From Poronia punctata (taxonomy: Eukaryota; Ascomycota; Sordariomycetes; Xylariales; Xylariaceae), in NCBI GenBank assembly GCA_022579005.1, contig MU401549.1:1-64000 (forward strand): DNA of 64,000 nt, in the 5' to 3' direction. Under the pieces are notes generated by a model. The model did not search any database. It was not told the origin of the DNA and worked only from the letters and a program-made list of their open reading frames with translations. Shown here in pieces: positions 1-64,000 of this stretch. The position numbers and the translations under genes were made by a program. The first letter of the stretch is position 1; each line of letters opens with the position of its first letter.

Positions 1-884
1 AAACCCCAATTTTTTTTTTATAAAAAAAAAATTAAAATCCCATGAATTAGCTTTCGTCCGTCCGATAGGTACTATATATAAAAAGAAAACAACCCCCCCC
101 CCCCCCCCTCCCCGGATATGAAATTCCCGTTCCGACCCCGAATTAACTGATCGACACCGGCCGATGAGTTTAAATTTGTTCGGACTCGGACTTAATTACT
201 CACTTTACCTACCTAATCTAGGGATCCGTACACAAATGCTGCACGGATATAAATATAACATAACATAACATAACATAACATAATATATACACCCATGCGT
301 GCCTACCTTACATATATCTAACCCAGGTTGGGGACTTATTACCTATCATCACTTTCGCCGCCCTTTTTACCACCGAGTCCTACACATCTTTACTCGTAAA
401 TATAAGATACCGAGCGGATTTCCGTTTCGTAAGTAAGTTGCCTAGAACATCGTGACAAGGGAGTGTAACTTGCTAGAGGCGTAGAGATCTCTCAAAACTG
501 CAAACAATACGGCATGCATAAGAGGCATATCATCAACATGATCTATAATAACCTGTAAAACATATATAATTGACGTACATGAGCGCTATGCGTCTCCCCC
601 GAACCTGCATCATCACGTAAACACCAGCTTCATAGTGCTGGGCTCCTGCTCATTTCCCCGTCCCGGTTGCTTTTATCACCCTTTCCATTCAACGCCTCGG
701 ATATTAAAAGGCCAAGAGAGCCAGAATATAACGGCAGCATGGCCCCCGTGGAAAGGATATCGATGTTCGATATGGCGAAAACGTCATGCGCATCGTTACT
801 CTCCATAATATCTTACAAACGCCAGTTGTCGAATCTTTTTATTACGCGAGGGGGTCGATACGCGTTTTGAGTTGAGAACTAGTC
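1..884. other. Intergenic, no gene seen
   Basis: No convincing coding frame is visible on either strand. The stretch holds simple sequence: A/T homopolymers in the first 40 bases, a C-run at about 91-108 continuing into a second short C-run, and a pentanucleotide tract of roughly five ATAAC-type units near 256-282. It lies downstream of the glycosyltransferase-like gene, so the last few hundred bases probably include that gene's 3' UTR. Confidence 0.6.
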
Positions 885-2292
885 CTAATGCTCCTTAACC
901 CGCCACTGATCGTCAAATCCCACCCCGGCGCCGGATACCAAGTCGCAGTCGGGGTATCCCCATTTTCGACGGAAAATTTCCCTCCCGGCATCCGTAAGGA
1001 CGTTGATTGCTTCCGTGAAACCATCGGCGTCGTAGTAAAAAGGCTCGCCCTGACCGCCGTGCTGGCTGGCTTGCCACGTATTCCGTCCTCGGTCACCGTG
1101 TTTGTAATGGAACATGGAATCCGCTACACGCCGCAAAGCGCGATAGTACTCGATAGGATCCGTCATATCCGGCGCCGGCTTTTCCTCATTCTCCTCGCGC
1201 TTGGGCGGTGGCGGGTTGGGATCGGTAAACTTGGGCGTTACTTTTGGATCGCGGTACAAAGCCATCAGATCATCCAGGACGACCGAGGTGTCCGTGATGA
1301 TACCAGCTTTTGCCGACTTCTGTGACCATTTCCTCATATCCATGCGAGGATACGTATCGCAGTCGGTCATGTAGTACGGAATCATCGTATCCCACCCGCC
1401 GATATCTTCGAGTGCTACTGGGTTTTGCAACGTAAGGTGATCGTAGGCGAAGAATCGGAGGCCCCATCTGTCGTCGTTGGCCAAGGTACGATCCAACTCC
1501 TCGAGACAAAGGGTATAAAGGCTCTTGTAGCCGGGTTCGCCTGCCTTGGGGGTTACATCTTCCAGCCCGTCTTCGTATCCGAGAGCGAGAACATCCACTG
1601 TAAAACACAACATCTGTCAGCTATACAGGCGAATCCAAAGCAGCATAAAAATGATGTCCCGAGTACTAGAACTTACTATGACTCCAAAAGTAATACGGCC
1701 ATTCATGTTGGTAAGAAAGCGAAAGATAAAAGTTTTGTAGCTGCGCAAAGCTCAACAATACAGGTGTTTGTATAATGTTGACACCCAGACTTTTGAGCGC
1801 CGTGTGATTGAGAAACCAGGGATGCTGGAGGGTCAATTGACCGCGGGCGTTGGCTTGTTGCATTCCCGTGTTCTCGACAACATAGATCTGCTCTGGCGGC
1901 CAGCCTGACGTGATGTACGACACCACTGTCTGCAGGAGCATAGGCCAGGTTCGTGTGAATCCGATGAGCAAGGGCGGCGCGACTGCTAGGCCATACTTCT
2001 TCTTCCATGCGTCCTTCTCCGGTACATTGTATGCCGGGATAGGGGGCAACTTGGAAGTTGCCAAAGCCGGAAATGGGTCCTTTATGGGTGGCGCCACATA
2101 CTCAGGCGCCGGTTTGGATACGGGACGTGAACGCTCGGTCTCCACGGGTATGACGCGGTTGATGTCATTCTTGAGCCTGGCGAGAGGGCCGGGCAATCCA
2201 GTAGTGCGGATTACAATGAGGATGAGAGAAACAATGCTGAAGAAAAGCACCGTTTGCCAGACGATGGGCTTTACCCGTAGCGGCAACCTCAT
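885..2292 (-). CDS. Type II membrane glycosyltransferase-like protein
   Basis: Two exons, complement(1677..2292) and complement(885..1597), give 442 residues. The intron has a GTAAGT donor and a TTTTACAG acceptor, and splicing creates the run WSHMDVLALG, which reads as one continuous motif. Residues about 12-28 form a single hydrophobic anchor after a short basic N-terminus. A Pro-rich stem follows, then a globular domain with GFTRTWP near residue 109. This is the layout of a Golgi or ER type II glycosyltransferase. DCD at 284-286 is a candidate DxD nucleotide-sugar/metal motif. I recognise the general architecture and the YFWSHMD-type motif as common in fungal proteins annotated as glycosyltransferases, but cannot name the donor, the acceptor or a CAZy family with confidence. 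The 3' end is fixed by a TAG at 885-887. Confidence 0.8.
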
Positions 2293-4300
2293 CCTTTATC
2301 TTCGGATAGAATTACTGCAAGGGCGGGTATGTCGACGGGTAAGGTATATGTGAATTTCCGTTTGTCGGGTGCGCGTGTATAAGGGTATACCTATGGTAAG
2401 TACCCACTGCCTTTACAGAAACTGCATAGGTATATGTTTGCGCAAGGCAGAAAGGTATGTTTATGCGCAGCCCGTGTCCTGCTTGCTCGAGGTTGTTTGT
2501 CTAGCCGTGTGTACACGCACCTACACAGACAGCACCAAATGGTACGGCTGCTTGTCCTGTGTGCGATTTTCAAAGTTCAGAAGACTTTCAGTATCCCAAA
2601 CGACATCTCAAATCTGTCAGTCAACCAGGCAAAGAGATGGCAAACCACAACACAGCGCAGAGTTCATTAGTAGAGAAAAAATTAAGAATAGGGGAAGAAT
2701 TACGCGCCTAGGTATCAATGTAGGCTGCAGGAATAAAGTCGGGGAATGACACTGCCTCACAGAGGACAGGGTTAAGGTAAGCAAACAGGATAAGGTAGGA
2801 ACGGGAAGTTTGCATAATGTAGTCCTGTTTAAACATCATTGGCTGGACCATATCGGCCGGTCCCTCCTACTCTCTTCTTTACCACAGGCTTGGTGCCTTC
2901 CCTTGTCTGTCTACAGGGAAACCCATCCTTTAGTGACATGACTAAACATTAGGTAGATAAACCACAATACCCATTTGCATACTTCAAGTTGATATAATAA
3001 CTTGTGACCCCTTTAACTTGTAAATGAGCAGTGATCCGGATACCTTTGATTTGCTTTTAACCTTGCCCAAGGTTTTCTCCAAGTAAAGATATGTTCTTGT
3101 TTTATGTTATTACTCGGGCCTCATAAGCGCACAAGTACTCAGATCCGACCAAGATCTCAGCAACTACCAAGAATAATAGATGCTAGAATAGACTAACATA
3201 TGTGGGGGACAAGATAGTAAAAAAAATCGTCATTTGGTGACGTCAGAGAGCCTGGCTACTACCTACTACACATACCTACCATGAGTAGTATCTTGATAGC
3301 TATTCATGACTGAGACATGACAGTTTAGACAGAATCTGCAGCAAATTAATAGGTAGGTATCATCACAGCGTTACAACAATAACAAATTTAGCAAGCAAAA
3401 AGTTTTGATTCCATGTTTCACGCCCAAGTCCTTTGCAAATCTTAGATCAAAGCCTGGCCTGCGGCGCGGTTCGGCAGCTTGTTCGCTTTGGGTGACTTGC
3501 ATTGTGTTTTTGAAGCACAGAGCCCCAGAGATGCCACATTCCTTGCATACTTTATTGCCTAATGTACCCACATGCTGTAAGCTTACATGGGGCCCGCTAA
3601 TCTTGATGTAGCCTAGTCCATGGAGGTACAGCACACAATCTATGAAGGTCGCTTACATTTTTTAATCTATTGTATGCAGCCATATGGCAGCCGCACACAA
3701 CTTTGGGGTACAAGTAGGTATTTTAGATAGGGTATTCCCGCATCGGTGGTAAGGTATTCCCGTCTTTCAGCTCGGCAACCTACTGGTTGATATTAATTAG
3801 ATACATGACCTCCAGACCGATTCAATCTTCAAAACTTGAGGCCTCCTCTTTTCCAGGGTCCAGGCACCCAGGCTGATCTTTATCCCCTGTTGGTAAAAAG
3901 CTACCGCTACTCGTAGAAGGAATGGAATTCGGCAAGATGCAACCGTTGACAGGAGATTCCTCCCTTGTGCCGGCTGCCGCATGAATGGTCTCCAGTCCGG
4001 TCTTGTAAAGCGTAGTCCAAATCAGACTCCCATTGGATGATTGTCACACTAAAAAAATCCGCCGGGTATTTTACAATAAAAGTCCTTGGAGACATCCTGG
4101 GAATTAATTAAAAGGTGGTACAAAGGCTCAAAAGCTGCGACGCGCGATCTCATCATCACACTGCAGACAAGAGTCCAATCAGGGGCAAGGCCTCGGCCCG
4201 TTTAATGGAATCACAGCATGTTCGTTACGAGCAAATAACCACATCGTCGCAATGTGTCCAAGTGGCAAGTGGCAAGTGTCCATTCTGATTTTCTGTTGTT
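2293..4300. other. Intergenic, about 2 kb
   Basis: This is the presumed promoter of the glycosyltransferase-like gene on its left and the downstream side of the P450 gene on its right. Several frames stay open for 60-126 codons, but none has fungal codon bias, splice structure or recognisable motifs. No RNA gene or repeat stands out apart from short AGGTAGGT/ACCTACC words. Confidence 0.55.
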
Positions 4301-6419
4301 TTAACTTTGGGCTGGCGTCATGCCAACTTGAACGCCGTATAACATGGACAAGTTGACTCCCAGTTTCTGGATCGGTGGTCTATCGTCGCGACGATCAATG
4401 GCGCTAAATGCCTGTAGTAGACGAAAGGTTATAAACGCCATCTCTGTCAGTGCGAATTGCTGTCCGATACAAATGCGCGGGCCAGCATTGAAGGGGAGAT
4501 ATTCGAGCCTAAATTCAAAGATGATAAGTCAGCCAAAAACAAAGAAATCACATGTTTGCGATCAAACTAGACCGGGTGCTGTGTGTGTGGTAGGCAGGTA
4601 GGCGGCCGCAGAGTAAGCAGGCCTGAGCGGGTAAGGCTGAATACCACATATTAGGGGTGAGGTACAGCGGACAGGGGTTGGTAAAGATGTGTAGATGAAA
4701 TGAGTGAGTGAGTGTGGTGTGGTCATGGCATCTTGAGGAAGTATGTATACGTACGTCACGCGAAGCTTTTCCCAACGCTCCGGCTTGAACTCGTCTGCGT
4801 CCTCTCCAAAGATATCCTTGCGTCTATGCATAGCCCAGGGTAAATAGCGCAGGTTCATTCCCGCCAACACAAGCATGGGCGACTTGCGATCGTTCCCGCC
4901 ACCTCGAGGTAGTATGGTATCACGAACGGCTTCTCTTTGATTCGAGGCGACGGGTGGGTTCAGCCTCAAGGCTTCTTTTAGTACCCAGTTTAGGTATCTC
5001 ATACTCCGCAAATCTTCCCATGTCGGGCTCTCCTTTCCTAGGCTCTCTATCTCCTTGCGGATAGCAGCTGCAATATCCGGTCGCCTCGAGAGCTCGAAGA
5101 AGAGATAAGACAATACGCTTGTCGTCGTGTCGCGGCCAGCGGTGAATATACTGAGTACTTTAGAGCGTGCTGTGTCAGCGATAGCACAGAGGGAGAGGGG
5201 GAGGATGAAGCAGGGGGTTCTCGAGTTTTTCAAGAGGCCCCCCGCCCCCTTTAACGAGGATCATAGACAATAGACCATGGCAAACGAGAGGGTGGGTGGA
5301 TCCGTATACTAAACTCACAATGGTCGCAAATAACATCATCCGGCTCTCCAGACTTGAGCAGTTCATATAAAAATACGTATTTCTTTTCATCGGCCTGATG
5401 CGAGGCCTTCTCGACATTCTCTCGCACCTCCTTGACGAACCGTGTCACGAACTTCTTCATGAAAGACGAGTACTCGTTCAACTCGGGATCAGACCGGAGA
5501 AGAGTGAGCCAGCCTAACCTGGCTCTATAGGCAACCTTGTGCATGGACGCGTCGAAATACTGGCCGAAGCGGTAGCTTTCTTCCGGTGCACTTCCTTGTA
5601 GGTCGGTCGTCTGTCCGAACATGAAATCCGAGATGATATCCGTGGTCAACCTCGAAAACATGACTTGCAGGTCGATTTGGCTTCCATCCTTGGGAATGAG
5701 TTGGATCAACCTGCGGACGTGTCTATCAAAGCATTCCAGGTCTGAGATTTGGTCTCTAACAAACGCTGGCCGCAGGATAGCTCGTGAATGCTGCCATTCG
5801 GCTCCATTTGTAGTGAAGATGGAGTCTACATGACATGGTTAATTACACTTGCTTTCAGGGGGAAAAAAGAAAAAAAGAAAATGATCATCTTACGTGTACC
5901 CAGAACGGGCAGGAAGCTTTTTATCCGAATGGCAGGAAGATCCCAGTCCTCAAACTTGGTACTCAGAACGGCCTTGACATTCTCAAACTCATCAGTCGTG
6001 ATGCAGTCCTTGGTGTCGGGGAAGACACCATGAAGAAAGGTGTGGCCGAGAGAGTCGAGAAGTCCTTGTCGTTGATGTAGCATAGAATTCGTCTTGATGG
6101 CCTTGACCGTCGCCACCATGTAGCGAATCCCCATGAAGTCGGGGTACCGCGGCGCAGGCTTGCACCCGAGCTGGGCCGCTTTCACATAGTATCTGTGATC
6201 CGCGCCCAGGGAGAAGTGTGTGTAGCATGCTAGCAATACTAGAAAGAGTCCGGATATCTTCTGTGTCGAGGTCAGGTAAGTGGCCGCTGGTGCTGATGCC
6301 ACGCCTCTCGCCCACAGCGCGGCTAATATCACAACTGATGTCGTTGCTAGGTAATATCGGCGACGCGCGATTCGTGGAAGCGATTCAACATCGCTGTACT
6401 CGACCTTGGAAGTCGACAT
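4301..6419 (-). CDS. CYP52-like cytochrome P450 (putative alkane/fatty-acid hydroxylase)
   Basis: Four exons, complement(5894..6419), (5319..5825), (4755..5169) and (4301..4508), join in frame to 551 residues, a usual length for membrane-bound fungal P450s. The N-terminus has two hydrophobic stretches within residues 23-70. Family motifs appear in order: HSRAILRP (C-helix region), AGRDTT (I-helix oxygen-binding motif), KEALRLNPP (contains ExxR), FKPERW, and the heme loop FNAGPRICIGQQ with C496 as the predicted iron ligand. The AGRDTT and EYLPFNAGPRIC blocks resemble CYP52 and related clans, which hydroxylate n-alkanes or fatty acids at the terminal carbon in the ER. Substrate is inferred from resemblance only. 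The third intron (4509-4754, 246 nt) is long for the window, but its GTACGT donor and TTTAG acceptor keep the motif spacing correct. Confidence 0.88.
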
Positions 6420-7287
6420 GGTGATATGATCTGGATGACTTCTCTACCAAGAACCCAAGGTGAGTTATCTACTCGTAAGTATCAAGATTACCTAGACCAG
6501 ACAAACAACACGATGCCCAGTGGATGGTGTCGTTCCTTCCTTCTGATGATAAAGCTGGTCAAACCCAAGTGCACAAACGCACTGGATTTATCTTTGCTTT
6601 ATTTATTCTGATGAACCCAAACTATGTCTAGGTAGATAGATATCGCGAATATTTATTTACACACCTTGTCACTCAATCGGCCAGTCCACCTACTCGTACG
6701 GTCGTACCTGCCTACCTCGGAAAAAGTACCCTGTCCTTCTTTTACTGGAACGGGGCAATTATAATTACCTTGGGATCTGCTAGGCACGTATTCTGCCAAG
6801 GAATTTGATTTCAGTGGCGCAGCACCAGCGTCACATGTGGATGTACGAGTATGTTAAAACGGTGGCCTGGAGAAGTACGGAGATGATAGGTATAATAAAC
6901 ACGTCCTTTTCTCAACTGACCATCCACATTTCATGCAAAAGCGCCTACACCACCAACATTCTGATATCTTATTATTTTATCAAGCACCTATCAAATTTCC
7001 TTGGAATAAAGTAAAAAGTACCTAACCTACCAAGACAAAAGGTCCTCCCTTAAACGTGGATCAACAAACCCCGCTCTACCTTGTTAGTTAAACGTCCCTT
7101 TCCATTCCCCAGCCAGTGCCACCATCCCGCACTTAAGCGAAAACGACATACGTCACCGGCATTACCTACATTTTTCATGAATCCCCAAAATTCATCACGA
7201 ACACGCATCTTTGCAATAATCTCCTTCATCGGCATCTTCCTCTACTTATTCTGGACCACCACCACCACCACAATTACCACCAACATC
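6420..7287. other. Divergent intergenic region
   Basis: This is the shared upstream region between the P450 gene (-) and the small protein gene (+). The frame of the latter stays open upstream to about 7081 and includes an in-frame ATG at 7177 followed by a hydrophobic stretch, so part of this region could encode an N-terminal membrane anchor. No other gene is seen. Confidence 0.5.
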
Positions 7288-7767
7288 ATGTCGGATCAAA
7301 ACGCCATCACATCATCCCTCAAAGTCGCCGTTCGACAAGCAAGCCAAGACCCTCCCAAACTCATCATATCCGTAACAAACACGCACTCGGACCCCGTAAC
7401 GGTATTCACATGGAACTCGCCCCTCGACAGTTTGGCCGTACAGCTCGGTCTCGTGGAATTCACGCCCGAAGACCAGGAAAATCCAATCGATATCCCCACT
7501 ATCCAGGTGCGGAGACTCATGCCGCCCAAGGAAGACGCTTTCGTCACGATTGAGCCGGGCGAGACGGAGGAGAAGGAGATTCTGCTCAGGGAACCGGTTG
7601 TCCCGCTTGGCAAGATCAGGGGGAAGAAGACCAAGGTCGTGTGTAAAGGGGAGTGGAAGGGGGTTTGGGATAAGAAGAAGGGGGATGTGGAGTTGAAGGT
7701 GTTGAGGAATGGGGAGGGCGCGCTGAAGGGGAGGTATGAGAGTGAGCCGGCTGAAGTGCAATTTTAG
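7288..7767 (+). CDS. Conserved-looking fungal protein of unknown function, 159 aa
   Basis: This intronless frame begins MSDQNAITSS and ends at TAG 7765-7767. The middle reads like a small all-beta domain, with alternating hydrophobic strands such as KLIISVTNTHSDPVTVF and ILLREPVVPLG, and a late KTKVVCKGEWKGVW segment. I recall similar short proteins annotated as hypothetical in many ascomycetes, but no function is known to me. The ATG at 7288 has A at -3. An in-frame ATG at 7177 has a poor context but would add about 37 residues including a hydrophobic segment (IFAIISFIGIFLYLFW), making the product membrane-anchored. A transcript 5' end would decide. The neighbouring P450 is divergent, with no obvious functional link. 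Confidence 0.75.
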   Translation: MSDQNAITSSLKVAVRQASQDPPKLIISVTNTHSDPVTVFTWNSPLDSLAVQLGLVEFTPEDQENPIDIPTIQVRRLMPPKEDAFVTIEPGETEEKEILLREPVVPLGKIRGKKTKVVCKGEWKGVWDKKKGDVELKVLRNGEGALKGRYESEPAEVQF

Positions 7768-10634
7768 GTCTTGGTTGATGTTATTGTATGATTATTAGAT
7801 GGGGGCCCATGGTTTACGTGATGAGATGAGATGAGATGATGAAACTAGCAATGTTGTAAATACTTACATGTTGATGGGCATGGTCGAGCTACAGTCGATT
7901 AGAATATCGGCAGATACATGTTAAATTGAGAGACATATTATCTAGATCGACCGCGATTGTTAATCAACGTCAGTAAATGTACCTACACGCACACCTAAAC
8001 TTAAAAAATATTAATAACAAATACGACATCTCCATGAATGCACCACGAGATTTGCTATCACATTAGCCATGTTAGAAAGGACCACGCGGTGGACACAAAA
8101 AAAAACCCCGTCGAATTTGACTCTTTACAGCTTATTTTCTTCAAATCCTCCAACACACCACGTTTCCACAACAATAATCATTAACAATCACTGTCTGAGG
8201 CTGGTACCATTATAAAAATGGACCAAGGTCCTTTTTGATTACCGATGTCGATTCGATGCAGGCCTGGATGCCCGGTCCCAAAAGGACCTGCTACCCACCT
8301 GCAAGGACGCGATATTGAAAACTCTTGGCGGGCCAGGTACTTTTTACCAAACAGCAGACTGGGTGGCTTTAATCTCTTGTCCGGTAAAGACCAAGATCTG
8401 ATAGACGATCATGAATAAATTTTTAGACATGATGCTTTAAAAGTACCCGTCTTGGCAGGCTTAATAAACTTTCAATCTGCAGCAAACTTTGCCGGGGCCG
8501 GTGTAAACTAAGTACCTAAGGTACTCGTAAGCTTGTAAAGTCTTATGTGAAGGAGGCGGGATAATCCGTTACCCGTACAGCTAACATGTTAGTTTCCGCC
8601 GACATCAGACCTGCCTTGACTTGTCTCCCCTATTGTCCAGACACTTGTAAATGAAATAGTCGCCCTTATCCAGTCGTCACTGTGGATGAAGAATACTTAC
8701 CTTTTGAAATACTGACCAGTGACAAGTTTTCCTATAAGGATACAATCAGAATAGGTCATGTTTGAAGATATGTCACTCACAGGTTGCAATTTTTGTTATC
8801 GATTTCGCGTATCACTCGCGGCGTGTTGTTTCGACATGGCCCTTATAGAACAATACCCGTTCTGTGTAATTCGACAGAGATAATAATCCTGACGGTTGAT
8901 GTAATGCCCATATTGGTCATATATATGCAAGGCGGCCGGCAGCCATTACGGCTGATGCTGTCAGGCCGGTGTAGGTATGTGGCCAGGACCATAGGAAGCT
9001 TGTCATGTCAAGTACCTAGTTACCTGATTCACCAGAGCTTCAAAGTAGATGGTCACGCTATATGTGCCGGATCATGCGAGAACCTGGTACTAATTACTAT
9101 TGGCAGATCCTGAAGAGAAGCAGTGCCCTCGAGGTTCTGACCGTTCAGGCATGGGCGCCTGTAAATTGTTCCGTATACTGGCAGAAAAGGATGTCAGGAC
9201 GCTTTGAAGGTGAAGGAGAAGCCGCGCAAACACACAAACGTGGCCAAGTTTTTCAATGTGTGGCTTTGCTGCATGGTATGTGGTTAACACGGACGAGGGG
9301 TACCAGGCCACGTTAGTATGAAGATCATAGACGATTGCGGTCGATACCAAGTCTTACGAGTAGATCAATGACCGGCTTGAATTGTTACTACACGTACGGG
9401 CATGTCGGACTCGGCCTAGATTTTCTTGGGGGTTGGAAGGCACGGTAGTTCTACTACGGACCTTGTCAACAAGTATGTCTCGTCACCCGAAGATGTCCGG
9501 CGGCATTCGGTACAACTCGGGTGCTTGGTTGGGGGTGATATGAGGACTGGGTCCTGGGCCTAAGCCGAGCTGCAAATATTCGGGACGAGTCCACACAGAA
9601 TACCTACGGATTACTCGGGAACGCACCTGCTGCACATCAACAACCATTATTACAAACCGACCAGGTAGTCATCAGTAGACAACACGAGGTCGCTGTGTTA
9701 GCCGCTCATCTGTAGCGGTTTAGAGACCGCCCCGTTAATACGAATCGTTTTTTTTCCTTAATAAGCCAATGTGGAACCTCGGGATCTGGCATGTCCCCCG
9801 TTACCGGCCCAATGCTAGATATCCGTTTCCGGCGTCTCTCTTCCCCTGATATTCTATCAGAAGAATCTTCGAATTTAGAACGTAGTTCTGCGAGCTCGTT
9901 CATTCGGCCTGAGGTCGTTAGTAGAGAGCCCAACGGAAGTCGCTTTCGAGTCTGGTCTAGGTCCAACAGGTGGCTTGAAATGGCGTGATATTGCCCAACT
10001 ACCTAATCGCAATCAAAGACTCAGCACTTGATTTTTGATAGACAGGGGCCCAAAACCTAATATGCCCTTGTTAGCTTATAGCTACCAATTGTAGGAAGAG
10101 TCGTTGGACGGCTGCTCTATTTATCGTCTGTTCTTTCTGCACTTCAAGGACCAAGCCTGCCATTAGGTACTCGATAAGTAGGCGACTAGCCCAAGTATCC
10201 CACCAGTCGATAACACTAGACAGACATCAACCTAGGTAGGTCAAGTAGGTAGTAAATCTCGGCACATAAACTATCCACACAAGACAGATGGCTAGAACGG
10301 CCCGTCGCCATAGGATTATTAGCGCGATCGGGTTGGGCGGAGGGGCATGTATGCCCATGTATGCCCAGAGGGAAACTCGTCAACTTCATGCGCAGGTGGA
10401 AATCATCTGTCGGTCACGTGATTGACTCAGCTGTAGAGCTACTACACGTTACAGAAAAACAAGCCCAGGCAAAAGCGGCAAGGGCGCTAAACCCAATTAT
10501 TCACTGGAAAAGATTATAGCGGAACACTTGTCCGCCTGCCCCCTGGTAGCTAAGTAAGTAGCTTGCTGCAACCACTGTAATAGATCTCCAGACTTTACCC
10601 CACCACTAGTTCCAACTCTTCAGTAAAGTAATAA
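7768..10634. other. Intergenic, about 2.9 kb, no gene seen
   Basis: Open frames here are short (longest 109 codons) and lack motifs or plausible splice partners. Base composition is mixed, with many short AGGTACC/ACCTAGG words. No tRNA, rRNA or tandem array was found. Confidence 0.55.
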
Positions 10635-10642
10635 CCTTAGGT
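10635..10642. repeat. Left copy of putative 8-bp target-site duplication
   Basis: CCTTAGGT lies immediately outside the left terminus of the AT-rich element. The same 8 bases lie immediately outside the right terminus at 11455-11462. Confidence 0.6.
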
Positions 10643-11454
10643 GGTGTTCGGTCTGGTTACTTATTACTTATTCTTATGGCCCGTGATATCCTTGTTATAA
10701 GTAAAACGCAAAGTAGGTTACTTATAAGGCAAAGTTATAGCTAATTAAGCAACACTAGCAGGTCTTTATAAAACAAATAAGTTAAAACGTGTTTAGTAAG
10801 AGGATTATTATATTTTTTTTATTATTGTAAAGATAAAAGAGAGTAACTGCTAAGTAACTGCACATAAGGCTGTAGTTGCAGTATAGTTATATTAGTAATA
10901 CCGTTTTATAGCGTTAAGCAGGCTGCGCAGTTAGAATTGGCTGCAAAGGTATGTTGGAAATTAAAATTAACTACAAAAGTATGTTAAAATTAACTGCAAA
11001 GGTATGTTAAAATTAACTGCAAAGGTATGTTAGAATTAACTATAAAGGTATGTTAAAATTAACTGCAAAGGTATGTTAGCTGCGTAGGTATGTTAGAATT
11101 GGCTGCGTAAGGCTATATTTAGGTATTAAATATAGTAGTAACGCAAAATGTATAGTATTAAAGTATATGTGCTACAATATGCGCTATAATTATAAAAGGG
11201 TAAGCATTGTAGGTAATTTCTAATTAAGTTAATTGCGTTATATAAGTAAGATAATTAAGTAAAAAGTTATTAACAAGAATACTAAGTATTTTAGCAAAAT
11301 AAACATATTTAATTAGCTATATAATGCAAGCAGGAGTAGACAAATTTTAGTGTACTAAAAGTAGATCTTTATTATAAGTAGTTTGCTAAATACAATTTTT
11401 ATAATTATTGCTTCTCCCTACTTTAATAAGTAATAAGTAATAGACCGAACACGC
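10643..11454. mobile_element. Non-autonomous DNA transposon (MITE-like), about 812 bp
   Basis: The left end reads GGTGTTCGGTCTGGTTACTT and continues into TATTACTTATT. The reverse complement of the right end reads GCGTGTTCGGTCTATTACTT and continues the same way, giving terminal inverted repeats of about 29 bp with only a few differences. An 8-bp direct repeat, CCTTAGGT, flanks the element on both sides. The interior is very AT-rich with no reading frame that could encode a transposase, and it carries a minisatellite. Terminal inverted repeats plus an 8-bp duplication would fit a hAT-type non-autonomous element, but the class is an inference. The AT richness could also reflect repeat-induced point mutation of an older element. 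Confidence 0.75.
10930..11103. repeat. Minisatellite inside the transposon-like element
   Basis: About six to seven imperfect copies of a unit of roughly 23 bp, consensus AAAATTAACTGCAAAGGTATGTT, lie head to tail. Edge copies are degenerate, with GGCTGCGTAAGG-type variants. The array occupies much of the left half of the element. Confidence 0.8.
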
Positions 11455-11462
11455 CCTTAGGT

Positions 11463-13474
11463 ATCTTCAGGACAGAACAGGGTGACAGGGCAGCCTTGGG
11501 CAGCCAACATGATGGTCGCATCTCTCAGTCATACCTGCGGTAGGCTGTATGTGTCTTTTTTTTATTGTGTAGGTAATCTTGTGATATGTAAAATACCTGG
11601 TGGTCCCTATTTCAATTACACTTGTTGACTGTGAAAAAGGCTGATGACTTGGGATGTACTCGTAGTGACGTACTACACATGCACATCTCTCAGGCCCCTG
11701 AGCACTGGCAGTATTGGGAATGCGATATCTTTTGTACCAAATCAAACCGAGAACTTAAGTCCGACCTTCAAAATTTAACATGAATACCTACATCAGTCTA
11801 TCTACTTACTTACTCATTCTGTAGATATTAGGCCATATTGACGTTTGCAAGATGCATAGTGCCTGCCCAACATATGAGCTGTAAGGTCAACTAGGACCTG
11901 CTAACCTGCAGTACGTAAGTTAGGTGCTGATGTACACGTACATAGTGGCCATCGAACGTTTGATACATACTACCGGTACAGTATATTGTGCCCACTTCCC
12001 AATGCCCAATCTGGGCTGTCTGGTTCTGTGATATGAGGCACCGACCTCAGGAATAAGCCACGCATCTAAATCTACAACAAGCAAGCGCCTGGATTTGAGT
12101 GTCTTCAATCATTCCTTATCCTGTGTAGATACATTATCCAATTGTCTACCCTGATGTAATGGAAAGCAGAAAGATGATCAAAATCACATAGATTTATAAT
12201 CCAACATATGCCTGGAAACCAGACGTATCTATTGAGCACCTAATTACATCTCTAACTTAATTACCTACATATGTTACATACCTTATATAAGTATGTACTT
12301 CCCTATCTCTGTACTTAAATCTACGTATGGAATTATGTAAGGATGTAGAAATACAATAGTCAGGCTTTTACCTACGTGGTGTTGTGATTTGATGGCTACC
12401 TGCTTTGTTGTTAAAAATGGGATAGAGTTAGGCAAACGCCAATCCATACACGTGGCTATCTACACACCGCACAAATCATTTGCGTCTAAAGGTGCGATAG
12501 CGTCTACGCATATAGATACGTAGACTGCCGGTAACATGCTAGCAAATATGGCTGGAGATGGGTAAGTTAACCTAGATATTTGACCTACAAGTATGTGAAT
12601 GGACGAGGTTAGCCGACCTGTTTTTTTACACGTCACCGACCTACAGATATTTACATGTATGGACCTATCTCCCAACCTCTTCCCACCTGTCAATGTGTTA
12701 CATAACCCAACTTTTCAAGTTGTACTACCTGCACGTGGGCATCATTGTCCACTAACCAAAAACCCCAGCCAACAATACCGAGACGTAATGTTGGGAGGAG
12801 GTAAGAACTTTTCAGTGTTTGCTTTGCTTTGCTTTGCTTTACCTTGTCTGTCTGGGTGGTACCCAAGACACATACTTTTAACCTACCTTAAGGGCTCTAG
12901 GCTCTAGCCACTTTCTGCGTCCTTTTCCCATAGTTCTTTCCACCATGCTCATTTGACTCATTGAATCATTCCTCCCATCTATATGCACAGCTCGTGCTTG
13001 GGTAGCCGTGGATTGAAGGCACATCACCTAGCAAACCTTGAGATTTGCCCATGGTCGGTAGAGATATCTTCCTGCCCAGCCACTCTACCTCTACCTAAAC
13101 GCCCGATACCTATTGGCAATTGCCTACTTCACACTGTTTTCCTTTTTGTCGGACAGCTGGAACTCCAGGTGTCTTTGCTCTACCCACTTCTCTGCCAGCA
13201 AAGCAAGGTGCATCTGCTCCACTCACATCGTTTTCCCCCTTCCAGTTCATCGCGACACGCACGGGTGCATAGTTGGTGCAGGTACCTAGTAGAAAGAGAG
13301 GTAAACTGCCTCTGGTCTGTGAGCCGGGTGTATATTTTAATCTATCGTGGGAAAGGGCATCTGCTATTTTCTAATGACGGCCATTACCTCGTCGGCCTAT
13401 ACCATCGACCTGGGCAGAATAACCATCTGAAATAACATTTCGAGCCAGCTCCTAGAATTCAATGAAGAGTCGTC
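11463..13474. other. Intergenic, about 2 kb
   Basis: No convincing gene is seen. A short (TGCTT)n tract sits near 12818-12840. Long frames at 12599-12907 and 12983-13435 are open by chance as far as I can judge: they have no motif, no splice continuity and poor codon character. The last few hundred bases are the presumed promoter of the 2EXR gene. Confidence 0.5.
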
Positions 13475-14787
13475 ATGGCATGCACATCTGAGACCCAGTC
13501 AGCGCCCCTCCGGTTCACCATACCGCCATCGCTACAGGGATTCCATGCATTCGTGAAGTTCCCTTACGATATTCGACACATGATATGGGAGAGCATCATT
13601 CTCACACCCGGTATCCATTTCCTCAAGTTTGTCGAGGCCCTCGACACATCGGCCTCGGGCACCCGTGCTGCACCAGACCCTAGTAGCGGCCATTCTTCTT
13701 CCATCCACGTGGAGAGGCGTAATGAAGGGACCCGAGACGCGCGACATCCGCTCTACTCTGCCCTGTTGAAGCCTCATTTTCCACGATTATGTGCAGACAA
13801 CTCGCACTACACCACCATGGGGGGGATACTTGCAAATCTTCGAAACTCGTGCCAGGAAGCCAGATATGTCGTCGATAGAGCGCTTGCACACCCGGACAAC
13901 CTTGCTTTGGATAATGGACGGCTCGTCACTCTTCATCAATCGGCTGATATTGTTTGCATCGATTTTCCCGGTCTGGTCCATGGCCGATCCCTCGGCAAAT
14001 GGAGAGAGCGTCTGGATCCAACTCAGCTTGCCAAGGTCCGTCGTCTGGCTATTCGTTATCAACATGAATGGGACGATGCCCGGATGTGTAGTTATTGTGG
14101 CCAATCGCACTCCCGACATCAGAAACAGCATCCGCATCCGCGGCATGTTTATGAATTTGCCGCTCTATTCAAAAACCTGGAGGAGTTCTACTTTCTCGAC
14201 TATCTTACGGTGACCAACAAGTCCTCGCATATGCCATGCCATTCTAACCAACAGACACAAGGTCGGTCACCTAGAGGCCATAGCTGTGCCCCTGGGCCAT
14301 CAGGTTATCTTCAATTATGACTGACAAGAACCCAGATACCAAATCCAAGGGGAAACGGTTTGCAAGCGGACAAAGTGGTAGAAGCTATTTCGAGGTGGAT
14401 CCAAGCACCTGTACCACATACACTCGGGCGCACGATACGCTGTCATGGGTCCAGAGGAATTACATCAGACATTGTCGACGCAAGTCCCTGGGCCCTCTGA
14501 ACCCGGAGAAAGTCGGCTTCAAGATACTAGGATGTGAATGGGATGCTGACCAACAATCGGCGCTTGTGAAGAAACCCGAGCCCCAGGCAACCCAAACGAG
14601 GCCGAAGAGAAAGAAGCGAGCGGGGGTTCGCAACCGGGCTCGAAGAAATACAGCTCCGTCCCAGAGATCCTCGACCCTCGACCCCACCTCTCAGTCACAC
14701 CAGCTTATAGAGTGCAACACTCTACCTGTTGTATTTGGCGATAACGGAAAATCAAAGTTCGATTTCAGCCTAGAAATATCGCTTTGA
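13475..14787 (+). CDS. 2EXR domain protein
   Basis: Two exons are proposed, 13475..14261 and 14336..14787, giving 412 residues. The intron has a GTCGGT donor and a CTGAC branch site 10-15 nt before CCCAG. The N-terminal block FHAFVKFPYDIRHMIWE (about residues 22-38) is the signature of the fungal 2EXR family, whose founding F-x-x-F-P-x-x-I-R-x-x-I-W-E motif is clear. LAKVRRLAIRY and KNLEEFYFLDYL follow as in other members, and YFEVDP opens the C-terminal block. The C-terminus (about 310-375) is basic. The family is large in filamentous fungi and its biochemical role is unknown. The splice junction is uncertain: an alternative intron 14210-14328 also keeps the frame, and a 7-nt microexon between two introns is possible. 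Confidence 0.8.
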
Positions 14788-16434
14788 TGGAGGCTGTGTT
14801 TATCAGATGCCATGGTGCAACTCGGGGGTGTCTTGTTCGGCGTCGGTCTGGTCAGGGAAACCAAAAGCCTCGCAAGGCCACTTGCCTTGCGCTTTGTCTT
14901 ATGTCACAATTACGATACCCAGAATGCTGATAGCGTTCGCTATGCAATTGATTACGCGTTTCCGATTCTCTTCTATATGTCTATAGAGGTTAAAGATGGA
15001 AATCAAGGGAGGGATTCATGGCGTCTAGGAGTAACAATGAATAAAAAAAACCCTTATATTTATCTTACCATGCATCACTGCTTTTACTTTATAGAGGTAG
15101 TGCACTGTCATCTGAGTATGAACTATGTAGACCAGCAGGTATTGGCTTGTTGGCTAGGTATATTAAAGAATGCCGCTTTTGAAAGGAGTAGTCCGAAGCA
15201 AGGCAATATACTTCCAACGCTTATCTAGTCCTAATAAGTGACCAGGGGAGTGACCAATATACTTGTAGGCCTTTGTCTTTACAAGCTAGCATTGCTAGGT
15301 GTATAGGTAGGGATATTGAATCTAATTGTCCAAATCTTGGGTGCCAGTTTCCTGATGCACTTAGAGGTTTGTTTTATAAAGTTCATTTAGGGAAGTTGTA
15401 AAATAGTACTGAATATTAAACAGGAGAGATTATAAATTGTAACTCACTGCGCAGTTGCGCAGATGCGAGTGCGTGACCCTCTATAAACTTATTACCCACC
15501 TTTGTATAATACATGTTCTTATATTATTGCATATATGTATATATAGGCCAATAAGATGAGATATTCTAATAAGTGATTTTTGTCGACTCTAGCACTAGAA
15601 GGTGAAGCCAAGGTGTCTGCATGTACTTTACCATCAACCTACTCGTAGTGATTTGCTACATTTCTTGTCTACGTGTGTAATTGTGCTCCTGGTCCGTCAT
15701 TCTAACAAGATATATCATGAGTGCCTGCTTGCTGCGGCGGTCCTGTTCAAGAATGGTATAACCTTGTTCGAACCTGGTCAAGAGAAACTCTTTGACATAT
15801 CAAAGTCGTCATAAATCATGATAACAAAATAACACGCTAGGTGACTGTATAGTTCAAATCAATACACTAATATGCTTAGCTATAAAATTACAGGCAAGTT
15901 ATGGAGATAAGCACAATTGAAGCTTGCCGCCTGGGGTTTGCCTACCTTTTTGCAGTGGTAATTATTGCCCTCGGTGCCGTAGCAGCAGCGGTTCCCCAAA
16001 TCAACTGTCCTCACGGGTAGGGACTGTAACGATCCTCCAACTGAAATTGAAGGCAACAAAAAGAGGCGCCTCCGATGCTCTAAGGCGGCATGAACTTTCG
16101 GCAGCCATCTCTCTGGATAAGGAATACGCAAACTGGGTTATCTACAGACTGCGGGATCCGAATTATAGGCGCCAGCCTACCTGCATACTTGGTCATGAAT
16201 TGATCTGATGCGGGCAGCCGTCTCATCCAATAACGAGGCAAATCTTCTAACGCCTGACCGGCCCTCTCACTGCTGTTTAGCCAGCAATATCGAGTCTGAT
16301 TATCAGAAGCATCATATCTATATATTCCCGCTCGGCTCCTGCTTGGGGTTGGGTTTGACCTGAAGCTTGCGGCATCGACTTCTTGCGGATTCACCTACCT
16401 ACGCAGCCTCAACACCGACTCCCACGGTCCGACC
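14788..16434. other. Intergenic, partly AT-rich
   Basis: A stretch around 15230-15600 is AT-rich and contains a 7-bp inverted repeat, CTGCGCAGTTGCGCAG (about 15448-15463). The phrase CTAATAAGTGA recurs at about 15231 and 15570. It could be a decayed transposable element, but I found no matched termini. No gene is supported; the 138-codon frame at 14812-15228 has no coding character. Confidence 0.45.
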
Positions 16435-19400
16435 ATGCCGACCCCCATGGGTTATACGGTGTACATGAGCTCGTTACCGGCGGACCTGACACTTGATAGC
16501 TTTCATAAACAATTGTCGCCTATTCTAGGGAACATTGGAATCCACCGGCATTGGATCTGCGAGAAGAAGAAGTTCAACCGGTTCGGTCACCTTACATTCC
16601 TCTACCCTCAGGATGGCTCACGCTTTATGAAAAGACACGGTTCTGAGGGAGGCAAGGCAAACCTGCGACTTCTGGGGCATAATGTGCATTGTCGCCCCAA
16701 CGACAAAGGAGTCGACCCCACCTTGCTCCGAGTGCTCATCAAGAGACAAGAGGATGAGGCGGAGCGAAAGGAGCATGCCGAACTAGTCCCGAGTCCTCCC
16801 ACTACCGAGTTCGAAATCTCGGGAATCTCGTGCGGGCATTACGATTATCCAAAGGGGCAGCTGACATATAACGCTGACATCGAATGGAATACTACCCGCG
16901 CTGTTGCGAAATGGACGAGGGAGACATTGATCGTAACATTCTCCTCCGACTCCGTGGGGGATCAACGGGGTAAGTGACTTGTTTATAGCTCTGTTTCCTG
17001 GTTGCTATACACACAGTCCTTGCCTCTCTTGCCTTTCTTGCCTCTCTTGCCTTTCTTGCCTTTCCTACCTTTCTCGTCCACAACAGTGAGACTTGTAGAG
17101 CACTGCTAATTTAAAGTACAGTCGAAATCCCGTACCGAATAATATACGAGGTAGTGGTATCGGACCGGCCATCGTCACTTTTCCTGACCCTCTGGGAGCC
17201 ACCGAGAATGTTCCAACTACCGAGTGATATTGACGAGGCGACGAGAATGTTTAGCATTAGCAATCTCGCCAGACCCAACCCCTATCGGCCCCCGACGAGA
17301 AAACGGTTGAGTTATCTCCAGCACTCACGAGAAAACCATGGGGAGATTCTTGGCCAGTCATTTGTCTACCAAATGAAACTCAAGAGGGAGCTGCTAGTCA
17401 GGAATCTAGAGCGGTTAAGAAGTATCGAGCGCCTCGAATTCACCACTTATGCTGTACCGGTCGTATTCTCCCCCCATAGACGCATGGCCGGGAAGCTTAG
17501 AGCACTCCGAAGTGCTTCTGAAACAGTGTCAACGGTGATCCCCTTCGATATATGTTATCAGTTCGAGGCATTAGTCCAAAATGGGTACCTCCTGCCCCAT
17601 ATCGTCCAACAACTCCTCGTACGTTTATGGGACTGCACCTCCTCTGGGCGTCCCAGCGATAATTCTAAGCGTTGCCCTTTCTCAGCCGAAGCTGTGAAAA
17701 GTGAGTCCTCCTAAATCATAATATGCCCTTGGGCATTTTCTCCGCCCCTATTCAGTAAGGCGACGCTGTGGTCATTATTATTAACTTCCGCCATTCGTAC
17801 GTACTTTAGAACTATTCTCGCAGATTCCTTTCCCCGGGCCCTACACGGAAGCCAAGATGTTCAACCCAGACGAGATCTGGGCTCTGATAGTAACTAATGA
17901 AGAGAAAATCCGAAGTGGCTTGGTAGAAGGGTTTCTTACGGAGCGAGCGCGTGAGAATTTAACTATGGTCTACAAAGTACAAGTCACGCCTAGTAGGATT
18001 CTCTTCAGCGGGCCGGAGCCGGAGGCGAAGAATCGAATCCTACGCAAGTTCCCGAAGCACCATGGATTCTTTGCCCGCGTCCAGTTTTGTGACGAGGATG
18101 GACAAGATCTCCATTTCCATCCCAAAGGTGAGAGATTATGACCTGTTATATTCTCAGCTACTCTTCGCAGTTTACCTCGGAGGCTGGCTGGGCTGATATG
18201 TACCTTACGTACCTTAGGTAGGTACATATGCTAATTCACCGCTTTGTAGTATCCCTCGAGGAAATATACACAAGGTTCAAAAAAGTCCTCCTCGACGGTT
18301 TCCAGATCGCGGGACGCGTATATGGGTATCTCGGGTTTTCACACTCATCGCTCCGATCTCATGCCGTCTGGTTCATGGCTACCTTTGTCGACGATGACGG
18401 GCGGTTAAGGAGTTACGTTACTATCATCAGAGAGCTAGGAAACTTCCAGGGCATTCGCTCCCCAGCTAAATGGTACGTGATCGGCCATGTGTTCTCTCAT
18501 GATTCTACAGGCCAACTGTTGGAAGTACGCTGACGGATTTTTAAAATACATAGTGAGTAAACAACTAGGTCGGTACGACTGCCGACAGATGACAGTATAT
18601 TGACACACGATGTAGGCGCTGCGAGGATCGGCCAGGCCTTTTCCGAAACACCGAATGCTGTCAATTTGAAGGATCTGAATACAATCATCCAAAAGATGCC
18701 GGACGTCAAGTCCCGTGACGGGGAACGCGTCTTCAGTGACGGCGTCGGAACTATCTCGAGAGGTTTGATGGAGGCCATCCATGATAGCCTGCCACAAAAA
18801 TCAAGAACGGCCACATGCTTCCAGATCAGATGGGCCGGGGCAAAGGGAATGTTGAGCCTTGACGATACGCTCCGAGGAACAATTAGTAAGTAAAAAGGGT
18901 GAACGCCTTAGCAATCTCTAGTGGGCCTTGTCGACTAACGGTGGGCATCGAAAGTGCGGGTGCGCGATAGTATGATCAAGTTTGAGAGTAAGGATACGCA
19001 GAATCTCGAGATATGTGACGTCGCAAACAAGCCCATACCTCTGGTTCTTAACCGACAGATGATCAAGATCCTGGAAGATATGGGCCTCGATGATTGGTGG
19101 TTTATCCAGGCTCAGAACCAAGAGCTCGGCCGGTTGAAGGGGATTACGGAAAACACCAACAATACGGTGACTTTTCTGAGACGGCAGAAGGTTGCGGAGC
19201 AGATTCCCTTGCACCGGTTTATACGACGCCTTCATCGGTTAGGATTCGACTATAAAAAGGACCGCTTTCTTTGCACGGTTGTCGAGACGGTGGTGTTGCG
19301 TGAAGTCCGCCTCCTCAAGCACAGAGCACGCATCCCGATCAAAAACGGGGTGACGCTCTTTGGGGTCATGGACGAATTTGGATTTTTAGAAGAAGGCCAA

Positions 19401-21068
19401 GTATACATCACGTTTGACCAAGATGAAGACCATCTATATCCGGGACTTCACGGACGCGATGTCATCCTCACGAGGTCGCCAGCTCTACATCCAGGCGACA
19501 TCCAGATTTGCACCGCCGTTGTGCCACCGGAGGGTCATCCGCTCCGCAGTCTGTCGAATTGCGTCGTCTTTAGTCAAAAGGGCAAACGAGACCTGCCCAG
19601 TCAGCTCAGTGGAGGTGACCTCGAGTAAGTGTCTTTCGTTTTTTGGGGGGGATTTGTGTTACATGGAATGTCTACGAGCAGAAAGAATGCCCCTGGCTAA
19701 CCGACGTTTGTTGTAGCGGCGATATATATAACGTGATATGGGATACCCATGCGGTCTTATCCTGTCGCCGCGAATTTGAGCCGGCTGATTATCCCCGGGT
19801 TCCGCCACTCGACAAGGGCCGCGATATAGAGCGGGAAGATATGACTGAATTCTTTGTTGAATTCATGAAAACCGACAAGTAAGTTCCTAGTTACCTACCT
19901 ACCCCCGTTTTTTCGGTTCATATATGTGCTTGCAGAGATGGCACATCTTGTCTTATCTGCCATAACCAGCCGTTTCTGACATGCAACGGGACGTGTAGGC
20001 TCGGAATGATTGCTACGCGTCATGTGATTCTTGCCGATTTTCATCCCGCCGGCACCGTCCACGAGGATTGTAAGAAATTAGCTGCGATGCATTCAACAGC
20101 GGTAGACTATTCCAAGACTGGCATACCGGTTGAATTACGCCAAATGCCAAAACCGCTCAAGGCTCGTCCGGACTTGTAAGCCACCTACTCGCTCCATCTA
20201 TCTCTCGCACCATAACTTTGTTTAGACTCGGCTAACTTGGCCATAGCCTGGCTCCCGCTCCTCCAGCGAATATCATAGACAAAACCCAAGTCGACTTTGA
20301 GCCGCCAACTGCTCCCTCGGCTGGAGAGGATGAAGACGACGACCAGGGGCCTAATCATTTGTTCTACAGGTCAGACAAGATACTCGGAAAGCTATACAGG
20401 GCCATTGACGAGAAGAAGATTTGGACAAATGACATCCAACTGGTTGTTAACCGTGCCGGTGACCTCTGGAAGGAGTTATTCGAGTATATATTATCAGAAT
20501 GTGAAAATCTCGGCCTGGCAAACTGGAGGGGTGCACTAAACGATGCGTGGAATATTCGTCAAGCGTGAGCTATTACCTTTCCCCCCTTTTTTATCTTTTT
20601 ATCTTTTTATCTGCAACCATCGCTGACTGATATGGCTATAGATACGAAGACATGATCTTCAGCGCCACCATCGACTTCTCAGAACACGCATCAAAATCCA
20701 TCACCGAGATCGAGGTCTTCATCGGCTCCATCTTCAACCGGTCGGGAGTACAGACCCGTCGACAAAGGGATACGTCCATACGTCTCAAGGACGAGTTTGA
20801 CCGCATAGCTAAATGGGTCGGGAACGTCATCAGGAAGCAAAATGACGGGACGGGGACGGAATCGGAATCAACGGCATTGGAACTAAGCTTGGCCTGTCTC
20901 TACGTGGGGAAGACGGGAGGGAGTAGTAACGTTAACAGTACCGGTAACGCTTACGCAAAACGTCGGCATACGGGTACTTATGAGAGTTTTAGGATTCTCG
21001 CAGCTCATCATGCCTTGCGCGAGCTTGAGGCTGAGATGCAGCGGAGCGAAGCGAGGTTTTATGAATGA
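16435..21068 (+). CDS. Cellular RNA-dependent RNA polymerase (RNA silencing)
   Basis: Ten exons: 16435..16969, 17122..17700, 17810..18127, 18250..18471, 18616..18885, 18955..19624, 19717..19878, 19999..20175, 20247..20564 and 20642..21068. They total 1225 residues, normal for fungal enzymes of this family. The N-terminus (about 6-60) resembles an RNA-binding fold. Landmarks follow in order: WEPPRMF, IPFDICYQFEALV, YKVQVTPSRI, VQFCDEDGQDL, AKCAARIGQAFSET, and the catalytic DLDGD at 863-867, whose aspartates bind magnesium. LGMIATRHVILAD and HSTAVDYSKTGIPV are also family hallmarks. The enzyme copies single-stranded RNA into double-stranded RNA for Dicer in quelling or meiotic silencing. DLDGD rather than DYDGD suggests a paralogue other than QDE-1, but I cannot settle which. 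The exon 4/5 junction is best explained by a stwintron, and the exon 7/8 intron has an alternative in-frame acceptor. Confidence 0.93.
18472..18615 (+). other. Putative [D1,2] stwintron in the RdRP gene
   Basis: The internal intron is 18473-18553 (GTACGT donor, GCTGAC branch region, ATACATAG end). Removing it joins G18472 to TGAGTA and creates a GTGAGT donor for the external intron, which ends at GATGTAG (18615). Exon codons then read AAA T|GC GCT GCG, giving AKCAARIGQAF, the conserved family motif. A single intron 18473-18615 shifts the frame. A single intron 18473-18595 keeps the frame but adds seven residues (ILTHDVG) inside the motif. Confidence 0.7.
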
Positions 21069-21741
21069 GGGCTTGAGAGGAGGGGCTTGGGATGAGAAGA
21101 GATTGTCTTGTATAGGGGGGGGTGTGTGATCTTACGCTATTTTGCGTATAGATATCTAGATAGCTATGGACATGGTATGGAGGATATGACGACGGTAATT
21201 TGTATAGGTAAGCTACCTATGTATGACAACTAGATAGCTAGGTTTTGATTTCCGTTAGGTACGTTAACTAGGTATTATTTACATTTTACCTCTACTCTCA
21301 AGTCAACATGAACACAAATTCTATCTATTGAATATATGATGCATACCTACATACACACACACATACATAGAGATGAGACCAGGGGATATGTTTTGTTTTT
21401 ATCCGTCATTAATTACTTTATCCTTTATCCCCCCTTTCTTCTTCCCCCTTCTTTTTTAAATGATAGCGGAATGAATAAAAAAAAGAATAATTAATCGCGC
21501 ATGAAGCACACACACACATACTGACACATCCACTCAATCTATAATGTAACCCTGAGCGGCATGTCCACCGCCCTTCCCTTCCCCTTTTCCCCTTTTCCCC
21601 CTAACTTAACATTCATTACGTTGTACATACTTTAATCAATGTTATATGGGGATTGGGGATTATTTCATGGGGCACGTGTTTGGTGTCTTTCTTTATTTTT
21701 TAGTTTGGTAATGTAGCTGAGCTTGAAAGGGATGGATGGAT

Positions 21742-21778
<37 letters not shown>
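21742..21778. repeat. (TG)n microsatellite
   Basis: About 17-18 TG dinucleotide units lie between a GGATGGATGG tract and TTTAGG. This is a Z-DNA-prone repeat in the 3' flank of the RNA-dependent RNA polymerase gene. Confidence 0.9.
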
Positions 21779-21780
<2 letters not shown>

Positions 21781-23626
21781 AGGTGTTAGGCATCAAAGAC
21801 ACTCACTGTACTAACAAAGTGACTGATTGATTGATTGATTGATTAACTGAAGCTGGGGGATTCGGGATGTATTTGAGTTGGGAGGTTACTTACCTTACTT
21901 ACTTACCTTACCTATGTGATATATACCGGTATCTACCTAACCTACATTCTGTATGTATGTATGTATGAAACGAGTAAACCTAGGTAGGTTAGAACCTATA
22001 AAAGGGATCATTGAAAATAGCTTTCATCTTTAAATACACTACCTACCTACCTAACCTAACCTTAAGCCCTTTGTTATGCCTAATATGTTATTAAATAAGC
22101 GTAGAGAGTACGAGTAGAGTGTGTGTGTGATGGCCGCGTCAATGTCAGTACGATAGGTAATAGCAATTCCACGGCTTCCCGTTTTCATTCTAGCGTGGTT
22201 CTTTTTGTCGTTTCTCTCTCTCTTTTTTCTATCACGGGAACTTTTTTTTCCCCTTCTTCTTCGGAATACTCGAAAAAGTTTAAATTGATTACCTATACGT
22301 GTACGTATAGATAGGGTAGGACCGCATATTCCTTTTTCTTATGCCTGCCTGCCTGCCTGCCTGCTTTACTATACATACATACATACATACATACATACTT
22401 CTCTACTTACTTACCTATGCGGACAGCTGCCGACTTGCCGTTTGGGTTTAGATAGGTGCTGGCACGCACGTACTGTAAATTAAAAACTGGGGTAAAAAAA
22501 AGAAAAGAAAAAGACGGGCGGGGGAAACGGGAAGCGGGAAGCGGGAAGCGGGAAGTGGGAGGGAAAACAAACAAAACCCTAGGTTAGGTCTAGTCTACTC
22601 GTAGTTAAAAGTTGAAACCTGGTTGGTTGGTTGGTTCTGGGCATGGGCATGGGCATAGGCAAAGAAAGGGAGGGATCGGAAGAACCTTTTACAAGTATAT
22701 ACGATATATACAATACCAGGAAAGTGGCAAGAAAAAGAAAAAAGAGGAAACAGTTTAATGTTGAAAAGAAAAAAGAGAAATAAAAAAAAAACCTCTGGAA
22801 GCTGTTTATCTAATAAAGTAACCATCTCTAATCTTGGATTAAAGGGAGAAGAAAGAAAGAAAAAAACCCTGGACGATTTGTTCCTCCTAGCCTTACACCC
22901 GAAAAAACAAGGGCAATCTTTTACTTGTTTAAGGGAGGGGGGAAGAGAATTAATGAAACCCGAGAATAGACAGAAAGAAAAGAAGAAGAAAATAAGAATT
23001 GATCGACACATAAATCATCATAAACTGAACGGAAGTTGATGTGCCTTATCTACTGTTATTGGTTAAGTAACGTTACTCACTTCCTTCTTTTTCCATTTCC
23101 CATCATCACTAGGTTTAGTTGGTCTTATTTTGCTCTATTTTATTAGAACAGATAGCTTCCCCCCCCCTTGTCTCCCTGCTCCGGACATGTGGGTTGAACT
23201 ATTCGCGCTTTTTCGCGCTGTAGATGGAAATCTTGTACGTGCACGTGTTGTTACATATGGGGGAGCGGGGAGTTGGGATATTAATTAATAGATACTGGGG
23301 GAGTTGGGGTACTCTAACCCGTAGTCTCCGGTTCTATTTCAAGGATCGATAAACATTATTAATCTTTTAGAGCAAAGAATGAAGAATATCAACACGCTAG
23401 TTGTTTTGGTTTTCGTTGATTTCTTTACCTAGGCAAATCTAGACGGACGCGAAAACCGTTTGATAGCCAGTCAGTTCAGTTTCGCGAGTCGCGAGGTTTT
23501 TGTTCGGCCCTCGGGCTAGAACTTGGCGTGGCGTAGCGTGGCGTGGTCTTCCCGCATCTTGAACTGGGTGGCGAACGGGCACATGGCCCGGCGGAACAGA
23601 AAGAACAGACACGTTTGAAAAAAAAA

Positions 23627-23839
23627 TTAATTTCTTACATACCACGTAAGCTTCAGGTAGTAGGTATGGTGCTGATATTTGATAATGCAATATGCGATAT
23701 ATCCAGTCGGGAATGAAGAAAGAAGCAATACTAGGAAAAAGAAAGCCATGTAAGCCGACAAAGTCCGCCTGTAAAATGTTCCCGTGTCGGTAATATGTAT
23801 AATATATTGCGTGCTGTCCGAATCTGTACGTGTACTCAT
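23627..23839 (-). CDS. Candidate small single-pass membrane protein (uncertain)
   Basis: From the ATG at 23839 the frame gives MSTRTDSDSTQYIIHITDTG, then RRTLSAYMAFFFLVLLLSSF and GYIAYCIIKYQHHTYY, ending at a TAA near 23627 (70 residues). One strong transmembrane segment is predicted at about residues 30-50. The frame is open further upstream to 24154 without motifs. A GTATGT sequence near the end could be a donor leading to more exons, and a frame below it (ATGTGCCCGTTCGCCACC onward) also looks coding-like, but I could not join the two in frame with a canonical acceptor. No homologue is recognised. It may be spurious. Confidence 0.3.
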   Translation of the reverse strand: MSTRTDSDSTQYIIHITDTGTFYRRTLSAYMAFFFLVLLLSSFPTGYIAYCIIKYQHHTYYLKLTWYVRN

Positions 23840-24857
23840 TGCTGTAACGGCTAGTCTAGATATGAAGCCTAAAAAAGTCCTGGTGTGAATTGAGATTGGA
23901 CGGAGAATTCCTGAGGAAAATTCCCGACCAATGATAAGGCGCCGAAATATGCCGGGCAGCGCAGATTTGGAGGTTGGTGTCCTTTTGGATGTTCTTCTTT
24001 GAGGACACAAAACGATAATCCCATTCATTTTGGTAGGTAGTGTGCTTGACCTACATATTTTGCAAACAGTAAAAGGTATGAGGTACCGGTATCGATGGTT
24101 GTCAGCATCTAGACAGCCGGGCGTCGGGTTGAAACTGATTCTGACCGAATACACATATCAAGGTCCTCAGTGCTCTCTCTCTGTCTTGTAACAGTGTTTA
24201 ACAGTGGTATGGGGTGTACCTACCTTATCAGAAGCAAAAATGACGAGAGTGAGACGGTCCGTCATAAGAGCTGACAAAGCAGGTAGGTACGATGGACTTA
24301 TTAAACTTTTACATGCGTACGTGTAGGTAAAATAGGTAGCAACACGCACTATGGTAGCTCCTACTTCATCGAGAGACTAGATAGGCGGAGCTGGGAATGA
24401 GATGGGCTAGGCCCACGGAGCTGCGAGCCGGTAACGTCAAACCAAAGATATACAATGGAATCGAACCTGTTCGGGCCGGGGTGCCGCAAACGGGCGGAAG
24501 TCTTCTTCCCCCCCTCGGGAACCCCATGCCTTATAACATGCCTGTTCCATGGAGCCCGCAACCCACTCACCCTTTCCAGGAAAACCAAGCAATCCAAAGC
24601 CAGGGGTCCCTAGAGATATTCTCCAAAAAACGCAAGCCAATTGCCATATTTATGAGCGCTTGGTACCCCGCGGCGCCCCAACGCGCAAGAGCTAAGGAAC
24701 GGAATTTGAATGGCCGAGCCAGGCGCTGAAGTGACAGTACAGGTCAGAAGACACAGGGCACGAAATAGGGCACCACGCAACCACCTATAGTGCGCATAGC
24801 GAGCGAAAGGACCGGGTGGAATAGGGAAAGAGCAAGGGGAAAAAAAGAGGGATTGAG

Positions 24858-27293
24858 ATGTCCAACGTAGACGTGGTGCAGCGCACAAGCGCTGCGCCAG
24901 TCCCCTCACTTCAGACCGCTATGGCCGCCGCCGCCGCTACTGCTGCCGCTGCTGCTGCTGCTGCCACAGTGACCACAGCGACCAAAGCGACAATCGAAAT
25001 GTCGCCCGCTAAAGCCACGTTGACGACAGCGACGGCGCCGCCGACGGCAAATTCGCACAATTATCACCATCAGACTAATTCGATTAATAATTCGACCGCA
25101 ACATCAACAACGACACCAGCCGTACTGTCATCCCGATCGTCCGCGCACGCGCACGCTCAAGCGACAGCTCCGGCGACGACGATCAAATCCCCGCCGACCA
25201 CGCAAATAACAATAGGCAGTTTATTATCGCAACATCATTATCCGCACCAAAACCACCACTATAGCCAACATCACCAAAACCAGCGCCACCACTCGGCCCA
25301 GCCGAAATCTGCGACAGGATCGGATTTATTAAGAACTAGGCCAAATGGTACTAAACGCACACGATCTAACGATCACAAAGACGACAGGGTTACAAAGAGC
25401 AGGCAACGGCCGGTTTACTTGAAGAGTATGGAACCACCCGTTTTATCATTTTACGGCACTCGGCCGGTGCCTCTGCCTTCGCGTTTTGCCAGCCTCAAGA
25501 AGCGACTGGTAGCAGGGCACGAGGCCGAACTCGAGGCCTCTTGGGGTCGTTTAATTACCGCGCTGCGCGAAGAGGTCAAGTATATCGACGAGCATCGCAC
25601 CGAGCTCATCCCCTCAATTGACTTTACCGAAATAAATGACCGGTCCAAGACGGGCGCCTTCGAGGCCAGTCTAAAGCGACACGGTATCGGTGTCATACGC
25701 GGTGTCATACCGCAGGAGGACGCGAACAAATGGGTCGAAGAGACCAAGCAGTATCTGAAGACGCAACATGATTTCAAGCCACCTCCGGCTCAGGATCCCA
25801 CGTGTTTCGATTTCTTCTGGACGCCCGCCCAGGTGCGGTCCCGCGCACATCCCAACATGCTGCAAGCACAGCGATTTGCCATGTCGCTTTGGAACTGCAA
25901 TAACGATGACAGGCTCGCGACGAGGTTCCCCATCACATATGCTGATCGTATCAGGATAGAGTCCAGCACGAATGGAATCGTCACGGTGAACGGCGTCGCT
26001 GCGCCGCCCGTCTCTCCCGAAGACAGTCTCATCGCCGCCGCAGCCGCCGCCTCGGACGCGGCTATTGCGCAGGTAGATAATGGAAGTCTGGAGCGGTGGG
26101 AACAGGACGGATATGGCCGATGCGGGCTTTACGATGCCATCTTCAAAGGTGACTGGGAGTCGTACAACGCGTGGGATCCTGCCGGCCGTGTCAACGCCAC
26201 ATCGGATCTCTACAACGGTGCGGGCGCTTGCTCGATGATGCGTATGTTCCAGGGTATCCTCGCCTTGACCGTGGTCGAGCCGGGCATGATCCGCTTGCTG
26301 CCCTCGCCGAAGCTGTCGACCGTGTATTTCCTACTGCGACCTTTCTTCTCGCCGAAAGAGCCGGCTCCTGAGGAGGGTGACAGCGCCGAGAAGTGGGACG
26401 ACTATCTCGACCCGTCCAACTGGGCCCTCGACAAGGAGCAGACCACGATAATACATGGCGCAGTGCCCGGTCACGCGCAGCGAGTTACGGCGGCGTGGCA
26501 TCCCCACCTCCAACTCGACAAGAGTCTGGTGACACCACCGACGCTACAGGCGGGCGATTACATTGTCTGGCATCCAGACCAGGCTTATCAGTTCTCCAAT
26601 ACCAACTACCGCAACAATTCGAAGCCCGAAGGTGCCGAGAGCAGCGAGCCTACCACGTCGATGCTGGTATACTCGCCGGCGGCACCACTGACACAGACCA
26701 ACGCCTTGTTCCTGGCACGACAGCGCAAGGCCTTTCTCCGCGGCCACCCGGGCCCCGACTTTGATTCCACAGGTACCGGACTAGGTAGTGAAGCGCCACA
26801 TACGGGACGGCCTGGTGAAAAGGAGATTCGCGAGGTGGGCGGAGAAGAGGGTCTACGGGCAATGGGATTGGCGCCTTGGACGGTGGGTAAACCGGCCGAC
26901 AGCAACGTCAGTAGTGATGGCCCCAGCGCTGCTGTACTATTACAAGAGACGACAAAGTCCAGCCCGCCGGCCGAAGAGAAGAAGGACGTCGAGATGACGG
27001 ACGATAAGACCCATACGACTATTGTGCCGGTAATTCTACCGCCGGGAACCGCATCGACGTCTGGTTCGGGAAGTAACACGCCCTCTACGTCAACCTCTTC
27101 GTCAGTGTCGCGTGCCGAATCAGAAGTCGTCCGACTGGCCAATATTATCCTCTTCCCGGACCGGTACGATTTCTACATGCCTACGAGATCCAGTAGTCCG
27201 GCACCTACTTCGAAAGAGCGAGAAAAAGAGAAGGAGAAGGGGAAGGGGAAAGAAGAGGAGTCCAATAAGGCCCAAGCCAACACACGCGGATAA
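24858..27293 (+). CDS. DUF1479 family protein (putative iron/2-oxoglutarate-type oxygenase)
   Basis: A single intronless frame of 811 residues. Residues 1-190 are low complexity: an alanine tract from GCN codons (about 22-36), Thr/Ala/Pro-rich sequence and a His/Gln-rich stretch. The conserved part starts near EPPVLSFYG (about 192) and runs through IPSIDFTEIN, KRHGIGVIRGVIPQEDANKW, DFFWTPAQVRSRAHPN, LYNGAGACSMMRMFQGILALT, AAWHPHLQLD and AGDYIVWHPDQ. That is the DUF1479 (YbiU-like) order, a family thought to have a jelly-roll oxygenase fold. The His residues of WHPH and WHPD are the most likely metal ligands, by inference. The C-terminal 170 residues are disordered and end in a Lys/Glu tract after a short conserved-looking block (NIILFPDRYDFYMP). 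Typical members are much shorter, so the start could lie further downstream. No substrate is known. Confidence 0.85.
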   Translation: MSNVDVVQRTSAAPVPSLQTAMAAAAATAAAAAAAATVTTATKATIEMSPAKATLTTATAPPTANSHNYHHQTNSINNSTATSTTTPAVLSSRSSAHAHAQATAPATTIKSPPTTQITIGSLLSQHHYPHQNHHYSQHHQNQRHHSAQPKSATGSDLLRTRPNGTKRTRSNDHKDDRVTKSRQRPVYLKSMEPPVLSFYGTRPVPLPSRFASLKKRLVAGHEAELEASWGRLITALREEVKYIDEHRTELIPSIDFTEINDRSKTGAFEASLKRHGIGVIRGVIPQEDANKWVEETKQYLKTQHDFKPPPAQDPTCFDFFWTPAQVRSRAHPNMLQAQRFAMSLWNCNNDDRLATRFPITYADRIRIESSTNGIVTVNGVAAPPVSPEDSLIAAAAAASDAAIAQVDNGSLERWEQDGYGRCGLYDAIFKGDWESYNAWDPAGRVNATSDLYNGAGACSMMRMFQGILALTVVEPGMIRLLPSPKLSTVYFLLRPFFSPKEPAPEEGDSAEKWDDYLDPSNWALDKEQTTIIHGAVPGHAQRVTAAWHPHLQLDKSLVTPPTLQAGDYIVWHPDQAYQFSNTNYRNNSKPEGAESSEPTTSMLVYSPAAPLTQTNALFLARQRKAFLRGHPGPDFDSTGTGLGSEAPHTGRPGEKEIREVGGEEGLRAMGLAPWTVGKPADSNVSSDGPSAAVLLQETTKSSPPAEEKKDVEMTDDKTHTTIVPVILPPGTASTSGSGSNTPSTSTSSSVSRAESEVVRLANIILFPDRYDFYMPTRSSSPAPTSKEREKEKEKGKGKEEESNKAQANTRG

Positions 27294-27951
27294 GAAAGAT
27301 GAAAGGATCTGGGATTCTGGAGCAAAGGAAAGGGTTTATTTTTTGGGTGGTTTACTGTGCTTTCTCCCATCTTGTTTTTGCAAATGTTTTTTTTGGCATT
27401 ATCTTGCTGCTTTTTTATAACCCCATTCGCATTGCAAATTCTACATATATTACCTACACATGTCAAATGTCCAACACGACGACAACCAACGGAAAAAAAA
27501 AGATATTACCCGCGACAAGAAAGACTTTTAACTCATATTATACATTTACACCCCGACTACGACACAATACCTACCTACGATATACTTGACACAACCTTTG
27601 TATATAGCCATCCCTATTTTTCGTCGGTGAGCCTATCTATGGCGTTCACAGAAAGACAAGACGGGGAGAAATTACAGGAAATTTTCGGAACGCGGTTTTG
27701 TTTTTAAGATACTATTCCTCAGCTATTTGCAAGGGAATATATCATTCTGGTTCGGTTAGGTATCTCTGAATAGAAAGGAATATCTGACATGCCTACTTAC
27801 TCAACACATATGCTTATGGTAATTTGCAATACAGTCTCGAAATCCCATGTTTACGTGCTAAGAATTAGAAACTTGATAGACCGCACAACGAGAGCAAAAA
27901 AAAGAAAAGGATCTAGATCGCCACACCTCTTGAAAGCGCTCATGGCCTACC

Positions 27952-27953
<2 letters not shown>

Positions 27954-28006
<53 letters not shown>

Positions 28007-28036
28007 CGGGGGGGGGGGGGGGGGGGGGGGGGGGGG
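27954..28036. repeat. Poly-G run next to an assembly gap
   Basis: The run holds 83 bases of G with a single C at 28007 and is followed by TGGGGGT and ten Ns. A run of this length with an adjacent gap may be partly a sequencing artefact. Confidence 0.9.
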
Positions 28037-28043
28037 TGGGGGT

Positions 28044-28053
28044 NNNNNNNNNN
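28044..28053. other. Assembly gap (10 N)
   Basis: Ten undetermined bases. The true gap length is unknown. Sequence on the right resumes with AT-rich, homopolymer-laden DNA. Confidence 0.99.
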
Positions 28054-28159
28054 GTTTTCGTTCTAACTATTATAAAATTTTTTTTCCCCAAAAATTTTGC
28101 AAAAAAAATAAAATGTTTTTTATCGCCAAACCCCTTTTAACCGCGAATGGCCCAAAAAA

Positions 28160-28181
28160 CCCCCCCCCCCCCCCCCCCCCC
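28160..28181. repeat. Poly-C run
   Basis: 22 consecutive C residues followed by CTAC repeats. It lies about 105 bases right of the gap. Confidence 0.9.
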
Positions 28182-28565
28182 TACCTACCTACCTAGTCAC
28201 CTAGTGTCTGTTAAGCTTTTACTTTTTTTACTTTTTTTTCTCTTTTTTCGGATGATTGAACCGAGGGGCGAGAAAAAGAAGAAGAAGAAGAAGAAGAAAC
28301 CACACACATCTTGTACATTTTGTCATACCAATCTTGGCCATTTTCTTTCTTATTTTGTTAAAGTACGAGTAAAGGAATCCCTTCCCCGACTACCTATATG
28401 AAAATATGAGTTTACTACGTGTAGATAGACTACTTGTACTAGGTTAGGTTAGGTTACTTAATCTCTAAATAGGACAACATACCCATGCACATATCATCTC
28501 ACTCTCAAAACGGGATCTGAGGAGTGCTTTCTCGGGAGGCGTTTCCTATCTATTGCCCCCTTTGC

Positions 28566-28598
<33 letters not shown>

Positions 28599-28731
28599 AC
28601 GCATGCGTTTTTCTTCTTTGGCAATTTCCACATGCGTATCATTACTTATTTACCTACGCAAGCTGTTTGTTTTGTTTTGTTTTTTTTCGGCATGTTCTAG
28701 GCTAGGTGGTAAGTAATTAAGTACTTACTAT

Positions 28732-28770
<39 letters not shown>
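28732..28770. repeat. (TAC)n trinucleotide microsatellite
   Basis: About 13 uninterrupted TAC/ACT units in an intergenic region. Confidence 0.9.
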
Positions 28771-28774
<4 letters not shown>

Positions 28775-31700
28775 TCTAGCATCTCGGAGCTGGAAACGGC
28801 CGCCTTGGCTAATTGCCGAGGGAGCGCCGGGGGGGGAGCGGTCGATCTGGAGCTGAACAAACCTAACCTACTGAGTATTTTACCTACATCTATCCTGCAC
28901 GGATCTAAATAATTCTTTTTGTAACGTTGATTTTACCATGTATGATGGTAGGTATTTTTAAACAAGAGCTATCGCCTAAGTATCTAGGTTACCTACCTAC
29001 TTGGCGATTACCAGGTGGTAGGTACCTTAGGTAAGTACTGGTCTGCCCGTCCCGTCCGTCCGTCCGTAAATGTGTCTATCTAATTTCGGGAACGGCTATC
29101 TATGTACCTATCTAGATCTATCTACCTTTTGGGATAGGAGTTGGGAAAAACTTGGCATTTGGGTTAGGTTAGGTAAGGCAAAGGTAACGTTTCAAGTAGG
29201 TATTACAAGAAAAGAAAAGAAAAGAAAAGAGTTGGACTAGATTTACGGCTTTGATGAAATAAATGGTATGGATGAATAGATGGATCGTTGTTATCCAAGA
29301 TAAGTAAAAGTAAGTATGATTAACTAAACCTTGGTAAACAGCAGCTGACGGTTCCGGCGCATGTACATACTTTCATCTATCTAAAACATGTAGAAATCTA
29401 GGAAGTTAGGTATCTTGAGTTATGTAACCTAACCTTGGTCGATTCACGTCTAGTCAAAACGAATAGATTCTCAAAATAGCAGGAGGATTAAGCATGATGG
29501 CGTCAAGTCTCCTTCTTTTTTCCCTTCTTTTTTTTCTAGAAGAAAAGGAAGAAAAGAAAAGAAAAGAAAAACAGGAGGTAGTATTTATTATGCAAAGAAA
29601 ACTATTGAGGCTTAAAATCTTGTTTTTTTCTTTTAAGTTACATGTGTTTTTACAAAATTATTAGATTTATAGTAGTAGTTGCTCTTATGCATTTAAAATT
29701 GAAAGTTCAGGAAAGGTGACCGTTTAAGCCGTTATTACTGTACGTGTAAAAGTGTACGATTGATTGATTGATTGATTGATTGATAGTTTTAACGTCAACA
29801 GGGGCTATTGTACATAATGCATATTTATGCAACAACCCGACCTCCTTAAGGGTATGTGACGTGGTAAGCAACACTGCCAACGCCCTTAACCTAGGTTAAA
29901 GGCCCTAGTGTAGATAACCAGCCTTATCGTCAGCGCAGGGGTTTATCAAGCCTGGGCATGACTTTTGCGAGGATACAGCCCGTCCACTCCCTTTTAGGAC
30001 ATGGCTGTAGGTAAATCACGCTTATCGCCGCTTATCGCCCCGTGACTGTCGGCAAAACCTCGGTAGGGAAAATCCGGCAGTGTGTTGTTGGCAGCGTAAG
30101 TGTGTAAGCGTTGCGTCGGTCCTATTCCGCGCTGTTTTCAACCTTGTGCGTGCTTAATATTGCCGCCAACGATCCCAGGTCCCTTGTACTGCGGTGTTTC
30201 AGTGCCGACTAGTATGCATCGTCGTATCGTCGTCGTCAAGGTATTAGACGCATCAAGTTTGCTGTATATTTAACGACCAAGCACCTAGGGTCGGAACCAA
30301 CCCACTATCGACGATTTCAAAAATGAAGCCTGTGATAGTCCCAAAATAGGAAGGTTGTGGGTCCTTTTCAAGAAGAAAAATTGAAAAGGAGGGAAGGTTG
30401 TAAAAGTGTACGAATAGATAGCATCCTAGGTTACAACCACTTACCTACTGTGGTACTTGCCTTGCAGGAAAAAAAAAAAGACATAAAAAGGGGATAAAGA
30501 ACCCGGGAACAAGACCCGCTGCGTCTGTTTATCTATCTATCCTTCCAGATCGGAGGCCGGGATTCTATCTGTCAAACTGTCAAAAAATGAGAGATCTTTG
30601 TCCATCATCATTCTAATACCTATCGAAGGTATTTCAAGACTAGACTAACCTAGGTTAGGGGAATTTACAACGTATAACGCGGTTCTCGGGTTTGAGATTC
30701 CATCAGATCTTCAGATGCCAAGGTATGTGTACCTTGATTGGATTGGACCCCATAGATTCGGTTTCAACTTTCGGTTCATGGGACCCTTGGTTCCGAAATT
30801 CCTAATGTGGTAACGAGTCATGTCCATATCTTCTTTTTTACCCAAGCCAGGCTTCTTTTTCTGGCTGAGTAATAACTATATAGGTACGTATTATATTTAC
30901 CAGCTGGCCAACCGACCAAGGTAAATGTAATATGTACTACATACTTTAAGTAGGTATTACATATGTATGATAAAGTCGGGTCCATGTGTATACGTGGTGT
31001 TGGGCCTATTAACCGTACCCCGGTCAGGTATTTCTAGGCCTTCTCTTTCTTGGCCTGAAGGCCATAGTCTTGGCAAGGTACTTATTCGGTATAGCCAAGT
31101 CCAGCCCTTTGTATGTATCTAGAGAAACGGGCTATACCTACCTCGGCATAATCTCACTTGGCGCTCTAGCGTAGCGACCTGACCGGGGTACGATTAATAG
31201 GCCCAACACCACGTACAAGTACTTGTAAACGTACGTACCTATACTCCGGGGTGAGTTTCTCTTCACATTTACAATCCCCGTGTTTTTCTCTACTTGATGA
31301 ATTACACTGTCTAGACACATATAGGTCCGGGTTTCAGGTATTAGTTAATTAACGTAAAGGTTTTATCATCCAAGTGGTAGATCTTTTACATTTCCCCCAA
31401 AAGGACCCAAGGATCTAGGTACCTACTCAGCATTTGCCGAATAATAATGCCGGTCTTATCCTCGTTATTAAGTTTGGTGTTTCTTAATTGTTGGTAACTT
31501 TTGTTTTTATTTTCTGCCAAATATTATTATATCAAACCATTTACCGTACACATACGGTACTTGCATCAATGATACGATAATAGGTAATGCAGGTTGATTA
31601 CTGTGCACATATATACAAACCTTGAATTGAAGAGAGAGAGAGAATTACATGCTTTAAGCTTTCATCTTCGGGGGAGTGGGAAAAAACTGGTTTGTTAAGA

Positions 31701-31794
31701 ATACCGAAGTGGGCAACAATCGATAGTTACGTACTTCTACTCCGCACTTTGCTCAAGGTATGCCTGTTTGTAAGTAAAGTAAGTAAGTGAGTGA

Positions 31795-31798
<4 letters not shown>

Positions 31799-31829
<31 letters not shown>
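31799..31829. repeat. (TG)n microsatellite
   Basis: About 15 TG units, roughly 200 bases upstream of the EthD/hydrolase gene start. Confidence 0.9.
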
Positions 31830-31830
<1 letters not shown>

Positions 31831-32024
31831 AACAACTGAAGAGGGCAGGAAAGACAAGCTGCATCGGAAAAGCTTAATTGTCTGTCCTTTGATTTTTATT
31901 ATCGAATAGAAGAACATAAAAACTATTTCTTAACCTGCAAGAAAAGGTCAACATTCCATCTACATAGTCGAGAAATTCATCATCGTCTTTTATCCTACAT
32001 TTGACAAACGAAAAGAACAAAAAA

Positions 32025-33680
32025 ATGGCTGAACCAGGAAGTCTCTTCGTAACCATGCAACCAAAATCGGGATTGGCACTCGAGCAATTCCACGAATGGT
32101 ATAACAACGAGCACGGCCCGACTCGGCTCCAACTCGCGCAGATCTTCACCAACGGCTTACGGTACCGGGCCCTCGACGGGCAGGAACCGGCCTTCCTGGC
32201 CGCCTACGACGTCACCCGCATGTCCCACCTCGAGACGGAGACGTACACCCGTCTCCGCGCCGGCCGATCCGTCCGCGAAGCCGACACCATCGGCCAGGTA
32301 GACGTGACGCGGTATTTCTGGGACTTGGTCCTGGGCCGGTCCTCCCCCGAGCATTTCCGGCCCGTCGAGCAATTAGCCGATGAAGAGGCCGAGGGATTGG
32401 TTCTCGTCGCTGTGCAATTGACTCCGAGAACGGAGGAGGGCGCCGATGCCGAGGAGGAAATCAAAAGGTGGTATGAAGAGGAACATATCGACATGTTATC
32501 CAAAGTTCCCGGATGGTTACGTTCCCGACTATTTAAAACGTCTTCTTTGGAAAAAGACCAACCTACCAAATTCATCGCTCTACACGACTACGCCAAGATC
32601 AACGGCCTCGCCGGTCCCGGGCCGGAATTAAAAGCCGCCACATCGACACCATGGGCCAAGGAATTATTGTCCAAGCACGCGACCGTGACTTCGCGGAGGG
32701 TATACGAGCTCTTCTACGTCTTCGGCCCCGCGCCCCGCGATCTGCACAATCTCTCCCTCCTCCCGCCAGCCAAGGCGACGTTTAAATCGCCCGACGGAAA
32801 GACCACGACGAGCAACGACGGCGGCGAGGCACCGGTGATAGAGTCGCGCATCGTCACGACGAAAGACGGATTACTATCGATTCCCTACCGATTAGAAGGG
32901 AACCCCGACCCTCACGCGCCCACCATCGCGTTCTGCAATTCTCTACTGACGTCTCTGCACATGTGGGATGCCTTCGTCGGTATCCTCAAGGAGAAGAGGC
33001 CGGGATATCGCATCCTGCGGTATGATTTCCGCGGTCGTAACGCCGGGATCCCGGCCAGACCGGCCACGTTGGACATGTTGGCGGATGACCTGGCGGAGCT
33101 GTTGGCCGCGTTGCGGATTCAGAAATTACACGTCTTAGTAGGCGTGTCCATGGGCGGGGCGACGACGTTGAAATTCGCGCTTCGACATCCGGAAAGGGTG
33201 GCGAAGTTCGTGGCGTGCGATTTCAATGTCGCGTCCAGCGAGGCGAATACCAATGCGTGGAAGCAACGGATCGCGGTGGCGGAATCGGCGACTTCGTCTA
33301 GCGATGGGGTTTCCGGGATGGAGACCCTGGCGACGCAGACGGTGTCCAGATGGTTTCATCCCGACACGGTGAGCTTCAAGTTGGATGTCACTGCTTGGGT
33401 GCGCGATATGGTTGCTGCGAATGATGTGGAGGGGTTCAGGTTCGGATGCCAGGCGCTCTGGGATTATGATATGAAAGAGGAGATGAAGAAGTGTGTGGTT
33501 CCTGGCTTGTTGGTCGTTGGGGAGGAGGATGGGAAAGGGGCGTTGGTTAAGGCTATGGATGGGTTCAAGGATTTGGTTGGTGAGAAGGGGGCTGGTTTGA
33601 TGGTTGTTCCCAAGGCTGGCCATTTGCCTATGTGTGAGCAGCCCGAGGGGTTTTGGGAGGCGGTTGAGAAGTTTTTGTAG
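32025..33680 (+). CDS. Two EthD/ABM-like domains fused to an alpha/beta hydrolase
   Basis: A single exon of 551 residues from an ATG in a strong context (AAAAAATGGCT). Residues about 4-105 and 130-230 are two related modules, each with a beta strand then a W-Y-x-x-E-H motif (EWYNNEHGP and RWYEEEHID) and a later TRYFWDLV or RRVYELFYVF strand. This suggests duplicated dimeric alpha/beta-barrel folds of EthD or ABM type. Residues about 270-551 form an alpha/beta hydrolase of 3-oxoadipate enol-lactonase type. The oxyanion/loop region is followed by the nucleophile elbow GVSMGG (S375), a candidate acid D502 in GEEDGKG, and H533 in AGHLPM. The reaction is unknown; hydrolysis of a lactone or ester is likely from the triad. 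The duplicated barrel could bind a small aromatic or polyketide ligand. No gene cluster surrounds it. Confidence 0.88.
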   Translation: MAEPGSLFVTMQPKSGLALEQFHEWYNNEHGPTRLQLAQIFTNGLRYRALDGQEPAFLAAYDVTRMSHLETETYTRLRAGRSVREADTIGQVDVTRYFWDLVLGRSSPEHFRPVEQLADEEAEGLVLVAVQLTPRTEEGADAEEEIKRWYEEEHIDMLSKVPGWLRSRLFKTSSLEKDQPTKFIALHDYAKINGLAGPGPELKAATSTPWAKELLSKHATVTSRRVYELFYVFGPAPRDLHNLSLLPPAKATFKSPDGKTTTSNDGGEAPVIESRIVTTKDGLLSIPYRLEGNPDPHAPTIAFCNSLLTSLHMWDAFVGILKEKRPGYRILRYDFRGRNAGIPARPATLDMLADDLAELLAALRIQKLHVLVGVSMGGATTLKFALRHPERVAKFVACDFNVASSEANTNAWKQRIAVAESATSSSDGVSGMETLATQTVSRWFHPDTVSFKLDVTAWVRDMVAANDVEGFRFGCQALWDYDMKEEMKKCVVPGLLVVGEEDGKGALVKAMDGFKDLVGEKGAGLMVVPKAGHLPMCEQPEGFWEAVEKFL

Positions 33681-34026
33681 ATTAGACTAGGTGAGTACTC
33701 GTAGACTATAGTGGGAGATCGGGGTGTGTGGTTGGTGCTTTTACCTATTATTCCGTGTTGTGTGATAGATGGTAGTATATCTATTTTCTTTCCCCTCTTC
33801 TGAATTGGCGAAGCTGTATTTCGCATGTCGAAACGTGTATGACCACGAGTAAGAAAATGAAGGAAGGACGCAGGGAGACTCGAGAGAAACATTATATACT
33901 TGTATACGCAAAGTCTATACCGTAACAACAATGTCACAGATAACCTTTAGCATCCATCCATCCATCCATCGTGACCACAAACAGAGTATCGATTTTGACA
34001 TGTCAGAATTCCAACAATAACCGCTT
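33681..34026. other. Spacer between hydrolase gene and tRNA
   Basis: This is the 3' flank of the hydrolase gene, with a (CATC)n tract of about four to five units at 33952-33971 just before the tRNA. No gene is seen. Confidence 0.6.
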
Positions 34027-34033
34027 GCCCGGT

Positions 34034-34045
34034 TAGCTCAATCGG
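34034..34045 (+). promoter_or_regulatory. tRNA A box
   Basis: TAGCTCAATCGG matches the internal Pol III A-box consensus TRGYNNANNGG at the usual place in the D arm. Confidence 0.85.
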
Positions 34046-34078
34046 TAGAGCGTGAGACTCTTAATCTCAAGGTTGCGG

Positions 34079-34143
34079 GTAAGTTACATGTTCAAATCAC
34101 ACACCGAGTCAAGGAACAAAAAATCCTAACGAAAAATCAATAG
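34079..34143 (+). other. Spliceosomal-type intron inside the tRNA gene
   Basis: The insertion starts GTAAGT, has ATCCTAACG with the branch A at 34129, 14 nt before the 3' end, and ends AATAG. These are the donor, branch and acceptor signals used by the protein-coding genes of this window, and 65 nt is within their size range. The position is not that cut by tRNA endonuclease. Because G occurs at both junctions, the insertion can be shifted by one base, but only the GT..AG placement fits spliceosomal rules. Confidence 0.75.
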
Positions 34144-34153
34144 GTTCGACCCC
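34143..34153 (+). promoter_or_regulatory. tRNA B box, completed by the last intron base
   Basis: GGTTCGACCCC matches the B-box consensus. Its first G is the last base of the insertion, so the box stays intact in the DNA although the T stem is split. Spacing from the A box is about 65 nt longer than in an intronless gene. A second weaker B-box-like string, GTTCAAATC, lies inside the insertion at 34090-34098. Confidence 0.7.
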
Positions 34154-34177
34154 CGCATTGGGCTCAATTCCTGATGC

Positions 34178-34194
34178 CCCTAGTTTAACTAGGG
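34178..34194. repeat. Perfect palindrome downstream of the tRNA
   Basis: CCCTAGTTTAACTAGGG is an 8-bp inverted repeat around a single T. It lies 13 nt after the tRNA 3' end and before the T-run, so it would be in the Pol III trailer. Confidence 0.7.
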
Positions 34195-34215
34195 ATAGCA
34201 GCCGAAACACCAATC

Positions 34216-34222
34216 TTTTTTT
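34216..34222 (+). terminator. Pol III terminator
   Basis: A run of seven T residues about 51 nt downstream of the mature tRNA end is the first strong Pol III stop. Confidence 0.75.
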
Positions 34223-36958
34223 GCTTCCTTTCTTTTTGCCCCGTGGTTCTTATTAGGGGTTTGACGTTATTTTATTTTTTGGCAAGACTTGTCACTGATA
34301 GCAGGTTTAATTTGTTTGCTGTGACTATCTGCTTAGCCAACCCAATGTGTACACGAGTGTAATCTGACCTTGGGAGTTTTATCTTTAGTGGGCTTGATAT
34401 ACCTGCTTATGAAGAAATTGAAAACACACGAGTGGGACTATGTTATAGACTCCTCTCCCTTCGCCGCCGAATAAGAGGGTCCCGGGAAAAGGTGTATGTA
34501 TCCATAGCTTCACAGGTTCTGACGGTTCCCACGGACATAGGGCGGTATCCCCAGTCAGCGGGGGATAATGTTATTCGATATCGGGGACAGTTCATGTTCC
34601 CGTCTTGCGATTATCCCTTGTTTATTGCAGAATGTCGGCAAAAGTCGAACCATTCATGGCGGAGAGGTACTGGCCTGAGAATATTCCCCTCAACTGTAGT
34701 AGGCCCAGGAAGTAAAACAAACGTGACAGCAGTCATCTCCCCTCGTGCCCAGTTGTACGGCTTGAATGCCATGACGGATGAGATGAGACCGTTAGAGACA
34801 AGACGGGCCAGCATGGGACGTGGCCATGTGGCAGATATGTCAGTATTTCGTATATAATTTTGCAAAAGAACCATTGACGATCAGCAGGGGTCCTGTTTCT
34901 CAAGCTAGATGTTGTTGTGGCTGAGCAATACAGCAACTTTTGGTCTGCAGCCATCCTCTGCTTGTGAGCATGTAGAAAAGAGGCAAAATGGATCACTGGC
35001 TTTGCCATGCCGAGGGGTACAAGTGAATCAAGCCTTTTGTGGCACATAATCATTCTTACTCCGGAAACTACGATTGGCGACGATGATCTTGATGCAATAA
35101 GGATTTACCGACGCGTCGGCACAGACGACAGGCGGGTATAACGGACTGTCCGGCCCTCATGGCTGCCAGACTACCACTCCAGACTCAGAGCAGATTGTAG
35201 TTTACAGGCACACGAAATGACACTAAACAAGATGGCTTGAGCCTCTTTCGTAAGTATGTATGTACCATGGCTTTCATGGCGGCACGTGCCATGAAGATTG
35301 TTAACAGATAATAACAACCGTATCTAGATTTGATGACCGGTGTCTGCTTCGGCTCGGTCCCGATCTCGGGTATAATCAGTATGAAAACATGTTTTTGGTG
35401 TCAAGTCAAGGGTTCGAACTAGGGATCTGCTAGATAGTATCCACCTGTCATGCGTATCGGAGTGAGGAGCTGACCTCAGCCACAAATGTACATGATACAT
35501 GGGCGCCTCACAGGTGACTTATCTCCATCAATGTACACGTAACCTCACAATCTTGGAAGCCGGCGGTAATTGCATAAACTCCACGCATGCATGTATCCTA
35601 TCAATCGCAGCCCGCGGAGCTGATCTGACTGTAATGCTGTCTGTCCATGTCGGTCACGGTGTTTGGAGTTATCCGTGTCCGCTCCCGCTTCCCGTTCTAG
35701 ATACTCCAATCACGTAACTGGGATTTCCAACACAGGCTGACAGGATCGCATTCGCAAAGGTACATTGTAGAGTTCTGTTGTCGCCTTGTCAAGCTGCCGA
35801 AACCTTGGTACTTTCATGCACACATAACATGGAGCGAGGTACGTACTTGAGCAATACCGTCTGGCACGGAAAAGGGTACGAAAGACGTCAGGTCAGGACA
35901 CGCCGCCCCTACACATATATTTTCTTTTGCGAAATCTTTGGCGTTGCACACCTGCCCAATTTACATGGCTCAAAATAGAGATAATTAGGCTACGGCATGT
36001 CAGTGGTTAGGGATTCTAAACCCTGGGCTGTCTTGAGTCTTGGCCCCTGGCAGCTGCCTGGGTCGGGCGCACCGAGAGCGGCCCACATCTCCCTGCCGTG
36101 GCCCGTAATCAACCAATTTTCCTTTGTTATCTATCCTTCGAGAAGCTGCCTCGGCTTCTCAGCCTTATAACCCCACTTAACCTAATCAAAGCCAGAAAAT
36201 TTTGTCGAGGAAAGCAGAGACAGTGGTGATACAAAGAGAAGCTAGCTGACAGATTATATCGCGCTTGGTTTTGTTCGGTAGCATGTGCTGATTATGCTAT
36301 CCGTTGATACTATCATGTGTGACGTATTTGGTTTTTTATTATTATCTAATCTAAGGCTTGGTCTGTGATTCGTCGACGAGGACCCTTCCTCGCGCCGCGC
36401 GAATGCGAAATCTCGGGCACTAACTCGATCTCCGGCGGGCCCAGGATTGCTCCGAACGGACCTGCTCTTGATCCAAGGTGCCAAGTTGGATGATCTTCCT
36501 GCACGTTATTACGCTGCGGATCAGGTAGTCTAACGACTCTAAGCCTACGAATACGCCGCTGAGCCTGAGCCTGTACCTGTACGATACAAGTGCAGATACC
36601 TATCATGTTACCCGTACATACACCCACACGTACACATACACGTATGCGTATGTCTCAGCTTTGTGAATGAATGGGGCGGCCGAGGATTTTCCCAACTTCA
36701 ATCTTCCCGGTCTAGTGTCTAAAAACAGGAGGTCGGTGCGGAGTAAGGCCGGCAGGAAAGCTACTAACCTAAGACAAAAATACGGACCACCAAAAGCTTC
36801 CTTCTCTAGTGGCCCCAAGTCATGTCAAAAAACTAACCTAGTGTATATCTGGGAAATCCATATATGAATAAAGGGACGCTGCTGTCCGTCATGACTCTTT
36901 CAAGGCCCAAGATACTTTTTCATTCTTTCCAAGTCCAACATCAACATCATCATACACG
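34223..36958. other. Intergenic, about 2.7 kb
   Basis: No gene is supported. Open frames of 60-141 codons lack motifs and start context. The last few hundred bases are the presumed promoter of the CYP505 gene. Confidence 0.55.
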
Positions 36959-39900
36959 ATGACGACGATAACGCCAATACCCTCACCTCCAACACTGCCA
37001 CTTCTAGGCAATGTAGCTCAGATTGACCCGGTAGCTCAAAGAACCTCATTTTCCGAGCTTGCTGCCAAATATGGTCCGTAACAACCTACAATCCACATTT
37101 CACATTCTCCATACGAGGCCACACCCGCTGACATGTGATTTATAGGCGAGGTATACCGTCTTCATTTTCCTGGAAATAGGAGTCTCGTGGTTGCTTGCAC
37201 CCACCGAATGGTAGACGAGCTATGCGACGAGAAACGCTTCACAAAAATCCCCAAGGGTGCCCTTGCGGTTCGTCACTTGATGATATCCTTCTAGTCTTTG
37301 CTACTAATGCTGTTTATAGGAAATCCGGAATGGTGTACACGATGGACTGTTCACAGTAGGTTTCATCTCGACCAGTGTTGCATCTAGTCGCTATTCGGTA
37401 GACTAACCACTATATATCAAGGCCGCACCGGGCGAAGAGAATTGGGGTATCGCCCACCGAGTGTTGATGCCGGCGGTAAGCCTTCTTTCCCTATTCATAC
37501 GTTTTCCATTCTGTCACGATGCTAACAAAAATCATAGTACGTCTCTACAAATTCTTCTTATCTTATCCCGGAGCCTGGTCTGACGGCCGGACTACATAAG
37601 ACCTTGAACAGAAACTAACATATCACAGGTTCGGACCCCTGTCTATCCGGGGCATGTTTGATGAGATGCACGATATCGCGGCGCAAATGGCTTTAAAGTT
37701 TGCTCGTTATGGGCCGGACGAGCCGATCCCGGCGTCGGATGACTTTACTCGTCTGGCTCTTGACACGCTCGCTTTATGTTCCATGGGCTTCCGCTTCAAC
37801 AGCTTCTACACCAAAGAACTACATCCCATGATTGAAGCCATGGCCGGTTTCCTAGTCGGATCGGGCAAACGGCCGAGAAGGATATTGCCATCGGTCTTCT
37901 ACCGAGCAGAAGACGCCGAATACTGGCAGGATATCGAGACACTGCGGAAAACGGCACGGGAGGTTCTCGAGGCGAGAAAGAACAAGCCCAATGACCGAAA
38001 GGATCTCTTAAATTCCATGTTAAATAGCGTCGATCCGAAGACGGGGAAACGCATGAGCGACTCGAGCATCATCGATAATCTCATCACCTTCCTGGTCGCC
38101 GGTCATGAAACCACGTCCGGCACATTATCATTCGCATTTTACCGATTGTTAAAGACGCCGGATGCGTATAGAAAGGCGCAAAAGGAAGTGGACGAAGTGG
38201 TTGGAAAAGGTCCCATCACCATCGACCATCTATCCAAGCTTCCCTACATCACAGCTGTACGTCTCTCTTTTCTCTCTCCGACCCCCCCTGGCTGGATGAA
38301 AATTATTTTACTAATAAATCCGCGCGCGACAGGTTTTGCGTGAAACGCTCAGACTCGATTCCCCTATCCCTCTGTTCACAGTAACATCGAACGAGGACCA
38401 GCTATTGGCCGGGAAATATCCTGTCAATAAAGACGAGCAATGCGCCATATTCCTAACAAGTGCTCACTTGGACCCGGCCGTGTGGGGAGACGACGCGCTC
38501 GAGTTCAAGCCTGAACGCATGTTGGACGAAGAGTTCAACAAGTTACCCAAAAACGCTTGGAAGCCCTTTGGCAACGGAGCTCGGGCTTGTATAGGCCGAC
38601 CCTTTGCTATGCAAGAGGCCATTCTAGCCATGGCCATGCTCCTTCAGAACTTCAACTTTGTCATGCACGACCCCAATTACAATCTGGCCGTCAAGCAGAC
38701 CCTGACCATCAAGCCGGATAATTTCTACATGAGGGCCATCATCCGCGATGGATTGTCCCCGACCCAACTAGAGCATCGTCTGGCCGGTAGCGGGATGGTG
38801 AACGACATGGCCAAGTTGACAATCGAAGACCCGTCATCATCCTCCAACGGAAAGAAGGGCAAGAAAATGACAGTCCTATATGGCAGCAACAGCGGAACAT
38901 GCGAATCTTTGGCCCAAAGACTGGCCAGTGAAGCTGCCGGCCACGGTTACTCGGTCGACACTGTCGACTGCTTGGATGCGGCCAATGGGACCCTACCGAA
39001 AAACCAGCCCGTCGTCATCATCACGGCTTCGTACGAGGGAGAACCGCCTGATAACGCGGCCTTGTTCTGTTCCTGGTTGAACGGCTCCAAGGACGAGAAG
39101 ATGCTAGAGGGTGTCGACTACGCCGTCTTTGGCGTAGGCCATCACGACTGGGCCCAGACTTTCCACCGTATCCCCAAACTGGTCGACAACAAGCTTGAGC
39201 AGCTCGGAGCTACCCGTATCTCCGACATCGGCCTTTCGGACGCAGGATCGACCGATACCTTTACGGATTTCGAGACATGGGAAGACAATGTGTTCTGGCC
39301 CGCGATGAAAAAGAAGTATGGCACGGCGGATGCCAGTAGCCAAGAGACGCCATCGGCCGGTCTGAGTGTAGAGGTGACCACGCCGCGCACCTCGACCCTC
39401 CGCCAGGACGTCACGGAAGCCTTTGTGGTCGACACCCGCAAACTGACGGCAGAGGGCGAACCGTTGAAGAAACACATTGAAATCGCACTGCCCACTGGCC
39501 AAACCTACCGATCTGGTGATTATCTCGCAGTTCTGCCCATCAACCCCAAGGCTATCGTTCAACGAGCCATGCGCCGGTTTCAGCTCGCATGGGATGCGCA
39601 TATTACTATCGCAGGAGATTCCAAGACACCCTTGCCGACAAATACATCCCTACCAGCCCAGAGCATCTTTAGCGCCTATGTCGAGCTAGGTCAACCGGCC
39701 ACGAAGAGGGTGAGTTGATAAAGAACATAAAACCCCACGTTTATATTTTTATACTTGGTCAGAGGTACTTACACACTACCTATTTCTAGAATATCCTTAC
39801 CATTGCAGAGACGGCCAAACGCGAGGAGACGCAAGCTGCTCTAAAGAAATACGCCGAACAGAATTACGCCGATGTAGTAGAAAAGCGAATCTCTATCCTC

Positions 39901-40720
39901 GATCTCCTCGAGGAGTTCCCCGAAATCGAGCTTCCTCTAGGTCTATTCCTCTCCATGCTCCCGCCTATGCGCGTCCGACAATAGTAAGTCTAGTCACACC
40001 TCCCAAAGAGTATAAGGAAACCTTTTTTGTTTATTAACTTTTGATTTACTTAGTTCCATCTCTTCCTCCCCTCTCTGGAACTCATCCCACGTCACCTTGA
40101 CATTCTCCGTACACGAAGCCCCCTCCAAATCCGGCCACGGCACCCATCTCGGCGTCGCCTCATCCTACCTAGACTCTCTAGAACCAGGCGACAAACTACA
40201 CGTAGCTGTCCGCCCCTCCCACGCCGCCTTCCACCTCCCGCAAGATCCAGAGAACACACCCGTGATCTGCATCGCCGCCGGCACAGGCATCAGCCCATTC
40301 CGGGGGTTCATCCAGGAACGCGCAGAGATGATCAGTGCCGGACGAAAACTCGCCCCTGCCCTCCTCTTATTCGGCTGTCGCGCACCCGGTCGCGACGACT
40401 TATACGCCGACGAACTAGCCGCTTGGGAAAAAGTCGGCGCCGTCACTGTTCATCGCGCGTATAGTAGAGTCGAGGGCGAGACCAAGTATGCGCAGGATCT
40501 GTTGGTTGCGCATAGAGATGAGGTCTTGCCGCTTTGGAATCAGAATGCGAGGTTGTATATCTGTGGGTCGCGCGCTGTGGGAGAAGGTGTCAAGGAAGAG
40601 GCTATTAAACTACGGTTGGAACATGGGGAAAAGACTGGGGTTGATACTACGGAGGAGGAGGCGAGGGGGTGGTGGGAGGGGTTGAGGAATGTTAGGTATG
40701 CTACTGATGTTTTTGATTAG
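36959..40720 (+). CDS. CYP505-type P450/P450-reductase fusion (fatty-acid hydroxylase)
   Basis: Eight exons: 36959..37073, 37146..37267, 37320..37355, 37422..37474, 37629..38256, 38333..39709, 39790..39983 and 40054..40720. They give 1063 residues, the usual length for this self-sufficient family (relatives of fungal P450foxy and bacterial BM3). P450 half: YGEVYRLHFPG, AGHETTSG (I helix), LRETLRL (ExxR) and FGNGARACIGRPF with C404 as heme ligand. Reductase half: FMN site VLYGSNSGT (about residue 500), VFGVGHHDW, FAD site RQYSISSSPLW, NADPH/FAD site GTGISPFRGF and an acidic C-terminus. Members hydroxylate fatty acids at subterminal carbons using NADPH without a partner reductase. There is no N-terminal membrane anchor, so it is probably cytosolic. 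The exon 4/5 junction needs a stwintron, and the first intron has a weak GTCCGT donor. Confidence 0.95.
37475..37628 (+). other. [D1,2] stwintron in the CYP505 gene
   Basis: The internal intron 37476-37537 has a GTAAGC donor, a GCTAAC branch site and a CATAG end. Its removal joins G37475 to TACGTC and creates a GTACGT donor. The external intron then ends ACTAACATATCACAG at 37628. Joined codons read CCG GC|G TTC GGA CCC, giving MPAFGPL as in the family. Treating the whole stretch as one intron from 37476 to 37628 instead reads into a TGA after ten codons. Confidence 0.87.
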
Positions 40721-41422
40721 GGGGGGTGTTGCCTAGTTCGTTTTGATATAAGGACGAGATGGATGGAAGGATGGATGGATATTGGGGCTATGAGAGCAGG
40801 GCGTTTTTAGGTTGGGGGGAGTATGTTGTTTAATTTTGTAATAAATTCATCATGGAATCTTATCGTCTATCTATCTATCATACATGCATACTATACTGTC
40901 TTTTGTCTTTCTTTGTCTATGACGCCGTTATCATCATCATGAGCTGTTGTCTGATTAATGGTCTCTCGCACGCAGGTTTTCTATATGTTTTAGGTTGAGG
41001 TATAAACATGCCACCATCACATCAAACTTGAAACTCTGACACACACTCCCTATCTATATAAATAAACAAACGATCTAATATACAACACAGCCAGTTTTTT
41101 CTGAAACAGTCATGTCATGTCTCAAGAGTAAAACTGTAAAACCAGGTGGGTTGAAACCTTTCTTTCCTTTGTCACAAATATTCCACATGACAAAGACTGT
41201 AGGTTCCGCAAACAAAGTAATCAGGTAATAATACCCTTAGTACAGGCGAGAATATACCAATTTTATCAGACAAATTTATGATGGAAGTGTAGAAAAGGAA
41301 AGAAAAGAACAGTGTATTGACCCAATTCAAAGAATATATCCCCCTCTCCCGCTCTTCACACCTTGTCCAGAATCTCAATCTCTGTGTTAAAGAGGGAAAA
41401 AAAACACCAAAAAACAAAAACC
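40721..41422. other. Intergenic spacer
   Basis: About 0.7 kb between the CYP505 stop and the next start. It contains GGATGGATGG and CTATCTATC short repeats and no gene. Confidence 0.6.
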
Positions 41423-43198
41423 ATGCATTCACAAGCATCTGATTACGTCTACGACGCGATGGAAGATTTTCCTGGTATGGGATACGATGAAGATGACGAG
41501 ATCAAATACGACGACGGCTATGATGGACCACGCGAAGATGATGATGACCTCTTCATGGTGAGCGGAAACGGAAACGGAAACGGAAACGGAAACGGAAACG
41601 GAAACGGAAACGGAAACGGAAACGGAAACGGAAACGGAAACGGAAACGCTTTCGACTACAACTACAACCACAACCACAGGCACAGGGACAGGCAGAATTA
41701 CGATTACGACTACAACTACAACTACAACTACCCACCAAAATATCTACCCCGAGGAGTCCAAAGACCAGACAACAACGACGACGACAACGACATCATCAGC
41801 ATCTCCTCCTCCTCTTCCTCCTCTTCCTCCTCTTCCTTCTCCCCTCCCCCTACACCACCACGACCACCACCAACTCGCACTCAAACCCGGCTCAAACCCC
41901 TTCTAATCCTTTCCCTCCTCCTCCTCCTCCTCCTCCCTCTCCTTCTCCCTCTCCTCCCCTTCCTCTCCTCCCTAATCCCATCCACACCCACCGTCCACCC
42001 CCTAACCCACACCTCAAACCTCTCCCCCATCCATCAAATCCTCTCCCCAACAAACGACGATTTCGAATCCTGGTTCGACGACATAAACGGCAGCCAACAC
42101 GCCATCCGCGTCCTATTCTCCTCCACAATCCCTTCTTCCCCCGCTACCATCCCAACAACAAAATTAGGTGGTCAATACAGTTATTTAAAAAAACACGTAC
42201 ACATCCGGGAAGAGAATATCCGAAATGCCCGAAAAATGTTTGAAGAAAAGTTTCTGCATGTCAGGATGGCGAGGATTTCGGGTTGGTTGGTTGATAGCGG
42301 CGGCGGTGGCGCCGGGTGGTGGGTATATGTTTATGATTATGAACAAGGACAGCTGGGGAAATTTAATATCAATATCGACGAAAAAAAGGGACGCGGGATG
42401 ATGATAATAAATGGGCCGACGACAACAACAACAACGGAAAAAGAAAAAGAAAAAGGTCGAGAAGCGATAAAACAGCTCGCGAGAAAAATAATAGGGGAGA
42501 TCACATCGTGTCACGAGACGTTATTCGGGCACGATGATCATCTTCGGGATATCCTGAGCTATCTCTCCCGAGCGCGAGAGGCGGAGAAGGTGGTTCTCGA
42601 ACAATTACCAACCCTCCTGACCAAGGATGATGAAAATGCGCTCGAAAAAGAATGGACGCCGCGGTGTGCGAAAAGTTTGGAGAGATTGGAGATGCGCATG
42701 CACGAGTTAAGGGAGTTGGGAAGACAATTGAGGGGGTCGGTGATGTGGCTTCAGCAACAGGGACAGAGACGGGAAGATTCGGATCTGGATTTGAATGTTG
42801 CAGGGGAGATTGTCAAAGTCTGGGGGACGGTCTTGATGGATATTCAAGAGGGGTTTTTGTTTCGTTTTCGAAGGGAAGAGGTTGAGAGGGAAAAGATGAG
42901 GAGTGAGGATGGTGGTGTTGATTATGATGCTTCGTGGGAGAGGTGGAAGGGGAGGAATTGCGGGGGGACGAGTTGTTATGAGGAAGCTGGGATATTGAGT
43001 GGTGTCAAGGGGGTGTTTTTGTCTGGGTTGAAGACTGCACAGGTTGCTCGTGATGAGGCGGTTTGGAGTAGGAAGCGAGAGGGGAAAGAGAAGTTTAGGA
43101 TTTGGAAAGGGGTTTATGAAAAGGCTTGTTGTTGTGAAGATGGGTTGTTGGCGAAGCTTTTGAGATTTGGTTCGGCGCCGTCGGATGGAAATAAATAG
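41423..43198 (+). CDS. Unknown membrane protein with (Gly-Asn)14 repeat
   Basis: An intronless frame of 591 residues. Residues 1-45 are acidic (Asp/Glu/Tyr-rich). Residues about 48-75 are 14 Gly-Asn dipeptides from a hexanucleotide array, followed by an Asn/Tyr/His-rich and then a Ser/Pro-rich stretch. A strongly hydrophobic leucine-rich segment at about 152-180 is a likely transmembrane helix. The remaining 400 residues are charged and helical in character, with an acidic/basic pattern typical of coiled coils (for example EKEWTPRCAKSLERLEMRMHEL). A few Cys residues occur near the end (NCGGTSCYEE and KACCCEDG). I recognise no domain. The ATG at 41423 (AAAACCATGC) is the first in frame. The layout suggests an anchored protein with a disordered N-terminal tail. 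Confidence 0.7.
   Translation: MHSQASDYVYDAMEDFPGMGYDEDDEIKYDDGYDGPREDDDDLFMVSGNGNGNGNGNGNGNGNGNGNGNGNGNGNAFDYNYNHNHRHRDRQNYDYDYNYNYNYPPKYLPRGVQRPDNNDDDNDIISISSSSSSSSSSSFSPPPTPPRPPPTRTQTRLKPLLILSLLLLLLLPLLLPLLPFLSSLIPSTPTVHPLTHTSNLSPIHQILSPTNDDFESWFDDINGSQHAIRVLFSSTIPSSPATIPTTKLGGQYSYLKKHVHIREENIRNARKMFEEKFLHVRMARISGWLVDSGGGGAGWWVYVYDYEQGQLGKFNINIDEKKGRGMMIINGPTTTTTTEKEKEKGREAIKQLARKIIGEITSCHETLFGHDDHLRDILSYLSRAREAEKVVLEQLPTLLTKDDENALEKEWTPRCAKSLERLEMRMHELRELGRQLRGSVMWLQQQGQRREDSDLDLNVAGEIVKVWGTVLMDIQEGFLFRFRREEVEREKMRSEDGGVDYDASWERWKGRNCGGTSCYEEAGILSGVKGVFLSGLKTAQVARDEAVWSRKREGKEKFRIWKGVYEKACCCEDGLLAKLLRFGSAPSDGNK
41564..41647 (+). repeat. Hexanucleotide GGAAAC x14 within a coding region
   Basis: Fourteen perfect tandem copies of GGAAAC, encoding Gly-Asn repeats. 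The unit is a multiple of three, so copy-number change would alter protein length without shifting the frame. Confidence 0.95.
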
Positions 43199-43374
43199 TT
43201 TGTAACTGGTTAGATATCAAAGTCGAAATCATAGAATGAATACCAGATGGTTGATTCTATATTGTTCATATTCCCCCCTATTTTTTTGATGTACACCAAA
43301 TTGGGTAATGATTCCAAAACCTGATACAGAGGTTGCGATTATCTTTCTCATACACAGCCTCGCATCGTCTTTTT

Positions 43375-44148
43375 TTATACTGCACCGTTTGTAGATGATA
43401 TATCTTCATTCTCGTCCATTATTTCCAGTTGTAATGACGCTTCATATAGATCCCGGGTACAATGGAATGATTCGATAGGCACCAAATCCTCTGTTGATGC
43501 CAATCTCACCATGGCCACTGAGCCCGGACGACGAGCCAGTACCGCCTCCACGTCCCGAATAGTTGCGGACCCGGGAACTAGTGCCATGTAACAGGCCGGG
43601 GAAGAAGAAGAACCGACCCGGACACCATGATGAGTTGCGCCGTAGTCTACAACGGGCAAGCGATAATGGTGCGTCGAATACGGGTGGACATATATCTGAT
43701 CACCAGGCCCTGCATGTAGTCGCTTGTAATAGTCTGTAGTTCGCTCCCTTTTCTGATGCGAACCACTTCGAATCGGCAGATCCACCACAAAGGGTTTCCC
43801 ATGAACCCGGTCTCCTCGATAGGAGAGACTGACGTCCGATGTCTGATCGTCATTACCACTTTTTGTAGCCGGATGGCTAGAGGTAGGTTGTAAAAAGCAA
43901 TAAGCACAGGCACATTGCTGATTCCTTCCATCACCATGGCATCTGGGTCGATGATGAGACATCTGTCGAGTCGATTTCTTCGTCCCCTTCAAATCACTAT
44001 TCCGCTCTCTTTCGGAATGTGTACGTAAACCTCTCGCTTCTTCGACCTTGTGGTGTCGCGTCTTTCCTCCTTCCTTGGATGTCTTCCTGCTGTGGCGTCT
44101 CCTTTTGTGGTGACGAGAATTGTTGGTTCGCAGACAAAATAACTCCAT
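43375..44148 (-). CDS. Hypothetical basic protein
   Basis: An intronless frame of 257 residues from the ATG at 44148. Residues about 10-80 are strongly basic and His-rich (HHKRRRHSRK and KTRHHKVEEARG), which suggests a nuclear or nucleic-acid-binding tail. A CACAYCF segment follows. The second half is more ordered, with short segments such as KPFVVDLPIRS, DQIYVHPYSTHHYRLPVV and SATIRDVEAVLARRPGSVAMVRL. I recognise no family. It is convergent with the (Gly-Asn) repeat gene, with the two stops 177 bases apart. Support is frame length and a reasonable start only. Confidence 0.5.
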   Translation of the reverse strand: MELFCLRTNNSRHHKRRRHSRKTSKEGGKTRHHKVEEARGLRTHSERERNSDLKGTKKSTRQMSHHRPRCHGDGRNQQCACAYCFLQPTSSHPATKSGNDDQTSDVSLSYRGDRVHGKPFVVDLPIRSGSHQKRERTTDYYKRLHAGPGDQIYVHPYSTHHYRLPVVDYGATHHGVRVGSSSSPACYMALVPGSATIRDVEAVLARRPGSVAMVRLASTEDLVPIESFHCTRDLYEASLQLEIMDENEDISSTNGAV

Positions 44149-45275
44149 CACCTAGGTTCGTGCGTTAAAAAAGGTTGACTGACACCAACAAAAGTGTCAT
44201 GAAAATGAGGGCACTTTCGATTTTCTATACGGTCCCCTGACAAAGAAAATTGTGGTTACCACGGTATAGAGGTACGGTTTGCTGTTTGTTTTGCTATTCT
44301 TTGCGTCCGGTTTTACCTTCTGATATTGATGATAAAAGCAAGTGTGAATGAAAAGCTTGTATGTCTGTTCAAACTTGCTTGTTGTTGACAAGCAGCAAAA
44401 GCATATACCTTCTTTCTTCCCGGCTTATAGAAGAGACTGCGTCCTTGCATGCAAGGAAATATCAGCATGGCATACATGCTTTGACATGCGCACTTGTTTG
44501 CCTCATAAGAATAGGTTAGCAATTTACATCGTGCCGACTGGATACTAACAGACGGGAATATTGTGAGTAAATGATCACTGTCGTGTCATCGCATCATCGT
44601 AGCAAGATAAATATTCAATGTTGGTGAGGCCAATGTATCTTTGTCAATATTAGTCTATCAGATCATGTTCAAGGCTGCCGTGGTGATTACGAGTAATAAC
44701 GGGAAGGGAAATAGGTAGAATAGGGGCAAAGTGGCGACGACGGTCTAGAGGATTGAAATGGAGGCAACAACACGCATGCGTCGAATGCTTCTAGAACAAG
44801 TGTCCTCTTTGCCATCCATTTGATATTGGCAGGTCTTTAGTGGTCCTTAGCGTCTACTGACGCTAGTAATTGAAAGCTGGGTGCCACTTAGCCCCGGACT
44901 AAGCTGCGCGGCCTGACTTTAGCTGCCCGCCAGCATCTTTTCAGGGCCTCTTGTTCAAGGGGGGGGGTCCGCGAGACCGGGTTTGGGGGATTATTGCACT
45001 GGAGCGTTGGTCGCAATCCGCATTAAAACATCATCCCACTGGAGGTGCCAATTTGCAAACTCCTGTATCGATTTTTTTCGACTTTATTTCTTCTCTCCTT
45101 CTCCATCTCCTTCTGCTCAGCTCAGCCCCAGCGAAGAAGACACCATTTTATACTTGGACTGTATTTCTTGTACACCCAGTCATCATTTTCATTTCTCTAT
45201 TCTTGTACAATAATTTTCAGCACGTTGCTCTGCACGAATCCCAGTGTCACCTAATATTTCCACATTACCGCAATC
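44149..45275. other. Intergenic, upstream of pho88
   Basis: No gene is supported. The 200 bases before the pho88 start are rich in pyrimidine tracts (TTCTCTCCTTCTCC), common in promoters and leaders of highly expressed fungal genes. The 122-codon frame at 44951-45319 overlaps this leader and is not convincing. Confidence 0.55.
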
Positions 45276-45994
45276 ATGTCCGCCCTTCTAAGCCCTCAGG
45301 TGTAAGTCGCGTCGCCTAACCCGCCTTGATGGGTCGCATGTAGTTGATTTGCTCTGCTCACTAATATGCGCGTAACAGTACGAACCTGATCATCATTCTC
45401 GGAATGATGCAGGTGTCCAAGAAGATTCCCTTCGATGACCCTACCGTACTCAACGGCGTCCGCGCCTTGTACCTGGCCAGCAATCTGATCATTGCCGCCA
45501 TCTACGGTTATGTTCTGTTGCAGATCAACAAGAAGAGGGGTATGTTCTAGAGATGACAAAAACACAGGACTCGACAAACCATGCTAATTCGATTCCTAGA
45601 TCTGACGACACTTAAATACGTCGAACCCGCGCCCATGGGCTCGACCGAGGAGCCGAAACTCGTGACGACGACCGTCCAGGCCTACGATACCCAACAAATC
45701 AAGGCTTCTTTCCGATCGCAACTTACTGGACTCGCCATGATGGGATTCATGCATCTATACATGAAATACACCAACCCTCTCTTGATCCAGTCCATCATCC
45801 CTCTCAAGGGTGCTTTCGAGTCCAACCTGGTCAAGATTCACCTGTTCGGACAACCCGCTAGCGGAGACCTCAAGCGACCCTTCAAACAAGCTGCTGGCTT
45901 CATGAGCGCCATGCAGAATGGCACTGCCCAGAGCGATAAGAAGGCCATTGAGGCGGCCGAGCGTTCCGGCCGCGGTGGTGTCAAGGACGAGTAA
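45276..45994 (+). CDS. Pho88/Snd3 ER membrane protein
   Basis: Three exons, 45276..45301, 45379..45539 and 45600..45994, give 193 residues, the normal family length. The product starts MSALLSPQV and continues TNLIIILGMMQVSKKIPFDDP, then RALYLASNLIIAAIYGYVLL. These are the two hydrophobic segments and the conserved KIPFDDP loop of Pho88. A third block, SQLTGLAMMGFMHLYMKYTNPLLIQSIIP, and a soluble, Lys/Asp-rich C-terminus follow. Pho88 was first linked to phosphate transport in yeast. As Snd3 it is part of the SRP-independent targeting route to the ER. Both introns have consensus donors (GTAAGT and GTATGT). Confidence 0.95.
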
Positions 45995-46689
45995 ATCCCA
46001 TTCGGATTGGGAATTAAATTTACCTATAAAACGTCCATGAGCGAATGTGGTGCTCGAACGATTAATGTTGGACATGTATGGTCAAGACGGGAGGATACCT
46101 GCCATTACGAACAGGTTATTAATGAAAGTAATTACTTTGTTTACTGGTCATGCCGGTATAACTAATGCCTCATACCTACTGTAACCGGCAGGAAGTGAGA
46201 TGGCCTTTTGGCAAACAAAGCCTTGCGATTGTGTCCTATTCCATCCATCTCCACGGGTGGCGAAGATGATTCGTCAGAGAGAGATATGCAGTAATCCGCT
46301 TCAGGGTCCGTTTATGAACGACTAATCTAAACGTCCGATGAAAGTAGTCAAGAATTTGACCGGATAGACAATCATAACCTAACCATAGTTTTTGATTGAA
46401 AAGGGCATTTTGCCAATAGGTAATGAACAAGACCGCGCAAACGGGTTGTTGGTTGGTGTAAACCCCGAAACCCAAAATATACTCCGACGTCATTCGTCTT
46501 TTTCTACGTGGAAGCCGAATTGTCTGCCTAATCCGAAACCAAACCTACCATCGGTGTTTATCATATCATTGCGCCAACCTTTTGTTTCTTGACTGGACCA
46601 ATTCTCTTGTAAAAACTTTTATATTATAAGAACCCAACCATCGACACCCCCCCGATAAGCAAAGACCCAGACGGTTACTTACTTTGGGC
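45995..46689. other. Intergenic spacer
   Basis: About 0.7 kb between pho88 and rad14, both on the plus strand. No gene or repeat is seen apart from the usual 3' flank and promoter sequence. Confidence 0.55.
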
Positions 46690-48071
46690 ATGGAGCGACC
46701 TTCGACACCTCCCCGCGGGATCGACCCCTCCAAATCGAAATCCACTACCACCGCCGCATCTTCACTCACGCCCGAAGTCACCCGTCGCATCGTGAGTTCT
46801 TCCGTCTCTACGCTCGCCGATGCGATCCGAACTAACGTCAAGGATGCAGGAAGAAAACAGATTAAAAGCCAAAGCAATACGCGAGCAAAGAGAAGCAGCA
46901 GCAGCAGCAGCAGCAGCCACCACCACCACCACCTCTTCCCCCCCAACGATAACAACACGCAAGCGAACATACGACTCGATATCGACAAAAGCCCCTAGCA
47001 CCATTCGCGACGGCCGCCGCAATGACGAGGGCAGTAAAGGAAAAGAAGAGGAGAAAGAGAAAGAGAAGGAGAAAGAAGGCGGGATCCGGCCCTCACGCAA
47101 ATTCACCAAATACGTCGATTACGACTTTGGCAAGATGACGGACACAAAAGGCGGGTTCCTAAGCACCGAGGACGATCCGTTTAACAAGGCCATGATGATG
47201 TCTGGACCTGTATCACGTAATAATACGCAAGGTCAAAGGGAAGGTCGAGAAGAAGGAGGAGAAGAAGAAGAAAAGAGACCGAAAGGCATGACGGCGCAGG
47301 AATGGGAAAGGCTGCAATTATTGAGGAAGTTGCGAAGGACAAAGGCCGGACCTTTCGAACCGGGTATGAGCGCTTTGCAAGAGGAAAAGGATCGGAAAAG
47401 GTGTCGGGAGTGTGGGAATCTGGAGATTGATTTCGTTTGGGAAGAAGTCTTTTCCTGTGCCGTCTGTAATCCGTGCAAGGAAAGGTTTCCGGAGAGATAT
47501 AGTCTTTTGACCAAGACGGAGTGTAGGGAGGATTATTTGTTGACTGATCGTAAGTTCTTTTTTTTTTTGGTTTCTCCTCGAGAAAAAAGAAAAGCACTTT
47601 GCTAACGAAAAGGGGGGGAGAACAGCCGAACTAAGAGACGAGGATCTTCTCCCTCATCTATCACGTCCGAACCCGCATAAATCGCATTGGCACGACATGA
47701 TGCTGTTCCTGCGATACCAGGTCGAAGACTACGCGTTCGAGAAGAAGTGGGGATCTGCCGACGCGCTGGACGCCGAGTTCGAGAAGAGAGAGGTCGAGAA
47801 GAAGAGGCGGAAAGAGGCAAAGTTCAAGGAGAAACTCCTGGATCTCAAGAAGCGCACGCGCACCGACGCCTACCTTCGACAAAAGGGGAGGTTCGAACGT
47901 GATGGTGGTGTTGCTTCTGCGGCTTCGGGCAAAAAGGCCAAGTTTGGGGATGTCGTGGCGGATGGTGGGAAACATGTTCATGAATGGGGACGGGTTGTCG
48001 AGAATGAGGAGGGGGCTACGGTTAAGACTTGTACTATATGTGGTATGGAGGTTGAGGAGCTGGAGTTTTAA
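46690..48071 (+). CDS. rad14: Rad14/XPA nucleotide-excision-repair protein
   Basis: Three exons, 46690..46791, 46850..47549 and 47626..48071, give 415 residues. The first intron has a GTGAGT donor and a CTAAC branch, and splicing produces TRRIEENRLKAKAIREQ, the conserved N-terminal helix of fungal Rad14. An alanine run and a Lys/Glu-rich linker (encoded by CAG and GAG/AAG repeats) follow, then KYVDYDFGKMTDTKGGF. The zinc finger is C219-x2-C222-x14-C237-x2-C240. The rest of the DNA-binding domain includes LTKTECREDYLLTDPELRD and PHKSHWHDMMLFLRYQVEDYA. Rad14 verifies damage and organises the incision complex. The protein ends with a short C-x2-C pair (CTICGMEVEELEF). It is convergent with the polynucleotide kinase/phosphatase gene. 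Confidence 0.95.
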
Positions 48072-48366
48072 ATATACCCCCTTTTTTTTCTTTTCCTTTT
48101 CTTTGGTGGCATGCTCTACAAGGTGTTTTTGTTTTACGATCAAGGACATCCCCCTTCTCGAAAGAGGTAGTTTTGTCCCGTGCCCTCGTATATTGGGATA
48201 GCATATGATTATACCAGAGCAGCGAGTATCAGCCCGCCCTACGGTTATAAACCAAGTGAATCCGACTTATCCGGTAAATTAAACAAGGGGTATTATCACT
48301 TATTATACAATACAACTTTACTACACCAGCCCCTAGCCAGATCGAAGTGGATAGTTTCAACTTTGT

Positions 48367-50147
48367 TCAAGTCCAATACTGGGCCCATATCGCATATTCA
48401 TCCTTGGTTCCTCGAAACTTGAATTCAATAGGCAAGACATGCTGGAATCCTTCCTTTACCGTCGGTTCGCGTAGACGAGCAAAGAACCCGTTAAACGCAA
48501 GAGGAGGAAGAACTGTGCGGGCCTCGGGATTCAACTACAGTAATCGTCTTTTCGTCAGTGTTTTATGAAAGAAGAATGAACGAGACGGAAAGAAAGAAAT
48601 ATACTAAACTTACCGACTTATTCAAAGCTCGTACAACATCATTATGTTCACAGAGAGCCTTGGGAATCTTAAACCAGACGCAACGGATAGGCACGTCGTG
48701 TTTCCGCGCGAAATCTATCCATTCCCTCCTTCCGTCTGCGTCGGGATTGGTATTGTCTATTATTTTGTTCGTCAGTCGGTCGGCAAAGGCGCAAGAAGAT
48801 GGCAAAAATAAATAAAAAATAAACACACACCTATAACAATGGAACTGCCGTCTTCCAAGAATGCCGCCGCCGCCTTGAAGCATTTCGGGCGACTTTTCAA
48901 AATATCCTGATTTACGCGCTCGTAACCTAGGGGTTTGAGGTGTTTCCAGTAGAATGTACTCTTCCCGGCACCGGGCGGACCGCAGAACAGAACGATATCC
49001 TGCTTATTAGTCTTCTCAAACAGGATCTTCTCCTCCCCTTCTTTACTGACCTCGTCTTCTTCGGGGTACGGATACTTCTGCAGGTCGAAATCACGCATGA
49101 ATTCCCTCGGCGGTTCGCCCAGGAAGAATTCTTCGGGCGTGTGGTACGCGATGCCGACATTATATGCAAAGTTCCTGTCCGAGCAACTAAAGTCCTTCGC
49201 AGCCTTTCCTCCGTCCTTTACCACCACCCGCGCCGTGCGACCCCCCGCGTCGCCGACAAAGATGCTATTCTCCAGATCGACCTCGTTTTCCGGGATGTCG
49301 TAATCGGCGCACAGCTCTTTCCACATGCCAGTCCGTGGTTTCCGGTAATTGTCGCGCGCCGTGGCCGCGTAGATGGACGTTGGGAGGTTGAGTTGCGCGA
49401 GCACGGCAGAGCACTTTTCTTTGAAATTGGATACCTTGGCCTTTCCGCCGTTCTTGGGGCCCTTTGCGTTTTGCGGATCGGGATGTAGGCTTAGTCCGGC
49501 CTGGTTGCTGAGGACTACGACTCGGTATCTGGAAAAAAAAAAAAAGAGAAGACAGACATGAGTATATGTATATATCCTTCTTGTATTTGTCTTAGATTTG
49601 CTTTGCGCGGGCGGTACGGCACGTACCCTTCCTCTTCGTATAACTTCCTCAAACGGATCGGAACCGAAGTATCCCACCACTTCCAGTCACCAGCCTCGTT
49701 CCCAAACTTCTTCCCCGACGACGTAACGATCAAAGTCGAGTCTAGATCGAAAGCAGCTATTTTGCTCCTCTTCCTCCGATCCTCGTCTGTCTCTTCCAGC
49801 TTCTCCGGCTCGAAACGCGCGACTAGTAACGTAGGCGGGGAGTCGTCATCCGGGGCGCGTTCGCTCCATGCCGTGCGGTCTTTCGGTTTCTGTGACGTGG
49901 GCGTGAAAAAACTGGCTACAGCACCTTGGGAGATGGTGCTCTGCGTTTTCCGTTTAACTGGGGGAGGCGAGATGGACCGTCCGGTGGCCTTCCGCTTGCT
50001 CGAATTGCTGGGTGATGGTGGACTCATTGTGTTTGAGCTCGTGTGCGATGATGCTAAATTCGAAGGAGTGTCCGAACTGTAGGTACGATAACTTCTGAAA
50101 CTCCAAAGCCTCGGAGAGGATAGAAGGGAAGGGCGGAAGACCCGCAT
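48367..50147 (-). CDS. pnk1: Bifunctional polynucleotide 3'-phosphatase/5'-kinase
   Basis: Four exons, complement(49627..50147), (48831..49528), (48614..48756) and (48367..48534), give 509 residues. A HAD-type phosphatase domain starts at IAAFDLDSTL (D134 and D136 as nucleophile and acid) and continues through VVVLSNQAG and IFVGDAGGR. The kinase domain has the Walker A motif GPPGAGKST, then VIDNTNPD, and ends LNPEARTVLPPLAFN and KFRGTKDEYAIWAQYW as in PNKP/Pnk1. The enzyme restores 3'-OH and 5'-phosphate ends at DNA breaks. Residues 1-40 are Arg/Ser-rich without acidic residues until D26, like a mitochondrial presequence. M41 starts a nuclear-type tail with KRK motifs. QGAVASFF (74-81) resembles a PCNA-binding PIP box. 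There is no FHA domain. Confidence 0.94.
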
Positions 50148-50948
50148 GGAAGTGTTTCAATGAAAGGTATGCTACCAGGCCCTGGCCCGACTTATTACGC
50201 GGGGTATGACTTTAATTGAAACTTTGCGTATCGCGAAATCACGGGACTCCAATTTCCTGCGCTCCGCAGGAACCGTTGCCAACCCACCGGTCAGGATAAG
50301 ATCTGAGTGGTGAATCTCCGATCTCGTGATTTCATCAATGATGCAAACAGGCACTGTCACTAGAATATGGACCAATACAAAAATACTTGGCAAAGTCAAC
50401 ACGATTATTGACCTTCCTCATCCCATAGTTCTACTACTCGACATATGTTCACACATGGTAAAGGGGGCAGGATCAGTCAGTAGCCCAGCGCTAGAGGTAC
50501 ATAAGACATTTAACAAGCGGAGTAACGTCATCTACTTTCCATTTTCCATTGACGCAACATCATATACGTCTTGGTCGCTTGCGCCTATCTATACGCCAAC
50601 AAAGAACCTGTGAAATGTTGGTGCCTTCGAACTGTATGGCTATACGCCGCCTGTATAGTCGTTTCCGAGTATAGCGCTGTGCGAATAGGGATAATCCGCG
50701 CCCTTATTGTGTTCCTCCTCCTAATCCAGTTGCCTTCCCGGTGATCCCCAACGTTGCAAGCGATGCTCGTCTCTATGGCCAGCCAGCTCGGGTCATTAGT
50801 TGTGAGGTAAAACTGCATGTGCTCTCTCGGCGTCTTTTTCCCGTTCCGTATTTTGAGTCCCGCTGTAGTACACATAATTCATCGTACATGCCAAAACGTT
50901 AGGCGTCATTCCTCATACCGCAGCCTACGATCCAGTTCATCCATCCGT
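50148..50948. other. Intergenic spacer
   Basis: About 0.8 kb between two minus-strand genes, holding the presumed promoter of the kinase/phosphatase gene. No gene is seen. Confidence 0.55.
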
Positions 50949-51448
50949 TTAGCCGTAAAGAGCTGCGCCACCAGTCTCGATAGCCTCGATCTCGGCGAGG
51001 CTCAAGGGTGTCCTGTGGAAGCGACTGGGGAGCTGGTTCCGATCCCAGAACATTCCCTTAGGAGGCTCGACAGGCCCAAGCTCAGAGGCAGGCTGTTTAC
51101 CGATCGACTTGCGCAAGGGCCCGTGTTGTTGAGCAGAGTCGCGGTAGGAAGAAAAGGTTGTGTGAGAGTTGCCGCCATTACCCTTGCCGATGGCTTGGGG
51201 CAAAGAACCGGTCGGAGAAGCTGGGTGTGGCTGTGGGGTGTGGTCGACATTGGCTAATGAATTGTTAGGAACTGTATTAACGACTACCGCTTGATCGAGT
51301 AGAATAGCAGTCATCAGACTTGTGGTGGCCTGGACATATAGGAATTCTTACAAGGAGTGTGTCGCTTGCCAATGAAGCGAATCAGAGGGGTGCGCTCAGC
51401 ACCATGGGCAGCGCCTTGGGCTTGGCGGAGAACACGGGTCGCGAACAT
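50949..51448 (-). CDS. kgd4: Kgd4/Ymr31 mitochondrial protein (2-oxoglutarate dehydrogenase adaptor)
   Basis: Two exons, complement(51352..51448) and complement(50949..51253), give 133 residues, typical of the family. The first exon is an Arg-rich mitochondrial presequence (MFATRVLRQAQGAAHGAERT) followed by PLIRFIGKRHTP. Splicing gives SNVDHTPQPHPASPT, then SSYRDSAQQHGPLRKSIG, LGPVEPPKGMFWDRNQLPSRF and AEIEAIETGGA. These blocks are the hallmarks of Kgd4/MRPS36. The protein was first listed as a small mitoribosomal subunit and later shown to recruit E3 to the 2-oxoglutarate dehydrogenase complex. The intron (GTAAGA donor, CTAAC branch, ATTAG end) also contains an in-frame ATG that could mislead gene callers. 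Confidence 0.93.
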
Positions 51449-53423
51449 GATGACCGAAGTGTTATAGAAATAAAAGTATGAAGAAGAATATCGGGAGTTG
51501 TTTCGTCGCTGAGAGCTCTTCTAGCTACCCGTTGCCCAACAAGGGTATTATAACTTGTCCAAGGGAACTTCGGAGTTCCGGCGAAGAACCCCCGTCTTAC
51601 GTCGGAAGCCGGAGTGCAGAGTTCAAGTGTGAAACAAAGAAACGAAGAAACGTGCCAGGTGTTCGTATTTCGGGCAAGATGGAAGTAAGTGGTCGACGTC
51701 AGATAATTTTGTTCGTGTTGTGAACGAGAAGAAGTCGGATCGGGTGAGTGGATTAATATGGCAAGTTTTAGCGTAATATGCGTTTAATTCGACGTAGTAA
51801 TACCGAGTCCAACGTGAAACTCGATTCACCAGTGGGGTGGAAGCTATCAAGAAATCTACAGATTTTCTGCAACAAGCTTTAGCGATTAGTTGTTCAAAGA
51901 GAGGTTATTCCAAACAACTTTGCACCACTTCATATATAAATGTTTGGGAGACAGCAAAGCAAGAGGTCGAAGGAAGGAGAGGTGGGTAGGTAGAGAGAGA
52001 GAGGTAACCACCAAGATTTAAAAGAAGAGATGAAATGGGTATGCCGGGATATCTAAGTACTTGCGTGCTACGCACTTACCGATCTCAGCGTGTACCTACC
52101 AAATACAAATATTACTAGTTGATACCTAGCCGGTGCTAGCCTTAGGTAGCAGCCCTAGCTCAGAACCTTGTTATCGCCAATGCGCCAATTGAGGAGACGC
52201 TCCACCGATATTTTGCGACCGGAGAGCCGGACAGTGGCCGGGTTGGTTCTTGTCTGCACCTTTCGACCAATTTGGGACAGGTTTGTTGCGGTTTCGGATC
52301 AAGGGCCTAGTTCATGTGGGGTCAGAGCCTCCAATAACACCCGATTCTTTGGTGCGTATCAAGAGTACTGTGTACCAAACACAGTCTAAATATGTTTGCC
52401 TTTGTACTAGTTACGACGCAAACCCCTCTCCGTCAACCCCCGTCACCACTTCCGATGAACTCTTGTCTCCGAGTACGAGTACCTTCTGTTGCAAGTAGAC
52501 TAGGCCAAGACTAGGGAGCTGCAAGAGGAATGTTGGGCATTATCTACCACCAATGGTGCTTACCAAACGTATTCGTACATGCAAAAGGGAGTGCACGTTT
52601 ACGATCAACAGTGCTTATACCCATCTGGTCTCTAGTGAAGGCAACTCTTGATAAGACTCAAGACTCCAACAAGACTTCATAACGAGAAAGAAACCAAGAT
52701 CCAGCGCTGGGGGCCTGTTTGTCGTAACACATGCGCAAAGGCACTCACTATCTATCTATCAAACGGGCCGGTCCAACCAACTTGCGTACTGTGATGCAGC
52801 AAAATACAATATCAACAGCTACCATCATACTGATATCATCACTACTCGTAAAAGAAGCGCTTGCCATCTTGTCCGAGAGAATACATGCAGATGGTAGCAA
52901 AGAACCAGGTGGTTTGGTAATTCGATTCCCCTAACAACCAACCTAGAGCTAAACTTGTAGATGTCCGCCTAGACTGAATAATACATAGAGTGTTAAAAAA
53001 AAGGTTAAAGCAATCCTAAAAGTTGGATAGAACCTCAATGTCAATGTCGCAACAAGAGCGACTGCGTACTTAAGGTAGCTTCCAATCCCAAGGGGTGCAA
53101 CCTTGGAAGGAAACCGAGAAAGAGCATCCAGCCACATTTAAAAACAAGCCACAGGTGCCCAGCATGGCCAGGTGGGAGGAGGGGTGATTACCAAATACAA
53201 GCATTGATAAGATAAGCAGTATGGTTCCACTAGGGCAGACCCATCCAGATGGAAAACGACCCAATCAAAATGTACCAACGTATTGTCGGATTCGGAAAAG
53301 CTTTGACACCCGCAACCACACACGCACAGAAACCTTCGTCCTCTACCAAAAATCGTTGAAAAGTTGTAGTTCGGACTATTCCGCTTCCTTTTCATCGACA
53401 AGACCACCACATAAGCCGTCACC
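51449..53423. other. Divergent intergenic region, about 2 kb
   Basis: This is the shared upstream region of kgd4 (-) and rps18 (+). No coding frame with any support is seen. There is a GAGAGAGAGA tract near 51991-52002 and a short AT-rich run near 52989-53008. Confidence 0.55.
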
Positions 53424-54767
53424 ATGGTGAGTTGAACCCTCGATTACGCGCCGCCCAACAGCTTCGTAGTTCCTCGAAGCAAATGCTCAATGCCACCACG
53501 CTCCTTACCGATACGTCGTCATCGCGAAATAATACCCGATCGACGCAACATGGCAGAAATGCTACAGCCGATATCAACACCTCGAAAACATCATGAAATT
53601 GCAAGGAACATGTGATCAGTGACGACGCTCAGTAGTGCACTAGAAATTTAATCTTGCTGTGCCACCATACCACAAATACGACGACGAAATACAGCTGCCG
53701 GCAGTCGAGCATTTGCGACGGGAATTACGAAGCCTTGGACAGCGCGAAACTGTCCCTACTACAACAATGCTGACTCCTTATTTAGTCGCTCGTCTCGGGG
53801 GAGAAGTCGAACTTTCAGGTTAGTTGATGGATGATTTTTGTTGGCGACCGTTCTAGGGTCAATGCTCTTCGCCCCATGCGTCGTCATTCTCCTGTGGTCA
53901 AACGGGTCCTTTTATTTTTACTGATCGCTAACCCGGAGTTCAGTTCATCATCCGTCTACTGTATGATTACACCGCTGAGATATAGTACTTCGGGCGTCTG
54001 GGTGGCCAAGTTTTACCCCTGGCAACCAGGACACCCGGTAGTATCTTTGGACTGGATAATAGAGCTAACATGATCAAAGCAACACCAATGTTGACGGCAA
54101 GGAGAAGGCCCTCTGTAAGTAAAACTAGACTCTCCATGTCGATTTGGTGCAGTTGCCGTTGAGAGGTTTACTGCCAGTCGTGACATTTATTGGCATTTGC
54201 TAACGTTTTGTTTAGACTCTCTGACCTCCATCAAGGGGTAAGAAACGCCTGGCAATGCTCACAAAGGAAGGAAATAACTAAACACCATTTAGTATTGGTC
54301 CTCGTTTCGCCGACCTGATCCTGAAGAAGGCGGATATCGACAAGAACAAGCGGTGAGTTTAAGTGGAAAGACTCGAAGCATGTTGGCCCGGTACTGATAG
54401 ACGTCCTCGCATAGCGCTGGTGAGCTTACCGCCGAAGAGCTTGAGCGTGTGGTCCAGATCGTCAAGGACCCCGCTGCCTACAAGATCCCCGCTTGGTGTA
54501 AGTAAACGGATTATGGCTAGTAGAGGTGAAGGGAAACCTAACAATGCTATAGTCCTCAACAGACAAAGAGATATTGTCACCGGCACCAACTCTCACTCCA
54601 TCTCCTCTGCCGTCGACAGCAAGCTCCGTGAGGATCTCGAGCGCCTAAAGAAGATCCGCGCTCACCGTGGTCTCCGACACTACTGGGGCCTCCGCGTCCG
54701 CGGTCAGCACACCAAGACAACCGGTCGTCGTGGCCGGACTGTCGGTGTGTCGAAGAAGAAGGGCTAA
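53424..54767 (+). CDS. rps18: 40S ribosomal protein S18 (uS13)
   Basis: Eight exons: 53424..53426, 53786..53818, 53944..53960, 54080..54114, 54216..54237, 54293..54352, 54415..54497 and 54553..54767. They give 155 residues. The first coding exon is only the ATG, followed by a 359-nt intron. The product reads [61 protein letters not shown] and [20 protein letters not shown], ending [20 protein letters not shown]. This is S18, which sits in the head of the small subunit, contacts tRNA and bridges to the large subunit. All seven introns have good donors and the sum of the exons is in frame. The high intron number fits fungal ribosomal protein genes. Confidence 0.97.
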
Positions 54768-57700
54768 AGAACGACAGTGGCCGTGGTGGCAAGGAAAGGT
54801 GGACCCTAGGGATGGCGTTAAGAGCATGTACCCAGTTGCGAACCACATTATACTGGATTTCGGCGTACTATTCGCAGATGATATGGGCATGCCGGATGTG
54901 ACCAGAGGTTTCAGGGTTTTAAAATGGTTCTTCTGCATCCTATGAATAAATACGCATGAATTGACGTTTGCATCTTCCACCTTTGCGTTCAGAATTAAAT
55001 GACTAGCACAGATAATCAACAAAGTTCTTAAAAACACCCCCTTCTAGAGTTACGTAGCTGTATACAAGTACCTAGTGGAAAGGCGTGTAACACGTTTTGT
55101 GACGCCGAATAACCTCATGGGTTGGGTTCCCTCCATATCTTTTCGGGTTGAATAAGACCGATAATGCTGGATGGGATGCTGGATACGTTGATTTACTATT
55201 GGCTTACTCGTACTTTGGTCGAGAAATAACAGGGAATTGCCAGGCAAGCGACCTATTGGTTTTATTTGGCGGAATAGTAAAGATTCAAACACCAACAAAA
55301 AACCCAAAAAAAGAAGACAACGAATATATATATAAAAAGAAGGTTACATATTTAAATCCTCGATCATAATACAAAGGGTGCGCCCGTAATGCTCCGAGTA
55401 TTGAGTTAAGATCCATTCTGTACCCTATCATAACTCGAAGCTTTGAGAGTTCCTGAGCGGGACTTGCGGTACAGGGTACACAGTTATGCACACTGTCTAC
55501 ATAACTTGATTACGTATTCGGAGCCCACTTCCCACATCCTCAACAGACGCTTCAGGGGTCCTGGCACGAGACAGGTGCAGAAATACTGGCAGGGTTTAAA
55601 GGATTCTAGAATTACCTACTGCGTGTAGACCTAACATGATAGGCTGCATATTGGTCAATTGTACTTGTAATGCTTTTTACTAATTTGATAGACATATGAG
55701 TTTAAAATCTATTAAGTGGTTTACGTGTATTGACGAGTAAAAGCTTACATGTACAAGGGATCTAGGTAATAGGGCCTTATCCTAGGGGTATACTCTTATC
55801 GCCGACCAAAGAAAGAAAGCTTATGTTAGGACTTTTACGAGCACCTCGTCGCCCATCTACCAGGTAAACTTTGCCTACCTGACTAATGTGGTTTCCTTGA
55901 GATTTCTTGAAGTTGGTCGTAAGCAAGCTGTTTTAGATAATTTCTTTCATTGTCTATCGTACCATACAAATCTCCAAACAAACTACTAAACTTACGATAG
56001 ATGGGAAGGATGATGCCATTTTCGTTTTGCCTTATCAGACCCACGATGCGGCCGGAGTTCCCCGCTCAGCTTACACGTACAGGTACAGGTACAGAAGTAT
56101 GTACAGTAGGTAGGTTAGGTTGGCCGTTTGGCACCATCAACCGCTCATTTTTGTGTACCCGTATAATATATCCGCTTTATGATCATCTAGACCTAGAAAC
56201 AACGATCTCTTTGCGATCTTGGCTAAATGGCGAAGTGATATATCCATGTGTGAATGTTACCGCACATCTTTCATCCTTCATCTTTCCCCCACAGATCTTA
56301 TTTCGTTTCCAGTTTCCCCGTTGCCCCGTTGCCCGATCTCGGGGGAATATATGCATGCATGTGCCTTGCCCCGCTGTCGATTGGTAATGAGGTCGGTTTA
56401 GGTGCTAGGCCCTATGAGTAGGTATGAAAAGTACGTACCCTTTTTCACATGTCTGTCTGTCTTGTCTTGTCTTGTCTTGTCTTGTCTTGTCTTTCTTGAT
56501 GTCTACCCCGACTTTTAAAAAAAGTAGACTACCTAGACTAGAAAACTTACCCGGTTTGTCCCTTTATTACTACCTTACCTATTCCTAGACAAGGATGGAT
56601 CTTCTTTGGGGAAATGCCTAGGTTAGGTTTGACATGATGAAAATTGCGCGCGGCGACGACGACGACGTGACGCGACCCTGCCCTTTGAAAATGGCTTGTT
56701 TCGCCGTCCTATGATGCGCTTAAGTTATGTAGGTAGTTAGTTAGGTAGGTAGGTACCCGAATTACTAGGATGTAGGTAGATATGTAAAAATGATAGATAC
56801 TCGTTACGATATGTTCAACTGGACTTTTATCACGTTGTTGTATTTTCAGACTTTTTTGAAACCATAATCCGGATCTTGTATACGTAAAAGGCAAGTCAAG
56901 ATTTCCCCCTATCCGCTGGTGCGAGAGGGGTTCTTCCTTAGGTGCGAGTCTGCCATACCAAAATAAATATCACGTGTGAGGAGTACATACCTACCTACTC
57001 GTAGGTAGGTAATTGATTTATTTACCCGAGGAAACGTAAGCTGGTACGCCTACACGATCCATGCGATCATAACCTAGGTATGTATGTCCGACGTTTCGAA
57101 ACATGTGTCCGTCCGTCTTTCTTTTCCTGTACCTCGTCACGGTCACTTCCTCATCCAATCCCAGAAATAGATAAGGTAAGGTAAGGTAAGGTAGTCGACG
57201 AAAGGAAAGGAAAGAAGAAAGAAAGAAGAAGAAAAAAAAGGAACAAGTCTTGGAGTTGGGCACAAACGCGTGAAGCTAGGCGGTCCTTGGCAGGTTTGTA
57301 AGTACCTAGGTTAGTTTGCGTAAAGCTTGCGAGGGCCGTTCTCTGGTATGATTTTTTTTTTAAAAAAACGCAGATCAAGGTTTCGTTTCGTGTGAACTGT
57401 TAATGTCTTGTTCTTCCGCGGTAGCACTACCTAGTACCTATACGGAAGAGCCTGGAGAGAACAGCGTGTTGTAGTCCCGTATTCGAGATGAGAAGCATTT
57501 GTTTATGTTTATAGGAGTGTAGGTGCCGGTAACAGGAAAAATACCTACAGTACCTACCTACCAGGTTACTATTCCGGGGTTGACGATGACACAGCACTAT
57601 TTTAACCTAGGTGTCGCGAGTTGGATAGGTTGTTTGGAAGACGGAGCTTTTGAAAACCTCTTACTCTAGTAGGGTCGGTTGTCTTATAGAGAATCTCGGG

Positions 57701-58512
57701 TCGACCTTTTCACACACACACAAAAAGGTTGACAATTAACTACTCATGTAGTTGGGAAGATCTTTCCCGGGGCGTTGAGCGTGTCTATACTCATTACTTT
57801 GTCGGTTTACGTCTAGCCTACTACCGGTACCTCGGTAGGAATTGCTTGCGCGCAGAAGTTGTGTCGTTCCTTGACGATTTTTTGGGTATCTACCAAGACA
57901 TCGGGCTAGCTAGGTATATTTGTAATGAGTATTATGTCATTTTCGGATACTCGTGTAGGATAATTTGTTGTTTGCACGGCGCTGGCCGACACGGAAGTCT
58001 CAAATATTGTAAGAGCAATTGGTGATGCTTCCCTCCTAATCACGGAATCGATCACTGTTCCGCAAGTTTCACTTGATCAGTTCTCTGGTGGATTGTAGTT
58101 GTACACCAGCGTTGTTGACAACCCTTTTTTTCATAGTTAAATATAATGTCGAGGTAGGAGCATGTTGATTCAGTCACCTTGAAGCGATCTCATATGTAAC
58201 CTACTCTCACTCTCGATCATACTGTAAGGACAGGTTGGAATTGTAAAGAACCAAGCCGTACGCTCGCCTACACTTGAGATTCAGCTATGAAAATAGAAAA
58301 TAAAGTTTGCTACCGATATGTAAGTATCCATCCTGTTACGTACCGGTAAGGGAGGTTACCGGTAACAGCTTGCTTCACAGGTAAGCAACCTCAAAAAGGG
58401 GTTTGATTTCAATTATACAACACGGCGCGGGGCTCAAGCCAACCCCACATAGAAAAGTGAACGTTTCTATTCAACAACAAACCCCCCCCCCATATCACCA
58501 ATCAAATCCACC
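54768..58512. other. Intergenic, about 3.7 kb
   Basis: No gene is supported. Simple repeats include CTTGT units (about 56458-56492) and GGTAA units (about 57175-57193), plus several AGGTAGGT words. Frames of 60-130 codons are open by chance. Confidence 0.55.
56458..56492. repeat. (CTTGT)n pentanucleotide repeat
   Basis: About seven tandem units of CTTGT in an intergenic region. Confidence 0.85.
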
Positions 58513-59760
58513 ATGACCAAAGAAGAAGAAAACGAAAAGAGCGAGGTAAAAAAAAGACCACCTCGTGAGAAGCAAAATCCCATAGAGAGCGCCATCATCT
58601 CTTGGTATGCGACACTATCGGAACAACATCACAACGTCGCCGACCTCGTAGCACAAGCGCCTAAACGATGGACGGCATATGGACCGCTGGTTCTTCTCCC
58701 AGCAGGAGCATTCACATCTCCTGCATGGCGCGATGTCTTGGCCGGGGATGCCGGAACCGGGAAATTGTGGCGGCTAATCCTCGACGGAATTGCCGGGTCT
58801 TCTGTAACACATCTGGCCATCAACGAGGGGATACCATCGCATCTCGAGGGCGAGAATATCTTGCGTAGTCCGGGTGGTCTTCGCATGCTATACGGAGACT
58901 TTGGACCGGCGGAAACGACGCAAGAACAAGGACAAGGACAAGGACAAGGACAAGTGACGCAAGAGGAGGACTTTTCCCGCGCATTCTGGGTCTCGACGAA
59001 ACAGAATGGTATCATCCAGACGTGGGCGCCTAGATGGACCATGTTCAGTCGGGGAAACATCAAAGAGAAAGCGCGTCTGTTGGGTTTTCATCATCACACA
59101 TCGCAAGAAGAAGTCGCCGTGGCTGTAGATCTATATGCCGGAATCGGGTATTTCGCCTTTTGCTACGCGTCTCTTGGCTTCCGGGTTTTCTGCTGGGAGC
59201 TGAATCCGTGGAGCGTGGAGGGTCTTAGAAGAGGTGCGGAAGCGAATGGGTGGAGTGTGAGAGTTGTCTTGCCTCGTGATGATGATGATAATGATAGGGA
59301 ATTGATGGGTGTGCTAGCTGGAAGTGAGCAGATTGTTGTTTTCCTCGAGGATAATACTCGTGCGGCGGAACGGATAAGGGTGCTGGATAAGCTCACGAGA
59401 GAAAGGGAAGCGGACGCAGGTGCGGGTGCAGGTGGTCTACGCATGGGAAATATTATGCATGTGAATTGCGGCTTGTTGCCTACCAGTGAAGGGTCTTGGG
59501 ATACGGCATGGGATATCGCGAGTGAGAGCCCACAGGCCTGCTTTCATATCCACGAGAACGTGGGAGCGTCGGATATCGATGCACGTAAGGAGGAGATTCG
59601 ACAGTATTTTGCTCGACGAGTGAGGCATGGGAGCAGGGTCGGGACCGAGGTATGCGTGGAACATGTCGAGCTTGTCAAGACATTTGCTCCCGGCGTTTGG
59701 CATTGCGTGTTTGACTTGTATGTTAGGAGAAGTCAACTCGAGACAGGGGCTATAATATGA
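58513..59760 (+). CDS. tyw2: tRNA wybutosine-synthesizing protein 2 (Tyw2/Trm12)
   Basis: An intronless gene of 415 residues. The first 60 residues are charged and helical. KRWTAYGPLVLLPAGAF (from about residue 50) is the conserved N-terminal block. VDLYAGIGYFAFCYASLG (about 207-224) is the SAM-binding motif I, followed by CWELNPWSVEGLRRGAEANGW and later HVNCGLLPTSEGSW and FHIHENVG. The order and spacing fit Tyw2, which transfers the 3-amino-3-carboxypropyl group of SAM in wybutosine synthesis at position 37 of tRNA-Phe. A GQGQGQGQ tract (about 138-145), from repeated GGACAA units, lies in a variable loop. The ATG is in good context (CCACCATGACC). It is convergent with the EF-hand gene. Confidence 0.92.
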   Translation: MTKEEENEKSEVKKRPPREKQNPIESAIISWYATLSEQHHNVADLVAQAPKRWTAYGPLVLLPAGAFTSPAWRDVLAGDAGTGKLWRLILDGIAGSSVTHLAINEGIPSHLEGENILRSPGGLRMLYGDFGPAETTQEQGQGQGQGQVTQEEDFSRAFWVSTKQNGIIQTWAPRWTMFSRGNIKEKARLLGFHHHTSQEEVAVAVDLYAGIGYFAFCYASLGFRVFCWELNPWSVEGLRRGAEANGWSVRVVLPRDDDDNDRELMGVLAGSEQIVVFLEDNTRAAERIRVLDKLTREREADAGAGAGGLRMGNIMHVNCGLLPTSEGSWDTAWDIASESPQACFHIHENVGASDIDARKEEIRQYFARRVRHGSRVGTEVCVEHVELVKTFAPGVWHCVFDLYVRRSQLETGAII

Positions 59761-60155
59761 AAACAATAACCTGGCATTCTCTCACGCCCTACCTCGAGGC
59801 AGTGCTACTAGACTTGAAGCCTGTGCTGCACTGAATTAGCATAAGTTAAAATCATGTATAAACCTCGAGTATAAGTAAGGTTCTTCAGGTTAGCAAGTCG
59901 TTGAGAGAAGCCGGAATAGTCTGGACCATCACCAATATTGCACACCGGCATGATCTCGTCAAGGCCATGTTCATCGACTTCATGCCACATAATCATTGCA
60001 GTAACATATCAAAGGACATCGTCTTCTATATATACATATATAACCCGACACCACGCAGACGCCATGCCGACCATGCGCTCGATATACATAAATTAGGTTT
60101 CGAGTACTTTTTTGAGAAAGGGTATCAATCGGAACCATGGAAGCATGACCATCAA
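59761..60155. other. Convergent spacer
   Basis: About 0.4 kb between the stops of tyw2 and the EF-hand gene. No feature is seen beyond 3' flanks. Confidence 0.6.
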
Positions 60156-60865
60156 TCAATTACTCCTCCTAAATTTGGCCGGGATATTCGCGCTCACAAT
60201 CGTCATGCGCTCTAGCGCCTCGAGTTTCTCCTCAGCCTCCTCCATCAAGTCGTGTTTGCGGAAATGCTCGATATCCTCCGGATGTGTCAGGTCCTCGAGA
60301 CGGGTATTCTCGTCGTGATACCTTTCCCAATGGTGGATCTCATATTCGTACTCGTCGTCGCCGTGGTGACCTGGCCCTGTGCCTAGATCCGGCAATGTGC
60401 CGCCGTTGGCGATAAAGGTGTTGAACTCGTTGCGCGAGACGATGCCGTCCCTGTTTTGGTCGAGAAGCTGCAGTAATTGGCGTTGATATTCGTCCCGTTT
60501 GGATGCCGGCACGTCTTTGTTCGATTCGTCCATCAAGCCGTATGTCCGTAGCATCTCGTCCACTTCCCACCGGCCGTTACCGTTGAAGTCGTGTAGGGTG
60601 AAGAAGGAAGATGGGTCAAAGTCGGCGATGTGATGTTCCTCTGTTTTTGTAGCGAATCATGTTAGCCCCGTGAATCTTCTCTCTCTTCTTTCTACGCCCC
60701 GACATGTCTCCTCTGCCTCGAACGGGCGAGGGGGAGATTAAACATACCGGCCATGTGTTTCGTCATCCAGTTCGCATTATCAGGCACCACAGGCCTCGGG
60801 TCATGTGTGCCATGGGCAAGCGCTGTGGTCAGCAGACTGGCCGCTGCCAGGATGGCGTACTGCAT
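60156..60865 (-). CDS. Secreted EF-hand calcium-binding protein
   Basis: Two exons, complement(60748..60865) and complement(60156..60640), give 200 residues. MQYAILAAASLLTTALAHG is a clear signal peptide with cleavage near residue 18. The intron (GTATGT donor, CTAAC branch, ACAG end) joins MA to EEHHIADFDPSSFF. Two EF-hand loops follow: DFNGNGRWEVDE and DQNRDGIVSRNE, each with acidic or Asn ligands at positions 1, 3, 5 and 12 and Gly at 6. The C-terminus is acidic, with HHWERYHDEN and EDIEHFRKHDLMEEAEEKLEALE (read in two parts), resembling nucleobindin/Cab45-like secretory-pathway proteins. It probably binds calcium in the ER or Golgi or outside the cell. No enzymatic role is implied. It is divergent from orc6. 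Confidence 0.9.
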
Positions 60866-61716
60866 TCTGGCGAAAAGTTGTCTTGGATCTAGGCCTCGGG
60901 AGGAGTTTCGATGACAATACTCGTAAGTGATAGTGGGCGCTAATGGTAAGACTCGCGTCGGTTCGTCTGGTGAGGGCGATGTTCTTGAAGTCACTATATT
61001 CTACACGTATGTATCGCAGAGTCCTAGTAGAGGTTTATTCCCCTTGATCCTAATCCCGCCTTACAGTCGTCTACCGAGTGGATGTATTTACCTAATGCCT
61101 CCTAAATTTAGATGGTCTAGATTACGAGTAGGAGACAAAGGTTTGGGTACCTACCTTTATTGACTACATAGGTACTTCATACGTATCATTTGTCTTTTCG
61201 GTCACGTAAATGCTACCTCCCGAATCAAGTAATTCGTAGGAAGCTTCCTGTACTGGGTACGCCGGGGAATCTCTTCAGGGGTTCATCAAATTCGCGTTCG
61301 TCAGTCTCCCAAGACTTTTTGGGGTCGGCATCCGCTAAACAAAGCACTAATCATGAGTAAGCACCTATTAGCGCAATCGGATCTACACTAGACGCATGCA
61401 TCCCAGTTACACGTCACTGACAACCACGACGGTGAAACATTATTTACTTTTTATTTTTGTAACGTCGACACCCATTCGACACAAGTAGTAGGGCAAGATA
61501 CTCGTAAGCATTCCGGGAAGAGCTGTCGTTACCTAGCATACGCCACGTGCTATTTCCTCAATAAGACACTTGTATCAAATTTGTCATTCACTTCATGTCC
61601 CATCGAAATCGAAGCTTGTCATCATTCTTTGACGACCAAGCGGACGATTCGTGACGAAGAATTAGGGTTGTCCATTGTTTATTCCTCTTTTTTACACCAC
61701 CTCTTCGCGTCTCAAG
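60866..61716. other. Divergent intergenic region
   Basis: This is the shared promoter region of the EF-hand gene (-) and orc6 (+). No other gene is seen. Confidence 0.6.
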
Positions 61717-62913
61717 ATGAGTCGCACATTGGAACCGACACTGTACTCTTTACTACCAAACTACTCCACAGCACTCCCGCAACCGCTGCTAGAGCTTGCA
61801 TCTTCCCTCCTCGCCCAATCACGACAGAGCGCCAGCACTCTGAAAGCTGACGAGGAAATTGCTCGATCCTATGCATGTGCTCATATCGCCTGCGAACGCC
61901 TAAAGATATCTCTAAACCTGCCACCCATACAAGCGAGGCCACCAATCCCCCCTAGACTGTACAAGCGATTGTATGCCCATCTCGATAACGTTCTCCCTTC
62001 AACGGCCTCTTTAAGCAAGCCCACCCGTATACGAACCCCAACTTCCAAAGCAAGAGAGGCAGGCCTCTTTGGTAGTGCCCAGCGGATACCTTCACGAGGA
62101 ACACCGACCAAAGAAAGCTCCCTAGCAAAGTATAGGTCTCCTGTCGTAAAGGGAGATGGCACACCCACCAAATCTGCCTCGAAGCCACCACAAATTCCCG
62201 CGAAAAGGAAAGCGGGTGGGCGTGACAGCACATTGCCCGCATGGATAAGGCCGACGGTCCAGTTATTATGTAAAGAATTAGACCAGGATAGCATCGGTCG
62301 GACTGTTCTAGCTGGCATGCATACTATTGTTGCACCACACGGTAACCGAACAAAAGATGCGTGGGTTAATGATCACCTGACGGCTTTAGTAGCGGCTGTA
62401 TACTGTATGGTCGCGGGTCAGCTATTCGTTGTAAGCCAGGGCAAGGAGTTGGACCAAGGACAGTATGTCAAAATCCGAAAGTCGGTCCTGAACGTCCTAG
62501 AACACACGCAAGAGAAGGTCAATGTTCCCGGTATGGATGAGGATGAGCTATGGATCGGATGGACCGACGTGACTTCCAAAGACGTTGACTTGGCCATGGC
62601 CGAGATCATGAAACGAGGCTGGCAAAAGGAGGAATGGCTTGCCGGCTTTGAGCAGACGATCAAGCGATCCAACCCCGACCCCGACCCCGACCCAGAGGAT
62701 AGTGACCATGATATGCAAGACGGAGAAGACCAGCGAATAAGCGAGGATCTCCATGTTCAAAGGCCCGACACCATGTTCCAGAGCAAATGGGACATGACTG
62801 AGCAGAAGAGACGGGAGTACAATAAGTGGAAAGACGGTATCCTCCGACAGATTGATGACATTGAGCGATGGCAAGCTACAGGCATGGAAGTCGAAGTCGA
62901 CTCGGGTGTTTAA
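61717..62913 (+). CDS. orc6: Origin recognition complex subunit 6
   Basis: An intronless gene of 398 residues, beginning MSRTLEPTLYSLLPNYSTAL. Residues about 7-110 read as the first cyclin-box/TFIIB-like domain (PLLELASSLLAQSRQSASTL and EEIARSYACAHIACERLK). A disordered linker of about 95-165 carries two TPTK sequences that match the full CDK consensus (T-P-x-K), plus basic segments (PAKRKAGGR). The second helical domain includes LPAWIRPTVQLLCKEL, VLAGMHTIV, LVAAVYCMVAGQLF and KIRKSVLNVLEHTQEKV. A (Asp-Pro)n tract from CCCGAC repeats and an acidic tail follow. Orc6 is part of the origin-binding complex that loads MCM helicase. The first ATG is at 61717. Confidence 0.9.
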   Translation: MSRTLEPTLYSLLPNYSTALPQPLLELASSLLAQSRQSASTLKADEEIARSYACAHIACERLKISLNLPPIQARPPIPPRLYKRLYAHLDNVLPSTASLSKPTRIRTPTSKAREAGLFGSAQRIPSRGTPTKESSLAKYRSPVVKGDGTPTKSASKPPQIPAKRKAGGRDSTLPAWIRPTVQLLCKELDQDSIGRTVLAGMHTIVAPHGNRTKDAWVNDHLTALVAAVYCMVAGQLFVVSQGKELDQGQYVKIRKSVLNVLEHTQEKVNVPGMDEDELWIGWTDVTSKDVDLAMAEIMKRGWQKEEWLAGFEQTIKRSNPDPDPDPEDSDHDMQDGEDQRISEDLHVQRPDTMFQSKWDMTEQKRREYNKWKDGILRQIDDIERWQATGMEVEVDSGV

Positions 62914-63300
62914 CGACCATCGTTCTGTTCGGGGAGGTTCCGCACCGAACTTTAACCTATTCTCCGATGTTTTTGAACTATGCGTTTCCATCTTGGACCA
63001 CCCTGGAGGGCTATAGGACGCAGACGCTTGCGCACAGGTGTAGGTCAGGCATAGTGTACAAGTCACGGTGTTGTGCTCGTTGTTATGAAGTTACGTTTCC
63101 TTTTTTTTTCCCAACTGGCCATATATACCCATATAATGCAATCAGCAACATGTAACGCCCACATATCCATCGACAGGCTTCGTGACCATAATTAGCACGA
63201 TGCTCTCACCCTAAACGGACATACCATTTGTGGTAATTCCAAGCAAAATGATGGCGTTAGCTGATGAGGGCTTCGAATATGTACTCAGGGGGATACATTT
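62914..63300. other. 3' flank of orc6, no gene seen
   Basis: About 0.4 kb, probably the orc6 3' UTR and flank. No feature is supported. Confidence 0.55.
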
Positions 63301-63588
63301 CTATGTTCCTCTGTCTGCGTCCGCAGTCGGCTTGCCTAACTTCTTAGCAAACCCAATCACCGGTTGGGTCTGCAACATCTCAAGTTCCTCGTCTCCAAGC
63401 TTGGGTGGCACTTTCTCGATGAAGCCAGGCTCTTGGGGCTTCATTATGTGATTGTCTAATTCCTCCAGCTCGGGCTCCTGTTGCATTGCGGTTTTCCATC
63501 TCACAAAGCATGGGTTGACTTTTGGTAATAAATCAGAGAGGCGATCCCAGACGATGAAACACGCCTCCACCTCCTCTACCCGTTCGCG
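63301..63588 (-). pseudogene. Possible gene remnant or isolated last exon
   Basis: The frame reads RERVEEVEACFIVWDRLSDL, continues LPKVNPCFVRWKTAMQQEPE, then LEELDNHIMKPQEPGFIEKV and PPKLGDEELEMLQTQPVIGF, ending ADADRGT with a stop at 63301-63303. It has the look of a conserved C-terminal segment, but there is no ATG in frame. A TAA lies just upstream (63589-63591). Beyond it the same frame reads TPVEPNDFDDE between two TAA codons. It could be the last exon of a gene (a GGGTAG acceptor lies near its start), though I found no upstream exon that joins in frame, or a truncated remnant. No family is recognised. Confidence 0.35.
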
Positions 63589-63591
63589 TTA

Positions 63592-64000
63592 TTCATCATC
63601 GAAATCATTCGGCTCCACGGGGGTTTATATCGGTGGCAAAGTTTCCTCATGACGTCGTAGCCCCTTGGTGGCTTTGTATAGATGGAGGTTGTGTTCTTTG
63701 TTTTATCAGCCTTCCAAAAGTCGTCTCCTGTGCGTTCTTCGTGTGTGTGTCTGTCTTTCTGTCTTTCTGTCGATCAAGATAAAGGTAAAACTGCTCAAGC
63801 CGAATAATACTGGGGCTCGACAAAAGACGCCCAAAGATGTCTTGGAAAATTAAGCTGAGAAGAGCATCACGCTGTAGGATTTTACTGCTGGGCTACCTAT
63901 TTCAATAGCTCGGGGTTGTAATAGCCAAGGGCAACTTGATGGATCCCGATGAGAAAGATAGGTAGTCGCGGCTTAGCACGGCGTGAACTTTTGGAGAGAC
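63592..64000. other. Right edge, no gene seen
   Basis: Apart from the in-frame continuation of the possible remnant, no feature is supported. A (TGTC)/(TTTC) pyrimidine tract lies near 63745-63770. A gene entering from the right cannot be excluded. Confidence 0.5.

Follow-up and report, generated by a model that had tools for sequence, protein, structure and literature searches.

Candidate spliceosomal introns in the T stem of a tRNA-Lys(CUU) gene family of Poronia punctata

Introns of eukaryotic nuclear tRNA genes normally lie at position 37/38 and are removed by tRNA endonuclease and ligase. A locus in the dung fungus Poronia punctata (Xylariaceae, Ascomycota) raises the question of whether a nuclear tRNA gene can instead carry an intron of the mRNA type, interrupting the T stem. 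It lies in the window analysed here, a 64,000-nt stretch of DNA (contig MU401549.1, positions 1 to 64,000), where a tRNA-Lys(CUU) gene at 34027-34164 is interrupted at 52/53 by a 65-nt insert of the form GTAAGT...CTAAC...TAG. The preliminary description of this locus, which placed CTAAC 14 nt from the insert end, matches the sequence exactly; it left open whether a tRNA gene had captured an intron of the mRNA type or a copy had recently been inactivated. Using the sequence of one genome, together with published work cited here from excerpts of the papers named, we consider it highly probable that RNA polymerase III (Pol III) transcripts of a tRNA-Lys(CUU) gene family are spliced by the U2 spliceosome, the family having gained its intron at 52/53 and spread by duplication.

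The split gene and its family

Only one split gene had been recognized in the preliminary description, which proposed a genome-wide search for other Lys(CUU) copies; that search returned eight further split loci, a recurrence at one site far beyond chance, and six intact ones. The 45-Mb genome holds 15 tRNA-Lys(CUU) loci, nine split at 52/53 (C96, which is the window locus, C14, C8 twice, C84, C20, C133, C77 and C43) and six uninterrupted (C117, C206, C270, C200, C4 and C30). Two genome-wide searches, one with the window tRNA and one with an uninterrupted copy, gave the same 15 loci, and 15 of 15 first-look candidates were scored in each. The window locus has the following features.

34027..34078, + strand: exon 1, nucleotides 1-52 (52 nt), with the A box, D arm, anticodon arm and 5' part of the T stem
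34079..34143, + strand: spliceosomal-type intron at 52/53 (65 nt); same position in nine loci, bodies diverged
34079..34084, + strand: putative 5' splice site GTAAGT (GTAAGT in seven of nine inserts, GTGAGT in one, GTAAGC in one)
34126..34130, + strand: branch-site motif CTAAC, a motif match, with candidate branch A 34129, 14 nt from the insert end
34141..34143, + strand: putative 3' splice site TAG (TAG in eight of nine inserts, AAG in one); its G is also part of the B box GGTTCGACCCC with exon 2
34144..34164, + strand: exon 2, nucleotides 53-73 (21 nt), with the T loop, 3' part of the T stem, acceptor 3' strand and discriminator
34155..34177, + strand: trailer hairpin 1, tRNA 3' strand GCATTGGG (34155-34162) with CCTGATGC (34170-34177); predicted to exclude the acceptor stem
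34178..34194, + strand: trailer hairpin 2, CCCTAG/CTAGGG; pairs kept across distinct stems
34198..34203, + strand: trailer GCAGCC, which in predicted folds can pair with exon 1 GGTTGC (34071-34076); putative role only
34216..34222, + strand: probable Pol III terminator, a T7 run; beyond the trailer, each of the 15 loci has five or more consecutive T

Eight of the nine split copies have the same 73 exon nucleotides, and the ninth, C43, differs by an additional C in exon 1. Over exon 1, 14 of the 15 loci agree, C43 again being the exception, and exon 2 is identical across the nine split loci and the uninterrupted C270, the other five uninterrupted loci having C68 where these have T68. That excision restores an intact tRNA, as first described for the window locus, holds for eight of the nine split loci, in which the joined exons give a cloverleaf with anticodon CUU, the same as in uninterrupted C270; the joined exons of C43 give a fold with an altered D arm. 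The decayed exons expected of a tRNA pseudogene are not seen at these eight loci. The 5' flanks of the 15 loci are largely unrelated (best of 105 pairs, z 3.6; 30 shuffles each). C270 itself (L019, complement of 485-597) is uninterrupted, yet in T68 and in the type of its trailer it matches the split group. By these two features C270 appears to group with the split genes, and it could possibly be a pre-intron form or the result of exact intron loss.

Split loci of this kind expose a blind spot of tRNA finders. ARAGORN called a Lys tRNA in two of the nine, both closed inside the insert. With RF00005, the uninterrupted genes reached 68-70 bits and eight of the nine split loci 33-50 bits, in a genome search in which 63 of 2574 first-look candidates were scored; C43, missed there, was picked up only in a separate Rfam search with permissive thresholds. 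At the window locus both ARAGORN and RF00005 call a tRNA that closes at 34110, within the insert, and the closure uses a T-loop-like stretch of the insert. Four inserts (C96, C14, C8a and C20) have a TGTTCA stretch near the start that resembles a T loop or B box, found at window 34079-34110 and in the same place in L002, L003 and L005. It was considered as a captured second B box and is not kept in the other five inserts.

A query with 11 other isoacceptors, with 40 of 71 candidates scored, gave 43 matches, all unbroken at 72-77 nt; Lys(CUU) need not be the sole split tRNA. In a search for relatives, an exact 23-nt pattern had no match in viral_contigs or genome_contigs, which are viral and prokaryotic collections. 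Several tRNA pairs are closely spaced (L054 Val-Val, L038 Thr-Glu, L065 Lys-Met, L042 Ser-Pro and L066 Thr-Ala) and may be co-transcribed. Elsewhere in the window, the open frame at 38336-39718 looks like a portion of a cytochrome P450 fused to a reductase of the flavodoxin type.

The inserts and mRNA introns of the same fungus

The inserts are 59-91 nt long (median 64), and the signals of a U2-type intron recur in them: GTRAG at the start and AG at the 3' end in nine of nine, and YTRAY 13-17 nt from the insert end in eight of nine, C77 having only CTAAG. Shuffled inserts carried YTRAY in the branch window in a mean of 1.5 of nine cases, and none of 20,000 shuffles reached eight. The insert bodies are mostly unrelated: similarity exceeds that of shuffled sequence at z > 2.5 in four of 36 pairs, and these pairs all lie within the group C96, C14, C8a and C20. 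A search for an intron source found no other genome match to the window insert at E ≤ 1. Diverged bodies between unchanged exons, with the splice signals kept, are as expected from purifying selection on a spliced gene, and the pattern fits nine spliceosomal introns under selection rather than one dead copy. The mRNA-type intron reading offered at the outset is strongly favoured by this combination of nine copies, intact exons in eight of them, diverged inserts and kept signals.

The 91-nt insert of C43 (L016, complement of 393-557) can be read as two abutting introns with no exon between them, GTAAGT...CTAAC...TAG (40 nt) and GTATAG...CTAAC...TAG (51 nt). An abutting arrangement of introns has been described for fungal snoRNA clusters (PMC3596301).

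For comparison, 39 coding-context candidate introns were taken from 200 kb of the P. punctata genome, a control set of which perhaps a quarter is false, since nine pass in shuffled sequence. A first control set, with a strict motif, held only 16; in the window this motif gave eight matches, including the tRNA intron, and 0-2 per shuffled window. The control introns have a median of 75 nt (quartiles 67.5-82.5) in a search that itself fixed length (45-130 nt) and branch window, and the tRNA introns are slightly shorter. The control branch distance has a median of 13.5 nt, partly set by the search window. Fusarium introns span 42-529 nt, have CTRAY in 91% and end mostly in YAG, with a RAG minority (PMC5677156), so the AAG end of C20 is unusual but known. 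As sequences, the inserts have the lengths and signals of ordinary fungal introns.

Pol III stops at T runs. The tRNA introns have more A and less T than the controls (A 0.39 and T 0.27, versus A 0.24 and T 0.31; A-T skew p = 0.0005). Runs of at least five T occur in none of the nine tRNA introns and in 11 of 39 controls (p = 0.095), and runs of four in one of nine and 15 of 39, respectively (p = 0.24). The lack of T runs is itself expected from the low T content, own-composition shuffles giving P = 0.30. A-rich, T-poor introns without T5 runs would be expected where Pol III has to transcribe through them, and they fit Pol III transcription.

The 3' trailer

One 3' trailer type is common to all 15 tRNA-Lys(CUU) genes; by eye, the other listed tRNA families showed no such trailer common to dispersed copies. 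An Rfam search of four loci with permissive thresholds returned only tRNA above the gathering score, the trailer having no match to a known RNA. A lysyl-tRNA synthetase intron structure has been described elsewhere (PMC8216456).

Hairpin 1 joins tRNA nucleotides 64-71 to CCYRATGC, with all eight pairs standard in 15 of 15 loci and variation at pair 5 (C-G, T-G or T-A) and pair 6 (G-C or G-T). Hairpin 2 is kept in 14 of 15 genes, its sequence changed while pairing is maintained: 75 of 77 cells are standard over 11 distinct stems (shuffled mean 59.9, maximum 73 in 10,000 shuffles), a count that omits C43, whose stem is decayed (one of seven pairs).

Folds were predicted with energy models that ignore tertiary contacts and proteins. 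In ensembles with the exons joined or uninterrupted and a 45-nt trailer, nine of the 15 Lys(CUU) genes have a probability above 0.5 of pairing between the acceptor 3' strand and the trailer; C133, C43 and uninterrupted C117, C200, C4 and C30 fall below 0.5, and in uninterrupted C206 and C270 the pairing is as strong as in the split genes. Among 56 other tRNAs, such pairing exceeded 0.5 in three when 45-nt trailers were used and in none when the trailers were truncated at the first T4. When the trailer was cut at the first T5, hairpin 1 exceeded 0.5 in the same nine of 15 genes and in six of the nine unspliced precursors. These models predict that hairpin 1 excludes the acceptor stem, and it may act by delaying end processing. 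The trailer end can also pair with exon 1 GGTTGC (nucleotides 45-50): five core pairs are standard in the nine split genes and in two of the six uninterrupted ones (C270 and C117), 11 of the 15 loci in total; given trailers of common ancestry and an invariant exon 1, this pairing is suggestive only. Because the uninterrupted genes also have the trailer, its role cannot be in splicing alone.

Alternative explanations, proposed maturation and known systems

Could the inserts be ectopic tRNA introns that the tRNA splicing endonuclease removes, a mechanism proposed for those of Cyanidioschyzon and nucleomorphs? Nucleomorphs have non-canonical tRNA introns, some of them in the T arm, and similar ones occur in a red alga (PMC4090602), and the T stem closes round the insert in six of the nine predicted unspliced folds. 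In a test limited to strict register, however, a bulge-helix-bulge (BHB) was absent from nine of nine precursors: the outer helix has two of five pairs in each, and the central helix three of four in eight and four of four in C14. Strong spliceosomal signals would be needless for an intron of this kind, and they are missing from the nine introns that ARAGORN called near 37/38 among 53 tRNA loci scanned in the genome (Lys-TTT three times, Leu twice, Glu, Pro, Thr and Ala), which are 19-38 nt long and not GT...AG. On present evidence the inserts, at 52/53 instead of 37/38, would not be endonuclease introns, and we judge this explanation very improbable. A tRNA-derived SINE-like element, in place of true tRNA genes, would suit dispersed multi-copy loci in which a tRNA head is followed by a conserved tail and a run of T, but identity is strongest in the tRNA exons, the tRNA is intact after excision and the uninterrupted genes have the trailer too; we attach scarcely any probability to it.

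The split loci might also be unspliced, silent pseudogenes, their exons homogenised by gene conversion with the six intact genes as donors. The preliminary description had tied the pseudogene reading in part to the existence of other intact tRNA-Lys(CUU) genes, and six were found. Conversion between tRNA genes has been described, and insertions in the D or T arm of eukaryotic tRNA genes mostly affect a single gene among many synonymous ones, presumed to be a pseudogene (PMC4090602), nucleomorphs and Cyanidioschyzon being the exceptions for the T arm (PMC4090602, PMC3978253). C43, with its extra C in exon 1 and decayed hairpin 2, looks damaged and may be a dying gene; the suggestion of a recently inactivated copy fits that locus alone. 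Yet nine of 15 copies are split, not one, and T68 in all split copies against C68 in five of six intact ones indicates that conversion has not mixed the two groups at position 68. Conversion could help keep the exons alike, but it would not preserve the GT, the branch motif and the AG of inserts that have diverged elsewhere. We therefore regard silent pseudogenes as unlikely.

Spliceosomal removal of the intron from Pol III transcripts, the reading we prefer, also has points against it. The six uninterrupted genes could supply tRNA-Lys(CUU), so the split genes need not be essential, and there are weak copies among the split loci (C77 without YTRAY, C20 with AAG, and C43). Based on the features above, we propose a plausible course of events. 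A tRNA-Lys(CUU) gene family would have gained a U2-type spliceosomal intron in the T stem, at 52/53, and then duplicated. RNA polymerase III would transcribe the split genes from the internal A and B boxes, between which the intron sits; since the intron's last G and exon 2 together form GGTTCGACCCC, the B box would survive. The spliceosome, not the tRNA endonuclease, would excise the intron and restore the 7-nt T loop. The T arm is a recognition element for both RNase P and RNase Z, from which we infer that splicing is an early step, ahead of final end processing; trailer removal would follow, and the tRNA would be finished. Until that removal, the trailer hairpin would hold the acceptor 3' strand in an alternative pairing and so delay end processing. 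When the trailer is left out of the predicted folds, all nine unspliced RNAs already have the acceptor stem, and in six of them the T stem closes with the intron enclosed, so that folding by itself does not impose this order.

A more far-reaching version is tentative, and we lean against it: the spliceosome would make part of a cytosolic tRNA, and the trailer would be a clamp that holds the precursor out of the cloverleaf until splicing. Hairpin 1 would hold the 3' acceptor strand, and trailer GCAACC would close on exon 1 GGUUGC just upstream of the 5' splice site. If this were true, the supply of lysine tRNA would depend on splicing capacity.

Were the genes spliced as predicted, they would be an exception to the textbook division between endonuclease and ligase for tRNA and the spliceosome for mRNA, and the spliceosome would act on structured Pol III tRNA precursors. 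The family would then let intron gain in noncoding genes be studied as a natural experiment, and it would tie translation to splicing. Among the matches listed from the open-access literature, covered by titles and abstract starts and with subscription papers mostly outside its scope, none concerned a spliceosomal intron in a nuclear tRNA. In the text available, the term "spliceosom" is absent from PMC4090602, and the sole "spliceosomal intron" in PMC3978253 concerns protein genes.

The inserts share with canonical 37/38 introns their setting in a nuclear tRNA gene and differ from them in lying at 52/53, in having no strict BHB and in carrying spliceosomal signals. The ectopic tRNA introns of Cyanidioschyzon merolae and nucleomorphs are alike in occupying non-canonical positions, including the T arm, and are attributed to a BHB and endonuclease or to a mechanism that is unknown; those of Guillardia are 3-24 nt, whereas the Poronia inserts have spliceosomal signals and ordinary fungal intron length (PMC4090602, PMC3978253). 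Sequence-similar stwintrons of Hypoxylaceae and Xylariaceae provide a case of intron spread in the same fungal family, from which the Poronia tRNA introns differ in being single, except in C43 with its two possible abutting introns; the available text of that paper has no mention of "tRNA" or "Poronia" (PMC12403724). The U6 snRNA of Schizosaccharomyces pombe is made by Pol III and loses an mRNA-type intron, thought to derive from reverse splicing near the U6 catalytic nucleotides, and its authors suggest that 3' end processing comes first and intron removal after (PMC10484740), the opposite of the order proposed here. The best U6 match in the P. punctata genome covers the whole model in 100 bases, with no long insert. 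Like S. pombe U6, the Poronia genes would place a spliceosomal-type intron in a small Pol III RNA (PMC10484740), with the difference that the host RNA is a tRNA and that nine loci are split.
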